DNA from: Maritimibacter sp.
Lineage (GTDB): Bacteria; Pseudomonadota; Alphaproteobacteria; Rhodobacterales; Rhodobacteraceae
Direction: 5' to 3'
Length of the DNA: 64,000 nt
Assembly (NCBI GenBank): GCA_017792445.1
Contig: CP051232.1
Span: forward strand, 1,302,001 to 1,366,000
Notes under the pieces: model-generated
Databases searched by the model: none
What the model was told of the DNA's origin: nothing
What the model saw: the letters and a program-made list of their open reading frames with translations, nothing else
Position numbers and translations under genes: made by a program
Part shown: piece by piece, positions 1 through 64,000 of the stretch
How the letters are laid out: every line of letters begins with the position of its first letter
How positions within the stretch are numbered: position 1 is the first letter of the stretch

Positions 1-502
1 GCAGCGCAAGCGAGCTGGACTCGAGGATGTCGATCGCGATCTGGGGCGGGATCGGGCGGAAGAGACCGGCCTTGACCCCTTCCTCAAGGTACTTCGGCGT
101 CACCTCTCGGACATAGCTGCCCGGTCCGGCGCCGCGCATCCCGAGGCGTGACAGGAACTCGAGAAACAGCGGATAGCGCCGCGCCACGTCGATGAAGCCC
201 TTCAGGCCCTGCACCATCTGCGCGCGGGCGTCGCCGCTGTATTTCTTCGCAGAGGACGACGCCAGCTGGATGATCTCGCAGCCCAGTTCGTTCTTGGCGG
301 CCTCCAGCAGCGCGTCGATGCTGCGGAAGTGGTTGTAGAACGTGCCGCGCGCAACGCCGGCCTCTTCGATGACGTGCTCGATCACGGTGCCCTCGGGCCC
401 CTGCCGCGCGAAGACGCGGGTGGCGGCCTCGATCAGCCTCCGCCGCATCTTCACCCGCCTTTGCTCGGCCACGCGCGAGCGGTGATCCCCCATCACGGTC
501 AT
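1..502 (-). CDS. TetR/AcrR family transcriptional regulator (C-terminus cut by window edge)
   Basis: Reading leftward from ATG 502 gives about 167 residues with no stop before the window edge, so the C-terminal end is missing. The N-terminus is a typical TetR helix-turn-helix: RRRLIEAATRVFARQG, then GVARGTFYNHFRS as the recognition helix. The rest would be the ligand-binding helical domain. The ATG overlaps the stop of the RND pump gene as ATGA, so the regulator is the last gene of the efflux operon and probably represses it. A palindrome at the operon promoter (5711-5724) is the natural binding site to test. Family is certain; ligand and target are inferred from position. Confidence 0.9.
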   Translation of the reverse strand, partial: MTVMGDHRSRVAEQRRVKMRRRLIEAATRVFARQGPEGTVIEHVIEEAGVARGTFYNHFRSIDALLEAAKNELGCEIIQLASSSAKKYSGDARAQMVQGLKGFIDVARRYPLFLEFLSRLGMRGAGPGSYVREVTPKYLEEGVKAGLFRPIPPQIAIDILESSSLAL

Positions 503-3500
503 GCTTCCTTCTCCGGTCGTTTCACATTGAACACGGCGCAATACAGCGCCGGCACGAACAGCAGGGTGATCAGCGTCCCTGCAATGATCCCGCCCATCAT
601 CGCGAAGGCCATCGGCCCCCAGAAGATCTGGCGCGAGATCGGGATCAGCGCGAGGCTGGCCGCCGCCGCGGTCAGCAGGATCGGCCGCGCGCGCTGGTCC
701 GACGCCTCGAACACCGCGTCCCAGCGGTTTCGGCCTGCATCCAGAAGATCCTGAATCGCCTGCACGAGGATGATCGAGTTGCGGATCAGGATGCCGACCA
801 GCGCCAGCACCCCCAGCACAGCGACAAAGCCCATCGGCGCACCCGACCCCAGAAGCGCCACGACCACACCGATCAGCCCCAGCGGCGCGACGGCCATCAC
901 GATGGCCATCAGGCGGAAGCTTTGCATCTGCATCATCGTCAGCGTCAGGATGATCAGGATCATGATCGGCACGACGGCCACGATGGGCGCCTGACTTTCC
1001 GCACTGGATTCCACCGTGCCGCCGATTTCGACCGTGTAGCCGGTGGGCAGTTCCTGCCGGAACGCCTCGACCGCGTCGGTCTGGTCGGTGACGATGGTCG
1101 CGGGCTGATCGTCGCTGATGACGGCCGCCTTCACGGTGATGACCGGCTTGCGGTCCTCCTGCCGGATGATCGGCTGTTCGGTGGTCCATGTCAGGCTGGC
1201 GATGGACGACAGCGGGATCGGCGTACCGTCGCCGCCGGCGAACTGAAGATCCTCCAGCGACGACAGGGTCGAGCGGTCCTGCGCCTCGCCACGGGCGAGC
1301 ACGTCGATCAGCGTGCGCTCGTCGCGCAGCTGGGTGACGGTGGTACCCTCGAACAGGCTGGTCAGAACGTTGGCCACATCGGCCTGCGTCAGCCCAAGCT
1401 GCCGCAGACGCGCCTGATCAAGATCGACGCGGATCACGCGGCTGGGCTCGTTCCAGTCGAGACTGATCGCGTCAAGCCGCTGATCCGCGGAAAGGACCGC
1501 CGCCAGCTTCAACGCCTCGTCGCGCAGCACGGCATAGTCGGGACCGGCGACACGGTACTGAACCGGCTTGCCGACCGGCGGACCGAGTTCGATGAACTTC
1601 GGGAAGAACTCGACCGCGACATGCGCCATCGAATAGGCGCGGATCTTCTCGGTCAAAGCGTTCCGCGCGTCGAGGTCGGGGGTCATGATCACGACCTGCC
1701 CGATGTTCGGCCCGGCGGTGGGTGCGTCGTGGGTCAGGATGAACCGGGGCGCGCCGTCGCCGATGTAGGCGGTCCAGAACGACGGTTCCTCCTGCTCGGC
1801 CAGCCATGCCTCGAACTTCGCCATCTCGGTGTTGGTCGCGTTGAAACTGGCGTTCTGGCGCAGGGTGACGTCGACCACGATCTCTGTCCGGTCAGAGGTC
1901 GGGAAGAACTGCTGCTCGACCTTCGACATGCCGACGACCGAGGCGGCGAAGGCCGCTACCGTGATCAGGATGGTCAGCCAGCGGAACCGCATCGCCTGCC
2001 GCAGCACGCCATGGAACCGGCGGCGCAGCCAGCCCGGCTCGCCATGGGTGTGCTTCCACTTCTTCGGCAGGAAGGTCGCGCCCAGCACCGGGGCGAACAG
2101 CACCGCGACGATCCAGCTGAGGACCAGCGAGATTGCGATGACGTAGAACAGCGAGATCGTGTATTCGCCCGCCTGACTGCCGTTCAGCCCGATGGGAATG
2201 AACCCCGCCACGGTGATCAGCGTGCCGGTCAGCATCGGCCATGCGATGGTCGTCCACGCATAGGACGCCGCCTTGGTCCGGCTTTCGCCGCGCTCCAGCC
2301 GTGAGATCATCGTCTCGATGGCGATCATCGCGTCATCCACCAGCAGGCCCAGCGCGATGATCAGCGCGCCAAGCGAGATCCGCTGCAGGGTGATGCCCAT
2401 TTCGTTCAGGATCAGGAACGTCAACGCCAGCACCAGCGGGATCGACAGGCTGACGACGAACCCGGCGCGGACGCCCAGCGACACGAAGCTGACCGCCAGC
2501 ACGATGATCACAGCCTCGGCCAGCGCCTGCACGAAATGGCCCACCGACTCGTCCACGACATGCGGCTGGTCGGCGACCTTGTGCACCTCGATCCCGATCG
2601 GCAGTTCCTTGATCATCTCGGCCATCAGCGCGTCGATCTCTTCACCGAAGTCGAGGATGTTCTCGCCGGGGCGCATGCCGATGATCAGGCCGATGGCCGG
2701 CTCGCCGTTGTAGCGCACCAGCGAGTCGGGCGGGTCGATATAGCCCTCGCTCACCTCTGCCACGTCGGACAGGGTGAAGAAGATATCGTCCGACCGAAGC
2801 GGCGCGGCGGCAAGGTCTTCGGCCTCGTCGAACTGGCCGCCGACACGGATCAGAAGCCGCTCGCCCTCGGTATGGATGGTGCCGGATGGGACGATTGCGT
2901 TCTGGGCCGCCAGCGTGTTCAGCACCGTCTGAGCGTTCAGGCCCAGCGCCGCCATGCGTTCGGACGAGAATTCGAGGTAGATCACCTGTTCCCGCGTTCC
3001 GATCAGGTCGACCTTGCCGGCGGCGTCCAGTTGCTGAACCGCGTCGCGCACGTCTTCGACGTAATCCTTCAGCTCTTCGGGACGGTATCCGTCGGCGGTG
3101 AAGGCGAAGATGTTGCCGTAGACATCGCCGAAGTTGTCGTTGAACCCGAAGCCCGCGAACTCATCCGGAAATTCGCCCCGGATGTCCGACATCATGTTGC
3201 GGACCTTGTTCCACGCAATCGGGATCTCGGACGAATCCATGTCGTCGCGCAGGTCGACATAGACGACGGCCTGCCCCGGATAGGTGACGGACCGCGTGCT
3301 GTCGAGCACGTCCAGTTCCTGCAACTTCCGCTCGATCCGGTCGGTGACCTGCGTCACCGTCTCTTCCGCGGTCGCTCCGGGCATCGAGGCCGAGACGACC
3401 ATGGTGCGGATGGTGAACGAGGGGTCTTCCTCGCGCCCCATCGACAGGTAGGACAGCGCGCCGCCAACCAGCGACACCAGCATCAGGAACCAGACGAAGG

Positions 3501-3543
3501 ACCGGTGCCCCAGCGCCCAGTCGGAGAGGTTGAAACCCTTCAT
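499..3543 (-). CDS. RND efflux pump permease subunit (AcrB/HAE1-type)
   Basis: This is a 1014-residue inner-membrane proton-driven pump of the AcrB superfamily, of normal length. It has an N-terminal membrane helix (about 12-32) and the PGATAEETVTQV porter-domain motif. A hydrophobic block follows at about 335-540 with the GLLVDDAMIAIE motif of TM4, where the paired Asp residues carry protons. A second periplasmic domain and a C-terminal set of helices complete it. The start overlaps the stop of the upstream membrane-fusion gene, and its stop overlaps the TetR start, each as ATGA. It should form a tripartite pump with the two fusion proteins and an outer-membrane channel encoded elsewhere. 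Substrate is unknown. Confidence 0.95.
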   Translation of the reverse strand: MKGFNLSDWALGHRSFVWFLMLVSLVGGALSYLSMGREEDPSFTIRTMVVSASMPGATAEETVTQVTDRIERKLQELDVLDSTRSVTYPGQAVVYVDLRDDMDSSEIPIAWNKVRNMMSDIRGEFPDEFAGFGFNDNFGDVYGNIFAFTADGYRPEELKDYVEDVRDAVQQLDAAGKVDLIGTREQVIYLEFSSERMAALGLNAQTVLNTLAAQNAIVPSGTIHTEGERLLIRVGGQFDEAEDLAAAPLRSDDIFFTLSDVAEVSEGYIDPPDSLVRYNGEPAIGLIIGMRPGENILDFGEEIDALMAEMIKELPIGIEVHKVADQPHVVDESVGHFVQALAEAVIIVLAVSFVSLGVRAGFVVSLSIPLVLALTFLILNEMGITLQRISLGALIIALGLLVDDAMIAIETMISRLERGESRTKAASYAWTTIAWPMLTGTLITVAGFIPIGLNGSQAGEYTISLFYVIAISLVLSWIVAVLFAPVLGATFLPKKWKHTHGEPGWLRRRFHGVLRQAMRFRWLTILITVAAFAASVVGMSKVEQQFFPTSDRTEIVVDVTLRQNASFNATNTEMAKFEAWLAEQEEPSFWTAYIGDGAPRFILTHDAPTAGPNIGQVVIMTPDLDARNALTEKIRAYSMAHVAVEFFPKFIELGPPVGKPVQYRVAGPDYAVLRDEALKLAAVLSADQRLDAISLDWNEPSRVIRVDLDQARLRQLGLTQADVANVLTSLFEGTTVTQLRDERTLIDVLARGEAQDRSTLSSLEDLQFAGGDGTPIPLSSIASLTWTTEQPIIRQEDRKPVITVKAAVISDDQPATIVTDQTDAVEAFRQELPTGYTVEIGGTVESSAESQAPIVAVVPIMILIILTLTMMQMQSFRLMAIVMAVAPLGLIGVVVALLGSGAPMGFVAVLGVLALVGILIRNSIILVQAIQDLLDAGRNRWDAVFEASDQRARPILLTAAAASLALIPISRQIFWGPMAFAMMGGIIAGTLITLLFVPALYCAVFNVKRPEKEA

Positions 3544-4604
3544 TGCAGATGCTCCCCGACGATCTGTCCTTCTTCGAGGCTTGCCGCGCCCCGCACGATG
3601 ATCTCGTCGCCGTCACCGACGCCCGAGGTGACCACAACGCGGCGGCCCACCACCGGGCCAAGTTCCACGGGGACGAATTCGACCGCGCGGCCCGCGCCGA
3701 CGCGCCAGACGCCCGGCGCATCGTCCGTGCCGGAGATGGCCGTCGCGGGCACCGAAATGACCGGCGCGCTTTCGGTGGCGTAGGTCGCAGTGATCAGGCT
3801 GCCGATGCGGAAATCGTCCGGTGGGTCCTGCAACGTCAGGCGCAACCGCCGGGTCTCAAGGTTGGCGTCCGCCACCGGCTCTACCAGTCGCAGGATCGCC
3901 TTGACCGGCGTGACGGTGTCGGAATGGTGCCGCACGTCGAAGACCGCGCCGCGCGGCAATAGGGCGACATATTCGGCGGGTACGTCGATCACAGCCTCGC
4001 GGCCACGCACGTCGACCAGTTCAAGGATCGCCGTCCCGGGCGAGACGAGCGTACCGGCTTCGGCCTGCGTCGACAGGATGATGCCGTCGCGCGGCGCCGT
4101 CAGGGTGCCATAGGCGGCAGCGTCTTCGGCCTGCGAAAGCTCGGCCTCGGCGCTGCGCAGGCTGGCGGCGGCGGCGTCACGGTTGGCGCGTGCCTGTTCC
4201 AGCGCGGCGGTCGTGGCGACGCCAAGCTCGACTAGCCGCGTCGTGCGCTCGAACTGCTGCCGGCCAAGCCGCGCCTCGGCTTCGGCGGCGCTGACGGCGG
4301 CGCGTGCCGCGGCAAGGTCTTCTTCTAGCGTGATACCGTCCAGCGTCGCCAGCACGTCACCGCGCGCAACGACATCGCCCGCGTCCACGTCCAGCGTCGA
4401 CAGGCGACCGCTGGTCTGGAACGCCAGCGTCACGATGTTCTCGCCCTGCACGACACCCGCGAAACCGCGTTCGGTGCTTTGCCCTTCCGACACGATTTCC
4501 GAGATCACCGGGCGCGGCACGTCGGCCTCGACGATGGGTTCTTCGGCCAACAGGGGCGCCGCACCCAGCAGGGGCAGCGAAAACACAAGGATCAGGCGCT
4601 TCAT
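3540..4604 (-). CDS. RND efflux periplasmic adaptor (membrane-fusion protein), second of two
   Basis: 354 residues. A signal peptide (MKRLILVFSLPLLGAAPLLA) is followed by the HlyD/AcrA layout: a lipoyl half-motif (TLDVDAGDVVARGDVLATLD), a coiled-coil hairpin rich in Ala and Glu (about 95-165), the second lipoyl half (APRDGIILSTQAEAGTLV), then beta-barrel and membrane-proximal domains. An upstream in-frame ATG at 4817 would overlap the previous gene by 217 bp, so I take ATG 4604, which overlaps that gene's stop as ATGA and is directly followed by the signal peptide. It links the RND pump to an outer-membrane channel. Confidence 0.93.
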   Translation of the reverse strand: MKRLILVFSLPLLGAAPLLAEEPIVEADVPRPVISEIVSEGQSTERGFAGVVQGENIVTLAFQTSGRLSTLDVDAGDVVARGDVLATLDGITLEEDLAAARAAVSAAEAEARLGRQQFERTTRLVELGVATTAALEQARANRDAAAASLRSAEAELSQAEDAAAYGTLTAPRDGIILSTQAEAGTLVSPGTAILELVDVRGREAVIDVPAEYVALLPRGAVFDVRHHSDTVTPVKAILRLVEPVADANLETRRLRLTLQDPPDDFRIGSLITATYATESAPVISVPATAISGTDDAPGVWRVGAGRAVEFVPVELGPVVGRRVVVTSGVGDGDEIIVRGAASLEEGQIVGEHLQ

Positions 4605-5662
4605 TCCGACCCCTCCCCGGCTTCGACCAGCCGCCCTTCGTACATGAACTGCGAGCCGGCACCGACGACCAAATCGCCTTCCTCCAGTCCGCCGATCACC
4701 GCCACGAAGACGTCCGCATAGGCGCCGACCTCGACGCTGGCCAGGCTGACCCGCATGGTGTCGGGATCGACCAGCCAGACGGCGGGACCGTCCGCCGTGG
4801 CCGTCAGGGCGTTCCACGGAACCCGCATGATGGGCATGCTTGCAATCGTGACCGACCCGGTGACGGACGCGCCGATCACCATCGCTTCGGCCAGTTCGTC
4901 CGGGATCTCGGCGCGCACCTCGACGGTGCCGCTGTCGGTCAGCACCGGCGACACCTCGCGGACGCGGGCCTTGAATTCCTCGTCGCTGTCGCGCGGCGAC
5001 ACGGTAAAGCTGTGACCCACGAAGGACGACAGGCCGCCAACGTCGGGGGCGTAGAACACCGCCTCGCGCTTGCCCTGACTGGCCAGCGTCACCACGGCGG
5101 TGCCTGCGGTCGCCACTTCGCCCACGTCGGCAAGACGTTCGATCACGATCACGTCCTCGATGGCGCGGATCTCGGTGTCCTCGACCGCTTGCCGGGCGCG
5201 GGCCAACTGCGCAGAGGCCTGATCGCGGGACGAGATCGCCGAGGTCAGAGCCTCTTCCGCCTCGTCCAGCGTCGACTGCGTTCCCACGCCGCGTTCGACA
5301 AGGTTGGCCGCCCGGTCGCGCGCCTGTTCCGCCTGCACCAGCGCCGCTTCGGCTGCGGCCAGCGAGGCCTCGGCAGCGCTGAGCGAGGCGTTGGCCTGCG
5401 CCGGATCGACGCGCGCGATCAACTCGCCCCGCGCCACGCGGTCACCGACCTCGACAGCGATTTCGACGATGCGGCCACCGGTGCGGAACCCTGCGGGATA
5501 GCTGTTCTGCGCCTCGATAGACCCGATCAGCACATGCTCGCGCGGCAGCGAGCGCGTCGTCACGGTGGCAATCTGTACGGGAAGCGCCGTTTCGGCGATG
5601 GCGGACGCGGCAGTTGCCACGACAAGCCCGACCGCAAGCGCGGCGTGCAACGTCTTGATCAT
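4601..5662 (-). CDS. RND efflux periplasmic adaptor (membrane-fusion protein), first of two
   Basis: 353 residues and the first gene of the leftward operon. A signal peptide ending near AIAETA is followed by a biotinyl-lipoyl-like half (VEVGDRVARGELIARVDP), a long alpha-helical hairpin (about 85-160) and a beta-barrel region. It differs in sequence from the next adaptor, so the pair may form a hetero-oligomeric periplasmic ring, as in other operons with two adaptors. About 290 bp of non-coding DNA lies upstream and holds the candidate promoter and operator. Family assignment is firm; substrate is unknown. Confidence 0.93.
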   Translation of the reverse strand: MIKTLHAALAVGLVVATAASAIAETALPVQIATVTTRSLPREHVLIGSIEAQNSYPAGFRTGGRIVEIAVEVGDRVARGELIARVDPAQANASLSAAEASLAAAEAALVQAEQARDRAANLVERGVGTQSTLDEAEEALTSAISSRDQASAQLARARQAVEDTEIRAIEDVIVIERLADVGEVATAGTAVVTLASQGKREAVFYAPDVGGLSSFVGHSFTVSPRDSDEEFKARVREVSPVLTDSGTVEVRAEIPDELAEAMVIGASVTGSVTIASMPIMRVPWNALTATADGPAVWLVDPDTMRVSLASVEVGAYADVFVAVIGGLEEGDLVVGAGSQFMYEGRLVEAGEGSE

Positions 5663-5696
5663 TATCCCAACCTCCGGACCGAATGGCCCGCGGGTG

Positions 5697-5725
5697 GAAA
5701 ATGGTCAAAATGACACTTCTGTCAA
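5697..5725 (-). promoter_or_regulatory. Candidate promoter and TetR operator of the efflux operon
   Basis: A perfect inverted repeat, TGACA-cttc-TGTCA, lies at 5711-5724, about 50 bp before the first gene. On the minus strand it contains TTGACA (5725-5720), a consensus -35 hexamer, with a weak -10 (CATTTT or ATTTTC) at the right spacing towards 5700. A repressor bound here would block RNA polymerase. The only regulator in the operon is the TetR protein, so it is the likely ligand. Binding is inferred, not shown. Confidence 0.5.
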
Positions 5726-5949
5726 TACTACATTTAAAAACAGTCCGTCGGCCGCTTCCCGCCCGCATCGCCGGGCCGCGCGGAACCCCGTGCGCCCGTG
5801 TGCGTTGTCCAGTCGGCGCGTGCGCGACGCTTCGCCGACACCTAAGCGTTGGAAAACCGTGACTTGCACCGGTTCGACGCGCGCCACATATGCCCGGCAT
5901 ACGCGGGGCCCCGCGAGTACCGAACGGTTATTTGTCCGAGGACACGAGA

Positions 5950-6600
5950 TTGACCAGCACCGACACCCAATTGGGTCAAAGCGCGATTGCCAACGGCGCG
6001 GCTCACCGCGACGGGACGCACGACTCCGGGCCCGCTTCGGTCTCCGAGGTGATCGACCGCATGGAGAATGCGGCCGAAGGGTCCGAGACGACCTTGCGCG
6101 ACGTGGTGTCGGCACTGGGTGAAGCGTCGTTCGTGCCGGTCCTGATGGCGCCGGCGCTGGCGGTCGTTTCCCCGCTGTCGGGCGTCCCGGTGTTCTCGTC
6201 GATCTGCGGCATCACCATCGCGTTGGTGGCGATCCAGCTTCTGTTGAATCGCGACCACCTCTGGCTTCCGGACTGGATGATGCGGCGCAAGGTCAAGACC
6301 GAGTCGCTGCGCAAGGCGACCCAATGGCTTCGCAAGCCTGCTGGCTTCCTTGACCGCATGTCGCGCGAACGCATCAGCTTTCTGGTCGACCGCCCGTTCT
6401 CGTGGATCACAGAACTGGCCTGTCTTTTTTGCGGGATATCCATGCCGTTCCTCGAACTCTTGCCCTTCACCTCGTCGATCCTCGGCGGCGCGGTCACAAT
6501 GTTCTCGCTGTCGCTTCTGGTGCGCGACGGACTGATCGCCGTGTTCGGCTTTGCCGTGGTCGCCTGTGCGGCGACGCTGGGCTACGTTCTGGTCGTCTAA
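5950..6600 (+). CDS. exoD: Exopolysaccharide synthesis ExoD-like membrane protein
   Basis: About 216 residues resembling ExoD, an integral membrane protein affecting exopolysaccharide production in rhizobia. After a soluble N-terminus come SEVIDRMENAAEG, TLRDVVSALGEASF, hydrophobic segments and the family-like FLVDRPFSWIT and MPFLELLPFTSS stretches, ending in two membrane helices. I prefer the TTG at 5950 because GAGGA lies a few bases upstream. ATG 5890 is in frame but has no ribosome site and adds 20 residues with little family character. Its end overlaps the end of the convergent znuA by 4 bp. Role is from family only. Confidence 0.75.
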   Translation: MTSTDTQLGQSAIANGAAHRDGTHDSGPASVSEVIDRMENAAEGSETTLRDVVSALGEASFVPVLMAPALAVVSPLSGVPVFSSICGITIALVAIQLLLNRDHLWLPDWMMRRKVKTESLRKATQWLRKPAGFLDRMSRERISFLVDRPFSWITELACLFCGISMPFLELLPFTSSILGGAVTMFSLSLLVRDGLIAVFGFAVVACAATLGYVLVV

Positions 6601-7556
6601 AGACAGCCTTCAAGGTCGGCGGCGATCCCGCGCATCAATTCGGCATAGAAGTCCGGCCCGGTCGGATATTCCGCGCCCTGCAGATCGACGACGACATAGG
6701 GCACATCGGCCCCCGCGGCCCGCGCCAGACCCGGGCTGACATGCGGCTCCATCACGATGCAGGCCTGATCGAGTTCGGCGACCCTTCCCGCAAGCTCTTT
6801 CAGACTGCGCGGGCTGGGCGCGCTGTCACCGACCGTCATCGTGCCGGCGGCGTGCAGGCCGAAGCCCTTTTCAAAGTACTGCGTCGCGTCGTGATAGAGG
6901 ACAAGATCGACCGACCGGATGGGCGCAAGCGTGTCCGACAGTTCCGCGAACAGCGCCGACAGCCGATCCCGCGCCGCTTGGGCATTTGTTTGGTAGGTCT
7001 CGGCATTGTCCGGGTCGAGATCAGACAACTGCGCGGCGATCAGATCCAGCCATGACAGCGCGTTGGCGGGCAGCAGCCAGACGTGAGGATCGTAGGCACC
7101 GTGATCGTGGTGTTCGTCGGCGCCCCCGGCCTCGTCGTGCGCCTCATGGTCATGGTCGTGATCATGATCGTGTTCGCCGTCCTCGGCACTTTCGTCATGG
7201 TCTTCCCCGCCAAAGCGGAACGGCAGCACCTCTGTCCCTGCGGCCTCCATCAGCGCCACCTGTTCGGCACCACCCGCAAGCGTGCCCAGCGGCGCGACCA
7301 GCCAAGGCGACAGCGCATCGCCGACCCAGAAGACCAGATCGGCCTGTTCCAGCACGCTCGCCTCGGACGGCCGCATCGAGTAGGAATGCGGGTTCGCACC
7401 GGGCGGAAGAATCAATCCCGGCTCGCCCAGATCACCCATCACCATGGACACCAGCGAATGCACCGGTCCAATGTCCGTAACCACCACGGGAACATCGGCA
7501 AAAGCCGCCAGCGGAGTTGCGGAAAGCAGGGCGGTCAGGGCAGTCTGTCTGAACAT
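6597..7556 (-). CDS. znuA: Zinc ABC transporter, periplasmic zinc-binding protein
   Basis: 319 residues. Signal peptide (MFRQTALTALLSATPLAAFA), then a cluster A-I metal-binding protein: the first ligand His is in DIGPVHSLVSMVMGD, another in PPGANPHSYSMRPSEA, and HDATQYFEKGFGL follows later. A long His/Asp/Glu-rich loop (about residues 118-150) is typical of ZnuA and is thought to collect zinc. ATG 7556 is chosen over the upstream ATG 7604, which lies within the operator and would spoil the signal peptide. It is divergent from zur-znuC-znuB with a Zur-like site between, so it should be derepressed when zinc is scarce. Confidence 0.95.
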   Translation of the reverse strand: MFRQTALTALLSATPLAAFADVPVVVTDIGPVHSLVSMVMGDLGEPGLILPPGANPHSYSMRPSEASVLEQADLVFWVGDALSPWLVAPLGTLAGGAEQVALMEAAGTEVLPFRFGGEDHDESAEDGEHDHDHDHDHEAHDEAGGADEHHDHGAYDPHVWLLPANALSWLDLIAAQLSDLDPDNAETYQTNAQAARDRLSALFAELSDTLAPIRSVDLVLYHDATQYFEKGFGLHAAGTMTVGDSAPSPRSLKELAGRVAELDQACIVMEPHVSPGLARAAGADVPYVVVDLQGAEYPTGPDFYAELMRGIAADLEGCL

Positions 7557-7595
7557 GGAATGGGTCTCCGGAACCAACACGAGCGGGGTTGATAA

Positions 7596-7617
7596 TTGAT
7601 ACACTATAACATATCAA
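7596..7617. promoter_or_regulatory. Zur-like operator between znuA and zur
   Basis: A 22-bp imperfect palindrome runs from TTGATA to TATCAA, with a TATA-containing centre. 16 of 22 positions match their dyad partner. It is AT-rich in a GC-rich background and sits 40 bp from the znuA start and 20 bp from the zur start. The gene next to it encodes a Fur-family regulator. Size, base content and place fit a Zur box; the exact consensus was not compared. Confidence 0.7.
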
Positions 7618-7636
7618 GCATGAATCCACGGAGGGC

Positions 7637-8119
7637 ATGACGATGGAGCCTGTCGGTTTCGAACGCCACGATCATCACAGCTGCATCGCCGGCGGCGTCG
7701 CGGCCGCCGATGCCTTCTGCGCCGAGAACGGCCTGCAGTTCACCGCCTCGCGGCGGCGGGTGCTTGAGATCCTGTTGGAAAAGCACCGCGCACTGGGCGC
7801 CTACGAGATCCTTGACGTGCTGCGTGAGGAAGGCCTTGGCTCGCAACCCCCGGTCGCGTACCGGGCACTCGATTTCCTGACAAAGCACGGCTTCGCGCAC
7901 CGGATCGAACGGCTGAACGCCTTCGTCGCATGCGCCCACCCCGGCGCCAGCCATACGCCCGCCTTCCTGATCTGCCGCCTGTGCGACAGCGTGGCAGAGG
8001 CCAGCGCCGACCCCGCCAGCGGCATGCTGGGCCGCGCCGCGGAAGAGACGGGGTTCCTGATCGAGCGCGCCGTGGTCGAGGCGGAAGGCGTCTGCCCGAA
8101 TTGCCGGGAGGCCGCGTGA
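7637..8119 (+). CDS. zur: Fur-family zinc uptake regulator Zur
   Basis: 160 residues. N-terminal winged helix (LQFTASRRRVLEILLEKHR ... PVAYRALDFLTKHGFAHRI) and a C-terminal metal-binding domain. Two CxxC-type pairs (CRLC and CPNC) would hold the structural zinc, and His residues (HPGASHTPAF) the regulatory zinc. ATG 7637 has a GGAGGG site just upstream. The end overlaps the znuC start, so the regulator and the importer it controls share one transcript and the loop is likely autoregulatory. Zur rather than Fur or Mur is inferred from the znu context. Confidence 0.93.
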   Translation: MTMEPVGFERHDHHSCIAGGVAAADAFCAENGLQFTASRRRVLEILLEKHRALGAYEILDVLREEGLGSQPPVAYRALDFLTKHGFAHRIERLNAFVACAHPGASHTPAFLICRLCDSVAEASADPASGMLGRAAEETGFLIERAVVEAEGVCPNCREAA

Positions 8120-8880
8120 GTCTTGTCGATATCCGCGGGCTTGCGGTGCGGGCCGGCGGGCGGCAGATCCTGCACGATGTCGCCTTCGCCATCGAACCCG
8201 GCGAGATCGTCACCGTGGTGGGTCCGAACGGGTCGGGCAAGTCCACCCTTCTGCGCAGCATCGTCGGCGCTGTCCGGCCCACCGCGGGCCTTGTCGCGCT
8301 GAAGCCGGGTCTGCGCATCGGCTACGTCCCGCAGAAGCTGCACATCGACCCGACCCTGCCGATCACCGTGCGCCGGTTCCTTGGCCTGCCGCATCCCGTC
8401 AGCGATGACGAGGCGCAGATGGCGCTGACCGAAGCCGGCGCGGGCGACCTCGGCACGCGGCAGATGGCCGACCTGTCCGGCGGGCAATTCCAGCGCGTGC
8501 TGCTGGCCCGCGCGCTTCTGGCGCGTCCGGATCTGCTGATCCTCGACGAGGCGACGCAGGGCATGGACCAGCCGGGCTCTGCCGAGTTCTACCGTCAGAT
8601 CGAGAAAGTGCGCACCGAGCTTGGCTGCGCCGTGCTGATGGTCAGTCACGAATTGCACGTCGTGATGGCGGCGTCCGACCGCGTCATCTGCCTGAACGGA
8701 CATATCTGCTGCGAAGGCGCGCCGGAACACGTCGCCTCGGCCCCGGAATACCGGGCACTGTTCGGCACCGGAACGCGCGGCGCGCTGGCGCTGTACCGGC
8801 ACGAGCACACGCACAGCCATGATCACGGGCATGACCACGACCACGCGCACGGCCACCACGACCACGAGCACGCCGAATGA
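8116..8880 (+). CDS. znuC: Zinc ABC transporter ATP-binding protein with His-rich tail
   Basis: 254 residues from a GTG start that overlaps the zur stop (GTGA). Walker A GPNGSGKS, Q-loop YVPQK, signature LSGGQFQRV, Walker B LLILDEATQ (aligned with D-E) and switch His in MVSHELHVV are all present, so it should be an active ATPase. The last 26 residues are almost entirely His, Asp and Glu, a cytoplasmic metal-binding tail that may buffer or sense zinc. Stop and znuB start overlap as ATGA. It powers uptake through ZnuB. Confidence 0.95.
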   Translation: MSLVDIRGLAVRAGGRQILHDVAFAIEPGEIVTVVGPNGSGKSTLLRSIVGAVRPTAGLVALKPGLRIGYVPQKLHIDPTLPITVRRFLGLPHPVSDDEAQMALTEAGAGDLGTRQMADLSGGQFQRVLLARALLARPDLLILDEATQGMDQPGSAEFYRQIEKVRTELGCAVLMVSHELHVVMAASDRVICLNGHICCEGAPEHVASAPEYRALFGTGTRGALALYRHEHTHSHDHGHDHDHAHGHHDHEHAE

Positions 8881-9683
8881 GCTTTCTCGACAGCTTCCTT
8901 GCCCGCGCCACGCTGGCCGGGATCGGAACCGCGCTGGCTGCCGCGCCCCTTGGTTGCTTCGTGGTCTGGCGCCGCATGGCCTATTTCGGCGACGCCACGG
9001 CGCACGCCTCGATCCTGGGCGTGGCGCTGGCGCTGACCTTCGACGTTCCGGTCTTCGGCGGCGTCCTGCTGGCCGCGCTCGTGATGGCGACCTCGGTCTC
9101 GGTACTGGCCGGGCGGGGCTTCGCGATGGACACTCTGTTGGGCGTGATGGCGCATTCGGCGCTGGCCTTCGGCCTGGTCGCCGTGTCCTTCCTCGACGGC
9201 GTGCGGATCGACCTGATGGCGTATCTCTTCGGTGACATTCTCGCGGTCGGGCGCGTCGATCTCGCTTTGATCTGGGGCGGCGCGGTTCTGGTTCTCGGGC
9301 TGATGTGGTGGCGGTGGTCAGCGATCCTGACGGCGACCCTGAACCCCGATCTGGCCCATGCCGCCGGGATCGACCCGCGGCGCGAGCAAATGGTCCTGAC
9401 CGTTGCGCTGGCCATCGTCGTCGCCGTCGCGATCAAGGTGGTCGGCGTCCTGCTGATCGTGGCGCTGCTGCTGGTCCCCGCCGCCGCCGCGCGCCCCTTT
9501 GCCCGCACACCCGAAGGCATGGCGCTGGTCGCCGCCGGGATGGGCGTCGCCTCTGCCGCGGGGGGCATGCAGTTTGCCTATCTGCTCGACACGCCCACTG
9601 GTCCGACCATCGTCTGCGTCGCCGCGATCCTGTTCGCGATCACCAGCACCGGCGACCTTCTGCGCCGCCGTCTATTTCGCTAA
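8877..9683 (+). CDS. znuB: Zinc ABC transporter permease
   Basis: 268 residues, mostly membrane helices (about eight), typical of the ABC-3 metal permease family: VVWRRMAYFGDATAHASILG near the start, HSALAFGLVAVSF in the middle and VVGVLLIVALLLVPAAAAR, the conserved helix of the family. It starts inside the znuC stop (ATGA) and ends the zinc operon. Forms the membrane channel with ZnuC and receives zinc from ZnuA. Confidence 0.95.
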   Translation: MSFLDSFLARATLAGIGTALAAAPLGCFVVWRRMAYFGDATAHASILGVALALTFDVPVFGGVLLAALVMATSVSVLAGRGFAMDTLLGVMAHSALAFGLVAVSFLDGVRIDLMAYLFGDILAVGRVDLALIWGGAVLVLGLMWWRWSAILTATLNPDLAHAAGIDPRREQMVLTVALAIVVAVAIKVVGVLLIVALLLVPAAAARPFARTPEGMALVAAGMGVASAAGGMQFAYLLDTPTGPTIVCVAAILFAITSTGDLLRRRLFR

Positions 9684-9713
9684 CGCAGCGAAATTATTTC
9701 AAAAATTTTCTTG

Positions 9714-9729
9714 CCCAAAGCGGTTTGGG
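9714..9729. promoter_or_regulatory. Inverted repeat upstream of the solute-uptake operon (possible LacI-type operator)
   Basis: CCCAAA-GCGG-TTTGGG, a perfect 6-bp-arm palindrome with a GC centre, flanked by CTTG and CAAG. It lies 31 bp after znuB and 170 bp before the binding-protein gene. The AAAGCG..TTT core resembles LacI-family operators, and such regulators commonly control sugar ABC operons. No regulator gene is in the window, so this is suggestive only. It could also be part of a weak znuB terminator. Confidence 0.35.
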
Positions 9730-9899
9730 CCGCAAGTATGCGCTTGGGAGGAATGGAAGGCATCCCCGGCTCGTACCGTCGACCGTGATCAAGGCCCGTC
9801 AGAGGCCGGTCGCCGCGAGCATTCTTCTGCCCTGTTTCGGGGACGGGATGGCCTCTCGCACAGACGCTACGGACGACGTACCAACAGGGAGACCTTCAT

Positions 9900-11255
9900 A
9901 TGCATTTCGGACATTCTATGCGGGCGCGATATCTGCTCGGCGGCGCAATGGCGCTGGCGCTGACCGCGACCGCCGGGCTTGCCGACATCCGGTTCTGGAC
10001 CACCGAGGAACAGCCCGAACGCCTGGCCAAGCAACAGGAGATGGCGGCCGCCTTCGAGGAAGAAACCGGCATCGCCGTCGAGGTCATTCCGGTGACCGAA
10101 AGCGATCTGGGCACCCGCACAACCGCCGCCTTCGCGGCCGGTGACCTGCCCGACGTGATCTATCATACGCTGCAATACGCCCTGCCGTGGTACGAGGCCG
10201 GCATCCTCGATTCCGACGCCGCGACCGAAGTGATCGAAGCGCTCGGCGAAGACACCTTTGCCCCCGGTGCACTGGGCATGGCGTCGGTCGACGAAGGTTG
10301 GGCCAGCGTCCCGGTCGACGGCTGGACGCAGATGATCATCTACCGCAAGGATCTCTTCGACGAGGCCGGGCTGGAGCCGCCCAGCACCTACGCCAACGTC
10401 CTTGCCGCGCTCGAGGCGCTGCACAACCCGCCCGAGATGTTCGGCTTCGTCGCCGCGACCAAGGTCGACGAGAATTTCATGAGCCAGGTGCTGGAGCACG
10501 TGTTCCTCGCCAACGGCGCGACGCCGGTCGGCCCGGACGGGTTCACCGGCTTCGACGAGGCCAAGACCACCGAGGTTCTGGAGTTCTACAAGGCCATCGC
10601 CGAAGCCTCGCCGCCGGGCGAGCTGTACTGGGACCAGTCGCGCACGCTCTACTTCGCCGGGCAGGCCGCGATGATCATCTGGTCGCCGTTCATCCTCGAC
10701 GAACTCGCGGGCCTGCGTGACAGCGCACCGCCCACGATCACCGACGATCCCACCTCGCCCGAACTGGCGTCGAAGACCGGCATCGTGACCAACTTCGCCG
10801 GCCCCTCGAACCCGGACGGCGCGGCTTGGGCCGACATCCGCTATTTCGGCATCACCGTGGACGCCGACATCGAAGAAGCGATGCAGTTCGTCGAGTATTC
10901 GATGAGCACCGGCTACACCTCGACCCTGTCGATCGCGCCCGAAGGCAAGTTCCCGGTCCGCAACGGCACCGCCGAGAACCCGACCGAGTTCATCGAAGCC
11001 TGGGCGACCCTGCCGATGGGCGTCGACCGCAAGGCGCCGATGGGTGACGTCTATGCGCAAGAGATGATCGACGAGGTCGTCGGCGGTCTCGACGTGGCGC
11101 AACGCTGGGGCGTCGACGACGGTCAACTGGCGCTGGCGTCCAAGATCATCAACTCCGGCGCGATCAACCGGATCGTGCGGCAGTACATCGACGGCGAGAT
11201 CGAAGCCGCCGCCGCTGTCGAGGCGATGAACACCGAACTGTCCGCCATCGAGTAA
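9900..11255 (+). CDS. ABC transporter solute-binding protein (carbohydrate / glycosyl-solute type)
   Basis: 451 residues. A signal peptide ending near TAGLADI leads into a cluster D (MalE-like) binding protein. Family landmarks are IRFWTTEEQPERLAKQQEM at the mature start, FAAGDLPDVIYHTLQ (the usual xxGxxPDV turn), GWASVPVDGWTQMIIYRKDLF, and GKFPVRNGT in the C-lobe. AGGGAG lies 8 bases before ATG 9900; a second in-frame ATG at 9918 is possible. It is the first gene of the operon and is followed by a strong hairpin, as is common after highly expressed binding-protein genes. The neighbouring GH63-type glycosidase suggests a glycosylglycerate or alpha-glucoside ligand (inference). Confidence 0.88.
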   Translation: MHFGHSMRARYLLGGAMALALTATAGLADIRFWTTEEQPERLAKQQEMAAAFEEETGIAVEVIPVTESDLGTRTTAAFAAGDLPDVIYHTLQYALPWYEAGILDSDAATEVIEALGEDTFAPGALGMASVDEGWASVPVDGWTQMIIYRKDLFDEAGLEPPSTYANVLAALEALHNPPEMFGFVAATKVDENFMSQVLEHVFLANGATPVGPDGFTGFDEAKTTEVLEFYKAIAEASPPGELYWDQSRTLYFAGQAAMIIWSPFILDELAGLRDSAPPTITDDPTSPELASKTGIVTNFAGPSNPDGAAWADIRYFGITVDADIEEAMQFVEYSMSTGYTSTLSIAPEGKFPVRNGTAENPTEFIEAWATLPMGVDRKAPMGDVYAQEMIDEVVGGLDVAQRWGVDDGQLALASKIINSGAINRIVRQYIDGEIEAAAAVEAMNTELSAIE

Positions 11256-11266
11256 GGCAGATACTG

Positions 11267-11292
11267 CCCTCCCCCCACAACCGGGGGGAGGG
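11267..11292 (+). other. Intercistronic RNA hairpin after the binding-protein gene
   Basis: A perfect 10-bp stem (CCCTCCCCCC with GGGGGGAGGG) and a 6-nt loop lie 12 bp past the binding-protein stop. No U-tract follows, so it is not a classic terminator. In malE-malF and similar operons such a stem protects the upstream mRNA from 3' decay, so the binding protein is made in excess over the membrane parts. Confidence 0.6.
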
Positions 11293-11330
11293 TCACAAAG
11301 GGGGATGTCCCCACAAGCCGGACGCGACGC

Positions 11331-12578
11331 ATGACCTCAGCCACACCACCGACGGGCCGCGGCCCGCTTGCCCGCCGCGAGGCGCGGCTGGCCTGGGGCC
11401 TGCTGCTGCCCACGATCCTCTCGGTCTCGCTGGTGGTGATCCTGCCGCTGCTGTCGATCTTCTGGATCAGCTTCAAACCCATCGGCCTCGCCGACCTGCG
11501 CCCGCCCGCGCCCGTGGTGCGCGAGTCGCTGCGCGGCCGGCCCGAGGCGGCGGGCGACGAAGGCGAGGTGCAGTACCGTCTGCGCAACTCGTCCCAGGAC
11601 AAGCCGATCCTCGGCGTCACCCTGTCGGACACCCTGCCCGAGGGGCTGACCGTCACCGGCGACATCGACCCGCGCTGCACCCTCGACGACCGGGCCCTGT
11701 TCTGCGACTTCGGCGATCTGGAAGGTGGCCAGCGCGAGACGATTGAGATCCCGGTCATCGCCGAGGCCGCCTATTTCGACAGCGGCGCCGATGTCGAGCG
11801 CACCGTGCCCGAGATCACAGGTCGCGCCGACAACATCCTGACCAACTCCGAGTTCACGCTGGACAACTTCGCCCGGATCTTCCGCGGCGACGAGTTCTTC
11901 ACGGTGCTCTGGGCCACGATCTTCTACACGGTGTTCGGCACCGTCGGCGCGCTGCTGGTGGGCCTGTTCGCGGCGATGCTGCTGAACAAGGAATTCAAAG
12001 GGCAGGGCATCCTGCGCGGGCTGTACCTGTTCCCCTACGTGGCCCCCGTGATCGCGGTGGCCTTCACGTGGGTCACGCTGTTCGATCCGTTCTCCGGCTC
12101 GGCCAACGCGCTGTTGGTGCAGATGGGCGTGGTGAACAGCCCGATCAATTTCTTCGGCCAGCGCCCGCTGGCGCTGATCATGGTCACCGTGTTCGAGATC
12201 TGGCGCTATTTCCCGCTGTCCTTCCTGTTCATCCTCGCCCGGATGCAGTCGATCGACCACGACATGTACGAAGCCGCCGACATGGACGGCGCCTCGCCGT
12301 TCCAGCAGTTCTGGTACCTGTCGATGCCGCAGCTTCTGGGCATCCTGTCGGTGCTGTTCCTGCTGCGCTTCATCTGGACCTTCAACAAGTTCGACGACAT
12401 CTTCCTGCTGACCGGCGGCAACGCCGGGACGCGGACGCTGACGGTCAACGTCTACGAACAGGCGTTTGCCGTCTCGAACATCGGCGCCGGCGCCGCGGTC
12501 GCGGTGGTGATCTTCTGCGTGCTGCTGGTCTTCTCGATCTTCTTCCTGAAATACGTAAGCCGCGAGGAGGGCCTGTGA
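11331..12578 (+). CDS. ABC sugar-type permease 1 with a DUF11/Ig-like domain in its first periplasmic loop
   Basis: 415 residues, about 100 more than a usual six-helix MalF-type permease. After TM1 (about 18-46) comes a periplasmic insertion (about 50-175). It holds a beta-rich segment, VQYRLRNSSQDKPILGVTLS then DTLPEGLTVTGD, that looks like a DUF11/Ig-like repeat domain, with two Cys (in RCTLDD and LFCDF) that could form a disulfide. The remaining five helices follow, with the EAA coupling loop EAADMDGASPFQQFWYLSMP near 310-330. The insert sits where MalF has its P2 loop, which touches the binding protein. Possible role: capture or scaffold of the binding protein (inference). Confidence 0.88.
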   Translation: MTSATPPTGRGPLARREARLAWGLLLPTILSVSLVVILPLLSIFWISFKPIGLADLRPPAPVVRESLRGRPEAAGDEGEVQYRLRNSSQDKPILGVTLSDTLPEGLTVTGDIDPRCTLDDRALFCDFGDLEGGQRETIEIPVIAEAAYFDSGADVERTVPEITGRADNILTNSEFTLDNFARIFRGDEFFTVLWATIFYTVFGTVGALLVGLFAAMLLNKEFKGQGILRGLYLFPYVAPVIAVAFTWVTLFDPFSGSANALLVQMGVVNSPINFFGQRPLALIMVTVFEIWRYFPLSFLFILARMQSIDHDMYEAADMDGASPFQQFWYLSMPQLLGILSVLFLLRFIWTFNKFDDIFLLTGGNAGTRTLTVNVYEQAFAVSNIGAGAAVAVVIFCVLLVFSIFFLKYVSREEGL

Positions 12579-12688
12579 TGACCGCTTCGCCGCTTCTTCT
12601 GTCCGGAAATATCCCGGGGGAGCCGCGCGCCAGCGCGGTGGGGGCAGAGCCCCCTGCCCGGCCCATCCATGCGGAGGTGTCCCGATGA
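12578..12688 (+). CDS. Possible 36-residue bridging small ORF between the two permease genes
   Basis: ATG 12578 overlaps the permease 1 stop (TGATG) and the ORF ends in a TGA that overlaps the permease 2 start (ATGA). It therefore fills the intergenic gap exactly and is made largely of a copy of the dispersed palindromic repeat. The predicted peptide (MTASPLLLSGNIPGEP...) resembles nothing I know. It may only pass ribosomes along for translational coupling, or be chance, as GC-rich DNA lacks stops. Permease 2 also has its own GGAGG site. Confidence 0.25.
   Translation: MTASPLLLSGNIPGEPRASAVGAEPPARPIHAEVSR
12591..12655 (-). repeat. Dispersed two-hairpin intergenic repeat, copy A
   Basis: Inverted copy of the element also found at 20257-20320, 20332-20390, 41010-41067 and 44320-44376. 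Read on the minus strand: GGGGGCTCTGCCCCC hairpin, a second hairpin CCGCGC-tggc-GCGCGG, then CTCCCCCGGGATATTTCC and an AGAAGAAG-like end. It is the only copy inside an operon rather than at a transcription-unit boundary. Confidence 0.8.
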
Positions 12689-13902
12689 GCGCCCTGCGTC
12701 ACGGATGGCTGACCGGCCTTGTCATCGGCGTGCTCTGGCTGTTCGTCCTCGCCGTCGCGGTGGCCGTGGCGGTGGCGTTCGGCGCCGGCGCCGCGATCCG
12801 CCCGGCGATCCCCTTCATCGTGGTGCTGGGCGCCGTGACCGGGCTGGCCTGCGTGGCCCTGCGGCTGGCGCCCCCGGTGCTGTGGGCGGGCGTCACGGTC
12901 GTTTTCGCCGCTCTCGGCGCGGCGGAACTGGCTCCGATCGTCGGCACCGACGCGACCACACCGGTGCTTCTGGCTGTCACCAACGGGGTACTGGGCCTTG
13001 CCTTCGGGTGGTCGATGACGCGCATCCTCGGCACCATGTCGACCGGCGCGCTGACCCGGCACGTGTTCGAGGCCGCGGTGATCCGGTTCCTGACCGGCAC
13101 CGGCTATATCGTCTTCACCGCCATCGTCGCGATCCCGTTCTACGTGATGGTGATGACCAGCCTGAAGAACCAGCAGCAGTTGGTGCAGAACCCTCTCGAC
13201 TTCTCGCTGGACCTCTCGAAAGGCTGGGGCCTGTTTTCCAGCTATGTCGAGCTGTTCGGGCAGTTCAACTTCGGCAGCTACCTGTGGACCTCGTTCTACG
13301 TGTCCTGCCTGACCGTCGCGATCACGCTGCTGTTCTCGGTCCCCGGCGCCTATGCCGTCGCGCGTCTGCGTTTCGCGGGGCGGACGGCGTTCTCGCGCTC
13401 GATCCTTCTGATCTACATGGTGCCAATGATCGTTCTGGCGCTGCCGATCTACATCGTCTTCTCGATGACCGGCCTCAGGAACACCATCTTCGGCATCGTC
13501 ATCATCTACCCGGTCACGACCATTCCCGTCGCGCTGTACATGCTTCAGGGCTATTTCCGCGGCCTGCCCGCAGAGGTCGAGGAAGCCGGGCTGATGGACG
13601 GGCTGACCCGGCTCAAGGTGATCTGGAAGATCACCCTGCCCCTGTCGCTGCCCGCGCTGGCCTCGGTCTCGCTCTATGTCTTCATGATCGCGTGGAACGA
13701 GTTCCTGCTGGCCTTCATGCTGCTGGACGATCCCTCCAAGTTCACCCTGACCCGTGGCGTCGCGATGCTGAACTCGTCCGAGATCCCGCGCCAGCACTTG
13801 ATGGCCGGCGCGGTGATCGCGACGGTGCCGATCATGGTGCTGTTCCTCGGGCTCGAGAAGTTCATGACCAAGGGCCTGACCGCCGGGTCGGTGAAAGGAT
13901 GA
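12685..13902 (+). CDS. ABC sugar-type permease 2 with an extra N-terminal membrane domain
   Basis: 405 residues against about 280-300 for a usual MalG-type permease. The first 125 residues add about four hydrophobic helices (around 8-35, 40-58, 64-84 and 92-115). The normal six-helix core then begins near FLTGTGYIVFTAIVAIPFYV. The EAA motif EEAGLMDGLTRLKVIWKITL (near 305-325) shows it couples to the ATPase. A GGAGG site precedes ATG 12685. It forms the heterodimeric channel with permease 1. The N-terminal helices have no clear role; they may match the extra helices known in some AglG-like permeases. Confidence 0.88.
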   Translation: MSALRHGWLTGLVIGVLWLFVLAVAVAVAVAFGAGAAIRPAIPFIVVLGAVTGLACVALRLAPPVLWAGVTVVFAALGAAELAPIVGTDATTPVLLAVTNGVLGLAFGWSMTRILGTMSTGALTRHVFEAAVIRFLTGTGYIVFTAIVAIPFYVMVMTSLKNQQQLVQNPLDFSLDLSKGWGLFSSYVELFGQFNFGSYLWTSFYVSCLTVAITLLFSVPGAYAVARLRFAGRTAFSRSILLIYMVPMIVLALPIYIVFSMTGLRNTIFGIVIIYPVTTIPVALYMLQGYFRGLPAEVEEAGLMDGLTRLKVIWKITLPLSLPALASVSLYVFMIAWNEFLLAFMLLDDPSKFTLTRGVAMLNSSEIPRQHLMAGAVIATVPIMVLFLGLEKFMTKGLTAGSVKG

Positions 13903-13961
13903 CGACCTTGGCCGCAACCGACCGGACACGAAACGCAAAGGACACGCCTGCCAATGGCTGA
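13899..13961 (+). CDS. Possible 20-residue bridging small ORF before the glycosidase gene
   Basis: ATG 13899 overlaps the permease 2 stop (ATGA) and the TGA at 13959-13961 lies just inside the glycosidase start (ATGGCTGA). The glycosidase ATG has only a distant AAGGA, so ribosomes finishing this ORF could reinitiate there. The peptide (MTTLAATDRT...) is unremarkable. Function as a peptide is unlikely; a coupling role is possible. Confidence 0.25.
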   Translation: MTTLAATDRTRNAKDTPANG

Positions 13962-15206
13962 CGCCACCACCTGCGACCGCGAAGCCCGCGCCATCCTCGC
14001 GAAGAACGATCGCGGCGGGTACACCGTGCCGACGGCGGGGCTGTATCCCTACCAGTGGAACTGGGACAGCGTGTTCGCCGCCCTTGGCTTTGCCGAGCAC
14101 GACATGGACCGCGCGTGGAGCGAGATCGAGACTCTGTTCCGCGGCCAGTGGCCAAACGGCATGGTGCCGCACATCCTGTTCCACCAGGTCGATCCCGGCT
14201 ATTTCCCCGGCCCCGACGTGTGGGGCGGCGTCGGACCGATCCCGTCTTCGGGCATCTCGCAACCGCCCATCGCGGGCACCTTCGTGCGCTGGCTCCTGGA
14301 CCGAAACCCCGGCGCCCAGCCCCGCGCCCGCGCGCTGTTCAAGCCGCTGATGGATTGGCACCGCTGGTTCATGACATGGCGCAACGAGGGCGGCGCCATC
14401 GTCGTCACCCATCCGTGGGAAACCGGCCGCGACAACTGCCCCGACTGGGACGGCCCCTTTGCCGCGATCGAACCAGAGGGTGTCGAACAGTACTATCGCC
14501 GCGACACCACCCACGTCGTCGAAGAGGAACGTCCGCGGCGCTACGATTACGACCGCTACCTGTACCTCGTGAAGCTGGGGGCCGAGAGTGGCTGGGACGA
14601 GGCCTATCTGAAGGACACCACGCCCTTCCGCGTGGCCGACCCGACGATGACCTTCACGCTGCTGCGCTCGACCCGCGACCTGAAGGTGCTGGCCGAACGG
14701 TTCGGAGAACCGGTGGACGAACTCGACCGCTGGATCGCCGAGATGGAGGAAGGGTCCGAACGGCTGTGGAACGCCGAGGCCGGGACCTACGACTGTTATG
14801 ATATCCGCGCGGGCAAACACACCGGCGTCGTCTCGAACGCGTCGTTCCTGACATGGTACGCGGGTGTCGGCGGCGACCGGATGCTCGACCAGTTCGACCG
14901 CATCGCCGGGCTGACCAAGTACTACGTCCCGTCCACCGATCCGGCTCATCCGGCTTACGAGCCGAAACGCTATTGGCGCGGGCCGGTCTGGGCGATGATG
15001 AACATGCTGATCGCCACCGGGCTGGGCGAGGCGGGCCACACCGACCGCGCGCAGGCGCTGACCGAGAACACCCGCGCGCTGATCTCGAAGAACGGGTTCG
15101 CGGAATACTTCGACCCGACCAACGGCGCCCCCGCGGGCGGGCGCGACTTTACATGGACGGCCGCCGTCTGGCTGGCTTGGGCCTCTCCCAACACGGGGAA
15201 AACACC

Positions 15207-15219
<13 letters not shown>
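13954..15219 (+). CDS. GH63 / MGH1-like glycosidase (glucosylglycerate or mannosylglycerate hydrolase type)
   Basis: 421 residues, no signal peptide, so it acts in the cytoplasm on imported substrate. (alpha/alpha)6-barrel landmarks: YQWNWDSVFAALGF near 30, QWPNGMVPHILFH near 65, SGISQPPIAG near 98, HPWETGRDNCPDWD near 153, and EYFDPTNG plus FTWTAAVWLAW at the end. In characterised family members the general acid is an Asp in the HPWE-x-G-x-DN motif (here D160) and the general base a Glu in the EYFDP motif (here E384). Both are present. The family includes mannosylglycerate and glucosylglycerate hydrolases; the exact sugar is not decided by sequence. It overlaps the ATPase gene by 13 bp. Confidence 0.85.
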
Positions 15220-16259
<1,040 letters not shown>

Positions 16260-16280
16260 GCCGCCCTATACGGAGCGGCC

Positions 16281-16715
16281 ATGAGAACCACCGCCGACCG
16301 TATCCGCCATTCGCTGCTGCTCGAATTCTTCGCGCTGCTGATCATCACGCCGCTTGGCGCGCTGGTGTTCGGCGTGCCGATGTTCGACTTCGGTACGGTT
16401 GCGCTGGTCAGCAGCATGGTCGCAATGCTGTGGAACTACGCGTTCAACATCGGGTTCGACCGGGCCATGTTCCGCGCCACCGGAGGCACGGCGAAATCCC
16501 TTCGCCATCGCGTTCTGCACGCGGTGCTGTTCGAGGCCGGGCTTCTGGCCCTGCTGGTGCCGTTCATCGCGTGGCACTTGGGCGTGACGCTTTGGGTCGC
16601 GCTGGCGATGGACTTGTCGCTGGCCGGGTTCTTCCTTGTCTATACCTTCCTTTACAACATCGCCTACGACGCGGTGTTCCCGATCCCACCCGCGCCCGCA
16701 TCGCCGAAAGCCTGA
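16281..16715 (+). CDS. PACE-family (chlorhexidine-type) efflux transporter
   Basis: 144 residues with four membrane helices in two tandem bacterial transmembrane pair units: first RHSLLLEFFALLIITPLGA with WNYAFNIGFDRAMF, second RHRVLHAVLFEAGLLALLVPF with YTFLYNIAYDAVF. The Glu in helix 1 and Asn in helix 2 conserved in PACE transporters (AceI) are there. GGAG lies just before ATG 16281. Members export biocides and short-chain diamines; physiological substrate here is unknown. Confidence 0.88.
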   Translation: MRTTADRIRHSLLLEFFALLIITPLGALVFGVPMFDFGTVALVSSMVAMLWNYAFNIGFDRAMFRATGGTAKSLRHRVLHAVLFEAGLLALLVPFIAWHLGVTLWVALAMDLSLAGFFLVYTFLYNIAYDAVFPIPPAPASPKA

Positions 16716-16788
16716 CCGGGCCGCACAATCCTGCGCCGGAACCGGGGCTGCAACGGGCCAGCCGCACAACCCTGCTGCGAAAAGTTCT

Positions 16789-16816
16789 TTGACCCAGGCA
16801 ATTGATGGGCCAGAAT
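16789..16816 (+). promoter_or_regulatory. Weak candidate promoter for the dicarboxylate symporter
   Basis: TTGACC (16789-16794) and CAGAAT (16811-16816) are separated by 16 bp and lie about 30 bp before the preferred symporter start, in an AT-richer stretch. It fits a housekeeping sigma promoter loosely; it has no other support. Confidence 0.3.
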
Positions 16817-16847
16817 TGAAGTGTTTTAGCAAGTGATGGAGAGAGAG

Positions 16848-18221
16848 ATGTCCGACAGCACCCCCGCTTCGGAAGGCAAGGGAATGTCACTGACCGTCAA
16901 GGTCATGATCGGGATGGTCGCGGGCCTGATCGTCGGTGTCATCTTCAACGCCATCGGGTCCGATTTCATCGCCACGCATATTGTCGGCGGCCTGTTCGCG
17001 ATGGTCGGCAGCATGTTCGTCAACGCCCTGAAGATGCTGGTCGTGCCGCTGGTGATCTTCTCGCTGATCTGCGGCGTGACCGGGATCGGCGACATCCGGG
17101 TCCTTGGCCGCGTCGGCGGCAAGTCCTTCGGGCTGTACCTGTTCACCACCGCCGTCGCGATCGCCATCGCCATCCTGATGGCGCTGGTCGTGGCGCCGGG
17201 CGACGGGTTCGACATGACCGGCGTCGACACCTCGGGCGTCACCGGGCGCGAGGCGCCGACCGTGTGGGAGGTCTTTGCCGGCATCGTTCCCACCAATCCC
17301 ATCGCCAGCTTCGCAAGCGGCGAGATGCTGCAGATCATCTTCTACGTCATCATCGTCGGCATCGCCGCGCTTATGATGGGCGACCGGTCGAAGCCGTTCA
17401 TCGAAGCCTGTGAATACATGAACGAGCTGATGATGAAGGTCGTGGGCATCGTCATGGCCTTCGCCCCCTACGGCGTGTTCTGCCTGATCGCCAAGACCTT
17501 CACCGAGCAGGGGATCGAGCTGTTCGTGCCGGTACTTGCCTATGTCGGCACGCTGACGGTGGCGCTGTTCTTCCACCTTTTCGTGACGCTGATGATTATG
17601 CTCAAGGTGCTGTCGGGGCTGAACCCCTTCACCTTCATGACCAAGATCCGCCCGGCGCAGATCTTCGCCTTCTCGACCGCCTCGTCGAACGCGACGATCC
17701 CGGTCACCTTCCGTTGCGTGACACAGCGCATCGGGGCGGACAACTCGGTGGCCTCGTTCACCGTGCCGTTCGGCGCGACGATCAACATGGACGGCACCGC
17801 GATCATGCAGGGCGTGGCGACAGTGTTCCTTGCCAATGTCTATGGCATCGACCTTGGCATCGGCGGCTACCTGACCGTGATCGCGATGGCGGTGCTTGCC
17901 TCCATCGGCACGGCGGGCGTGCCGGGCGTTGGCCTTGTCATGCTGACGATGGTGCTGGGTCAGGTCGGCCTGCCGATCGAGGGGATCGCGCTGATCCTCG
18001 GCGTCGACCGCCTGATGGACATGATCCGGACCGCGGTGAACATCACCGGCGACGCCGTCGTCTCGACCATCGTGGCGAAGACCGAGGGCAAGCTGGACAT
18101 GGCGGTGTTCAACGACCCCGACGCGGGCGTGATCACCGACCACGATCTGGACATCGACCCCGAGGCCGAGGCCCGTCTGGCCGACGCGGCGCACCCACCC
18201 CGGAGCGCACCGGCAGAGTGA
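16848..18221 (+). CDS. Dicarboxylate/amino acid:cation symporter (DAACS, GltP/DctA family)
   Basis: 457 residues with the glutamate-transporter fold. Helices run from about 10 on. The re-entrant loop 1 serine-rich motif is AFSTASSNATIPVTF, the NMDGT motif (TINMDGTAIMQG) forms part of the cation and substrate site, and the second re-entrant loop is IGTAGVPGVG. The MDMIRTAVNITGDAV helix near the C-terminus carries the Arg/Asp/Asn that select the substrate carboxylates. I choose ATG 16848 because GGAGAGAG precedes it; ATG 16833 lacks a site. It imports C4-dicarboxylates or acidic amino acids with Na+ or H+. Confidence 0.93.
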   Translation: MSDSTPASEGKGMSLTVKVMIGMVAGLIVGVIFNAIGSDFIATHIVGGLFAMVGSMFVNALKMLVVPLVIFSLICGVTGIGDIRVLGRVGGKSFGLYLFTTAVAIAIAILMALVVAPGDGFDMTGVDTSGVTGREAPTVWEVFAGIVPTNPIASFASGEMLQIIFYVIIVGIAALMMGDRSKPFIEACEYMNELMMKVVGIVMAFAPYGVFCLIAKTFTEQGIELFVPVLAYVGTLTVALFFHLFVTLMIMLKVLSGLNPFTFMTKIRPAQIFAFSTASSNATIPVTFRCVTQRIGADNSVASFTVPFGATINMDGTAIMQGVATVFLANVYGIDLGIGGYLTVIAMAVLASIGTAGVPGVGLVMLTMVLGQVGLPIEGIALILGVDRLMDMIRTAVNITGDAVVSTIVAKTEGKLDMAVFNDPDAGVITDHDLDIDPEAEARLADAAHPPRSAPAE

Positions 18222-18231
18222 TCCGCCGGCC

Positions 18232-18852
18232 ATGCCGGGGCGCCTGTTTCTGACCGCTCCGCTGGAGGAGGTCGCCGATTTCCTCGGCGCCGACCCCGGC
18301 GGGGTGGCGCCGGACCCGCCCCGCTTCAACATCGCCCCGGGCGAGCAGGTCGTCGCCTGCCCGCCCGGTCTGGCTTTGACGAAGATGCGTTGGGGGATGA
18401 TCCCCGTGGGCCGGGTGAACGCGCGTGGCCGGCCGGTGATGGAAACCATCGTCAATGCGCGATCCGAGACGGTCTTCACCAAATCCGCATTCGAAGGCGT
18501 CACCCGTGCGCTGGTGCCCGTGACCGGCTGGTACGAATGGACCGGCGAGAAACGGAAGAAGACCGCATGGCGGATTGCCCGCCCCGACGGTCGCCTGTTG
18601 GCTTTCGCAGCGATCTACGATGTCTGGAACGGACCCGGCGGCATCCAGCTGCCGCAACTGGCCACCGTCACCTGCCCGCCCTCGGGCGATGTGAAGGACA
18701 TCCACGACCGGATGGGCGTCCTGCTGGAACCGTCGCAGTTCGCGACATGGCTGGGCGACGACACCGAAGCGGCGGCGGCCCTGATGCACCCCTACCCGGA
18801 CGGCAGCCTCGCGGTGAAGGAGGCGACCGGCGTCGACTGGACCGTGCCCTGA
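18232..18852 (+). CDS. SRAP (YedK/HMCES) family protein lacking the catalytic Cys2
   Basis: 206 residues aligning over the SRAP domain: FNIAPGEQ near 34, MRWGMIPV, VNARSET (conserved Asn), GWYEW (conserved Glu) and DIHDRMGVLL (conserved His). Active members start MCGR, and Cys2, exposed after Met removal, forms a thiazolidine with abasic sites in single-stranded DNA. Here the start is MPGR, so Cys is replaced by Pro. The methionine cannot be misplaced because GR aligns exactly. It may bind DNA ends without cross-linking or use another residue. It lies 10 bp after the symporter stop. Confidence 0.88.
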   Translation: MPGRLFLTAPLEEVADFLGADPGGVAPDPPRFNIAPGEQVVACPPGLALTKMRWGMIPVGRVNARGRPVMETIVNARSETVFTKSAFEGVTRALVPVTGWYEWTGEKRKKTAWRIARPDGRLLAFAAIYDVWNGPGGIQLPQLATVTCPPSGDVKDIHDRMGVLLEPSQFATWLGDDTEAAAALMHPYPDGSLAVKEATGVDWTVP

Positions 18853-18919
18853 GGCGTCCGCGCCGCACTGTCGTTAATCCCGCTTTCCTTTCCCCCGCGG
18901 CCAGTTCAATGATCCCGGC

Positions 18920-19666
18920 ATGGAACTCACCGCGACCTTCTGGATCCTCGCCGCGCTCGGCTCGCTGTTCGTCGGCATGTCGAAGGGCGGCTTGCCGATC
19001 ATCGCGCTGCTGGCGGTGCCGATCCTGTCGTTCGTGATGCCCGCCGCCGCGGCGGCCGGGCTGTTGCTGCCGGTCTACATCATCTCGGACGTGTATGGCG
19101 TCTGGCTGTACCGGCGGGAGTTCTCGGCGCGCAACCTCAAGATCCTGATCCCCGCAGCCGCCATCGGCATCGCGCTGGGCTTCGCCACGGTGGCGTGGGT
19201 GCCCGAGGATGCGGTTAAGCTCGCGGTGGCGCTGACCGGGCTGTACTATCTCGCCGACAAGCTGCGGCGGCGGCTGAACCCCAGCATTCCGCCCCGGCCC
19301 GCCGATGTGCCGCGCGGGCTGTTCTGGGGCGCGCTGGCGGGGTTCACCAGCTACATCTCCCACGCCGGCGGACCGCCGTTCCAGGCTTACGCCCTGCCGC
19401 AGAAGATGCCGAAGATGGTGTTCGCCGGCACCTCGACCATCCTGTTCGCCTGCGTGAACATCATGAAGGTGCCGCCCTATGTGATCGCCGGGCAGATCAC
19501 GCTGCACAGCCTGTCGGTGATCCTTTGGCTGACCCCGGTGGCGCTGTTCGGCGCGTGGTCCGGGTTCCGTCTGACGCAGATCCTGCCCGAGAAGCTGTTC
19601 TTTGCCTTCGTCGAGACGGCGCTGCTGATCCTGTCGCTGAAACTGATCTACGACGTGGTCGTCTGA
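18920..19666 (+). CDS. TauE/SafE family sulfite/sulfonate exporter-like protein
   Basis: 248 residues, about eight membrane helices in two halves, with the first-half motif GMSKGGLPIIALLAVPIL and the second-half motif SYISHAGGPPFQAYALPQKM, both diagnostic of this family. Members export organosulfur compounds such as sulfite or sulfoacetate. No sulfonate-degradation genes sit next to it, so the substrate is open. Confidence 0.9.
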   Translation: MELTATFWILAALGSLFVGMSKGGLPIIALLAVPILSFVMPAAAAAGLLLPVYIISDVYGVWLYRREFSARNLKILIPAAAIGIALGFATVAWVPEDAVKLAVALTGLYYLADKLRRRLNPSIPPRPADVPRGLFWGALAGFTSYISHAGGPPFQAYALPQKMPKMVFAGTSTILFACVNIMKVPPYVIAGQITLHSLSVILWLTPVALFGAWSGFRLTQILPEKLFFAFVETALLILSLKLIYDVVV

Positions 19667-19735
19667 CCGCCGCGCCCACTTGCCACTTCCGTTCGCCCGT
19701 ATATCTTCGACGCTCAGTCACAGGAGGACCGCCCC

Positions 19736-20248
19736 ATGCAGATGAGTTCCGAACGCGAGATCGCCGCCCCGCCCGAGGAAGTCTGGGCCGCGATCCTCGA
19801 CCCCGAAGTGCTGAAGGCCTGCGTGCCCGGCTGCACCGAGATGTCCGGCAATGCCGACGAGGGCTTCGAGGCGACCGTGGTCCAAAAGGTCGGCCCGGTG
19901 AAAGCCACCTTCAAGGGACAGGTCTCTGTCGACAACCGGGTCGAGCACGAAAGCCTGACGCTGGTCGGCGAAGGCAAGGGCGGCCCCGCGGGCTTCGCCA
20001 AGGGCTCGGCCGACGTGAAGCTGACGCCGACCGAGACCGGCACGCTGCTGAGCTACGACGTCGACGCGAAGGTCGGCGGCAAGCTGGCCCAGCTGGGCAG
20101 CCGCATCATCGACGGCTTCGCCAAGAAGATGGCCGACCAGTTCTTCGAACGCTTCCAGACCGCCATCGAAGGCACCGCCGAGGACGTGCCGGACGATGCG
20201 CCGGAGGAAGAGAAAAAGAAAGGCTGGCTGTCGCGCCTGAAAGGCTGA
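19736..20248 (+). CDS. CoxG-like SRPBCC domain protein
   Basis: 170 residues: MQMSSEREIAAPPEEVWAAI ... PEVLKACVPGCTEM is the typical opening of the CO-dehydrogenase subunit G family, and the C-terminal ISRIIDGFAKKMADQFF-like helix closes the START/Bet v1 fold. GGAGG lies before ATG 19736. CoxG proteins help assemble or anchor molybdenum hydroxylases at the membrane, but no such enzyme is encoded here. The Lys-rich tail (EEEKKKGWLSRLKG) could touch membranes. Confidence 0.85.
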   Translation: MQMSSEREIAAPPEEVWAAILDPEVLKACVPGCTEMSGNADEGFEATVVQKVGPVKATFKGQVSVDNRVEHESLTLVGEGKGGPAGFAKGSADVKLTPTETGTLLSYDVDAKVGGKLAQLGSRIIDGFAKKMADQFFERFQTAIEGTAEDVPDDAPEEEKKKGWLSRLKG

Positions 20249-20256
20249 CGCCGGCT

Positions 20257-20390
20257 GGGGGCTCTGCCCCCGCCGCGCCTTTCGGCGCGTCTCCCCCGAG
20301 GTATTTTAAAAGAGAAGAAGCAGCACCCTTCGCCTTCTTCTCTTCCGAAATACCTCGGGGAGCGCGAGGGGCAGGCCCCTCGCTTCCGTC
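20257..20390. repeat. Two facing copies (B and B') of the dispersed repeat forming one large inverted repeat
   Basis: Copy B (20257-20320, plus) and copy B' (20332-20390, minus) face each other between the convergent CoxG-like gene and mtnA. Their inner ends, CCCCGAGGTATTT with AAAGAGAAGAAG on one side and CTTCTTCTCTT with AAATACCTCGGGG on the other, pair to give arms of about 27 bp with a few mismatches and a short loop near 20321-20330. As RNA this would be a strong stem on both strands and could end or protect both transcripts. Confidence 0.8.
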
Positions 20391-20398
20391 GCCGGCGA

Positions 20399-21481
20399 TC
20401 AGGCCGCGCGGTCGGGGAACAGGGCGGCCAACCCCTCGGGCGAGGCAGCGGCGATGCCGCGTTCGGTGATCAGGCCGGTGACCAGACGGGCCGGGGTCAC
20501 GTCGAAGGCCGGGTTCCGCGCGCCGGTGGTGTCGGGCGAGATCTGCACCTGCGTCACCGTCCCGTCGGCAAGCTTGCCTTGCACGTGGGTCACTTCCGCA
20601 GGGCCGCGTTCCTCGATCGGGATGTCGAAGCCGTCCGAGATCGTCCAGTCGATGGTCGGCGAAGGCAGCGCCACATAGAACGGGACGCCATTGTCCTGCG
20701 CCGCCAGCGCTTTCAGGTAGGTGCCGATCTTGTTGCACACGTCGCCGCGCGCAGTGGTGCGGTCGGTGCCGACGATGACGAGGTCCACCTCGCCCCGCTG
20801 CATCAGGTGCCCGCCCGCGTTGTCGACGATCAGGTCGTGGCTGACACCGTGGCCGCCCAGTTCCCACGCGGTCAGCAAAGCGCCCTGGTTGCGGGGGCGA
20901 GTCTCGTCGACGAAGACATGCACCGGAATTCCCGCCTCGTGCGCCTGGTAGATCGGCGAGGTCGCGGTGCCCCAGTCGACCGTCGCGATCCAGCCGGCGT
21001 TGCAGTGGGTCAGGACGTTGACCGGCCCGTCCTTCTTCGCCGCGATCTCCTTGATCAGTTCCAGCCCATGCACGCCGATCATCCGGTTGGTCTCGACATC
21101 CTCGTCGCAGATCGCCGCCGCCTTCGCGAAGGCCGCCGTGGCGCGGTCCCCGACCGGCAGCGGGCGCAACGCGGCCTGCATCGCCTCGAGCGCCCAGCGC
21201 AGGTTCACCGCGGTGGGGCGTGTGGCGTTCAGCGTCTCGCAGGTCGTGGCGAGGTTGCCGTCCGACGCGTCGCGCGCCATCGCGCAGGCCACGCCATAGG
21301 CCGCCGTCGCCCCGATCAGCGGCGCACCCCGCACCCACATGTCGCGGATCGCGGTGGCGAAATCGTCAAGGCTTTCCAGCGGCACGATGCGGAACTCGTG
21401 CGGCAGCCAGCGCTGATCGATGATCCGGACCTCGCCGTCTTCAAGCCAGATAGAGCGGTAGTGGGTGTCGCCGACCTTCAT
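20399..21481 (-). CDS. mtnA: S-methyl-5-thioribose-1-phosphate isomerase
   Basis: 360 residues, normal for the family. It isomerises methylthioribose-1-phosphate to the ribulose form in methionine salvage. Landmarks: [14 protein letters not shown] near 50, [25 protein letters not shown] near 160 (catalytic Cys), [19 protein letters not shown] near 240 (catalytic Asp) and [13 protein letters not shown] near the end. GGGAGG precedes ATG 21481. An in-frame ATG 34 codons upstream has no family match. It is divergent from pxpB. No other salvage gene is next to it. Confidence 0.95.
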
Positions 21482-21613
21482 GCGGGCCTCCCGTGGTTGC
21501 AGGGTGTCGTCCGGAGTCTCGCCCGTGGCCGGGCTTGCATCAAGTGGAAAGGCAGGCCGTCCGATGTCCGAACCCCATTGCACTCTGTCGCGCCGCGCGC
21601 GACGGTCCCTGCC

Positions 21614-22342
21614 ATGACCGCCACCCCCCTGATCCGCGACGTCGGCCTGTCCGGCATGCTCGTCACCTTCGCCGACCGTCTGTCAGAGCCCGCGAACCGC
21701 GCCGCGCTGGCGTTTCGCGCGGCGGTGGACCATGCGGGCTGGGACGGGGTGCGGGAAACGGCGACCTCTCTCGCATCGGCCTTCGTCCGGTTCGATCCGC
21801 TGACGCTGGACCACGACGCGCTGAAGGACCGGCTGGCCGAGATGCTGGCGAGCCGCGACTGGCTGGCCGCACCCTTGCCGCAAGGACGCGTGTTGTGGAC
21901 CATTCCCGTCGCCCTTGGCGGCGACAGCGGGCCGCAGTTCGAGGAAGCGGCCGAGGCGGCGGGTCTGACCCCCGAAAAGGCCACCGAAGAGATCGCAGCC
22001 GCCCGGACCCGCGTGCTGACGATCGGCTTCGCACCCGGGCAGGCGTATCTGGGCGAGTTGCCCGCGCACTGGAACATCCCTCGCCTGCGGCAGCTGTCGC
22101 CCAACGTGCCGCAGGGCGCTTTGGTGGCCGCGATCCGTCAGTTGATCGTCTTCGCGCGGACCACCCCGACCGGCTGGCGGCATATCGGGCAGACCGCCTT
22201 CCACTCGTTCCGGCCCGGGACAGACACGCCTTTCCCGCTGACGCCCGGCGACGAGATCCGGTTCGAGCCCGCCACGCCCGAAGCCATCGCCCGTCTGGCG
22301 GAAAGCGACGGTATGGGCGCCACGTCAGAGCCCATAGCATGA
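21614..22342 (+). CDS. pxpB: 5-oxoprolinase subunit B (KipI/PxpB family)
   Basis: 242 residues with the carboxyltransferase subdomain 1 fold of PxpB/Kip[19 protein letters not shown], the central [21 protein letters not shown], and [13 protein letters not shown] with NVPQGALV in the second half. With PxpC and PxpA it makes the ATP-dependent enzyme that opens 5-oxoproline (pyroglutamate) to glutamate, clearing a spontaneous damage product. ATG 21614 is used because it begins the family homology. Stop overlaps the pxpC start (ATGA). Confidence 0.92.
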
Positions 22343-23346
22343 GCCGCCTGACCGTCATCAGCGCGGGTCCGGGCGTCACCGTGCAGGACATGGGACGCCC
22401 CGGTCACCTTGCCACCGGCCTGTCGCGCGGCGGTGCCGCCGATCCGCTGGCGCTGGCCGAGGGGGCCGCGCTGCTTGGCCAGTCGCCCGAGACCGCCGCG
22501 ATCGAGATGGCCGGCATGGGCGGCGTGTTCACCGCCGATCGCGATCTGCGCATCGCGCTGACCGGCGCGCCGATGCAGGCGACCGTCGATGGCGAGCGGC
22601 TGCACTGGAACACCAGCCACCACCTGAAAGCGGGTCAGCACCTTGCCATCGGCGGGGCGGCGCGTGGCGCCTACGGGTTTCTGCACATCGGCGGCGGCAT
22701 TGCGACCGAGCCGGTTCTGGGCTCGCGCGCCGCACATCTGGCTGCGGGTCTGGGGGCCGGCTTGACCGAGGGCGACACGCTGCCGCTTGGGCAGGACCGC
22801 GCGGGCGAGACGGGGCTGACGCTGGACGTCGCCGACCGGTTCTCGGGCGGCACCGTCCGGGTGATCCCGTCGATGCAGACCGACCAGTTCGCCCCCGGCG
22901 ACCTTCGGCGGTTCGAGGAAACCGCCTTCTCCCGCGATCCGCGCGGCAACCGGATGGGCGTGAAGATGCGCTTCGACGGCGCGCCCTTCGCCGCGCAGGA
23001 TCAGCTTGTCATCCTGTCCGAGATCATCGTGCCCGGCGACATTCAGGCCACCGGTGATGGCGCGCCTTTCGTCCTGCTGTCGGAATGCCAGACCACGGGC
23101 GGCTATCCCCGGATCGCCACCGTGATCCCGGCCGACCTGCCGCGCATCGCGCAGGCCGGTCCCGGAGCGCCGGTCCGGTTCGTCTTCGTCAGCCGCGCGC
23201 AGGCGCTTGCCGCGCATCGCGCCCATGCCGACCATCTTGCGCAGCTTCCGCGCGCGCCGCGCCCCCGCATCCGCAACCCGCACGACATTCCCGACCTTCT
23301 GAGCTATCAGCTGATCGGAGGTGTCACAGCCGGAGACGAGACATGA
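22339..23346 (+). CDS. pxpC: 5-oxoprolinase subunit C (KipA/PxpC family)
   Basis: 335 residues of the biotin-dependent carboxyltransferase family: ISAGPGVTVQDMGRPGHLATG at the start, GFLHIGGGIATEPVLGSRAAH near 110, DPRGNRMGVKMRF near 195 and LLSECQTTGGYPRIATVIPADL near 250, all hallmark stretches of PxpC. It is coupled on both sides by ATGA overlaps, fitting equal production of the three subunits. Confidence 0.93.
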   Translation: MSRLTVISAGPGVTVQDMGRPGHLATGLSRGGAADPLALAEGAALLGQSPETAAIEMAGMGGVFTADRDLRIALTGAPMQATVDGERLHWNTSHHLKAGQHLAIGGAARGAYGFLHIGGGIATEPVLGSRAAHLAAGLGAGLTEGDTLPLGQDRAGETGLTLDVADRFSGGTVRVIPSMQTDQFAPGDLRRFEETAFSRDPRGNRMGVKMRFDGAPFAAQDQLVILSEIIVPGDIQATGDGAPFVLLSECQTTGGYPRIATVIPADLPRIAQAGPGAPVRFVFVSRAQALAAHRAHADHLAQLPRAPRPRIRNPHDIPDLLSYQLIGGVTAGDET

Positions 23347-24107
23347 CCATTTCCGTGGACCTGAACGCCGACATGGGCGAAAGCTTTGGCCCCTGGCCGA
23401 TGGGGAACGATGCCGCGCTGCTGAAGATCATCAGCTCCGCCAACATCGCCTGCGGCTTCCACGCGGGCGATCCGGATCACATGGCGCGGGTGATGAGGCT
23501 GGCGGTCGAAAACGGCGTCGGCATCGGTGCGCATCCCGGCCTGCTGGACCTGCAGGGCTTCGGTCGCCGCAGGATGCAGGTACCGCATGCCACGCTTGCC
23601 AACTGGGTCCGCTACCAGCTTGGTGCGGCGCAGGCGATGGCGCGGTCCGTGGGCGGCGGGGTCCGGCACCTGAAGCTGCACGGCGCGCTGGGCAACATGA
23701 CGTCGGAAGACGAAGCGATGGCGCGCGCCTGTTACGAGGCGGCGCTGGACGTCGACCCCGACCTGACGATCATGGTGATCGCCGCCACCGCCCAGCAGCG
23801 CGCGGCCGAGACGCTGGGCTGCGCCTATGCCGCCGAGATCTTCGCCGACCGGGCCTATAATGACGACGCGACGCTGGTGGACCGGTCGCAGCCCGGCGCG
23901 GTGATCCATGATGCGGCCTACGGCGCCGAGCGGATCGTGAAGATGGTGAAGGCGGGCGCGATCCTGTGCGAAAGCGGCAAGGAAATCCCGACACGCATCG
24001 ACACCATCTGCGTCCATGGCGACAACGCCGAAGCCGTGGCGCTTAGCACCGCGGTCCGCGACGCGCTGGAACAGGCGGACATCGCCATCCGGCCCATTGG
24101 TGGCTGA
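23343..24107 (+). CDS. pxpA: 5-oxoprolinase subunit A (LamB/YcsF family)
   Basis: 254 residues. The N-terminal signature DLNADMGESFGPW and SANIACGFHAGDPDHMA are those of the LamB/YcsF family, with GIGAHPGLLDLQGFGRR and VRHLKLHGALGNM further on and CVHGDNAEAV near the end. The His and Asp residues in these blocks form the catalytic groove. It completes pxpBCA. Confidence 0.95.
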   Translation: MTISVDLNADMGESFGPWPMGNDAALLKIISSANIACGFHAGDPDHMARVMRLAVENGVGIGAHPGLLDLQGFGRRRMQVPHATLANWVRYQLGAAQAMARSVGGGVRHLKLHGALGNMTSEDEAMARACYEAALDVDPDLTIMVIAATAQQRAAETLGCAYAAEIFADRAYNDDATLVDRSQPGAVIHDAAYGAERIVKMVKAGAILCESGKEIPTRIDTICVHGDNAEAVALSTAVRDALEQADIAIRPIGG

Positions 24108-24176
24108 AACGCACACCCGCTGTTAACCCGAATCCGCCTATGCCCCCCCGGAAACCTTGTGAAGGAGACGCGGGTG

Positions 24177-26267
24177 ATGCGGACTGGAAAACGGGGCGGC
24201 GCCGGGCAGGCCAGCGGGCTGTCGGGCGACCTTGCACAAGCGGTCCGGGGCAATATGGCCGTCGCCTGGATCTCTCCCGAGGGCCGGATCGAGGATGCGA
24301 GCGACCGGTTCTGTGGCCTGCTGGGCTATGACGAAGGCACCATGGCCGGCATCTCGCACGACGACCTGCTGGAACCGAAAGATCGCGGCAGTTCCGAGTA
24401 TGGCGCATTCTGGGACGATCTTCGCGCGGGAAAGACCTGCGGCAACGACGCCTTTCCCCGCATCGACAGCAGCGGCAACGCGGTCTGGATCGGTGCGAAC
24501 TACTTCCCGGTCATGGGCGAGGACGGCAGCCTGCAACGCGTCATCCTGTTCGCACGGGATGTGACGAAAGCGGTGCGTGGCGATGCCGAGGCGCAAAGCC
24601 GGCTGGATGCTCTGGATCGGTCCCAGGCGCGCGTGGAATTCGACCCGAGCGGTACGATCCGGATGGCCAACGACAATTTCCTGAAGGTCGTCGGCTATAC
24701 CCGGGACGAGATCATCGGCAAACACCACAGGATGTTCTGCGACCCGGAGCTTGCGGAAAGCACCGACTATGCCCAGTTCTGGGCCGCGTTGGCGCAGGGC
24801 GAATTCCGGTCTGGCGAGTTCCGCCGCATTGGCAAGGGCGGGCGCGAAATCTGGCTTCAGGCCAGCTACAACCCGATCCTTGGACCGCGCGGCAGCACGC
24901 GTGGGATCGTCAAGATCGCGTCGGACATCACGGCGAAAAAGCTCGACTCGCTGCTGTCACAGTCGCGTCTCGAGGCGCTGAGCAACGCGCAGGCCATCAT
25001 CGAGTTCGAACCCGACGGCACGATCCGGGACGCGAACGAGAACTTTCTGACCTGCGTCGGGTATTCGCTGGACGACATACGCGGAAAGCACCACCGCATG
25101 TTCATGCCGCCGGAAGAAGCCGGGACGCCTGAATATGCGCAGTTCTGGGACGAGCTTCGGCAGGGTCACTTCCACGCCGGCGAATTCCGGCGGATCGGGA
25201 AAGGCAATCGCGAAATCTGGCTGCAGGCCACCTATAACCCCGTCGCCGACAGCGAGGGGCGCGTGTTCCGGGTCGAGAAATTCGCGAACGACATTACCGG
25301 ATCGAAGACAGCGATCACGGCGTTCCAGAACGCGATGTCGCGGCTTGCGTCGAACGATCTTACAGTGCGCCTTGCGGTCGAAGTTCCGCCAGAATTCGAG
25401 GCGCTGAAATCCCAGTTCAACCAGTCGCTGGACGCGCTTTCCACGGTGATCGCCGGCATCTCGGAACGGGCGGACAGGATCCTGTCGGATGCGGCCCAGA
25501 TCGAATCGGCCGCCGACGATCTCAGCGTGCGGACGGAACGGCAGGCGGCCACGCTTGAAGAAACCGCGGCGGCGCTGGACCAGATGGCCGGATCGGTGCG
25601 CGACGCGGCGGCCAGCGCGGAAGAGGCCGCGGCGACCTCCACCTCGGCCGAGGACAGTACGACAACCGGGCTCGAGACTGTGAAACGCGCGGTGGCGGCA
25701 ATGAACGAGATTGCCGACAGCTCGAACAAGGTTTCACGCATCACCGACACGATTGACGCGCTGGCCTTCCAGACCAACCTTCTGGCGCTGAACGCCGGAG
25801 TGGAAGCGGCGCGCGCTGGCGAGACCGGGCGCGGCTTTGCCGTCGTCGCATCCGAGGTGCGGCAGCTTGCGCAGAGGTCGTCCGAAGCGTCTCAGGAAAT
25901 CGCCGATCTCATCCGCTCGACCTCCAGCCAGATACAGGCGGGGGTCAAGCTGGTCGACGATTCCGGCGGGGCACTGGAACGGATCGCGGCCTTCGTGGCC
26001 GACATTCGCCTGAAGGTGGCCGGCCTCGCCTCTGCCGCGCAAGAGCAGTCGCGCGGGCTGGACGACATCAACGCGGCGGCGGGCGAACTGGACAAGGTCA
26101 CCCAGCAGAACGCTGCGATGTTCCAGGAAACCACCGCGGCGACACAATCGCTGAAGCGCGAAGTAAAGGATCTGTCGGACAGCACCCGCCAGTTCTCGCT
26201 GAGCGAAGATGACGACGCTGACGCCTGGGACGAAGGCGAAGACTCCGCCGTACGGCGAAGCGCCTGA
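24177..26267 (+). CDS. Soluble methyl-accepting chemotaxis protein with three PAS domains
   Basis: About 696 residues, with no transmembrane segment, so a cytoplasmic receptor. Three PAS domains run from about 20 to 390. The second and third are near duplicates (each with [15 protein letters not shown] and REIWLQA-YNP). A short HAMP-like or linker region follows ([20 protein letters not shown]), then the signalling hairpin with the tip motif [20 protein letters not shown] near 530. AAGGAG at 24162 serves either GTG 24174 or ATG 24177; the GTG at 24159 precedes the site. PAS domains of this type often bind haem or flavin and sense oxygen or redox state; no cofactor motif is certain. Confidence 0.92.
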
Positions 26268-26426
26268 CGAAGCTGGGTGCGCGCCATCCCACCGGCGCGG
26301 CGGGAAGTTGCACATCGCGAAGGCGGCTTTCTGTACCGCGACCGGGTTGTGGCACGGGCTGGTAGAGCGCGAGCAGGCCAGAGGGTCGCGAGGTGGCCAG
26401 AATTTCAACGCACGACCAGAACGGTA

Positions 26427-26705
26427 GGAGCACCGGAGACGTCGGGAGCCTCGCGAGTTTCAGGAGCACCGGGAGCGTCGGGAGCGTCGGGAGCGTCGGG
26501 AGCGTCGGGAGCGTCGGGAGCGTTGGGAGCGTCGGGAGCGTCGGGAGCGTCGGGAGCGTCGGGAGCGTCGGGAGCGTCGGGAGCGTCGGGAGCGTCGGGA
26601 GCGTCGGGAGCGTCGGGAGCGTCGGGAGCGTCGGGAGCGTCGGGAGCGTCGGGAGCGTCGGGAGCGTCGGGAGCGTCGGGAGCGTCGGGAGCGTCGGGAG
26701 CAGCC
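26427..26705. repeat. 9-bp minisatellite, 25 units of GGGAGCGTC plus degenerate flanking units
   Basis: The core 26471-26695 holds 25 head-to-tail copies of GGGAGCGTC. 24 are identical and unit 6 ends in T. Five degenerate units in the same 9-base register precede it (26427-26471) and a partial one follows. The 545-bp gap between the chemoreceptor and the amidotransferase holds nothing else that I recognise. Because 9 is a multiple of 3 and no unit has a stop, several frames are open through the array (Gly-Ala-Ser, Gly-Ser-Val, Asp-Ala-Pro, Thr-Leu-Pro or Arg-Ser-Arg repeats). None has a convincing start or family match, so I do not call a gene. Confidence 0.95.
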
Positions 26706-26812
26706 CACCCCTCGACAGCAGAAGCAACCCTTTCGCTGCGACGCAGGGCCTGTTGACCGCACCCTGATCCTCGGCCATCACCGGGCCAGATCCCTACCCG
26801 GTGGCGCCTGCG

Positions 26813-27547
26813 ATGAAACCCTTTCTGATCCTGCAACTTCGGCCCGAAACGGACGCCGCCGACAACGAGTTCGAGGCGTTCCTGTCCAAAGGCGTGCTGT
26901 CGCCCGACCGGGTCCATCGGATCCGGCTTGATTGCGAACCGCTGCCGGACGATCTCGACCTTGGCCGCTATGCCGGGACCATCGTCGGTGGCGGGCCGGG
27001 CTGCGTGTCGGACCCGCCCGAGAAGAAATCGGAGGTGGAAGCGCGGATCGAACACACGATGCTGTCGCTGATGCCACAGATCACCGAAGGCGACCTGCCG
27101 TTTCTGGGCTGCTGCTACGGGATTGGCATCCTTGCCCACCACCTTGGCGCGGAAGTCTCGAAAAAGCAGTTCGGCGAGCCGGTGGGAACCTCGCTGTGCC
27201 GCATCACCGAAGACGGCGCCGCCGATCCGCTGCTGGCGGGTCTGCCGCAAAGCTTCGAGGCCTTCGTGGGCCACAAGGAAGCCGCGCAGGACCTGCCGGA
27301 CGGGGCGGCGCATCTGCTGGCGTCAGACGCCTGCCCGTTCCAGATGATCCGCCACGGCGCCAACGTCTACGCGACCCAGTTCCACCCCGAGGCGGATGCC
27401 GCGGGCTTCCATGTTCGGATCGATATCTACCGCCATCGCGGCTATTTCCGCCCGGAAGAGGCCGACGATCTGCACGCGATGATCGACGCGGCAAAGGTAC
27501 ACGCGCCGGAACTGATCCTGCGGAATTTCGTGGCGCGCTACGGTTAG
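26813..27547 (+). CDS. Class I glutamine amidotransferase-like protein
   Basis: 244 residues with the GuaA-type glutaminase fold: GTIVGGGPGCVSDPP near 60, nucleophile elbow FLGCCYGIGILAHHLG near 100 (catalytic Cys), and YATQFHPEAD near 185 (catalytic His and Glu). No synthetase domain is attached. Relatives act on gamma-glutamyl compounds or are free glutaminases. ATG 26813 starts the homology; GTG 26801 would add four residues. Its stop overlaps the end of the convergent DUF2834 gene. Confidence 0.88.
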   Translation: MKPFLILQLRPETDAADNEFEAFLSKGVLSPDRVHRIRLDCEPLPDDLDLGRYAGTIVGGGPGCVSDPPEKKSEVEARIEHTMLSLMPQITEGDLPFLGCCYGIGILAHHLGAEVSKKQFGEPVGTSLCRITEDGAADPLLAGLPQSFEAFVGHKEAAQDLPDGAAHLLASDACPFQMIRHGANVYATQFHPEADAAGFHVRIDIYRHRGYFRPEEADDLHAMIDAAKVHAPELILRNFVARYG

Positions 27548-27861
27548 GTCACGGGCCGCGTTCTGAGGAACAGGTATAGCGGCAGGCCGCAGCTGACGCC
27601 GATGCAGAAGGTCGCCGGGATCGCCCACAGGGCGACCCAGTTGCGGCGCACCCATGTCTCGGCCAGCACGAAGACGGTCAGCGCGATGGCCGCGATGGTC
27701 AGGTCCCAGACCAGCCCGGTGCTGCCCGCGTTCACGAACCAGCTGTCGATCAGCCCCCCCAGCGACAGGCCTTCCTCGCGCCAGTGACGCACGAACCACC
27801 ACATCGGATGCACGGCGCCCCACACGGCGAGGCCAAGATAGATCAAGCGCAGCGGCGACAT
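27544..27861 (-). CDS. DUF2834 family membrane protein
   Basis: 105 residues with three hydrophobic helices. It opens PLRLIYLGLAVWGAVHPMWWF, then DSWFVNAGSTGLVWDLTIAA and an RRNWVALWAIPATFCIGVSC segment, the usual pattern of DUF2834 proteins. It starts 2 bp after the stop of the small lipoprotein gene and is the last gene of the argH transcript. Function unknown. Confidence 0.8.
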   Translation of the reverse strand: MSPLRLIYLGLAVWGAVHPMWWFVRHWREEGLSLGGLIDSWFVNAGSTGLVWDLTIAAIALTVFVLAETWVRRNWVALWAIPATFCIGVSCGLPLYLFLRTRPVT

Positions 27862-27863
27862 CC

Positions 27864-28004
27864 CTAGAAGAAACCGTCCGGGTCGATCTGGCTGGGATCG
27901 GTGATGTTGCGCGGGTCGATGCCCGACCCCGGCGGCACGGGCGCGCCGTCGACCCCGCAGGCCGCGACCAGCGTCAGGATCAGCAGCGCCCAGACCGGTT
28001 TCAT
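27864..28004 (-). CDS. Small lipoprotein (46 residues)
   Basis: [20 protein letters not shown]: a signal sequence with a lipobox (LVAAC), then a short Pro/Asp-rich tail ending [11 protein letters not shown]. The ATG overlaps the argH stop (ATGA). Very small lipoproteins next to argH are common in this bacterial family as I know it. The mature peptide is about 30 residues, likely anchored in the outer membrane. Role unknown. Confidence 0.75.
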
Positions 28005-29392
28005 CCCAGCATCTCCTTCCAGCGCGCCAGCTGAGCGCGGACCTGTTCCGGCGCGGTGCCGCCATAGCTCATCCGGCTGGCGACCGAGTTGTGTACGCCC
28101 AGCACCCCGAAGACGTCCTCGCGGATGCCCTCGTGTACCGATTGCATCTCGGCCAGCGTCAGGTCGGGCAAATCGCAGCCCTTCTTCTCGGCCATGGCCA
28201 CCAGCGTTCCGGTCACATGATGCGCATCGCGGAACGGCAGGTCCAGTTCCCTGACAAGCCAGTCGGCAAGATCCGTCGCGGTCGAGAAGCCGGACGCCGC
28301 CGCGGCCTCCAGGCTGGGGCGGTTGGCTTCCATGTCCTTGACCATGCCTTCCATCGCGGCAAGCGCCAGCATCAGGCTGTCGGCGGCGTCGAAGGTCTGT
28401 TCCTTGTCCTCCTGCATGTCCTTGGAATAGGTCAGCGGAAGGCCCTTCATGATGGTGAACAGCGCCACCTGCGCGCCAAGGATACGTCCGATCTTGGCGC
28501 GGATCAGTTCGGCGGCATCGGGGTTCTTTTTCTGCGGCATGATAGACGATCCGGTCGAGAACCGGTCGGACAGCGCGACAAAGCGGAACTGCGCCGACGA
28601 CCAGATCACCAGCTCTTCCGCGAAGCGCGACAGGTGCATGGCGCAGATCGAGGCGGCGGACAGGAATTCCAGCGCAAAGTCGCGGTCGGCCACGGCGTCC
28701 AGCGAGTTCGCCGACGGGCGGTCGAAGCCCAGCGCCTCGGCGGTCGCGTGGCGGTCGATCGGGAACGAGGTGCCAGCCAGCGCCGCAGCGCCCAGCGGGC
28801 TTTCGTTCATCCGGACACGTGCGTCGGCAAAGCGGCTGCGGTCGCGGGCGAACATCTCGACATAAGCCATCATGTGATGGCCCCATGTCACCGGCTGCGC
28901 GGTCTGCAGGTGGGTAAAGCCCGGCATCACCCAATCGGCACCGGCCTCGGCCTGCGCCACCAGGGCGGTCATCAGCTCGGTCAGCCCGTCAATGGCGGCG
29001 TCGCACTGGTCGCGAACCCACATACGGAAATCCAGCGCCACCTGATCGTTGCGGGACCGTGCGGTGTGCAGGCGGCCGGCGGGTTCGCCGATCAACGCCT
29101 TCAGCCGTGCCTCGACGTTCATGTGGATGTCTTCCAGCGCGGTCGAGAATTCGAAGCTGCCGCCTTCGATCTCTGACAAAACGGTGAGCAGGCCTTCCCG
29201 GATCGCCTCGGCGTCTTTATCGGTAAGGATGCCCTGCGCCGCCAGCATCGCGGCGTGGGCGCGCGAGCCCCGGATGTCCTGGGCGTAGAGCCGCTTGTCG
29301 AAGCCGATCGAGGCGTTGATCGCCTCCATGATGGCGTCGGGTCCCGCGGCGAAGCGTCCGCCCCACATGGCATTCGATTTCGTGTCGTTCAT
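28001..29392 (-). CDS. argH: Argininosuccinate lyase
   Basis: 463 residues, the full family length. It splits argininosuccinate into arginine and fumarate, the last step of arginine synthesis. Landmarks: [12 protein letters not shown] at the start, [17 protein letters not shown] near 110, [16 protein letters not shown] near 155 and the fumarase-superfamily signature [12 protein letters not shown] near 280 with the catalytic Ser. ATG 29392 is taken because homology begins there. It is divergent from the TlpA-like gene with 26 bp between starts, so promoters overlap coding DNA. Confidence 0.97.
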
Positions 29393-29418
29393 TGGCTGAC
29401 CCTCGGAGGGAAAATTAC

Positions 29419-29982
29419 ATGCGCTGGTTCCGGTTCGCCGTCCTCTACACCTGCCTCGGCCTCGGCGCAAATGGCGCCTTGGCGGCCGATCCGTCGGCGC
29501 TGGAGGCGATGCGCGAGGGCGACATGCGCAAGCTGGTGGTTCATCCCGAGCCGGAAGCGGTGCCCGAGGTCAGCTTTGTCGACGCTGCGGATGCCGAGGT
29601 CGGGCTGGACCAGTTCCGGGGCAAATACGTGCTGGTGAACTTCTGGGCCACGTGGTGCGCGCCCTGCCGGAAAGAGATGCCGTCGCTTTCGGCGCTTCAG
29701 GAAGAGTTCGGCGGAGACAGTTTCGAGGTCGTCACCATCGCAACGGGCCGCAATCCGGTCGCCGGGATGCGGCGGTTCTTTGAAGAGGTCGGTGTCGACA
29801 ACCTGCCGCTGTACCGTGACCCCAAGCAGCAGCTGGCCCGGCAGATGGCGGTTCTGGCGCTGCCGGTCAGCGTGATCCTCGACCCCGAGGGGCGCGAGAT
29901 CGCGCGGCTGATGGGCGACGCGGACTGGCACGGCGACAGTGCGCGGGCCATCGTGGCGGCGCTGATTGGGGGCGACAGCTGA
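29419..29982 (+). CDS. TlpA-like thioredoxin-fold disulfide oxidoreductase
   Basis: 187 residues, with an N-terminal signal or anchor helix ([20 protein letters not shown]) and a TlpA/ResA-like domain: [20 protein letters not shown] (active CxxC) and [14 protein letters not shown] with the cis-Pro. It acts in the periplasm, usually reducing cytochrome c haem sites or copper centres of cytochrome oxidase. GGAGGG lies before ATG 29419. TlpA beside argH is a known alphaproteobacterial arrangement. Confidence 0.9.
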
Positions 29983-29986
29983 CGGA

Positions 29987-30565
29987 TCAGATCGGTTTGG
30001 CCATCGCCGCGACCTCGGCGTGGCGCGGGCAACCGGTCATGTGGTCGTTGACCATGCCGCAGGCCTGCATCCACGCATAGACGATGGTCGGCCCGCAAAA
30101 CCTGAAGCCCGCTTTCTTGAGATCTTTCGAGATCTGACGCGACAGCGGCGTTTCTGCCGGCACCTCGGCCATCGAGGCGAATCCGTTCTGGATCGGCGTT
30201 CCGCCGACGCGGTTCCACAGGTAGTCCGAGAACCCCTCGCCCGCCTCGATATCAAGATAGGCGCGGGCGTTGCCGATGGTGGCTTCGATCTTGCCGCGAT
30301 GACGGACGATGCCGGGATCGGCCAGAAGTCGTGCCACCTCGGGCTCTCCCCAACGTGCGATGACCTCGGGATCGAACCCCTCGAACGCGGCGCGGAAGTT
30401 GTCGCGTTTGCGCAGGATGGTGATCCAGGAAAGCCCCGCCTGGAAGCCGTCGAGAATCAGTTTTTCCCAGAGCGCGCGGCTGTCGTATTCGGGAACGCCC
30501 CATTCGGTGTCGTGATAGGCGACGTAAAGCGGGTCGTCCCCGCACCAACTGCACCGGCCGTCCAT
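29987..30565 (-). CDS. tag: DNA-3-methyladenine glycosylase I
   Basis: 192 residues of the Tag family, which excises 3-methyladenine from alkylated DNA. RCSWCGDDPLYVAYHDTEWG at the N-terminus and the C-terminal HMTGCPRH supply the Cys and His zinc ligands, and FQAGLSWITILRKRDNFR and SDYLWNRVGG are further family blocks. The end lies 4 bp from the end of the convergent TlpA-like gene. Confidence 0.95.
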   Translation of the reverse strand: MDGRCSWCGDDPLYVAYHDTEWGVPEYDSRALWEKLILDGFQAGLSWITILRKRDNFRAAFEGFDPEVIARWGEPEVARLLADPGIVRHRGKIEATIGNARAYLDIEAGEGFSDYLWNRVGGTPIQNGFASMAEVPAETPLSRQISKDLKKAGFRFCGPTIVYAWMQACGMVNDHMTGCPRHAEVAAMAKPI

Positions 30566-30688
30566 TTATCATTCTCCATCAAATAGATAAAAGAATTCGG
30601 GCATCCTTTTCAAATTAGAACAAACCAGAAACTTCACCTTATGTAAACATCCATCGCGCACCGTACGAAGGACTGAACGGAGTGTGAG

Positions 30689-31528
30689 ATGCCCCAGACG
30701 GACAGACCTGCCGTCCCTGCCTTGGACGAACCGGAAAGCCCGCTTGTTCACGCAGTTACGGAACGCGACAGGGGTATCCAGGGAATGGTTCGCGACGCGA
30801 TTGCGCATCGCAACGTACTGTTGGCGTTCCAGCCTGTCGTGCAGGCGGCAGAGCCCTATCGCCCCGCCTTCTGGGAAGGTCTGATCCGCATTCTCGACAG
30901 TTCCGGAAGGGTCATTCCCGCAAGGGACTTCATCAATGATGTCGAAACCACCGAACTCGGGCGCCAGATCGACTGCCTTGCGCTTGAACTCGGGCTTGCG
31001 ACGCTGGCCGACCACCCCGGCCTGCGCCTTTCGATCAACATGAGCGCGCGATCCATCGGCTATCCCCGCTGGACCGAAACGCTGGATCGCGGGTTGCGGC
31101 GCGATCCGACGGTGGCGGAACGGCTGATCCTCGAGATTACGGAATCCTCCGCCATGGTGATGCCCGACACCGTGCAGGTCTTCATGGCCGACATGCAGCA
31201 TCGCGGCCTGTCCTTCGCGCTGGACGATTTCGGCGCGGGCTATACCGCCTTCCGTTATCTGCGAGAGTTCTATTTCGATATCCTGAAGATCGACGGCCAG
31301 TTCATCCGCAACATCCACGACAATCCCGACAACCAGGTACTGACCCAGGCGCTGATCTCGATCGCCCGGCATTTCGAGATGTTCACCGTCGCGGAATACG
31401 TCGAAACCGCCGAGGATGCAGAGTTCCTGAGCGCGATCGGCATCGACTGCATGCAGGGCTATTATTTCGGCGCGCCGACGACCCGACCCTTCTGGACCGT
31501 AAAATCCGACGACCTCCAAGTCGGCTGA
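30689..31528 (+). CDS. EAL-domain cyclic-di-GMP phosphodiesterase-like protein
   Basis: 279 residues, almost entirely one EAL domain with no GGDEF, sensor or membrane part. The signature is EGLIR instead of EALLR (the Glu is kept), with LSINMSARS (metal Asn), ILEITES, ALDDFGAGYTAF (paired Asp), LKIDGQFI (Lys), AEYVET and QGYYFG. All core residues I can identify are present, so it may be active. An AT-rich divergent gap of 123 bp separates it from tag. It may lower c-di-GMP and thus favour motility. Confidence 0.9.
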   Translation: MPQTDRPAVPALDEPESPLVHAVTERDRGIQGMVRDAIAHRNVLLAFQPVVQAAEPYRPAFWEGLIRILDSSGRVIPARDFINDVETTELGRQIDCLALELGLATLADHPGLRLSINMSARSIGYPRWTETLDRGLRRDPTVAERLILEITESSAMVMPDTVQVFMADMQHRGLSFALDDFGAGYTAFRYLREFYFDILKIDGQFIRNIHDNPDNQVLTQALISIARHFEMFTVAEYVETAEDAEFLSAIGIDCMQGYYFGAPTTRPFWTVKSDDLQVG

Positions 31529-31725
31529 CGACGCGCCTCGCGGATGCGCGGTGCGCGGGGCGACCTCGGCCGGGCTTCCCCGCGACCGGTTGTTGCACCC
31601 ACGTCAATCTCTTGCATTGACCTGCGCCACCGCATACCACCGAATGCGAAACGGGCGGAACGTCGACGCTTTCTGACCATGGGGACCGGCCTCCGCCCGG
31701 CGACCCTGATGGAGGAAGATCAGTC

Positions 31726-32901
31726 ATGACCAATGTCGTAATCGCATCCGCCGCGCGTACCGCGGTCGGCAGCTTCAACGGCTCGTTCGCGAACACCCCG
31801 GCCCACGACCTCGGCGCCGCCGTTCTGGAGGCCATCGTCGCACGTGCCGGCATCGACAAAGCGGACGTCAGCGAAACGATCCTTGGTCAGGTGCTGACCG
31901 CCGCGCAGGGCCAGAACCCGGCGCGCCAGGCCCATATCAACGCCGGCCTGCCGCAGGAAGCGGCTGCGTGGGGCATCAACCAGGTCTGCGGTTCGGGCCT
32001 TCGCGCCGTCGCACTGGGCGCGCAGCACATCATGCTGGGCGACGCCGCGATCGTCGCAGCCGGCGGCCAGGAAAACATGTCGATGTCGCCCCACGCCCAG
32101 AACATCCGTCAGGGTCAGAAGATGGGCGACATGAAGTTCATCGACACGATGATCAAGGACGGCCTTTGGGATGCCTTCAACGGCTATCACATGGGCCAGA
32201 CCGCCGAGAACGTCGCAGAGAAGTGGCAGATCAGCCGCGACCAGCAGGACGAATTCGCCGTCGCCAGCCAGAACAAGGCCGAGGCCGCGCAGAAGGCCGG
32301 CAAGTTCGATGACGAGGTGATCGCCTACACCATCAAGACCCGCAAGGGCGACATCGTGGTCGATAAGGACGAGTACATCCGCCACGGCGCCACGCTGGAC
32401 GCCATGCAAAAGCTGCGCCCGGCCTTCACCAAGGATGGTTCGGTCACCGCCGCGAACGCCTCGGGCATCAACGACGGCGCCGCTGCCGTGCTGCTGATGA
32501 CCGACGCCGAGGCCGAGAAGCGCGGCATCGAGCCGCTGGCCCGCATCGCGTCCTACGCCACCGCCGGTCTCGATCCGTCGATCATGGGCGTCGGCCCGAT
32601 CCACGCCTCGCGCAAGGCGCTGGAAAAAGCCGGCTGGTCCGTGGGCGACCTTGACCTTGTCGAAGCCAACGAAGCTTTCGCCGCGCAGGCCTGCGCCGTG
32701 AACAAGGACATGGGCTGGGATCCGTCGATCGTGAACGTCAACGGCGGCGCCATCGCCATTGGTCACCCCATCGGCGCGTCGGGCTGCCGTGTGCTGAACA
32801 CGCTGCTGTTCGAGATGAAGCGCCGCGACGCCAAGAAGGGCCTTGCCACGCTGTGCATCGGCGGCGGCATGGGCGTCGCCCTGTGCGTCGAGCGTCCGTA
32901 A
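31726..32901 (+). CDS. phaA: Acetyl-CoA C-acetyltransferase (beta-ketothiolase)
   Basis: 391 residues, full-length thiolase. [16 protein letters not shown] near 85 has the nucleophilic Cys, [16 protein letters not shown] near 345 the His, and [13 protein letters not shown] the second Cys. GGAGGAAG lies before ATG 31726. It condenses two acetyl-CoA to acetoacetyl-CoA, the first step to poly-3-hydroxybutyrate. phaB follows after one intervening gene; the polymerase is not in this window. Confidence 0.95.
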
Positions 32902-32937
32902 GCTGAACCGGGCGGGCCACGTGCCCGCCCCTTTCAT

Positions 32938-33765
32938 ATGGAAAACACAAAACAGATCGTATTCTCCGGTGGCGGCCTGCGCTGCTTCTGGCAGGGCGGC
33001 TTCATGACCGTTCTGGACGAAGAACACCCGCTGCGGCCCGAGCGCGTGACCGGCGTCAGCGGCGGTGCGCTTGCCGGGTCGGCGTGGCTTGCAGGCCGGG
33101 AACGGCAACTGCTTGAAACGATGTGCGAGGTCTTCGAAACCAAGGGCAGCAACGTCGACCTGTTCCATGACGGCGACAAGGGCCTGACCCCACATCAAAG
33201 CCTGTACTGCGAAGTGGTCGAGAAAGTTCTGGATGCCGAGGCGCAAGAAAAGGTGGCGGCGGGCCCGTCGTTCCAGATCCTGATCGCGCATCCGCCGGAA
33301 CGCCCCTCGCCCATCCTGACCGGCGCCGCGATGACACTGGCCTACGAGGCGGAACTGCACATCGTCGGATCGCCGCATTTCGACTGGGCCGAGAAGGTCG
33401 GCCTGACCGCGCGCCTGATCGACGCCAACGCCGCGGCGCGCGACGGAAAGCTGGCCGAACTCGTCTGCGGCGCGGCGGTGATTCCCCCGGTGTTCGAGCC
33501 CGCAGAGTGGGACGGCACACCGGTGATCGACGCGGGAATGGCGGATCAGGCGCCGATGCCCGATCCGGATGAGGGCGACACGCTGGTGTTACTCACCCGG
33601 CGCTACAAGTCGCTGCCAGAGGTCGACGGGCGGCGCTATGTCATGCCGTCCGAAGAGACCCCGGCGGACAAGATTGATTTCACCGACGGGCAGAAGCTGC
33701 GGGACACATGGGCGCAGGGCGAAAATGACGCGCGTAGATTCCTTGACCCAAAGGGCCACGCCTGA
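32938..33765 (+). CDS. Patatin-like phospholipase family protein between phaA and phaB
   Basis: 275 residues with the patatin elements: IVFSGGGLRCFWQGGF (oxyanion loop), TGVSGGALAGSAW (nucleophile elbow GxSxG) and VIDAGMADQAP, in which the usual DGG/DGA dyad motif is DAG with the Asp kept. It should be a Ser-Asp acyl hydrolase. No signal peptide, so cytoplasmic. It sits 36 bp after phaA and 60 bp before phaB on the same strand. Its place suggests work on lipids or polymer at the PHB granule surface, which is inference. Confidence 0.88.
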   Translation: MENTKQIVFSGGGLRCFWQGGFMTVLDEEHPLRPERVTGVSGGALAGSAWLAGRERQLLETMCEVFETKGSNVDLFHDGDKGLTPHQSLYCEVVEKVLDAEAQEKVAAGPSFQILIAHPPERPSPILTGAAMTLAYEAELHIVGSPHFDWAEKVGLTARLIDANAAARDGKLAELVCGAAVIPPVFEPAEWDGTPVIDAGMADQAPMPDPDEGDTLVLLTRRYKSLPEVDGRRYVMPSEETPADKIDFTDGQKLRDTWAQGENDARRFLDPKGHA

Positions 33766-33825
33766 TTTGAGCGAACGCAAAAAGTTTCGTAACGTCAGAA
33801 GTGTGGAGGAGAGGAGAGGAATTCC

Positions 33826-34548
33826 ATGGGTAAAGTAGCGCTTGTCACCGGTGGCAGCCGGGGCATCGGCGAGGCCATCTCGAAGGCCCTGAAAGCCGCC
33901 GGATACGACGTCGCGGCCACGTACGCGGGCAACGACGAGAAGGCCGCGGCCTTCACCGAAGCGACGGGGATCAAGACCTATAAATGGAACGTCGCTGATT
34001 ATGACGCGTCCAAGGCCGGTATCGAGAAGGTCGAAGCCGATCTCGGGCCGATCGACGTCGTCGTCGCCAATGCCGGCATCACGCGGGACGCGCCGTTCCA
34101 CAAGATGACCCCGGAACAATGGAAGGACGTGATCGACACGAACCTGACCGGCGTGTTCAACACGGTTCATCCTATCTGGCCCGGCATGCGCGAGCGCAAG
34201 TTCGGCCGCGTCATCGTGATCAGCTCGATCAACGGCCAGAAGGGCCAGTTCGCGCAGGTGAACTATGCCGCGACGAAGGCGGGCGACCTTGGCATCGTCA
34301 AGTCGCTGGCGCAGGAAGGCGCGCGCTACAACATCACGGCGAATGCGATCTGCCCCGGCTATATCGCGACCGAGATGGTGATGGCGGTGCCCGAGAAGGT
34401 GCGCGAAGCGATCATCGGCCAGATCCCCGCCGGCCGTCTTGGCGAGCCGGAAGAGATCGCGCGCTGCGTGGCGTTCCTTGCTTCGGACGATGCGGGCTTC
34501 ATCAACGGCTCGACGATCTCTGCCAACGGGGCGCAGTTCTTCGTCTGA
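33826..34548 (+). CDS. phaB: Acetoacetyl-CoA reductase
   Basis: 240 residues, a short-chain dehydrogenase of the PhaB type: ALVTGGSRGIGEAI (NADPH-binding turn), VVVANAGITRD, ISSINGQKGQFAQVNYAATKAG (Ser-Tyr-Lys triad) and ICPGYIATEMVMAVP. It makes (R)-3-hydroxybutyryl-CoA for PHB. A long purine tract (GGAGGAGAGGAGAGGAA) gives an exceptionally strong ribosome site. A terminator follows at 34583. Confidence 0.95.
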   Translation: MGKVALVTGGSRGIGEAISKALKAAGYDVAATYAGNDEKAAAFTEATGIKTYKWNVADYDASKAGIEKVEADLGPIDVVVANAGITRDAPFHKMTPEQWKDVIDTNLTGVFNTVHPIWPGMRERKFGRVIVISSINGQKGQFAQVNYAATKAGDLGIVKSLAQEGARYNITANAICPGYIATEMVMAVPEKVREAIIGQIPAGRLGEPEEIARCVAFLASDDAGFINGSTISANGAQFFV

Positions 34549-34582
34549 GACGCGGCTTGTTCTAAGTCTGGATTTTGCGGTG

Positions 34583-34610
34583 CGCCGGTCCCCTTGGGGA
34601 CCGGCGTTTT
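34583..34610 (+). terminator. Rho-independent terminator after phaB
   Basis: CGCCGGTCCCC-TT-GGGGACCGGCG, an 11-bp perfect stem, is followed by TTTT, 35 bp after the phaB stop. It ends the phaA-patatin-phaB unit. The T-run is short, so it may be incomplete. Confidence 0.75.
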
Positions 34611-34744
34611 CGCTGGCCGCCTGTCGCCGCGCCTTTTAATGACGCCGGCCGCTAGCCCAAGGTCTTTCGCCGAACCGATCTTGCCGGTGAGGCGGGCGCC
34701 CGGGCCACTCGCGCAGCCCGCAGCGGTCTTGCGTGGCTTTGCGC

Positions 34745-34912
34745 TCAGGCGCTGCTAAGACGGTGAATTTCTTCCTTCAGGCGAAGCTTTTGCTTCTTGA
34801 GTGCGGTGATTTCCAAATCGTCGGTGCCTGGCCTCTGTAAGGCCGTTTCGACCTGCGCCGACAGATTTTCGTGCTTTCTACGGAGTTCCTCGAGATGTGA
34901 ACTCAAGCTCAT
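34745..34912 (-). CDS. DUF465 (YdcH-family) small coiled-coil protein
   Basis: 55 residues: SSHLEELRRKHENLSAQVET and ITALKKQKLRLKEEIHRL, the typical two-helix coiled coil of the family. GGAGGA lies at good distance from ATG 34912; the in-frame ATG at 34954 lies beyond that site. Function is unknown in this abundant proteobacterial family. Transcribed alone from the gap that holds the 34951 palindrome. Confidence 0.9.
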   Translation of the reverse strand: MSLSSHLEELRRKHENLSAQVETALQRPGTDDLEITALKKQKLRLKEEIHRLSSA

Positions 34913-34950
34913 CGCCGTCCTCCTTCTCTGCTGATAGGGACAAGTGCACC

Positions 34951-34968
34951 ACAAAATTCTGATTTTGT
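34951..34968. promoter_or_regulatory. Perfect AT-rich palindrome upstream of the DUF465 gene
   Basis: ACAAAAT-TCTG-ATTTTGT, 7-bp perfect arms, lies 39 bp before the DUF465 start and 39 bp past the trmN6-like stop. Its base content stands out in this GC-rich DNA. It could be an operator over the DUF465 promoter. No U-tract follows on either strand, so it is a poor terminator. Confidence 0.4.
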
Positions 34969-35006
34969 CACGCTACTGTCACCCGTGGACGTAAACGATT
35001 AGTTAA

Positions 35007-35780
35007 TCACCCTAATTCGGTCTGCCACCCGGTCGGCAGCGGTTCGCCTTCGCGCAGGACACCCCGAATCTGCGGCATATAGCTGTCGCCGTCGCGCTCG
35101 TGTCGGTCGCCGCTGTGCAGCACAATCGGAGAATGCAGGCGAAACGGTCCACGCGCGCCCTTGCGCGCCCTCATCAAAACCAGCTCGGCAGGCTTGCCTT
35201 CGCGCGGAGCGATGGGCTGTACCGCCAGGTCACCCAACCTTCCGTCACAGGCGGACAGCAGGTCGGGAAGGCGATCCGCGCGCTGGATCATCGTCAGCAC
35301 TCCCCGAGGCTTCAGACGCCGCGTTGCCGCGTCTACCCACGCGGCCAGCGGCAGCGTCTCGCCCAGCGCCGTCTCTCGCGTGCTGCCCTGTGCTGCGGTG
35401 CCGCTATCGCGCAGGTAGTAAGGCGGATTGGCTAGTACATGGTCGAAGTTCCGCGCACGCAGGTTCGGGGGCATATGGGAAATGTCGCCTTCGACAACAT
35501 CCATGGACAGTCTGTTTTCTTCAGCGTTCCGCTGCGCCAGCCCGGCATACAGCGGCTGAAGCTCCAGCCCCGCCAGATCCAGACCGCCTACCCGTGACTG
35601 CAGGCACAGGCTTGCGACGCCGGCGCCGCAGCCGAGCTCCAGAACTGCGTCACCGGGCCGCGCCGAGACAGCCGCGGCAAGCAGCACCGGGTCGACCCCG
35701 GCCCGGTAGCCTTTCGCGGGCTGATATATGTGAAGCCGTCCGCCAAGGAATCCGTCGCGGGTCAGTTCCGCGTCAGACAT
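35007..35780 (-). CDS. tRNA1(Val) (adenine-N6)-methyltransferase-like protein (TrmN6/YfiC)
   Basis: 257 residues. SAM-binding motif I VLELGCGAGVASLCL near 49, acidic LAGLELQPLYA, and the catalytic VLANPPYYL (NPPY, typical of adenine-N6 methyltransferases) near 120. The N-terminal DGFLGGRLHIYQPAKGYRAG and AGVDPVLLAAA match the YfiC group. I use ATG 35780, which overlaps the DUF2007 stop by 8 bp; ATG 35795 is possible. Likely modifies A37 of a tRNA. Confidence 0.82.
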   Translation of the reverse strand: MSDAELTRDGFLGGRLHIYQPAKGYRAGVDPVLLAAAVSARPGDAVLELGCGAGVASLCLQSRVGGLDLAGLELQPLYAGLAQRNAEENRLSMDVVEGDISHMPPNLRARNFDHVLANPPYYLRDSGTAAQGSTRETALGETLPLAAWVDAATRRLKPRGVLTMIQRADRLPDLLSACDGRLGDLAVQPIAPREGKPAELVLMRARKGARGPFRLHSPIVLHSGDRHERDGDSYMPQIRGVLREGEPLPTGWQTELG

Positions 35781-35988
35781 CCACGGCAATGTCATTGTCG
35801 CGCAAGACGATACGGGCGCGGTCCAGATCCTCGTCGCGCACCATCAGGCGGCGGGGCAGGATGCCGATTGACCCCTCGAGCACGCTCATGTGCACGTCCA
35901 TCTGGAAGCTGTCGATCTCTTCGCCATCCAGAAGTGCCGAAGCGTAAGCGATGACTGTGGGATCATTGGTGCGCAAAAGCTCTTTCAT
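35773..35988 (-). CDS. DUF2007 family small protein
   Basis: 71 residues: MKELLRTNDPTVIAYASALL, a central DSFQMDVHMSVLEGSIG and RRLMVRDEDLDRARIVLRD. This is the whole DUF2007 (signal-transducing PII-like fold) domain. It overlaps the downstream methyltransferase gene, so they are co-translated. It is divergent from the polyprenyl synthase with about 50 bp between starts. Function unknown. Confidence 0.85.
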   Translation of the reverse strand: MKELLRTNDPTVIAYASALLDGEEIDSFQMDVHMSVLEGSIGILPRRLMVRDEDLDRARIVLRDNDIAVDV

Positions 35989-36037
35989 CCTGTGGATTAA
36001 GGGATAAGAAGGGGCCGATGTCGAGTAGGCTGACGGA

Positions 36038-37045
36038 ATGGTGAGACCGATGCGTGACGCACCGCTGAAACCGCACGAGCAACTGGCCGAGACGCTGGCC
36101 GGTGACATGGATGCGGTGAACGCCCTGATCCGGACCCGAATGGCGTCCGAGCATGCGCCGCGTATTCCCGAAGTAACGGCGCACCTTGTCGAGGCCGGCG
36201 GAAAGCGCCTGCGCCCGATGCTGACCCTCGCGGCGGCGCGTCTGTGTGGCTACGACGGCCCCTACCACGTGCACCTTGCCGCAACGGTCGAGTTCATTCA
36301 CACCGCGACGCTGCTGCATGACGACGTGGTTGATGAAAGCCGTCAGCGGCGCGGGCGTCCGACGGCGAACCTTCTGTGGGACAACAAGTCCAGCGTGCTG
36401 GTCGGCGACTACCTGTTCGCGCGGTCGTTCCAGCTGATGGTCGAGCCAGGCAACCTGCGGGTGCTGGATATCCTGTCCAACGCCGCCGCCGTGATCGCCG
36501 AGGGCGAGGTGCTGCAGATGACCGCGGCGCAAGACCTGAAGACAGACGAGGCGATCTATCTGCAGGTGGTGCGCGGCAAGACGGCTGCGCTGTTCTCGGC
36601 CGCAACGCAGGTGGGCGGCGTGATCGCCGCCGCGCCCGAAGAACAGGTGCAGGCGCTGTACGACTACGGCGATGCGCTTGGGATCGCGTTCCAGATCGTC
36701 GACGACCTGCTGGATTACGGCGGCGACACTGCCGCGACCGGCAAGAACGTGGGCGACGATTTTCGCGAGCGCAAACTGACGTTGCCGGTGATCAAGGCGG
36801 TCGCAGCGGCGGACGAGGAAGAACGGGCGTTCTGGAAGCGGGTCATCGAAAAGGGCGACCAGCGCGACGGCGACCTTGACCACGCGTTGGATCTGCTGGC
36901 CAAACACGGGGCGATGGAAGCGACCCGCGCCGATGCGCTGGCATGGTCCGAAAAGGCGAAGACCGCCATCGGCACACTGCCCGCCAGCGACCTTCGCGAT
37001 ATGCTGCACGGGCTTGCCGACTACGTGGTCGCGCGGATCAGCTAA
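36038..37045 (+). CDS. Polyprenyl (probably decaprenyl) diphosphate synthase
   Basis: 335 residues, trans-isoprenyl synthase fold. First Asp-rich motif is LLHDDVVDESRQRRG near 90, second is FQIVDDLLDYGGD near 220, with GGKRLRPMLTLAAA (isopentenyl diphosphate binding) near 53. Small residues before the first motif suggest a long-chain product. Alphaproteobacteria use ubiquinone-10, so decaprenyl diphosphate is the likely product (inference). ATG 36050 is an alternative start. Its end overlaps the convergent pyrC-like gene by 4 bp. Confidence 0.93.
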   Translation: MVRPMRDAPLKPHEQLAETLAGDMDAVNALIRTRMASEHAPRIPEVTAHLVEAGGKRLRPMLTLAAARLCGYDGPYHVHLAATVEFIHTATLLHDDVVDESRQRRGRPTANLLWDNKSSVLVGDYLFARSFQLMVEPGNLRVLDILSNAAAVIAEGEVLQMTAAQDLKTDEAIYLQVVRGKTAALFSAATQVGGVIAAAPEEQVQALYDYGDALGIAFQIVDDLLDYGGDTAATGKNVGDDFRERKLTLPVIKAVAAADEEERAFWKRVIEKGDQRDGDLDHALDLLAKHGAMEATRADALAWSEKAKTAIGTLPASDLRDMLHGLADYVVARIS

Positions 37046-38319
37046 GCCGCATAGACCTCGGACCCGCCAACGTAGGTTTTCAGCACCTTGCCCTGAAGCC
37101 GCGCGCCGTCGAACGGCGTGTTTTTCGACTTCGAGTTCAGCGTCCAGCGGTCCAGAACCACGGGCGCGTCCGGATCGAACAGCACAAGGTCGGCCGGAGC
37201 GCCCGCCGCGAGCCGCCCGGTCGGCAGGCCCAGCCGCTTCGCCGGGTTCAGCGCCATCGCGCGGAACAATTGCGGCAGCGTCAGCGCGCCCGCATGGTAC
37301 AGCCGCAGCGCCGCTGGCAGCAGCGTCTCCAGCCCGACAGCGCCCGAGGCCGCCTCTTCGAACGGCAGGCGTTTCGATTCCTCGTCCTGCGGCGTGTGCA
37401 TCGAACTGATGATGTCGATCAGGCCGGAAGCGACGGCCTCGACCATCGCCAGTCGGTCGTCTTCGTCCCGCAGCGGGGGCTTGATCTTGAAGAAGGTGCG
37501 GTAGTCGCCGATGTCCAGCACGTTCAGCGTCAGGTGGTGGATGTCGACACCGGCGGTCACGTCCAGCCCTGCGGCTTTCGCGCGTTCCAACGCGGGCAGC
37601 GCGGCGGCGGTGGACAAGGCGTCGGCGTGGTAGCGCGCGCCTGTCATCTCGACCAGCGCCATGTCGCGTTCCAGCCCCAGCCGCTCTGCCATCGGCGACA
37701 CCGCCGGGATGCCCTTGAGCGAGGCGAACTTGCCCGAGGTCGCCGCCGTGCCTTTCGACAGGATCGGCTCCTGCGGGTGGGCGATGACCAGCGCGCCAAG
37801 GGACCGGGCATAGGTCAGGCAGCGGGTGAAGACCTTCGTGTCGGCCACGACGCTGTCGGCATCGGTAAAAGCGATGGCGCCCGCATCCAGCAGAAAGCCG
37901 ATCTCGACCATCTCGCGGCCCTCGCGGCCCTTGGTCAGCGCGGCCATCGGATGGATGCGGACGGGCGCGGCCTCGGAGGCGCGGCGCGAGACGAATTCCA
38001 GTTGCTCGGGACTGTCGATCGTCGGCAGCGTGTCGGGCCGGGTGATCATCGTCGTGACGCCCCCCGCCGCGGCGGCGCGTCCGGCGGACCGGAAGCTTTC
38101 CTTGTGGCGCTCGCCCGGTTCGCAGATCTTCACGCCCAGATCGACAATGCCCGGTGCAAGGCATTTGCCGCCGCAGTCGATCACCGTGTCTCCGGTGGCG
38201 TCGGCGGGGCCTGCCAGGATCTCGGCGATCCGTCCGCCGGTGACACGCAAAGCGCCGATCGTGTCCGTCCCGGCCTCGGGGTCGATCAGGCGGGCGTTGG
38301 TGAAAAGCGTGCCGGTCAT
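37042..38319 (-). CDS. Dihydroorotase-like protein (PyrC'/PyrX type, probably non-catalytic)
   Basis: 425 residues of the amidohydrolase superfamily, closest to class I dihydroorotase: FTNARLIDPEAGTDTIGALR, EPGERHKESFRSAGRAAAAGG, VTAGVDIHHLTLNV, NPAKRLGLPTGRLAAGAPAD. The metal motif DxHxH is D60-L-G-V-K64, so both His are lost. The later catalytic Asp, usually in TDHAP, is replaced by Met307 (SSMHTP). H181 and H261 remain. Such proteins in pseudomonads are inactive partners needed for aspartate transcarbamoylase assembly. It is in the same transcript as pyrB, which fits. A true dihydroorotase should exist elsewhere. Confidence 0.85.
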   Translation of the reverse strand: MTGTLFTNARLIDPEAGTDTIGALRVTGGRIAEILAGPADATGDTVIDCGGKCLAPGIVDLGVKICEPGERHKESFRSAGRAAAAGGVTTMITRPDTLPTIDSPEQLEFVSRRASEAAPVRIHPMAALTKGREGREMVEIGFLLDAGAIAFTDADSVVADTKVFTRCLTYARSLGALVIAHPQEPILSKGTAATSGKFASLKGIPAVSPMAERLGLERDMALVEMTGARYHADALSTAAALPALERAKAAGLDVTAGVDIHHLTLNVLDIGDYRTFFKIKPPLRDEDDRLAMVEAVASGLIDIISSMHTPQDEESKRLPFEEAASGAVGLETLLPAALRLYHAGALTLPQLFRAMALNPAKRLGLPTGRLAAGAPADLVLFDPDAPVVLDRWTLNSKSKNTPFDGARLQGKVLKTYVGGSEVYAA

Positions 38320-38396
38320 GGGCGTTTCCCTTCTTGGCGGTCGGGGTAGGCAGGCGTGTCCTGCCGCAATTCCCGCCGGAAGACCACAGTCTTCAT
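38316..38396 (-). CDS. Possible 26-residue small ORF bridging into the pyrC-like gene
   Basis: ATG 38396 begins 10 bp past the stop of the PH-like gene and its TGA overlaps the pyrC-like start (ATGA). The peptide MKTVVFRRELRQDTPAYPDR... is charged and reads like a real small protein more than the other bridging ORFs, but has no match I know. It may act only in translational coupling. Confidence 0.35.
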   Translation of the reverse strand: MKTVVFRRELRQDTPAYPDRQEGKRP

Positions 38397-38406
38397 GGTG
38401 CGGTCG

Positions 38407-38934
38407 TCATCCGGTTCCGGTCTGCACCTTGCGGCACAGATCGTAGACCTCGCGCGCGCCGACGATCCGCTCGAACCCGATGGGGATCTTGCGCGAGCCT
38501 TTCTTGGTCTTGCGGTATTCGCTGGCGAACCAGACGTTGCCAGGTTCGCCGTCGTCCCACGTCAACGCGGTCTGCGACTCGATCGGATAGTCCTTCAGCT
38601 TGCGCCCCATCAGCGGAATGTCGGTGGCGATGAAAGCCCGGCGGCTGGTCAGCGTGTACCACGTGTGGCGACGGCTCCATGCGCTCCAGAACGGGGGCAG
38701 GACGCCGATGGACAGGCCGACAGAAAAGTGGATCAGGCCGAACATCCAGAAGAAGCCGCCCGCCTGCGCCGCCAGGATCATCCAGAACAGCGCGATACCC
38801 GAGAAGAACAGACCGAAGATCATCGCGCCGATCTGGGCCACGCCGAACACCACCCGCTGACCGGGCCGCCCCTGCCACAGGATCGTTTCGCCTTCTTCGA
38901 GAATGCCTTCCCAGCCCGCAGGCACCGTGCTCAT
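38407..38934 (-). CDS. Membrane protein with bacterial PH-like domain
   Basis: 175 residues: GILEEGETILWQGRPGQRVVF near 10, two membrane helices (about 30-75), then a beta-rich C-terminal domain beginning WYTLTSRRAFIATDIPLMGR, the usual pattern of bacterial PH domains following a helix pair. It is the third of three uncharacterised genes between pyrB and the pyrC-like gene, joined to the second by ATGA. No pyrimidine role is known; membrane binding is inferred. Confidence 0.7.
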   Translation of the reverse strand: MSTVPAGWEGILEEGETILWQGRPGQRVVFGVAQIGAMIFGLFFSGIALFWMILAAQAGGFFWMFGLIHFSVGLSIGVLPPFWSAWSRRHTWYTLTSRRAFIATDIPLMGRKLKDYPIESQTALTWDDGEPGNVWFASEYRKTKKGSRKIPIGFERIVGAREVYDLCRKVQTGTG

Positions 38935-39506
38935 GCGCGGCTGCTCCCGAACAGGAACGCCAGCAGCAAGACCAGCACCCCTGCGGCCAGCAGGATCAGC
39001 AACATCGCAACGCGCGGCAGACGACCGACGGGCGGCGCGGTTTCCTGCTCCGGTTCGGTCGGTTCGGGCCGTTCGGCAGAGGCGACGCGCGGCATCTGTC
39101 CCGCCGGATCGGCCTGCGCCATGTGGTACGTGCCAAGCCACCGAAGCCCCATCTTCGGCGCAAGGGTCACGTCCCCGCCGCCGAAAGCCCGCGAATGCAG
39201 GATCACGATATACCCGGTCTCGGCTTCCAGCCCAATGCGGGCCGGTTCGACCTCGGCGTCGTCGATGCCAAGGCCGTCGACAAGATAGCCCGCCAGACCG
39301 ACGCCGCGCAGGTCCGAGACCGGGAAAACCTCGACATGGGCGCGGTCAAGAAACGGCACCCCGGTAAGCTCGGCCAGTGGAGAGGGCCGTCCGTTCGACG
39401 CGGGCTGATCCGCAAGCCGTTCGGCCTGATCCTCGGGAAGGTCCAGCGCGAAGAGCCGCACCACCTCGGCCTCGCCAGCCGGGACGTGAAGCGGATCGCC
39501 CGTCAT
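38931..39506 (-). CDS. Tail-anchored protein of unknown function
   Basis: 191 residues. The long soluble part has no family I recognise (DPLHVPAGEAEVVRLFALDLP ... LDRAHVEVFPVSDLRGVGL). A proline- and glutamate-rich linker follows (about 145-160), then one C-terminal helix (VAMLLILLAAGVLVLLLAFL) with the end FGSSRA, so it is probably anchored with the bulk in the cytoplasm. Both ends overlap its neighbours as ATGA. Confidence 0.65.
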   Translation of the reverse strand: MTGDPLHVPAGEAEVVRLFALDLPEDQAERLADQPASNGRPSPLAELTGVPFLDRAHVEVFPVSDLRGVGLAGYLVDGLGIDDAEVEPARIGLEAETGYIVILHSRAFGGGDVTLAPKMGLRWLGTYHMAQADPAGQMPRVASAERPEPTEPEQETAPPVGRLPRVAMLLILLAAGVLVLLLAFLFGSSRA

Positions 39507-39958
39507 GCCGCGTTCCCCCCGGCGCGTTCCACCGCTTCGCGCAGGCGGGTAAGCGTGTCGGTGACGTCGGGCTGGTACTTCATCAGGTGCTTGTCGCCGC
39601 CGGCGGTGACGACCTGCACCGTGCTTGCGAAGGTCCGCAGCTTGGTGATCTCGGCCAGCCGCATCTCGCGCCCGCCCGGGCCCAGCAGACGGCGGTGGGT
39701 CAGATCCCAGCGCACGGCAAGTTCCTCGGACGCCAGATACCAGCCGCGCAGGCCGATCGCGGCAAGCCCACCGATCGCCCCGGTCCAGACATGCGGATTG
39801 CCCGCGATCCACAGCACCAGCATGCCGCCCGCCATGGCGATGGCCGCCATCCATGCGTTGTCGCGGATGTATGCCGACCGCGACGGGCGGAACGAGTGCA
39901 CGATCTCCTCGTCATCCCGCAGCGGGACAGAGGGGGTGCGGTTCCCGCCGTCAGGCAT
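39503..39958 (-). CDS. PH-domain-like membrane protein of unknown function
   Basis: 151 residues. [21 protein letters not shown] leads into two hydrophobic helices (about 37-75), then a beta-rich stretch: [20 protein letters not shown] and [20 protein letters not shown], a pattern seen in bacterial PH (bPH2) domains. ATG 39958 overlaps the pyrB stop by 8 bp; the ATG at 39976 would overlap more. It is the first of the three linking genes. Confidence 0.7.
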
Positions 39959-40907
39959 GGGCAAGCGCTCCGGCACGGGCGGCCCGCAGGTTGCGGGCCA
40001 GCAGGTCCATCGCCGCCATCCGCACCGCGACGCCCATCTCGACCTGATCCTGAATGACCGAGCGGTTGATGTCGTCGGCGATGGTGCCGTCGATCTCGAC
40101 CCCGCGGTTCATCGGGCCCGGGTGCATCACGATGGCGTCGGGCTTGGCGAATGCCAGCTTCTCGGCATCAAGGCCGAAGCGGTGATAATATTCGCGCTCG
40201 GACGGGATAAAGCCGCCGTCCATGCGTTCCCTTTGAAGGCGCAGCATCATCACGACGTCGACGTCCTTCAGCCCCTGTTCCATGTCCTGATAGACTTCGA
40301 CCCCGAACTCGCCGATCTGCGAGGGCATCAGTGTCGGCGGCCCGATCAGGCGCACGCGGTTCTCCATCTTGCCCAGCAGCAGCAGGTTCGACCGCGCCAC
40401 GCGCGAATGGGCGATGTCGCCGCAGATCGCGATGTTCAACCGGTGCAGCCGCCCCTTTGCGCGGCGGATCGTCAGTGCGTCCAGCAGCGCCTGCGTCGGA
40501 TGCTCGTGCCGCCCGTCGCCTGCGTTCAGGACGGAACAATTCACTTTCTCGGCCAGCAGGTTCACCGCGCCGGAATGTGGGTGCCGCACGACCAGCAGGT
40601 CGGGGTGCATCGCGTTCAGCGTCAGCGCGGTGTCGATCAGGGTCTCGCCCTTTTTGATCGAACTGGCCTGCATCGCCATGTTCATCACGTCCGCGCCCAG
40701 GCGCTTGCCGGCGATCTCGAAACTCGCCTGTGTACGGGTCGAGTTCTCGAAGAACATGTTGATCTGGGTCAGACCCTTCAGCACGTCGCCATGCTTTGTC
40801 TCGGACCGGTTCAGATCGACGTAAGTGTCGGCAAGGTCGAGAATCTCGGTGATCTCGAGCGGGTGAAGCTCTTCGATCCCAAGAAGGTGTTTCTGGCGGA
40901 AATTCAT
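39951..40907 (-). CDS. pyrB: Aspartate carbamoyltransferase catalytic subunit
   Basis: 318 residues. Carbamoyl phosphate loop [13 protein letters not shown] near 52, [12 protein letters not shown] near 135, MRLQRERM-like segment near 225 (as [13 protein letters not shown]), and [11 protein letters not shown] near 263. It makes carbamoyl aspartate in pyrimidine synthesis. No regulatory pyrI gene is present; the pyrC-like gene in the same operon suggests the PyrB-PyrC' complex found in pseudomonads. ATG 40907 starts the homology. Confidence 0.96.
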
Positions 40908-41009
40908 GTGCCCCCCGGCGGTGCCTTGCCCGTTTATAGAAATCCCGGACGGCGCGGGCAAGAAGCCGCGGCCGGTCGCAAGCGGGATTTCAGGCCGACA
41001 GGGCGGAGT

Positions 41010-41067
41010 GGGGGCTCTGCCCCCGTCGCTTCGCGACTCCCCCGAGGTACTTGGAAAGAGAAGAAGG
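41010..41067 (+). repeat. Dispersed two-hairpin intergenic repeat, copy C
   Basis: GGGGGCTCTGCCCCC hairpin, then GTCGC-ttc-GCGAC, then CTCCCCCGAGGTACTTGG and AAGAGAAGAAGG. It lies upstream of pyrB (divergent side) in a 339-bp gap, whose other half carries a candidate transcription unit ending in the terminator at 41187. Confidence 0.85.
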
Positions 41068-41186
41068 TGTACTTGTGCTTGACAGAATGCCGGGCGCGCT
41101 GGAAAAGACAGTTATGGATACACGTCTTCACAACACGCGCTTTTATTTCGTCCTGCAATAGCGGGGCGGTGTCGTGACGTGAGTTT

Positions 41187-41217
41187 ATGGCCGCCGGAAG
41201 GCGGCCATTTTTCTTTT
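41187..41217 (+). terminator. Strong Rho-independent terminator upstream of the GNAT gene
   Basis: ATGGCCGCC-GGAA-GGCGGCCAT, a perfect 9-bp stem with a GNRA-type loop, followed by TTTTCTTTT-like sequence. It lies 30 bp before the GNAT start and more than 200 bp after the nearest other coding start, so it has no obvious upstream gene to end. It may terminate a small RNA or act as an attenuator for the GNAT operon. Confidence 0.8.
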
Positions 41218-41246
41218 CCGCCTCCGGCCTGGAGAAGGAAAAGAAC

Positions 41247-41702
41247 ATGCAACACATCAGGATCAGACAGGTAGAGCAGCGCGACCTGCCGAAGGTGCGC
41301 GACATGATCGCGGCGCTTGCCGCGCACCATGGAGAGGGGGCCGGGGTCACGGTTGCCGATTTGCGGCGCGACCTGTTCGGGGCGACGCCGTGGCTGACCC
41401 TGCTGGTGGCCGAGGATGCCAGCACCTGTGTCGGCTATGCCGCGATGGGGCGCCGCGCGAAGCTGGCCGATGGATTGCGCGGGATCGAGGTCGAGCACCT
41501 GTACGTCGACGCGGACCGGCGCGGCTGCGGCGTGGGGCGGCGGATGCTGTCGGCGGTCGAAGCCTCGGCGCGGCGGCTGGGCGGCAGTTTCGTGACCATC
41601 GGCACGCAGGCGGAGAACGCGGCGGCGCGCGGGGCCTACGTTGCCTGTGGCTACGAGCCGCTGCCGCACGACCCCCTGCGGCTGAGGAAGCGGCTGGCGT
41701 GA
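41247..41702 (+). CDS. GNAT family N-acetyltransferase
   Basis: 151 residues with the GNAT fold: IRQVEQRDLPKVRDMIAAL at the start, EVEHLYVDADRRGCGVGRRML (the acetyl-CoA pyrophosphate loop, R-x-x-G-x-G/A type) near 83-103, and AARGAYVACGYEPLP near the end. GGAGAAGGA lies before ATG 41247. Substrate unknown. A GNAT with this length may acetylate amines or small molecules. Confidence 0.9.
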   Translation: MQHIRIRQVEQRDLPKVRDMIAALAAHHGEGAGVTVADLRRDLFGATPWLTLLVAEDASTCVGYAAMGRRAKLADGLRGIEVEHLYVDADRRGCGVGRRMLSAVEASARRLGGSFVTIGTQAENAAARGAYVACGYEPLPHDPLRLRKRLA

Positions 41703-41758
41703 CGGCAGGCGCGTCGCGGGCCATTCAACTTTCCCGCCGCGCGGCCTAGCATGGCGGC

Positions 41759-42553
41759 ATGCAGGTGGAATCGATGGATCACTATGCGCTGAGGGCGCTT
41801 CTGGAATGGCAGGTCGAGCTTGGCGCGACCGAGGCCATCTGCGAAGCGCCCATCAACCGCTATGAAATCCCGGACAAACCGCCGAAACCCGCCGCCGAGG
41901 CGGCGGCGAAGGGGGAAGCGACCGGGCCGGTCCCGGTGCAGAAGGTCGATGCTTCCGGGATCGCCCGCGCCGATGCGGCCAAGGCGGGCTCGCTGGAGGC
42001 GCTGGCCGAGGCGATCGCGGCCTTCGACCATTGCGACCTGAAGCGCGGAGCGCGGAACACGGTGTTTTCGGACGGCAATCCCGCCGCGCGGGTGATGATC
42101 GTGGGCGAAGCGCCGGGGCGCGACGAGGACATGCAGGGCAAGCCCTTCGTCGGCCGGGCGGGGCAGTTGCTGGACCGGATGCTGGACGCCATCGGCATGG
42201 GACGCGCGGATCCGGATGCGCTGCAGTCGGTCTACATCACCAACATCCTGCCGTGGCGCCCGCCGCAGAACCGCGACCCGACACCGGAAGAGATCGGCAT
42301 GATGCTGCCCTTCGTGGCGCGGCATGTGCAATTGGCGGACCCGGATGTGCTGGTGCTGATGGGCAATATCTCGTGCCTCGCCTTGCTGGGGCGGAAGGGG
42401 ATCACGCGGCTGCGCGGCACCTGGACCGAGGCGCTGGGGAAGCCGGCGCTGCCGATGTTCCACCCGGCCTATCTGCTGCGGAATTCCCACGCGAAGCGCG
42501 ACGCGTGGCACGATCTGCTGATGCTGCAGCACCGGTTGAGGAGCGGCGAATGA
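41759..42553 (+). CDS. Family 4-like uracil-DNA glycosylase, most Fe-S cysteines missing
   Basis: 264 residues. Motif I VGEAPGRDEDMQGKPFVGRAG near 118, TNILPWRPPQNRDPTPEEIG near 160 and motif II FHPAYLLRNSHAKRD near 238 define family 4 UDG. Members normally hold a 4Fe-4S cluster with four Cys. Here only the second (FDHC) is kept. The others align with Phe, Trp (LPWRPP) and Met (EIGMM). A 60-residue N-terminal Ala/Pro/Glu-rich part is extra. ATG 41774 with a nearer GGTGGA is an alternative start. First of a four-gene coupled operon. Confidence 0.88.
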   Translation: MQVESMDHYALRALLEWQVELGATEAICEAPINRYEIPDKPPKPAAEAAAKGEATGPVPVQKVDASGIARADAAKAGSLEALAEAIAAFDHCDLKRGARNTVFSDGNPAARVMIVGEAPGRDEDMQGKPFVGRAGQLLDRMLDAIGMGRADPDALQSVYITNILPWRPPQNRDPTPEEIGMMLPFVARHVQLADPDVLVLMGNISCLALLGRKGITRLRGTWTEALGKPALPMFHPAYLLRNSHAKRDAWHDLLMLQHRLRSGE

Positions 42554-43149
42554 AGATCATGGCGTTCTCCGACCTGCACCTGTCGGCGCCGCGTGCCGCG
42601 TTGCTGGTCGACGCCTCGGCGGAGGCCGACCTTGTGATCGGCGCCGGGGACTTCTGCAACATGCGCAAGGGTCTGCCCGAGGCGATGGCCTTGCTGTCCG
42701 GTATCGCGGCGCCTTTCGTCGTGGTGCCGGGCAATGCCGAAAGCGCGGACGAGCTGCGCGCCGCCGCGCCCGGCGGCGTGACCGTGCTGCATGGCGAGGG
42801 CGTCGAGATCGACGGGCTGCGCCTGTTCGGGCTGGGCTATGGCGTGCCGGTGACGCCGTTCGGCGCATGGTCCTGCGACCTGTCGGAGAAAGAGGCCGCC
42901 GCGATGCTGGCGGGGTGCGACGCGGCGGACGTGCTGGTGACGCATTCGCCGCCGAAGGGTGTGGCCGACGTGACCTCGGGCGGGCAGTCGGTGGGCTCGG
43001 AGGCGATCCGGGACGCCATCGCGCGGATCGCGCCTAAGCTGGCGGTCTGTGGACATATCCACGACAGCTGGGGCGCCGAGGGGATGATCGGCGGGACGCG
43101 GGTGGTGAACCTTGGCCCGGTTCCGAACCGGTTCGAGGTGGCGCCATGA
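42550..43149 (+). CDS. Calcineurin-like metallophosphoesterase
   Basis: 199 residues. FSDLHLSA, GAGDFCN, VPGNAES, THSPPKGVAD and CGHIHDSWG supply the five metal-ligand motifs (D-x-H, GD, GN, H and GHxH-like). Resembles YfcE/MJ0936-type small phosphodiesterases. Coupled by ATGA on both sides. Substrate unknown. Confidence 0.9.
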   Translation: MKIMAFSDLHLSAPRAALLVDASAEADLVIGAGDFCNMRKGLPEAMALLSGIAAPFVVVPGNAESADELRAAAPGGVTVLHGEGVEIDGLRLFGLGYGVPVTPFGAWSCDLSEKEAAAMLAGCDAADVLVTHSPPKGVADVTSGGQSVGSEAIRDAIARIAPKLAVCGHIHDSWGAEGMIGGTRVVNLGPVPNRFEVAP

Positions 43150-43757
43150 TCGAACCGCTGGTGCTGCTGGCGTTCGTCCCGGCCTCGCTGGCGCTGAACC
43201 TGACGCCGGGGGCGGACATGATGTTCTGTCTTGGGCAGGGCTTGCGCCATGGGCCGCGCGCGGCGGTGGCCGCCAGCGCCGGGATCTCGATGGGCGGTCT
43301 GGCGCACGGTCTGGTGGCCGGGCTGGGGCTGGGCGCACTGGTGGCCGGGCTGCCGTGGCTGTTCGACGTGATCCGATGGGTCGGTGTCGGCTATTTGCTG
43401 TGGCTGGCGGTGCAGGCCTTGCGCAGCGGGCCGGTGCGCGACGTGCCGGGCGGGTCGCACCATGCGTTCCGCGAGGCCTTCGTGGTGAACCTGACCAACC
43501 CGAAGATCGTGCTGTTCATGCTGGCCTTCGTGCCGCAGTTCGTCGATCCGTCCCGCGCGGTGCTGCCACAGTTCCTGATCTTCGCGGGTGTGCTGTCGGT
43601 GGGCGGCTTCTTCGTGAACGGCGCAGTCGGCGTGTTCGCGGGCGGGATCGGCCGAACGGTGGCACGGTCGGAACGGTTTTCAAGGACGCTGGGATGGGTC
43701 AGCGCCGGGGTGTTCGCGGCGCTGGCGCTGCGGCTTGCTGTGATGGATGAGGCATGA
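43146..43757 (+). CDS. LysE/RhtB family amino acid exporter
   Basis: 203 residues with about six helices: LNLTPGADMMFCLGQGLRHG (family signature near 17-40), GVGYLLWLAVQALRSG and NLTNPKIVLFMLAFVPQFVD (the conserved NPK turn). Exports amino acids or their lactones. Start and stop both overlap neighbours (ATGA). Confidence 0.92.
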   Translation: MIEPLVLLAFVPASLALNLTPGADMMFCLGQGLRHGPRAAVAASAGISMGGLAHGLVAGLGLGALVAGLPWLFDVIRWVGVGYLLWLAVQALRSGPVRDVPGGSHHAFREAFVVNLTNPKIVLFMLAFVPQFVDPSRAVLPQFLIFAGVLSVGGFFVNGAVGVFAGGIGRTVARSERFSRTLGWVSAGVFAALALRLAVMDEA

Positions 43758-44296
43758 GCCGGATCGACGAGACAAAGGACTTCGTGCCGGTGCGGATCGC
43801 CGTGCTGACGGTGTCGGACACGCGCGCGCTGGACGAGGACCGCTCGGGCGGAGTGCTGGTGGAGCGGATCGAGAAAGCGGGCCACGAAGTCGTCGCGCGC
43901 GAGATCCTTCGGGATGAGCGCGGAGAAATCGCGGCCAAGCTGAGAGAGTGGTGCGCCGATCCGGGGGTGGACGTGGTGATCTCGACCGGCGGCACCGGGC
44001 TGACCGGGCGGGACGTGACCGTGGAGGCGCATCGCGACGTCTACGAGAAAGAGATCGACGCGTTCGGGACGGTGTTCACCATCGTGTCGATGCAGAAGAT
44101 CGGCACCTCGGCTGTCCAAAGCCGCGCGACCGGCGGGGTGGCGAACGGGACCTACCTGTTCGCGTTGCCGGGCTCGCCCGGCGCCTGCAAGGATGCGTGG
44201 GACGAGATCCTTGAGAGACAGCTGGATTACCGGCACCGGCCCTGCAATTTCGTCGAGATCATGCCGCGTCTGGACGAGCATCTGCGGCGGAAGTAA
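43754..44296 (+). CDS. moaB: Molybdenum cofactor biosynthesis protein B
   Basis: 180 residues of the MoaB/MogA fold: RIAVLTVSDTRALDEDRSG, ISTGGTGLTGRDVTVEA near 76 (the MPT-binding GGTG motif), and FALPGSPGACKDAW near 134. Adenylates molybdopterin in molybdenum cofactor synthesis. Last gene of the udg-phosphoesterase-lysE-moaB operon; repeat copy D follows. Confidence 0.93.
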   Translation: MSRIDETKDFVPVRIAVLTVSDTRALDEDRSGGVLVERIEKAGHEVVAREILRDERGEIAAKLREWCADPGVDVVISTGGTGLTGRDVTVEAHRDVYEKEIDAFGTVFTIVSMQKIGTSAVQSRATGGVANGTYLFALPGSPGACKDAWDEILERQLDYRHRPCNFVEIMPRLDEHLRRK

Positions 44297-44319
44297 CGCC
44301 CTTTGCCGGCCGCATCCGT

Positions 44320-44376
44320 GGGGGCTCTGCCCCCGTCGCTGCGCGACTCCCCCGAGGTATTTCAAAAGAGAAGAAA
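44320..44376 (+). repeat. Dispersed two-hairpin intergenic repeat, copy D
   Basis: GGGGGCTCTGCCCCC, GTCGC-tgc-GCGAC, CTCCCCCGAGGTATTT, then CAAAAGAGAAGAAA. It fills the gap between the convergent moaB and MpaB-like genes and abuts the latter's stop codon, so it may act as a terminator for one or both. Confidence 0.85.
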
Positions 44377-44377
44377 C

Positions 44378-45214
44378 CTAGCGGGGGAAGGTCCCGAGGC
44401 GGTCGATCTCGTAGCCGTCGGGATAGGTGGCGCGGCGTTTCCCGGTCTGAAGGTAGGGCTTGCGGCGGGGCGGCAGCAGGCGCAGCAGGCGGGCGCGAAG
44501 GCGGAGACCGGCGGGGACGGCGGCGCGCAGCCAGCGGGGCGCAGGCGGGAACCCCATCGCCTTGCGCAGCGGGTCGTCCAGCATGGCGTGGACCACGGGG
44601 CGGCCCATGGGGATCAGGCGTTTGGGGAGGTAAAAGCCGAGCAGCAAGTCGCGGGTGCGGCTGCCGACCAGCGCATTGCTGTAGGCGGGCCGGAAGTGGC
44701 GCGTCTCGTAGTCGCGGTTGAACCTCTCGTAGGCGGTGATGTCCGCCGGGATGTCCGTGATGCCCATCCGGACGCCCATGTCGCGATAGAAGGTGAAGAT
44801 TGCCTGCGTTTCGGCCGGTGTCAGGTCGCGCCAGCCGAAGCGCGCGATCCATCGGATCGGCTCGAACACGAAGGTCGACAGGACGTAGAGCATATCCTCG
44901 TTCGCGATCCGGAACCGCCCGTGCATCGCATTCATCCGCGCCAGCGCCGCCGCGCCACGGTCGCTGTCGGCGCCATGTTCGAGGATCTCGGCGAGGATCA
45001 GGGCGGTGTCGTCGTAGCGCTTCGCCGGGCGATGCTCGAATTCGCCGGTGCGGGCGAGCAGGCCCGAGATCGACGGGACCGCGTAGGTGCGGAACAGCGC
45101 GAATTCCAGCGCCTTTTCGATGTCCCACGGGAACTCCCACGCGCCCAGCAGGAACACGATCTCGCGCGCGTCGGTGGCCGGGTCGAGACGGGCGATCTTG
45201 TCGCGCATGCGCAC
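44378..45214 (-). CDS. MpaB-family (DUF2236) oxygenase-like protein
   Basis: 278 residues: AWEFPWDIEKALEFALFRTY near 25, ARMNAMHGRFRIANEDMLYV near 92 and FEPIRWIARFGWRDLTPAET near 118. These match the DUF2236/MpaB group, related to rubber oxygenase Lcp, where a His binds haem. The His in RMNAMHGRF is a candidate ligand. C-terminus is Arg-rich. Substrate unknown. It is divergent from the second RND system with 161 bp between. Confidence 0.8.
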   Translation of the reverse strand: MRMRDKIARLDPATDAREIVFLLGAWEFPWDIEKALEFALFRTYAVPSISGLLARTGEFEHRPAKRYDDTALILAEILEHGADSDRGAAALARMNAMHGRFRIANEDMLYVLSTFVFEPIRWIARFGWRDLTPAETQAIFTFYRDMGVRMGITDIPADITAYERFNRDYETRHFRPAYSNALVGSRTRDLLLGFYLPKRLIPMGRPVVHAMLDDPLRKAMGFPPAPRWLRAAVPAGLRLRARLLRLLPPRRKPYLQTGKRRATYPDGYEIDRLGTFPR

Positions 45215-45375
45215 CTGCGATGCTCCTTTACTTGGAATGTCGCATCGCGATTATCACACCGCGCGGGAAATTTCCGCGACGGAATCCGCGGCGCGGGCCG
45301 TAACACCGTTGTGGCTTGGCGTTAAGCCGGGCTGTGGGTAGTTTGAGACAGCAAGAACAAGGGTTGCTCCCCCCA

Positions 45376-46836
45376 ATGCGATTTCTGCGCCGATCCCTCG
45401 TGGGCCTTTTCCTGATGGCGGTGACCGTCGGGCTGCTGACCTATGCCGGCTATGCCGTCTATGGCGCGCTGGAAACCGTGTGGAACCGCGAGGAACGCGT
45501 GCGCCCGGCGAACGAGCGTGTCTTCGCGGTGAACGTGCGGGCCTACGAACCCGTGTCCGTGACCCCGGTTCTGACCAGTTTTGGCGAGGTCCGCAGCCGG
45601 CGCACGCTGGAGGTGCGGGCGACCGCGTCCGGCACCGTCGTCGAACTGGCGGAGGATTTCGAGGATGGCGGCTCGGTCAGCCAGGGCGAGTTGCTGCTGC
45701 GGGTCGATCCGCGCACGGCGGAGGCCGCGCTGGAAGTGGCGAAGACCGACCTTGCAGAGGCCGAGGCCGAGTTGCGCGATGCGCGCCGCGCGCTGGTGCT
45801 GGCGCGGGACGACGTGACCTCGGCCGAGGAACAGGCGGCGCTTAGGACGCAGGCGCTGGCGCGGGCGCGCAATATGGCGTCCAGCGGCATCGGGACCGAG
45901 GCGGCGGTGGACGACGCCGCGCTGGCCGAAGCTTCTGCCAAGCAGGCGATCCTGTCGCGCCGGCAGGCGCTGGCGGATGCAGAGGCGCGGGTGGACAGCG
46001 CCCAGAACGCGCTGGCGCGCGCCGAGATCGCGCTGTCCGACGCCGAACGGGCGCTGGCAGATACCGAGCTTCATGCCGAGTTCGCAGGTACTCTGTCCGA
46101 CGTGACGGTGGTCGAGGGACGGCTGGTGCAGAACAACGAGCAGGTGGCGAACCTTGTCGATCCGGATCGTCTGGAAGTCTCGTTCCGGATCTCCAACACG
46201 GAATACGCCCGGATCCTCGATGCCTCGGGCGACCTGATGCGGTCGCCGGTTCGGATCTCGCTGGACGTGCTGGGCGGCAACCTTGTGACCGAAGGTGTGA
46301 TCACCCGCGAAAGCGCTTCTGTCGGGACCGGCACGACCGGGCGGCTGATCTTCGCGCGGATCGATGCGCCGCGCGGCTTCCGGCCCGGCGATTTCGTCAG
46401 CGTTCACGTAAACGAGCCGGAACTGGACAACGTAGCCGTGCTGCCGTCGACCGCGCTGGACGCGGCGAACACGGTGCTTGTCGTCGGTGACGATGACCGG
46501 CTGGAGGTCGCGCAGGTGGACCTGCTGCGCCGACAGGGCGACGACGTGATCGTGCGCGGCGCGGGGCTGGACGGACGACTGGTGGTCGCCGAACGGTCGC
46601 CCCTGCTGGGAGCCGGCATCAAGGTGCGGCCGGTGTCGCCCGAGCTTGAGAGTGCCGAGGCCGAAGCGCCGGCGATGGTCGAGCTAAGCGACGAGCGGCG
46701 CGCGGAACTGGTGGCGCTGGTCGAGGCGAACCAGTTCATGCCGCAGGCCGCGAAGGACCGCGTGCTGGCGCAGCTGGCGCAACCGATGGTGCCTGTCGCC
46801 ACGGTGGAACGGATCGAATCCCGCATGGGCGGCTGA
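45376..46836 (+). CDS. RND efflux periplasmic adaptor (second system)
   Basis: 486 residues. An N-terminal membrane helix (about 8-30, uncleaved look) is followed by VVELAEDFEDGGSVSQGELL (lipoyl half), a long coiled coil (about 115-235) rich in Ala, Glu and Arg, then ADTELHAEFAGTLSDVTVVEGRLV (second lipoyl half) and a beta-barrel. Longer than usual adaptors because of the extended hairpin and a C-terminal tail (ELSDERRAELVALVEANQF...). ATG 45376 is preferred over the TTG/GTG options upstream. It pairs with the pump 36 bp downstream. Confidence 0.9.
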   Translation: MRFLRRSLVGLFLMAVTVGLLTYAGYAVYGALETVWNREERVRPANERVFAVNVRAYEPVSVTPVLTSFGEVRSRRTLEVRATASGTVVELAEDFEDGGSVSQGELLLRVDPRTAEAALEVAKTDLAEAEAELRDARRALVLARDDVTSAEEQAALRTQALARARNMASSGIGTEAAVDDAALAEASAKQAILSRRQALADAEARVDSAQNALARAEIALSDAERALADTELHAEFAGTLSDVTVVEGRLVQNNEQVANLVDPDRLEVSFRISNTEYARILDASGDLMRSPVRISLDVLGGNLVTEGVITRESASVGTGTTGRLIFARIDAPRGFRPGDFVSVHVNEPELDNVAVLPSTALDAANTVLVVGDDDRLEVAQVDLLRRQGDDVIVRGAGLDGRLVVAERSPLLGAGIKVRPVSPELESAEAEAPAMVELSDERRAELVALVEANQFMPQAAKDRVLAQLAQPMVPVATVERIESRMGG

Positions 46837-46872
46837 CCTCCCAAGGGAGGCGCGCCCGAATGAGAGGCGAGA

Positions 46873-49800
46873 ATGGCTGAACGTTTCCGACAGGTCGGCG
46901 GTATCCTGTCCTACTTCACCCGCCATGCCACCGCGGCGAACCTGCTGCTGGTGCTGCTGATCGCCGCCGGCGTTCTGGCCTTCCCCCGGATGCGGGCGCA
47001 GTTCTTTCCGGATGTGATCGTCGATGAGATCGAGGTTTCGGTCAGCTGGGACGGTGCCGGGGCCGAGGACGTGGACCGCGCCATCGTTCAGTTGATGGAG
47101 CCGGTGCTGATGGCGGTCGAAGGCGTCGCGTCGACCGAAGCGCGGTCGTCGGAAGGCAGCGCGCGGATCGACCTCGAGTTCGAGCCCGGATGGGACATGG
47201 CGCGCGCGCTGGACGATGTCGAGACGGCAGTGGACAGCGTAAGCAACCTGCCGGAGGACGCCGACGACCCGCGCGTGTCGCGGGGCGGCTGGCGCGACCG
47301 CGTGACCGACGTGGTGATCACCGGGCCGGTGGGCGTGGACCAGCTGGGCCGCTTTGCCGACGAGTTCGTGACGCGGCTGTTCGCCGAGGGCGTGACACGC
47401 ACCACGATCCGCGGCGTTGCAGCGCCCGAAACCGTGGTCGAGGTGCCAACCATCGCGCTGATCGAGCATGACATCACCATGCAGGAGATCGCCGACGCCA
47501 TCGCCGCCGAGGCAGAGGCGAACCCCTCTGGCGACGTGGACGGCGCGAATGCGCGGGTGCGAACCGGCGTGGCCAAGACGCGCGCCGACGAGATCGCGGG
47601 CATCGTGCTGCGCACCAACGAAGACCGCTCGAAGCTGACCATCGGAGACGTGGCGACGGTGACGGTCGGCGGGGTGGACCGCGAGCGGGCCTATTTCGTG
47701 GGGCCGAACCCCGCGATCTCGGTCCGGGTGGACCGGTCGGATCAGGGGGACGCCATCGGCATTCAGCAGCAGGTCGAAGAGGTCGCCGCCGAGATGGAGA
47801 CCACCCTGCCCGCCGGCGTGTCCATCGACCTGATCCGCACCCGCGCCGAGGCGATCACCAACCGCCTGAACATCCTGACCGACAACGGGCTGATGGGGCT
47901 GGGGCTGGTTTTGCTTCTGCTGTTCCTGTTCCTGAACGCCCGCAGCGCATTCTGGGTGGCGGCCGGCATCCCGGTGGCGATGACCAGCGCCATCGCGATG
48001 ATGTATGCCTTCGGGCTGACCATCAACATGATCTCTTTGTTCGCGCTGATCATCACGCTGGGCATCGTGGTGGACGACGCCATCGTCGTCGCAGAACACG
48101 CCGATCACCGCGCCCGCAGGCTGCCGGAATCCCCGGTCGAGGCCGCCGAGAACGCGGCGCGGAAGATGTTCCCGCCGGTGTTCTCGTCCACCATCACCAC
48201 CGTCATCGCCTTCTTCGGCCTCGTCGCCATCGGCGGGCGGTTTGGAGAGATGATCGCGGATATTCCATTCACGGTCATCGTGGTCCTGCTGGCCTCGCTG
48301 ATCGAGTGCTTCCTGATCCTGCCGAACCACATGGCGCATTCCATCGCCCATTCCGGCAAGGAACACTGGTACGACTGGCCCAGCCGCACGGTGAACAAGG
48401 GCTTCCGCTGGTTCCGCGAGACGCTGTTCCGCCCGTTCATGCGCTTTGTCGTCTGGGCGCGGTATCCGGTGGTTGCGCTGGCGGTGGTCCTGCTGGCGCT
48501 GCAGGCGGCGGCGTTCATCCGGGGCGATCTTCAGTGGCGGTTCTTCAACTCGCCCGAGCAGGGGTCGGTGTCCGGCAACTTTGCCATGGCGCCCGGCGCC
48601 ACGCGCGAGGACACGATGGCGATGATGCGCGAGATGCAGCGCGCCACCGATGCCGTCGCCGAACGTCTGGCGGACGAGCACGGCGCCAACCCGCTGGACT
48701 ATGTGATCGCCGAGATCGGCGGCAACACCGGGCGCGGGCTGGCCGGGACCGAGAACAAGGAGGACTACCAGCTTGGGTCCATCGCGATCGAGCTTATCGG
48801 GGCCGACCTGCGGCCCTATTCCAGCTTCGAGTTCGTCGCGATGCTGCAGGAAGAGGTGCGCCAGCACCCGATGGCCGAGACGGTCAGCTTCCGCGGCTGG
48901 CGGTCCGGGCCCGGCGGCGACGCCATCGACGTGCAATTGTACGGCGCATCGGCGGATGTACTGAAAGAGGCCGCCGAAAGCCTGAAGCAGTCGCTGGCGC
49001 AGTATCCCGAGGTCTCTGCGCTGGAGGACTCGCTGTCCTACGACAAGGAAGAGATGATCCTGCAACTGACGCCGCAGGGGCAGGCGCTTGGCTTCACCAT
49101 CGGCGAGCTTGGAAGCGTTCTGCGCAATCGTCTGAACGGGATCGAGGCCGCGACCTATCCCGACGGTCCGCGCACCGCGTCGATCATGGTCGAACTACCG
49201 CCCGGCGAACTGACCGCCGATTTCCTTGAACGCACCCGCATGCGGTCGGCCGCCGGGGACTACGTGGCGCTGGCGGATATCGTGACGGTGCAGCGCGAGG
49301 CCGGTTTCTCGACCGTTCGACGCGAGAACGGGTTGCAGTTGATCTCGGTCAACGGCGACCTGTCCGAAGACGATCCGGCCCGCGCCGCGCTGGTGATGAC
49401 CGAACTGGAAAACGTGATCCTGCCCGCGCTGGAAGAACGCTTCGGCGTGTCCTCGCAACTGGCCGGGCTGTCGGAGCAGGAGAACGAGTTCCTGAACGAC
49501 GCCCGCACCGGGTTCCTTCTGTGCCTGCTGGGCATCTACCTTGTGCTTGCATGGATCTTCGGCAGCTGGACGCGTCCGGTCGTGGTGATGTCGATCATCC
49601 CCTTCGGCCTGATCGGGGCGTTCTACGGCCACATCCTGCGGGAGGTGCCGCTGTCGATGTTCTCGGTCGTGGGCCTGATCGGCATGACGGGGATCATCAT
49701 CAACGACTCGATCGTCCTGGTGACCACGGTCGACGAGTACGCTGCCGAGCGTGGGCTGTTCCCGGCCATCGTGGACGGCGCCTGCGACCGTCTGCGGGCG

Positions 49801-50283
49801 GTGATGCTGACCACGCTGACCACCGTACTTGGCCTTGCGCCGCTGCTGTACGAAAGCTCGCAGGATGCGCAGTTCCTGAAACCCACCGTCGTCACGCTGG
49901 TCTACGGGCTTGGCTTCGGCATGGTGCTGGTGCTGATGGTTGTGCCGGCGCTGATGGCGATGCAGCAGGACGTTGCCCGGCAGACGGGCGCGCTGCGCCG
50001 CGCGCTGCGGATGCCGTCGCAGGGCCGCGCCGTGTCGGTCGCGGCGGTGGTCGCGGGGCTGGGGGTCGTCGCGCTGCTGGTCGGAACGCTGGGGTGGACG
50101 ATCGCGACTGGCGGGCTGCCGCAGCCGCTGAGTGGTCTGTTGCCCGAGGGCGCAGAAGGCATGACCGTCGCGCTGGTGCTGTTCCTTGCGGGAACGGCCA
50201 TCTGGGTGCTGGCGGTGTGGCTGGTGTCGGTGGTGCTGGCGCTGGTCACGGGACGGCGCGGCGGGGCGACACCGGCAGAGTAA
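46873..50283 (+). CDS. RND efflux pump permease with C-terminal extension (second system)
   Basis: 1136 residues, about 100 more than AcrB. The core is standard: TM1 near 22-40, RMRAQFFPDVIVDEIEVSVSW, TM4 motif GIVVDDAIVVAEHADHRARR near 400 and GMTGIIINDSIVLVTTVDEY near 945. After the usual last helix come about 110 residues with two further hydrophobic helices (VAAVVAGLGVVALLVGTLGW and MTVALVLFLAGTAIWVLAVW). These would return the C-terminus to the cytoplasm. Sequence is of the environmental RND group often found as adaptor-pump pairs. Substrate unknown. Confidence 0.93.
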   Translation: MAERFRQVGGILSYFTRHATAANLLLVLLIAAGVLAFPRMRAQFFPDVIVDEIEVSVSWDGAGAEDVDRAIVQLMEPVLMAVEGVASTEARSSEGSARIDLEFEPGWDMARALDDVETAVDSVSNLPEDADDPRVSRGGWRDRVTDVVITGPVGVDQLGRFADEFVTRLFAEGVTRTTIRGVAAPETVVEVPTIALIEHDITMQEIADAIAAEAEANPSGDVDGANARVRTGVAKTRADEIAGIVLRTNEDRSKLTIGDVATVTVGGVDRERAYFVGPNPAISVRVDRSDQGDAIGIQQQVEEVAAEMETTLPAGVSIDLIRTRAEAITNRLNILTDNGLMGLGLVLLLLFLFLNARSAFWVAAGIPVAMTSAIAMMYAFGLTINMISLFALIITLGIVVDDAIVVAEHADHRARRLPESPVEAAENAARKMFPPVFSSTITTVIAFFGLVAIGGRFGEMIADIPFTVIVVLLASLIECFLILPNHMAHSIAHSGKEHWYDWPSRTVNKGFRWFRETLFRPFMRFVVWARYPVVALAVVLLALQAAAFIRGDLQWRFFNSPEQGSVSGNFAMAPGATREDTMAMMREMQRATDAVAERLADEHGANPLDYVIAEIGGNTGRGLAGTENKEDYQLGSIAIELIGADLRPYSSFEFVAMLQEEVRQHPMAETVSFRGWRSGPGGDAIDVQLYGASADVLKEAAESLKQSLAQYPEVSALEDSLSYDKEEMILQLTPQGQALGFTIGELGSVLRNRLNGIEAATYPDGPRTASIMVELPPGELTADFLERTRMRSAAGDYVALADIVTVQREAGFSTVRRENGLQLISVNGDLSEDDPARAALVMTELENVILPALEERFGVSSQLAGLSEQENEFLNDARTGFLLCLLGIYLVLAWIFGSWTRPVVVMSIIPFGLIGAFYGHILREVPLSMFSVVGLIGMTGIIINDSIVLVTTVDEYAAERGLFPAIVDGACDRLRAVMLTTLTTVLGLAPLLYESSQDAQFLKPTVVTLVYGLGFGMVLVLMVVPALMAMQQDVARQTGALRRALRMPSQGRAVSVAAVVAGLGVVALLVGTLGWTIATGGLPQPLSGLLPEGAEGMTVALVLFLAGTAIWVLAVWLVSVVLALVTGRRGGATPAE

Positions 50284-50300
50284 TCAGGGGCGCGGGCGGT

Positions 50301-51128
50301 TCAGCCCGTGCAGCCCCAGATGTCGACCGCGCGGCCATTGCCCAGAACCGTGATCCGAAGCTTCGAGCGATCCAGCGAGAACGGCTTGGCGTTGGGCGGC
50401 ACCATCTCGGTTACCGCGGTCAGGGCGCCACCGTCACGATGGGCTTCGGCTTCGGCGACCCAGATCGTCTGATCCGGATGCTCGAACACGGCGACTTCTC
50501 CGGGCCCGAGGCTGGGCATCGACAGGGTCGCGGTGATGCGCAGGCCATCCTTGATCGGTTCGACCGAACAGCGGGCCGAGGCGACGCTGGCCTCGGTCTC
50601 GGAGAACGGCTGCGCCGCCAACGCGGCGCGGATGCGGGGATCGGCCTGCCCCGGCTCGGACAGGTCGGCGGAGACGGTCACGTTCAGCGGCAGGCAAACG
50701 TCGTGGCAGACGCCAAGCTGGACCGCCGCGTTCAGGACGATGGGTTGATCCGGGCGTTCCGGGGTCAGTTCGATGGGCAGGATCAGCTCATTCTTGTAGC
50801 CGATGGTTCGCATGCCGTTGACGTCGAACACGGACGGCACGGGCCAGTGAAACGCCACCGTCCGCAGGTTGCTGCTGCCGTGCCAGTCGAAGCGCGGCGG
50901 GATGCCCGCATCGCCGGGCGCACGCCAATAGGTCTTCCACCCCGGCGACAACTGAATGCGCAGCGCAGTCATCCGCGTGCCCGACGGCGTGCGCCATCCG
51001 GGCAGTACCGTCACCTGCGCGGCCTGCTCGGGCAGGACGGCCTGCGCGGCTGCGGGAGCGGGCAGAACATTGCCCGACCCGACGGCCGCCATTGACAAAA
51101 GGGCGTATGCGCACAGCTTCTTAATCAT
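50301..51128 (-). CDS. Secreted DsbD-alpha-like domain protein
   Basis: 275 residues. Signal peptide (MIKKLCAYALLSMAAVGSGN) and an Ig-like thiol domain like the N-terminal part of DsbD/ScsB: LSPGWKTYWRAPGDAGIPP, the pair of Cys in LGVCHDVCLPLN near 140, and AVDIWGCTG at the end. No membrane or thioredoxin domain, so it is a free-standing periplasmic module that could receive electrons from a CcdA/ScsB-type reductase. ATG 51128 is chosen as it starts the signal peptide; ATG 51149 is also possible. Confidence 0.8.
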   Translation of the reverse strand: MIKKLCAYALLSMAAVGSGNVLPAPAAAQAVLPEQAAQVTVLPGWRTPSGTRMTALRIQLSPGWKTYWRAPGDAGIPPRFDWHGSSNLRTVAFHWPVPSVFDVNGMRTIGYKNELILPIELTPERPDQPIVLNAAVQLGVCHDVCLPLNVTVSADLSEPGQADPRIRAALAAQPFSETEASVASARCSVEPIKDGLRITATLSMPSLGPGEVAVFEHPDQTIWVAEAEAHRDGGALTAVTEMVPPNAKPFSLDRSKLRITVLGNGRAVDIWGCTG

Positions 51129-51243
51129 CGCCGCCAACTTATGCATCACCGGCGAAACCGGAAATCACATTCGGGCGATGCCATCGTGGGTGTGTTAAAT
51201 CACCCACTTGCGGCACGGACCGGAATCTGCGGAGAATGGCACC

Positions 51244-51819
51244 ATGGTCCCCGACAGCCATTTCAACGATCTGAGCGGCAAACTTCTGATCGCGATGCCC
51301 GGAATGGGCGATCCGCGATTCGAGAAAAGCGTCGTCTTCATGTGCGCCCATTCTGACGACGGCTCGATGGGGCTGATCGTCAACAAGCCCGCCCCCGGCG
51401 TGGCGATGGACGATCTTCTGGAACAGCTCGACATTCCGCGCGGCGCGGCAAGCGAAGGCGTGGGCGTCCACTTCGGCGGCCCGGTCGAGCACGGGCGCGG
51501 CTTCGTCCTGCACAGCGGCGACTACGCGACGCAGTCCTCGACGCTTCAGGTCGACGACCGGTTCGGCATGACCGCGACGCTGGATATCCTGCAGGACATG
51601 GCCAGCGGCGGCGGGCCCGAGAAGCGCATACTTGCGCTGGGCTATTCCGGCTGGGGCCCGGGACAGCTTGAGGACGAGATCCAGCAGAACGGCTGGCTGA
51701 CCTGTGACGCGACGCCCGAGATCGTGTTCGCGGCGGACAACGGCGGCAAATGGTCGGCGGCGCTGGCCTCGCTGGGCATCGACCCGCTGTCGCTCTCGGC
51801 GGAAGCCGGTCACGCCTGA
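51244..51819 (+). CDS. YqgE/AlgH family protein
   Basis: 191 residues: LSGKLLIAMPGMGDPRFEKS, VVFMCAHSDDGSMGLIVNKP, FGGPVEHGRGFVLHSGDY and ALGYSGWGPGQLEDEI are the defining blocks of the family (DUF179). Often co-inherited with cell-envelope and redox genes; no fixed biochemical role. ATG 51244 has GGAG a few bases upstream; 51208 would add a stretch with no homology. Confidence 0.93.
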   Translation: MVPDSHFNDLSGKLLIAMPGMGDPRFEKSVVFMCAHSDDGSMGLIVNKPAPGVAMDDLLEQLDIPRGAASEGVGVHFGGPVEHGRGFVLHSGDYATQSSTLQVDDRFGMTATLDILQDMASGGGPEKRILALGYSGWGPGQLEDEIQQNGWLTCDATPEIVFAADNGGKWSAALASLGIDPLSLSAEAGHA

Positions 51820-51878
51820 CGCCTCGGACCATTCCGGGATAATCGGCTAAGCGCGTTCTTTCGGATGATCGTTTTACG

Positions 51879-52820
51879 TCAGTCTTTGGGTGCGGCAGCC
51901 CGGCGCAGGCGGTCGTTGATCGCGCGGCCAAGCCCATGGTCCGGGATCGGCGCCACCGCGATGGGTTTGCCGATCTCGTCCAGCTTTCGCATTGCCGAGA
52001 ACAGGTTCGCCGCCGCTTCGACAAGATCGCCGGCGGGCGACAGGTTCAGGTCGCAGTCCATGTGTCCGAAACCCAGCAGGCTTTCCCCCGGACGCGCCGC
52101 GTCGGCCTCCAGCCGGATCGCCGCCTCGGGCGCATAGTGGGACGTCATCTGCCCCGGTGCGTTGATCCCGCCGCCGTGGGCGGCCAGCGGCGCGCCAAGG
52201 CAGGCTTCGATCGCTTCGACCGGCAGACCGCCCGGACGCAACAGCGTCGGTTCCGGCTGCGTCGTGACGATGGTCGATTCCACTCCCACCGGGCAAGGCC
52301 CGCCATCCAGCACGGCGGCGATACGCCCGTTCAGACCGTCCAGCACATGCTGCGCCGTGGTCGGGCTGATCCGCCCAGAAGGGTTGGCCGAGGGTGCCGC
52401 CACAGGCCGTCCGGTCAGACGCAGCAGGTCGCGCGCCAGCGGATGCTCGGGCACGCGGACCGCCACCGTGGGCAAGCCCGCAGTCACCAGCGGCGCGATG
52501 CCCGCGTCCGGTTTCAGTGGCAGCACCAGCGTCAGCGCGCCGGGCCAGAACGCATCTGCCAGCCGCCGCGCGTCTTCATCCATCTCGACATAACGCTCGG
52601 CCTCGGCGGCGTCGGAGAGGTGGATGATCAGCGGGTTGAAACTGGGACGGCCCTTTGCCTCGAATATCCGCGCGACGGCGGTGTCGTCGGTGGCGTCACC
52701 GCCAAGGCCATAGACCGTCTCTGTCGGCAGCGCGACCAGCGCGCCAGAGCGCAGCAATTCAGCGGCGCGGGCCAGCCCCTTGGTATCGGGTTGCAGGTGT
52801 TCGGTCCGGTATTCGGTTAT
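51879..52820 (-). CDS. Threonylcarbamoyl-AMP synthase (Sua5/YrdC type), start codon unclear
   Basis: About 313 residues. YrdC domain: GALVALPTETVYGLGGDATD, KGRPSFNPLIIHL, ALTLVLPLKPDAG, TVAVRVPEHPLAR, APSANPSGRISPT and VESTIV, then a Sua5 C-terminal domain. It makes threonylcarbamoyl-AMP for the t6A37 tRNA modification. Homology starts near VITEYRTEHLQPDTKG, but no ATG, GTG or TTG lies there. The nearest candidate is ATA (52820-52818) with AAGGA 9 bases upstream. The next in-frame TTG is at 52901, without a ribosome site. A frameshift linking ATG 52861 is another possibility. Identity is certain, the start is not. Confidence 0.85.
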   Translation of the reverse strand: MTEYRTEHLQPDTKGLARAAELLRSGALVALPTETVYGLGGDATDDTAVARIFEAKGRPSFNPLIIHLSDAAEAERYVEMDEDARRLADAFWPGALTLVLPLKPDAGIAPLVTAGLPTVAVRVPEHPLARDLLRLTGRPVAAPSANPSGRISPTTAQHVLDGLNGRIAAVLDGGPCPVGVESTIVTTQPEPTLLRPGGLPVEAIEACLGAPLAAHGGGINAPGQMTSHYAPEAAIRLEADAARPGESLLGFGHMDCDLNLSPAGDLVEAAANLFSAMRKLDEIGKPIAVAPIPDHGLGRAINDRLRRAAAPKD

Positions 52821-52917
52821 GACGCTGCGTCCTTGCTGCGGCGGTGCGAAACCGCATGTTAGGTTCCGTGGGATGTAGCGGGATGGGTCCCCGCTGCGCA
52901 AGAGAGGAGGGCCTGGG

Positions 52918-54633
52918 ATGCCGTATCGCGCCCCTGTCGCCGAGTTCCGGTTCCTGTTCGACCACGTGGTGGGGTTCGCACAGCTGGCCGAGACCGAAAC
53001 CTTCGCCGACGCCACGACCGATGTCGTCGACGCCATCCTGACCGAGGCCGGCCGCATGTGCGAGGACAAGCTCGCACCCCTGCAGCGGCCCGGCGATCTG
53101 AACCCGGCCCGGCTTGAGAACGGCGTGGTCCGCACCTCGCCCGGTTTCGCCGATGGCTACGCCGCGATTGCCGAGGGCGGGTGGATCTCGACCAGCGCGC
53201 CCGTCGAGTACGGCGGCATGGGCCTGCCCCTGACCCTGACGACGGCGGTCAACGAGATGATGGGCTCTGCCTGTCTCGCGCTGCAACTGAACCCCTTGAT
53301 GAGTCAGGGCCAGATCGAAGCTTTGGAGGCGCATGCCAGCGACGAGCTCAAGGCCCTGTACCTGCCCAAGCTGATCTCTGGCGAATGGTGCGGCACGATG
53401 AACCTGACAGAGCCGCAGGCCGGGTCGGACGTGGGCGCGCTGCGCAGCAAGGCCGAGCCGAACGGCGACGGCACCTATGCGATCAGCGGCCAGAAGATCT
53501 ATATTTCTTGGGGTGACAACGATTTTACAGGCAACGTCTGCCATCTCGTGCTGGCGCGGTTGCCCGATGGCGTGCCGGGAACGAAGGGCATCAGCCTGTT
53601 CCTTGTGCCCAAGTACATCCCGGACGCCGAAGGCAATCCCGGCAAGGCGAACGACCTGCGTGTCGTCAGCCTTGAACACAAGATGGGCCTGCACGGCTCG
53701 CCCACCTGCGTGATGGAATACAGCGGCGCGACCGGCTGGCTGGTCGGCCCCGAGCATGGCGGCATGGCCGCGATGTTCACGATGATGAACAACGCCCGGC
53801 TTGGCGTGGGCGTGCAGGGTCTGTCCGTGGCCGAGGCGGCGACGCAGAAGGCGCTGGAATACGCGCTGGAGCGTACGCAGGGCCGCAGCCCGATCCAGAA
53901 CGGCACCGGCACCATCGCCGATCATGCCGATGTGCGGCGGATGCTGGCGACGATGAAGGCCGAGACCTTCGCCGCCCGCGCCATCGCCCTGTCGAACGCC
54001 ATCGCCATCGACATGGCAAACGCCACCGGCGAGGCGGATTGGAAGACCCGCGCCGCCTTCCTGACCCCGATCACCAAGGCCTATGGCACCGACACCGGCG
54101 TTACCGTCGCCGAGCTTGGCGTGCAGGTTCACGGCGGCATGGGCTACATCGAAGAGACCGGCGCGGCACAGTACTATCGCGACGTCCGCGTCACCGCGAT
54201 CTACGAGGGCACCAACGGCATTCAGGCGATGGACCTTGTCGGCCGCAAGATGATGGATGGCGGCGAGTGCGCCTACCGCCTGCTGGACGAAATCCAGTCC
54301 TGCGCCGAGGAATCCCGCGGCGTGATGGCCGACCTTGCACAAGAGGTCTGGGACGCCGCCGAAAACCTTCGCGAAACGACCGAGTGGCTGGCCGGGCAAG
54401 AGATGTCCGAACGCTTCGCCGTCGCGGTGCCGTTCCTAAAGGCGTGGGCGCGGGTGCTGGGCGCGCATTACCTGCTGCGTGCGGCGTTCGCCGAGGACGG
54501 CGCGGGCGATCACACCCCGCTGGCCGCCTTCCACATCCGGCGGCTGCTGCCTGAACACAAAGGGCTGTGCGCCCATGTCCGGCAGGGCTCGACCGGGCTG
54601 TACGACGTGACGACCGAGGCGCTGGCAGTCTGA
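52918..54633 (+). CDS. Acyl-CoA dehydrogenase, DmdC-like (3-methylmercaptopropionyl-CoA dehydrogenase type)
   Basis: 571 residues, the long acyl-CoA dehydrogenase type with a C-terminal extra domain. PYRAPVAEFRFLFDHVVGF at the start, MNLTEPQAGSDVGALRSKAE near 160 and QKIYISWGDNDFTGNVCHLV (FAD site), and the catalytic Glu in VTAIYEGTNGIQAMDLVGRK near 430. DmdC of marine roseobacters, which oxidises methylmercaptopropionyl-CoA in DMSP demethylation, has this architecture and very similar blocks. Substrate cannot be settled from sequence because several paralogues share it. It precedes a metallo-hydrolase (1-bp overlap). Confidence 0.85.
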   Translation: MPYRAPVAEFRFLFDHVVGFAQLAETETFADATTDVVDAILTEAGRMCEDKLAPLQRPGDLNPARLENGVVRTSPGFADGYAAIAEGGWISTSAPVEYGGMGLPLTLTTAVNEMMGSACLALQLNPLMSQGQIEALEAHASDELKALYLPKLISGEWCGTMNLTEPQAGSDVGALRSKAEPNGDGTYAISGQKIYISWGDNDFTGNVCHLVLARLPDGVPGTKGISLFLVPKYIPDAEGNPGKANDLRVVSLEHKMGLHGSPTCVMEYSGATGWLVGPEHGGMAAMFTMMNNARLGVGVQGLSVAEAATQKALEYALERTQGRSPIQNGTGTIADHADVRRMLATMKAETFAARAIALSNAIAIDMANATGEADWKTRAAFLTPITKAYGTDTGVTVAELGVQVHGGMGYIEETGAAQYYRDVRVTAIYEGTNGIQAMDLVGRKMMDGGECAYRLLDEIQSCAEESRGVMADLAQEVWDAAENLRETTEWLAGQEMSERFAVAVPFLKAWARVLGAHYLLRAAFAEDGAGDHTPLAAFHIRRLLPEHKGLCAHVRQGSTGLYDVTTEALAV

Positions 54634-55700
54634 TGGACGGCTCCGCCCCCCTTCGCTTCCCGCACGAGACGGCGCCGGAACCCGGCGAGGCCGTCGAGAT
54701 GGCCAAGGGGGTGCTGTGGCTGCGCATGCCGCTGCCGATGAAGCTGGACCATGTGAATTGCTACGCATTGGCGGATGACGATGGCTGGACCATCGTGGAC
54801 ACCGGCGTGTCCGACGACCGGACCAAGCGGTACTGGCGCGAGGCCCTTGAAGGGCCGCTGTCGGCGCGACCGGTCAAGCGGCTTCTGGTGACGCATCACC
54901 ACCCCGACCACGTGGGGCTTGCCGGCTGGTTCCAGTCGGAACTCGGGGCCGAGCTGATCATCCCCCGCACCGCATGGCTTCTTGCGCGGATGCTGGTTCT
55001 CGACGAACAGCACCGGCCCGCGACCGAGCAGCTAGAGTTCTGGCGCGCCGCCGGCATGGCTGCGGACCTGCTGGAGAAGGCGAAGGACGAACGCCCGTTC
55101 AACTTTGCCGACGTGGTCGAGCCGCTGCCACTGGGCTTCACACGCCTGCGCGAGGGCGACGTGCTGCATCTGGCCGGGCGCGACTGGGACGTGCGGATGG
55201 GTGACGGGCACGCGCCCGAGCATGCAACGCTCTGGAGCCGGGATGGCGAGCTTGTCCTTGGCGGCGATCAGTTGCTGGCGTCGATCTCGCCCAACCTCGG
55301 CGTCTATGCGACCGAACCGAACGCTGACCCCGTGGGCGAATGGCTGGACAGCTGCCTGCGCCTTGCGCCCTTCGCTGTGGACGAACAGCTTGTGCTGCCG
55401 GGGCACAAGCTGCCCTACACCGGCTTGCCGACCCGCATGGTGCAACTGCTGGACAACCATCACGAGGCGCTGGCCCGGCTGCTGGATTCTCTGGATACGC
55501 CGAAGACCGCTGCGGATTGCTTCTCGGTTCTGTTCCGCTCGACCATCAACGAGGGGAACTATGGCCTTGCCCTTGTCGAGGCGGTGGCGCACCTGAACCA
55601 CCTGCTGTTCCTTGGAAAGGTCTCGCGTCAGCGGCGCGGGGATGGTGCATGGCTGTGGCAGCGGATAGGGTCCGGCCATGACCAACGAACGGACCACTGA
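54633..55700 (+). CDS. MBL-fold metallo-hydrolase
   Basis: 355 residues. THHHPDHVG near 90 (HxHxDH zinc motif), GDGHAPEHATLW near 192, LGGDQLLASISPNLG near 210 and LPGHKLPYTGLPTRM near 254 supply the metallo-beta-lactamase fold ligands. An extra C-terminal helical segment with DCFSVLFRSTINEGNYGLAL resembles the winged-helix tail of the LACTB2-like group. It starts on the last base of the acyl-CoA dehydrogenase stop (TGATG), so the two are made together; a thioester or lactone substrate from the same pathway is possible. Confidence 0.88.
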   Translation: MDGSAPLRFPHETAPEPGEAVEMAKGVLWLRMPLPMKLDHVNCYALADDDGWTIVDTGVSDDRTKRYWREALEGPLSARPVKRLLVTHHHPDHVGLAGWFQSELGAELIIPRTAWLLARMLVLDEQHRPATEQLEFWRAAGMAADLLEKAKDERPFNFADVVEPLPLGFTRLREGDVLHLAGRDWDVRMGDGHAPEHATLWSRDGELVLGGDQLLASISPNLGVYATEPNADPVGEWLDSCLRLAPFAVDEQLVLPGHKLPYTGLPTRMVQLLDNHHEALARLLDSLDTPKTAADCFSVLFRSTINEGNYGLALVEAVAHLNHLLFLGKVSRQRRGDGAWLWQRIGSGHDQRTDH

Positions 55701-56190
55701 CGAGATCAGGACCACCGCCGAAGCGCACGAGAACGACGCCATTCCGCGCGCGCATTCCGTGCATGCCGACCCCGAGGAAGAGGCGCGGAACTGCGCGCTT
55801 GAGATCCCCGAGGTCGTGGCGGAAAGGCCACTTTCGGCGAAAAGCCCGGCCCGTTGGGCCTATGAGCGGCTTATCCTCTACATCCGCAATTTCGAGAAAC
55901 AGCTCGACAACCAGCACGAGGTCGCGATGGGCTTCACCGGGGCCGAAGCCGGGGTGATCCGGATCGAGGGGATCGGGTACTATGACCCCGATATCGTTAC
56001 CTTTTACGGCACGGACCCGGCCGGTGGGCGGAACCAGCTGATCCAACACGTCAGCCAGTTGAACGTGCTGCTGCGCGCGGTGCCGAAACGCACTGCCGAG
56101 GACGCGCCAAGGCGTATCGGGTTCCGGCTTGCCGCCGATCTCGAAGAAGACGCGTCCGCTGCCGACGAGGCCACGCCGGATCAGGTCTGA
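55678..56190 (+). CDS. DUF6173 family protein
   Basis: 170 residues, no signal or membrane segment. The conserved core is ARWAYERLILYIRNFEKQLD and HEVAMGFTGAEAGVIRIEGIGYYDPD ending in FRLAADLEED, the arrangement of DUF6173. Start lies inside the last 23 bp of the metallo-hydrolase gene. Function unknown; acidic N- and C-terminal tails. Confidence 0.75.
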   Translation: MTNERTTDEIRTTAEAHENDAIPRAHSVHADPEEEARNCALEIPEVVAERPLSAKSPARWAYERLILYIRNFEKQLDNQHEVAMGFTGAEAGVIRIEGIGYYDPDIVTFYGTDPAGGRNQLIQHVSQLNVLLRAVPKRTAEDAPRRIGFRLAADLEEDASAADEATPDQV

Positions 56191-56277
56191 TCTGCGGCGC
56201 AGCGCCACGTGACAGGGGGGGCGGAATCGTCTAAACCCCGGTTCGACAAAGACACAACTCGATCGGGAACTTGCGAT

Positions 56278-56412
56278 ATGGGCGACTACAAGCCGGGCGA
56301 AATGGACATCACCGAGCAGGAAAAGACCTTCCACGGGTTCATCAAGGCCGTGGGTTGGGGTGCTGTCTGCATCCTGGTCTTCCTTGTGCTTCTGGCGATG
56401 ATCAACGGCTAA
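56278..56412 (+). CDS. aa3-type cytochrome c oxidase subunit IV
   Basis: 44 residues: MDITEQEKTFHGFIKAVGWG followed by a single membrane helix (AVCILVFLVLLAMING). This is the whole short subunit IV family of alphaproteobacterial aa3 oxidases, which is not needed for catalysis. Start ATG 56278 lies directly before the family homology; no oxidase genes are nearby. Confidence 0.88.
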   Translation: MGDYKPGEMDITEQEKTFHGFIKAVGWGAVCILVFLVLLAMING

Positions 56413-56437
56413 GTCCGAACCTGACGGGAGACGCGCG

Positions 56438-57034
56438 ATGCGGCGGATAGCCCTTGTTTTGCTGATGCCGCTGTTTCTGGCCGCCTGTGGCGCAGAACCG
56501 ACCTGGGCGCCCGACGACGCGGTGCAGCGTTCGCTGTACCGGCACGACGGGCCCCCGACCATCACGCTGTTCACCGTCATTTCCAACCAGAACGGATCCG
56601 GCGGGCATTCCGCGATCATGGTCAACGGGTCGCACCGCGCCATCTTCGACCCCGCCGGGACCTTCCAGCACCCCGCCCTGCCGGAACGCAACGATGTCGT
56701 GTTCGGCATGAGCGACAAGGCGGTGCAGTTCTACAACGACTACCACGCTCGGGTGACGTGGCACGTGGTGCGGCAGGATGTCGTGGTGTCTCCCGAGGTG
56801 GCAGAGGCCGCGCTTCAGCGGATCCAGTCTTACGGCGCGGTGCCCAAGGCGATGTGCGCGCAGGCAACCTCGTCCATCCTGAATGACCTGCCCGGCTTCC
56901 AGCATGTGCCGCAGACCTTCAGCCCGATTGCCGTGATGAACGCCTTCGACAATATCCCTGGCGTGAAGAAATCGGTGTTCCGCGACGACTCGCCCGCGAA
57001 CAACGATTTCATCAAGGCCCCCGCGGTGCTGTAA
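56438..57034 (+). CDS. Lipoprotein with possible permuted papain-like (NlpC/P60-type) fold
   Basis: 198 residues. Lipobox LFLAAC at the N-terminus, so it is membrane-anchored in the envelope. GGHSAIMVNGSHRAIFDPAG (about 55-74) has a conserved-looking His, and KAMCAQATSSILNDL (about 137-151) a Cys at the head of a helix. His-before-Cys with a GHSxI segment and a CxxxxS helix is the order of permuted papain-like enzymes. I do not recognise the exact family; the idea rests on pattern only. A second His, in PGFQHVPQTF, follows. Confidence 0.55.
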   Translation: MRRIALVLLMPLFLAACGAEPTWAPDDAVQRSLYRHDGPPTITLFTVISNQNGSGGHSAIMVNGSHRAIFDPAGTFQHPALPERNDVVFGMSDKAVQFYNDYHARVTWHVVRQDVVVSPEVAEAALQRIQSYGAVPKAMCAQATSSILNDLPGFQHVPQTFSPIAVMNAFDNIPGVKKSVFRDDSPANNDFIKAPAVL

Positions 57035-57050
57035 GCGCCGCCGCTTTTCC

Positions 57051-57380
57051 TCAGCCGAAGAAGTACAGCATCACGACCAGAACCACCGCCCCCGATCCGG
57101 CGGCGGCCATGAAGTTCTTGGTGAAATAGCCCGCCAGCAACGTCGCCGCAGCCGCCGTCATGCGGGCGGCGTCGGGCTGGCCGCCGGTCGCCTCTGGCCA
57201 GATCACCAGTGGGGCGCACAGGCCCGGCAGAACGGCGACCGGCGTATAGCGCAGGTGGCGCAGCACCCAAGCCGGAAGCTTGCGGTCCCCGATCAGCCCA
57301 AGGAACGAGAAGCGGATCAGGAAAGTTCCGATGCCCAGAAGAACGATAATCGCCCAGATCGCGGCGGACGAGTAGGTCAT
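57051..57380 (-). CDS. azlD: AzlD-like branched-chain amino acid export subunit
   Basis: 109 residues, three or four helices: AIIVLLGIGTFLIRFSFLGLIG near 10 and HLRYTPVAVLPGLCAPLVIWPE near 42, the AzlD pattern. Start overlaps the azlC stop (ATGA). Together they export branched-chain amino acids or analogues. Confidence 0.9.
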   Translation of the reverse strand: MTYSSAAIWAIIVLLGIGTFLIRFSFLGLIGDRKLPAWVLRHLRYTPVAVLPGLCAPLVIWPEATGGQPDAARMTAAAATLLAGYFTKNFMAAAGSGAVVLVVMLYFFG

Positions 57381-58084
57381 GCCTTGCGCGCCTCCAGCCA
57401 AAGTTCGACCCTTGCGCCGACGACCATCGCCGCCAATGCCGCCAGAAGCACGCCCACGCCGGACGGCATCCAGACCAGCAACAAAGCCATGACGATAGAG
57501 GTCAGCGCCGCCGCCACATGAGCCAGCGTGCGCAGCGCCGGCGCGATGATCGCGAGGAAGGTGATCGGAACAGCGAAATCCAGCGCCAACTCGGGCGGGA
57601 TACGCGCGCCGACAACCGCGCCGATCCACGTGAACAGATACCACGGCGGACAGACGGGCGTCGCGACGCCAAGGAAGAACGCCACGCGTTCCGGCACCGT
57701 CATCGCGGGCCGCTTTTCGTACTCGGCCTGCGCCAGCGCGAAGGTCTGGTCGACGTTGAAGTAGGCGATGACCGCGCGCTGCCACAGGGGCGCGGCGCCG
57801 AGGTGCGGCACCAGCGCGGCGGAATACATCGCCATCCGCAGGTTCACCGCCAGCGCGGCGACCAGCACCATCAGCACGGGCGCGTTGTCCTGCATCAGCT
57901 GCAAAGCGGTGATCTGCGCCGCCCCCGCGATGACCAGCGCCGAGAATCCCAGCACCTCGGCCACAGACAGGCCCGCTTCGGTCGCGACGACGCCGAAAAC
58001 CATCGCGAATGGGATCAGCACCACAAGGAAGGGCACGCCAGCGCGGAACCCGCGCCAATAGGCGGACCGGACCTGCGATGTCAC
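57377..58084 (-). CDS. azlC: AzlC-like branched-chain amino acid export permease
   Basis: 235 residues with about seven helices: RAGVPFLVVLIPFAMVFGVVATEAG near 13 and FSALVIAGAAQITALQLMQDNAP near 48, the defining AzlC block. FNVDQTFALAQAEYEKRP is the conserved polar loop. It overlaps both neighbours by ATGA. Confidence 0.93.
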   Translation of the reverse strand: MTSQVRSAYWRGFRAGVPFLVVLIPFAMVFGVVATEAGLSVAEVLGFSALVIAGAAQITALQLMQDNAPVLMVLVAALAVNLRMAMYSAALVPHLGAAPLWQRAVIAYFNVDQTFALAQAEYEKRPAMTVPERVAFFLGVATPVCPPWYLFTWIGAVVGARIPPELALDFAVPITFLAIIAPALRTLAHVAAALTSIVMALLLVWMPSGVGVLLAALAAMVVGARVELWLEARKA

Positions 58085-59094
58085 GCGAAGACGCCGGTTA
58101 CACGGCCAAGCAGCATGAACGCGCGCGCGGTGCGCGTGTTCGACAGCTGGGCAATCTCGCTATCGTTGGCGCGGGGCTCGAAATCGGCAAGCATCTTGTC
58201 GAAGCGACGAAGGAACTGGTGCGCGGCGCTGCGGAATGTGGGGTCCTGCCGCATCCGCCCCGCCGTCAGCGCCAGCGAGGACCGGTCACGCACGCCACCA
58301 AGTCCGGCCACCGCCCTGCCCCGCTCGCCCTGGGCGAAGCGGCGCCAGATCTCGGGGCGCGCCCGGTCCGGCACCAGATCGTCCATATAGATGCCTTCCT
58401 CGGCAAGCAGCGTCAGCACATCCTGCGCCGACGTGATCAGCTGAGCGATCTGCCGGTCGTGCAGCGCACGGCGCAGCGCGCGGAAGCCTTCCTTGTCCTC
58501 GCCGTTTTCCGGGAAGTTGAGCGCCCGCAGGAAATCGGGAGTCGAGACCGGCTCGGCGATATCTTCCGCCGAAGTCCCCAGCGCAAGCGCCGGCTGGTCG
58601 TCCGTCGCGGCGGCGGAAGCCGATGCGGGTGGCGGCAGGTGGCGGGTGTGGATCTCGACCGGCTCGCGGATCGAGGTGAAGGTCGCCAGCGCGGTTTCCG
58701 TCTTGCGGGCAGCGCGGGCGATCTCGTCCAGCTTGTCCTCGACCGTCGGGCGCGGAAGCCCGCCGGGGTACTGCTGCTGCATGTAGGTGTTGCGCATGGC
58801 GTCGATGGTGGCGTTCAACCGCGCGCTCTCCTCGCGCATGACGCGGCTGGCGCGGGCGGTCGCAGCGGCGACCCAGATAACCGCGACCGGCATGAAGATC
58901 GCAATCAGCGTCATCACGAAGTTGCCGGAGTCGACGGACGGACGGTCGCCGCTGGTGAACAGGAAGAACAGGCCGACGCTGGCGATCCACATGACCGACA
59001 GGACGATGGCGATGATCTCGGCCGCCGTTATCCGGTAAGGCGTGTCTTGCCGCGGCACCGCCGGTCGCCTGGTCTTCGTGTCGGTATCGGCCAT
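58081..59094 (-). CDS. Two-helix membrane protein of unknown function upstream of azlC
   Basis: 337 residues. Two N-terminal helices (about 24-46 and 58-80) are followed by a region with helical heptads (ARASRVMREESARLNATIDAM) and a C-terminal helical domain beginning TPDFLRALNFPENGEDKEGF and containing HDRQIAQLITSAQDVLTLLAEEGIYM. I recognise no family. Conserved-looking charged surfaces suggest a folded cytoplasmic domain. It is the first gene of the azlCD transcript, coupled by ATGA, which may be housekeeping packing rather than a functional tie. Confidence 0.7.
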   Translation of the reverse strand: MADTDTKTRRPAVPRQDTPYRITAAEIIAIVLSVMWIASVGLFFLFTSGDRPSVDSGNFVMTLIAIFMPVAVIWVAAATARASRVMREESARLNATIDAMRNTYMQQQYPGGLPRPTVEDKLDEIARAARKTETALATFTSIREPVEIHTRHLPPPASASAAATDDQPALALGTSAEDIAEPVSTPDFLRALNFPENGEDKEGFRALRRALHDRQIAQLITSAQDVLTLLAEEGIYMDDLVPDRARPEIWRRFAQGERGRAVAGLGGVRDRSSLALTAGRMRQDPTFRSAAHQFLRRFDKMLADFEPRANDSEIAQLSNTRTARAFMLLGRVTGVFA

Positions 59095-59127
59095 GCCGGT
59101 GTCAACGCTTCCAGAAGAGGCCGCAGC

Positions 59128-59598
59128 CTACTTGTACTCGATCGAGAGAACCTCGTAGCTCTTCTCGCCGCCGGGGGTGCGAACCTCGACGCTGTCGCCT
59201 TCGTCCTTGCCGATCAGCGCGCGCGCCAGCGGCGAGGCGATGTTCAGCTTGCCAGCGGCGATGTCCGCCTCGGGCTCGCCGACGATCTGATACACCTTCT
59301 CTTCGTCGGTGTCCTCGTCGACCAGCTTGATCGTCGCACCGAACTTGATGGTGCCCGACAGCTTTTCCGGGTCGAACACGTCGGCGCGGCCGATGATCGC
59401 TTCGAGTTCCTTGATCCGCGTCTCGATGAAGCCCTGCTTTTCGCGGGCAGCGTGATACTCGGCGTTCTCCGACAGATCGCCATGCTCGCGCGCCTCGGCA
59501 ATCGCCCGGATCACGGCGGGCCGTTCGATCGACTTCAGCGTCTTCAGTTCGTCGTTCAGCGCGGTGTAACCCGCGCGGGTCAGCGGTATCTTTTCCAT
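59128..59598 (-). CDS. greA: Transcription elongation factor GreA
   Basis: 156 residues. The N-terminal coiled coil has [19 protein letters not shown] at its tip (paired acidic residues that reach the RNA polymerase active site). The C-terminal FKBP-like domain has [20 protein letters not shown] and [19 protein letters not shown]. It rescues arrested polymerase by stimulating RNA cleavage. Confidence 0.97.
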
Positions 59599-59735
59599 GC
59601 GTCCGGCGGCCAGATTGAGATTGGGGATTGGATTTGCCTTGGCGCACTACCTCATAGCATGGGCCGCGAAAGTCAAGCGCCGCACCCGGACAGGCGCGGC
59701 GCCGCCGGGCGGACGCAACAGACCGCCGGCAGGTG

Positions 59736-60119
59736 TCATGCGTAGCTGACGACCTCGAACTCGATGCCGTCACCGTCGTGGAAATAGAAGCGGCGTCCGG
59801 GCTCATAGTCGGCGTGGCTGTGGGTTTCAAACCCCTGCGCCTTGACCCTGGCCTCGGTCTTGTCGAGGTCGTCGACCACGATGCCCACATGGTTTAGGCC
59901 GCCGATGGTGTGATAGTTGTCGTCGGTCGCGGGACGCGCGCCGCCGGGATTGTAGATCGCCAGATAGCTGTCGTCAGTGCCGACGTGGATCGACCGGCCG
60001 CCATGGATCGCGTCGCCCTGCCAGCGGATCTTCCAGCCGAACACATCGCACAGCCAGGCGGCGGTGGCATCGGGATCGGCGACGGTGAAATTGGTGTGCT
60101 CGAGTACGGAACGGGTCAC
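59736..60119 (-). CDS. VOC-family (glyoxalase/extradiol dioxygenase fold) protein
   Basis: 127 residues from GTG 60119, preceded by GAGAGGAG at normal spacing. LEHTNFTVADPDATAAWLCDVFG, GWKIRWQGD and GLNHVGIVVDDLDKTEARVK, with FYFHDGDGIEFEVVSYA at the end, give the paired beta-alpha-beta-beta-beta modules; His, His and Glu could bind metal. Substrate unknown. Confidence 0.85.
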   Translation of the reverse strand: MTRSVLEHTNFTVADPDATAAWLCDVFGWKIRWQGDAIHGGRSIHVGTDDSYLAIYNPGGARPATDDNYHTIGGLNHVGIVVDDLDKTEARVKAQGFETHSHADYEPGRRFYFHDGDGIEFEVVSYA

Positions 60120-60288
60120 GAAAATCTCCTCTCTGCTTTTCGGGTCCGAATCGAGTTGTAGTTCCTCAAGTCCGCTTGAGGTCAAGCGCCCTGCTACGCC
60201 GTGTCCCGATTGACCCCCGCCGCGCCTGACTTTACCTGTGTTTCAACTCAGCGCACCACGCGGACAGCAGGACAGGGAGACGCAAGGC

Positions 60289-61935
60289 ATGGCGGAGATC
60301 GAACGCGAGTCGATGGAATATGACGTGGTCATCGTGGGCGCAGGCCCCGCCGGCCTGTCCGCCGCCATCCGCCTGAAACAGCTCGATCCCGACCTGAGCG
60401 TCGTTGTCCTTGAGAAAGGGTCCGAAGTCGGCGCCCACATCCTGTCCGGCGCCGTTCTGGACCCGTCGGGCATCGACGCGCTGATCCCGGACTGGAAGGA
60501 AAAGGGCGCGCCCATCAAGACGAAGGTGACGAAGGACAACTTCTACCTTCTGGGCGAAGGCGGTCACATGCGGGTGCCGAACTGGCCGATGCCGCCGCTG
60601 ATGAACAACCACGGCAACTACATCGTCTCGATGGGCAACGTCTGCCGCTGGATGGCCGAACAGGCCGAGGAACTGGGCGTCGAGATCTTCCCGGGCATGG
60701 CGTGCTCGGAACTGGTCTATGACGGCGACCGCGTGAAGGGTGTCGTGGCCGGCGTCTTCGGGCTGGAGCCCGATGGCAGCTATGGCCCGAACACAGAGCC
60801 GGGGATGGAACTGCACGGCAAGTACGTGTTCATCGCCGAGGGCGTGCGCGGATCGCTCGCGAAAGAGCTGATCGCCAAGTACGACCTGTCCAAGGAAAGC
60901 GGCCCCCAGAAATACGGCATCGGTATCAAGGAAATCTGGGACATCGACCCCGAGAAGCACCGCGAGGGCACGGTCACCCATACGATGGGCTGGCCGCTTG
61001 GGTCGAACGCGGGCGGCGGGTCCTTCGCCTATCACGCCGAGAACAACCAGCTGTTCCTCGGGTTCGTGGTTCACCTGAACTACAAGAACCCGTACCTGCG
61101 CCCCTATCAGGAATTCCAGCGGATGAAGCACCATCCGGTGATCGCGGACCTGCTGGAAGGCGGCAAGCGCGTCGCCTATGGCGCCCGCGCCATCACCGAG
61201 GGCGGCTATCAGGCGATGCCCCGTCCGGTGTTCCCCGGCGGCGCGCTGCTGGGCTGCTCGGTCGGGCTGGTGAACGTGCCGCGCATCAAGGGCAATCACA
61301 ACGCGATGCTGTCGGGCAAGGCCGCCGCCGAAGCCGCCTATGAGGCGCTGAAGGCTGGCCGCGAGGGGGACGTGCTGGACAGCTACGCCACCGAGCTGAA
61401 AGAAGGCCCGGTCGGCAAGGACCTGAAGCGGGTCCGCAACGTGAAACCGATGTGGTCGAAGTTCGGTCTGACCGCCTCGCTGGCGCTGGGCGGGTTCGAT
61501 ATGTGGACGAACAACCTGTTCGGCCTGTCCCTGTTCGGCACGCTGAAGCACGGCAAGACCGACGCCGCCGCGACCGGCAAAGCGTCGAGCTTCAAGCCGA
61601 TCGACTATCCCAAGCCGGATGGAACCATCAGCTTCGACCGCCTGACCTCGGTCAGCTTCTCGATGACCAACCACGAGGAAAGCCAGCCCTGCCACCTGCG
61701 GCTCAAAGACCCGGAGGTGCCGATCAAGGTCAACCTGCCCGAGTTCGACGAGCCGGCGCAGCGCTATTGCCCCGCAGGCGTCTACGAGGTGGTCGAGAAG
61801 GACGGCAAGCCCGAGTTCGTGATCAACTTCCAGAACTGCGTCCACTGCAAGACCTGCGACATCAAGGATCCCAGCCAGAACATCAACTGGACCACGCCGC
61901 AGGGCGGGGACGGGCCGAACTATCCCAACATGTGA
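60289..61935 (+). CDS. Electron transfer flavoprotein-ubiquinone oxidoreductase
   Basis: 548 residues. FAD site DVVIVGAGPAGLSAAIRL near 13, and the C-terminal 4Fe-4S domain: CPAGVYEVV, then NCVHCKTCDIKDPSQNINW near 520. It passes electrons from acyl-CoA dehydrogenases through ETF to ubiquinone and sits on the inner membrane. AGGGAG precedes ATG 60289. The acyl-CoA dehydrogenase at 52918 is a plausible client. Confidence 0.96.
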   Translation: MAEIERESMEYDVVIVGAGPAGLSAAIRLKQLDPDLSVVVLEKGSEVGAHILSGAVLDPSGIDALIPDWKEKGAPIKTKVTKDNFYLLGEGGHMRVPNWPMPPLMNNHGNYIVSMGNVCRWMAEQAEELGVEIFPGMACSELVYDGDRVKGVVAGVFGLEPDGSYGPNTEPGMELHGKYVFIAEGVRGSLAKELIAKYDLSKESGPQKYGIGIKEIWDIDPEKHREGTVTHTMGWPLGSNAGGGSFAYHAENNQLFLGFVVHLNYKNPYLRPYQEFQRMKHHPVIADLLEGGKRVAYGARAITEGGYQAMPRPVFPGGALLGCSVGLVNVPRIKGNHNAMLSGKAAAEAAYEALKAGREGDVLDSYATELKEGPVGKDLKRVRNVKPMWSKFGLTASLALGGFDMWTNNLFGLSLFGTLKHGKTDAAATGKASSFKPIDYPKPDGTISFDRLTSVSFSMTNHEESQPCHLRLKDPEVPIKVNLPEFDEPAQRYCPAGVYEVVEKDGKPEFVINFQNCVHCKTCDIKDPSQNINWTTPQGGDGPNYPNM

Positions 61936-62141
61936 CCGGATGACCGGCGCGGCGAAGAACCGTTTCGCGGGCCGTTCGCCGCGTTTCCGGGCATTTCCGG
62001 GCGGAAACCTGCGCATTTCCCTTCAAATGCTGGTTCCGCAGGGTAACACTCCCGTGTGGCGGCCTGCCGTCGCGGCGCCGCTCATTGCGTCGTAACCCCT
62101 CCGGGTCTAGTCTTCGCCGACTGGTAGAAAGAGGCTTGACC

Positions 62142-63851
62142 GTGTCCGACCGTTTTTCCGTGAAAGTGATCGCCTTCGCCCTTGCCGGCCTTGGGCTGAG
62201 CGCACCGGCGCCGGCCGCCGCGCAGGGCGTGGCCGGGCCCTATCTGGCCGCCCGCCACGCGTCGATCTTCAGCGATTTCCGTGCCGCCGCCGACTACTAC
62301 GGGCAGGCGATCATGAAAGACCCGTCGAACCCCGCGCTGCTGGAAAGCGCCGCGATGTCCTACATCGCTCTGGGTGACGTCGACAAGGCGGCCGCCGTGG
62401 CCCGCCGGCTAAGCTCGCTGGGCGTCAGCAGCCAGATCGCCAACATGGCGCTGCTGGCCGAGGAACTGAAATCCGAAAGCTTCGACACCGTCATCGACGA
62501 CATGGAAGGCGGTCTGTCGATTGGCGAGGCAATGGATCCGCTGATCCGCGCTTGGTCACAGATCGGCGCCGGCCGCATGTCCGAAGCCATCGCGACCTTC
62601 GACGAACTCGCGCAGAACGACGGGATGGAACTGTTTGGCCTGTACCACAAGGCCATGGCGCTTGCGACGGTGGGCGACTTCGAGGGTGCCGAGGAAATCC
62701 TGTCGGGAGAGACCGCGGGCCCGCTGAACCTGACGCGCCGCGGCATCATCGCCTACGCCGAGGTACTGAGCCAGCTGGAACGCAACGCGGACGCCATCGA
62801 ACTGCTGCAACAGGCATTCGGCGAAAGCCTCGACGCCGAACTGGAAGGCATTCTGGCTGACCTTGAGGACGGCGAAGTGCTGCCGTTCGATTCCGTCCGC
62901 AACGCCAAGGACGGCGCCGCAGAGGTGTTCCTTGTCGTCGCCGGCGCGCTGTCGGGCGAGACCGCGGACAGCTACACCCTGCTTTACAGCCGCATCGCGG
63001 AATACCTGCGCCCCGGCCATGTCGACGCGATCCTGCTGTCGGCCGGTCTGCTGGAAAGCCTCGAGCGCTATGAACTGGCGACCGAAGCCTACAACAGCAT
63101 CCCGCGCAACCATCCGGCATTCGCCGCCGCGGAACTTGGCCGCGCCGAAGCGCTGCGCAAGTCCGGCAAGACCGAGGCCGCGGTCGAGGTGATGGAACAG
63201 TTGACCCGGTCCGAGCCTGACAATCCGGCGGTCTTCGTCACCCTTGGCGATACGCTGCGCGGGCTGGAACGCTATGACGAGGCCACCAAGGCCTATGATG
63301 CCGCCCTCGAACTGTTCGACGAGCCGCAGATCGGTCAGTGGATCCTGTATTTCGCCCGCGGGATCACGCATGAACGTGAAAAGCGGTGGGAAGCGGCAGA
63401 GGCCGATTTCCGCAAGGCGCTGGAACTGAACCCCGGCCAGCCGCAGGTGCTGAACTATCTCGGCTATTCCTTCGTCGAGATGGGCCAGAACTACGACGAA
63501 GCGCTGAAGATGATCGAAGAGGCCGTCGCCGCCGCTCCGAACTCGGGCTACATCATCGACTCGCTGGGCTGGGTGCAGTTCCAGCTGGGCCGCTATGACG
63601 AGGCCGTCGTGAACCTTGAACGCGCGGCAGAACTGATGGCGGTGGATCCGGTGATCAACGACCACCTCGGCGATGCCTACTGGGCCGTGGGTCGCGTCAC
63701 GGAAGCCGAATTCCAGTGGAAGCGCGCGCTGTCCTTCGACCCCGAAGAGGAAGAAGCCGAGCGTATCCGGCGCAAGCTGGAGGTCGGGCTGGACGCGGTC
63801 CTGACGGAAGAAGGCGAAGAGCCGATCCGCATGACCCAATCGGATGGCTGA
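62142..63851 (+). CDS. Tetratricopeptide repeat protein, secreted
   Basis: 569 residues. A signal peptide ([22 protein letters not shown]) is followed by many TPR-like helix pairs over most of the length, clearest near the end: [61 protein letters not shown] and [22 protein letters not shown] 62142 has AAAGAGG at good spacing; the TTG at 62085 has none. Probably a periplasmic scaffold. It overlaps ispE by 8 bp, a link that is common in this family of bacteria. Confidence 0.88.
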
Positions 63852-64000
63852 CGCGGGGTTTGCCCCGGCAAAGGTCAACCTGACACTTCACGTCACCGGC
63901 CGGCGGGACGACGGGTATCACCTGCTCGACTCGCTGGTCGTCTTCGCGGACATCGGCGACCTTCTGGAAGTGTTTCCGTCAGGCCGACCGTCGCTGCGCG
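63844..64000 (+). CDS. ispE: 4-diphosphocytidyl-2-C-methyl-D-erythritol kinase, N-terminal part
   Basis: The first 52 codons up to the window end: [20 protein letters not shown] then [15 protein letters not shown], the N-terminal GHMP-kinase block of IspE (AKVNLxLxVxGRRxDGYHxL). The ATG lies inside the last bases of the TPR gene. It phosphorylates the MEP-pathway intermediate for isoprenoid synthesis. The rest is outside the window. Confidence 0.9.

Follow-up and report, generated by a model that had tools for sequence, protein, structure and literature searches.

The P2 domain of Escherichia coli MalF, a permease subunit of the importer MalFGK2-MalE, is an Ig-like domain folded in the periplasm between the first two core helices. 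It spans residues 91-271, and in simulations MalF residues 240-249 directly contact MalE, as given in the passages on P2 in PMC3150292. MalF has eight helices, and a large periplasmic loop at the P2 place occurs in MalF of enteric bacteria and of Thermotogales, which group together, according to the part of PMC2246101 that deals with this loop. The closest solved relative of the permease core described below belongs to another system, the mycobacterial trehalose importer SugABC-LpqY (7cad, 8ja7; 7cad_A, E 3.1e-25), in which SugA has 305-307 aa and, in the alignment, runs from TM1 to TM2 without any insertion.

DUF11 (PF01345) is a domain family that has been renamed CLIPPER, and 9ifr is a solved DUF11 structure. 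The fold is an Ig-like beta-sandwich of seven to nine strands; isopeptide-bearing CLIPPER domains carry a Lys-Asp-Asn triad, and some DUF11 domains have no isopeptide bond, as described in sections of PMC12617251. Elsewhere these domains are repeated in surface stalks, but in the importer permease of a Maritimibacter genome, and in its orthologs in marine alphaproteobacteria, one such domain occurs singly, within a transporter loop. This insertion is real and conserved. We give a probability of about one in two to the reading that it is a DUF11/CLIPPER-derived docking arm for the binding protein at the P2 place, by analogy with P2 itself.

A sugar importer operon with an enlarged permease

The window, a stretch of 64,000 nucleotides, corresponds to positions 1302001-1366000 of a genome assembled as a single contig of 4.68 Mb. 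It carries on its forward strand an operon in which the order is binding protein, permease 1, permease 2, MGH1-like hydrolase (usually) and ATPase. The sugar-type binding protein (9900..11255, 451 aa; Pfam SBP_bac_1, E 2.1e-22) has a signal peptide and no lipobox, both judged by eye, and among solved structures it is closest to sugar-binding proteins (best 7v09, E 9.5e-26). Permease 1 (11331..12578, 415 aa plus stop; BPD_transp_1, E 3e-14) is of the MalF/UgpA type and contains the insertion, and permease 2 (12685..13902, 405 aa; BPD_transp_1, E 6.3e-21 at residues 220-393) is of the MalG type. These are followed by the MGH1-like glycoside hydrolase (13954..15219; PF22422, E 1.5e-109) and a MalK/UgpC-type ATPase (15225..16259), which matches Pfam ABC_tran, TOBE_2 and OB_MalK and scores 457 bits against NF008653, for which the cut-off is 432. 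With two BPD_transp_1 permeases, an EAA motif (E314-A-A-x3-G320) in permease 1, a sugar-type binding protein and a MalK-type ATPase with a TOBE/OB domain in Pfam, the importer is a type I (CUT1-like) sugar importer, a known kind, and its accessory domain has an unexpected origin.

Metal-ABC-importer-like genes, recognised by eye, precede the operon in the window, and no LacI-like regulator lies between (9684-9899). Among 80 loci, the best 80 of 574 relatives, clustering places a LacI-like gene ahead of the operon in 64, and one representative (L056) was confirmed as LacI. In at least one locus (L035, 2-766), a GlcNAc 2-epimerase-family gene (PF07221) is upstream. Downstream in the window are a small membrane protein, PACE-type efflux-like by eye (16281-16715), and a putative dicarboxylate-type symporter (16833-18221).

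The hydrolase is near a Thermus protein of the 2z07/4wva series (E 4.4e-104), which we take to be a mannosylglycerate hydrolase, and near mycobacterial hydrolases (best E 1.7e-60). Against the glucosylglycerate hydrolase model NF047898 (NCBIfam) it scores 315.7 bits and does not reach the cut-off of 550. Our best guess from sequence is that the importer substrate would be a glycosylglycerate-type glycoside; a literature search on the substrate found nothing on this operon. The Agl alpha-glucoside system was also considered as an assignment, prompted by gene order, and was rejected, as no analysis supported it. No MGH1-like hydrolase match lies between permease 2 and the ATPase in L007, L043, L048, L059, L070, L072, L075 and L138, and a replacement hydrolase was not found in the few flanking genes examined of hydrolase-less operons.

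In permease 1, a hydropathy window places TM1 at residues 28-46 (11412..11468). BPD_transp_1 covers residues 208-409, and MalF/UgpA-type models align only from about residue 173-177 onward. Because TM1 lies so far ahead of the start of these models, an insertion of about 120 aa can be delimited between TM1 and TM2 at about residues 55-175 (11493..11855), and it is followed by the permease core at residues 176-415 (11856..12575; Pfam and MalF/UgpA-type models), with EAA-x3-G at 314-320. The EAA motif is on the cytoplasmic side in MalF/UgpA-type permeases, which would place the insertion in the periplasm. The initial annotation had described such an insertion between TM1 and TM2; it is indeed present in the 415-aa open reading frame, together with all of the named motifs, N86 S87 S88, L98-G110 (LSDTLPEGLTVTG) and the two cysteines C116 and C125.

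DUF11/CLIPPER membership and predicted fold

The insertion had also been proposed to be a DUF11/Ig-like domain, and sequence searches agree with this. Whole permease 1 scores 21.9 bits against PF01345 (E 2.3e-4), under the curated cut-off of 24.6, while the insertion alone scores 25.0 bits, over the cut-off. The same family is matched by 62 of 64 orthologous loops at E <= 0.1, with a best value of 3.5e-8. In the reciprocal direction, a profile built from 47 loops matched 23 of 398 genomes of the phylum; in 16 of these the loop is present at full length, within frames of 413-493 aa, and the remaining seven gave nothing but weaker matches, which lie in other proteins. Of the 17 weaker rows, nine (from eight genomes) were scanned, and eight are DUF11 above cut-off; the ninth (L111) is DUF7933, with DUF11 below cut-off. 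The DUF11-like domain of BatD (PF13584) was another family met in the scan of the loop-profile matches; BatD is presumably a membrane-protein setting for such a domain and not a transporter subunit.

DUF11 was expected to occur otherwise in large surface proteins, and a search of the same genome gave eight matches, namely permease 1 and seven in one frame of 2469 aa. When the loops are aligned to the seven DUF11 domains of this frame, hhalign returns a probability of 89.3 (E 2.1e-6). The frame is surface-adhesin-like and is located at 3611498-3616099 of the genome, outside the window.

The predicted structure points in the same direction. AlphaFold2 models the loop alone as a beta-sandwich of eight strands (mean pLDDT 90.1, pTM 0.79), a predicted number that falls within the seven to nine of DUF11 and supports the Ig-like fold of the initial annotation. 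The full-length model of permease 1 is weak (mean pLDDT 63.7), especially in its membrane part, and the loop is its best region, with block means of 81-87 over residues 61-150. Foldseek ranks 9ifr first among PDB chains for the loop model (E 8.5e-5, TM 0.57/0.60), with a cellulose-binding domain narrowly behind (E 9.0e-5), and the VIA-align rows for the model are tied at Z 8.8-10.0, with 9ifr at 9.6; the ranking of 9ifr by itself would prove little. Neither the loop profile nor the own-genome DUF11 profile gave a significant match among PDB sequences, so that the link of the loop to 9ifr is one of fold. Taken together, the DUF11 signal is beyond chance, and on the agreement of sequence with predicted fold the insertion is a DUF11 domain.

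The cellulose- and chitin-binding domains just behind 9ifr in Foldseek would fit a sandwich that binds glycan or the cell wall, as a decoration that might concentrate substrate near the pore. However, this likeness is one of general fold, with the rows tied in Z, and Pfam gives the loops no match to a carbohydrate-binding family. We consider a glycan-binding role improbable.

Seven residues do not vary across the 64 aligned rows: R57, R83, N86, S88, C116, C125 and G128. Comparison of the loops with eight stand-alone DUF11 domains, a set in which 9ifr itself is not included, reveals which features the loops share with the family. The stand-alone domains all have a Lys (8 of 8) that aligns with Glu65 of the loops (Glu in 63 of 64). 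Its position, together with the triad described for this family in PMC12617251, suggests that this Lys is the isopeptide Lys. The presumed triad Asp is retained as D100 in 63 of 64 loops and the late Asn as N168 in 49 of 64. In this alignment the loops thus do not carry the Lys-Asp-Asn triad of the isopeptide-bearing CLIPPER subset, and because the presumed Lys is replaced by Glu65, an isopeptide bond is not expected in the loop. This is no argument against DUF11 membership, since some DUF11 domains form no such bond, as noted in the sections of PMC12617251 on the bond.

C116 and C125 (11676..11705), spaced C-x8-C and invariant in 64 of 64 rows, probably form a hairpin disulphide; the same spacing is found again in one of the eight stand-alone domains (L125). 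R83 is Arg in all 64 loops and R85 in 63, and none of the eight stand-alone domains has Arg at either position. By strand alternation, R83 and R85 should face outward, and with R57 and R68 they make up a candidate contact face.

Distribution and evolution of the insertion

The insertion was read directly in 80 loci (the best 80 of 574 relatives) and in 12 further regions. Among the matches listed, the closest named relative is a Maritimibacter MAG (L001) at 94% identity. By tblastn, all 80 loci have the binding protein and permease 2; the ATPase is matched in 79 (a contig ends in the other) and the hydrolase in 72. All five genes are present in nine of the 12 further regions; two others are cut by contig ends and one is without the hydrolase.

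Within the class, 10 of 385 genomes carry a match to the loop profile. Within the order, searched with the core only, 91 of 341 genomes match at E <= 1e-45. In the order survey, frame length serves as an indirect sign of the insertion: a place with core identity of 67% or more occurs in 87 genomes, and in 87 of 87 the open frame has at least 412 aa, long enough for the insertion. Eleven other places in the order, at 36-39% core identity, lie in ten frames of 301-360 aa and one of 764 aa. Outside the group, the best relative in the class sample shows 42% core identity and a frame of 298 aa, and the paralogs in the same genome show the insertion in none of the five frames read (of seven). Judged by frame length, no loss of the insertion was seen among the 87 close orthologs in the 341 genomes of the order, and its gain would predate the sampled orders, or it spread by transfer.

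Five plasmid records (Limimaricola, Ruegeria, Maritalea, Thalassospira and Paroceanicella) cover at least 80% of the query; for one of them, that of Thalassospira, the operon was inspected as well. A further plasmid match, haloarchaeal (H6), appeared to cover part of the loop and was set aside; the annotated gene, of about 300 aa, begins within the match.

The loop evolves fast, with a mean pairwise identity of 53% over 64 rows compared to 86% for the core. In the closest pair, dN/dS is 0.137 for the loop and 0.060 for the core, and both indicate purifying selection. Summed over 36 pairs, the values are 0.555 and 0.245, blurred by saturation in GC-rich codons, and for this reason only the closest pair is relied on. 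The faster change of the loop is what would be expected if the domain had been inserted once and then carried as a passenger, kept without a function of its own. Against this stand an insertion-sized frame in all 87 close orthologs of the order, the seven invariant residues and the low dN/dS of the closest pair, so that a mere passenger seems quite unlikely.

The insertion at the position of MalF P2

MalF residues 263-507 align in sequence with permease 1 residues 179-407, and 9bcr_H 79-510 superposes on residues 34-404 of the low-confidence full-length model (Z 9.2, rmsd 5.7, 248 residues aligned). Since P2 occupies MalF 91-271, these alignments put the insertion and P2 at the same place, between the first two core helices, as the initial annotation had it. 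P2 is the larger of the two, and the eight helices of MalF, as counted in the MalF portion of PMC2246101, compare to six expected in permease 1.

The shared place, and the Ig-like fold of P2, would also suit an insertion that is a diverged true homologue of P2 and not an independent acquisition, yet no sequence relation between them is detected. MalF_P2 (PF14785) matches none of the 64 orthologous loops at E <= 0.1, and DUF11 matches none of three P2 sequences. Aligned to these three (a thin alignment), the loops reach an hhalign probability of 0.2, compared to the 89.3 obtained with the DUF11 domains of the same genome. Moreover, of the 150 phylum genomes searched, three have a MalF_P2 match, and all three lie outside the class of this organism. 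MalF is not among the 50 structural matches listed for the loop model, an absence that excludes nothing. Common descent with P2 is thus very improbable, and the clear homology to P2 that would have spoken against the initial annotation was not detected.

Because the insertion lies at the P2 place, is apparently unrelated to P2, and P2 touches the binding protein, it may have solved the same problem independently. Judging by its place and build, the insertion would extend across the periplasmic entrance of the permease pair. It would then most likely act as a rigid periplasmic arm that touches the operon's binding protein during docking and sugar delivery, like P2 in MalFGK2. Contact with the binding protein has been shown for P2, whereas for the insertion it is what we infer. 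The evidence counted in favor of a docking arm consists of the domain identity, the confidently predicted beta-sandwich with 9ifr as top match, the P2 place, the insertion-sized frames in 87 of 87 orthologs, purifying selection, R83 and R85, and the P2 precedent. Against it are the fast evolution of the loop relative to the core and the fact that SugA, the closest solved relative, works without such an arm.

Co-divergence was analyzed in 80 operons including that of the window, after 12 of 92 were dropped with a gene missing or not full length. The partial r of the loop is 0.207 with the binding protein (permutation p 0.0035), 0.190 with the nucleotide-binding part of the ATPase (p 0.002), 0.106 with the hydrolase (p 0.0045), 0.084 with the regulatory part of the ATPase (p 0.048), 0.041 with the permease 1 core, 0.009 with the permease 2 core and -0.128 with the N-terminal extension of permease 2. 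The signal is not specific, the ATPase nearly equalling the binding protein, and it is therefore not used as support for docking. The pI is 4.2 for the window loop and 4.05 for the binding protein; as both are acidic, there is no simple charge complementarity between them.

Permease 2 also departs from its relatives. Hydropathy reveals an N-terminal hydrophobic extension of about 135 residues (12685..13089), which has no match in Pfam. Permease 2 lengths run from 400 to 409 aa between the 5th and 95th percentiles of 92 reads, with starts picked nearest to that of the window copy, a choice that favors equal lengths; the shortest, down to 198 aa, are at contig ends or breaks. The extension evolves fast (mean distance 1.40 compared to 0.17 for the permease 2 core) while its length is steady. 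In eight sequences hydropathy predicts 1, 2, 3, 3, 3, 4, 4 and 4 helices in it, the single helix being that of the window copy, and since the threshold gives from one to four, it is uncertain how many extra helices there are.

In the three loop-less relatives that were resolved, permease 2 has 272, 284 and 281 aa, so that insertion and extension co-occur. This co-occurrence would be explained if the insertion were structural, packing on the extension or steadying the heterodimer on the periplasmic side with no contact to the binding protein. The negative partial correlation between loop and extension argues against such a role, as does the hydrophobic nature of the extension compared to the soluble loop, and we regard it as rather unlikely.

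For the docking arm, a tentative history can be drawn, which we judge somewhat more doubtful than probable: a CLIPPER adhesin-stalk domain would have been recruited in alphaproteobacteria to the P2 position, lost its isopeptide Lys and become a docking arm for the binding protein, alongside the hydrophobic extension of permease 2, which would give the P2 device two independent origins.

In the titles and abstract openings searched, a coverage outside which most subscription literature falls, no report of a DUF11 domain in an ABC permease loop was found. Database records name the five plasmid homologues solely "sugar ABC transporter permease", and the insertion can serve as a marker for a widespread importer recorded only under that name. 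Were an unrelated Ig-like domain at the P2 place established in a second permease family, one could examine if arms of this kind are a general means of docking binding proteins, and which of their properties matter. Such a family would also show a CLIPPER-type domain, otherwise at home in surface stalks, as part of transport machinery.
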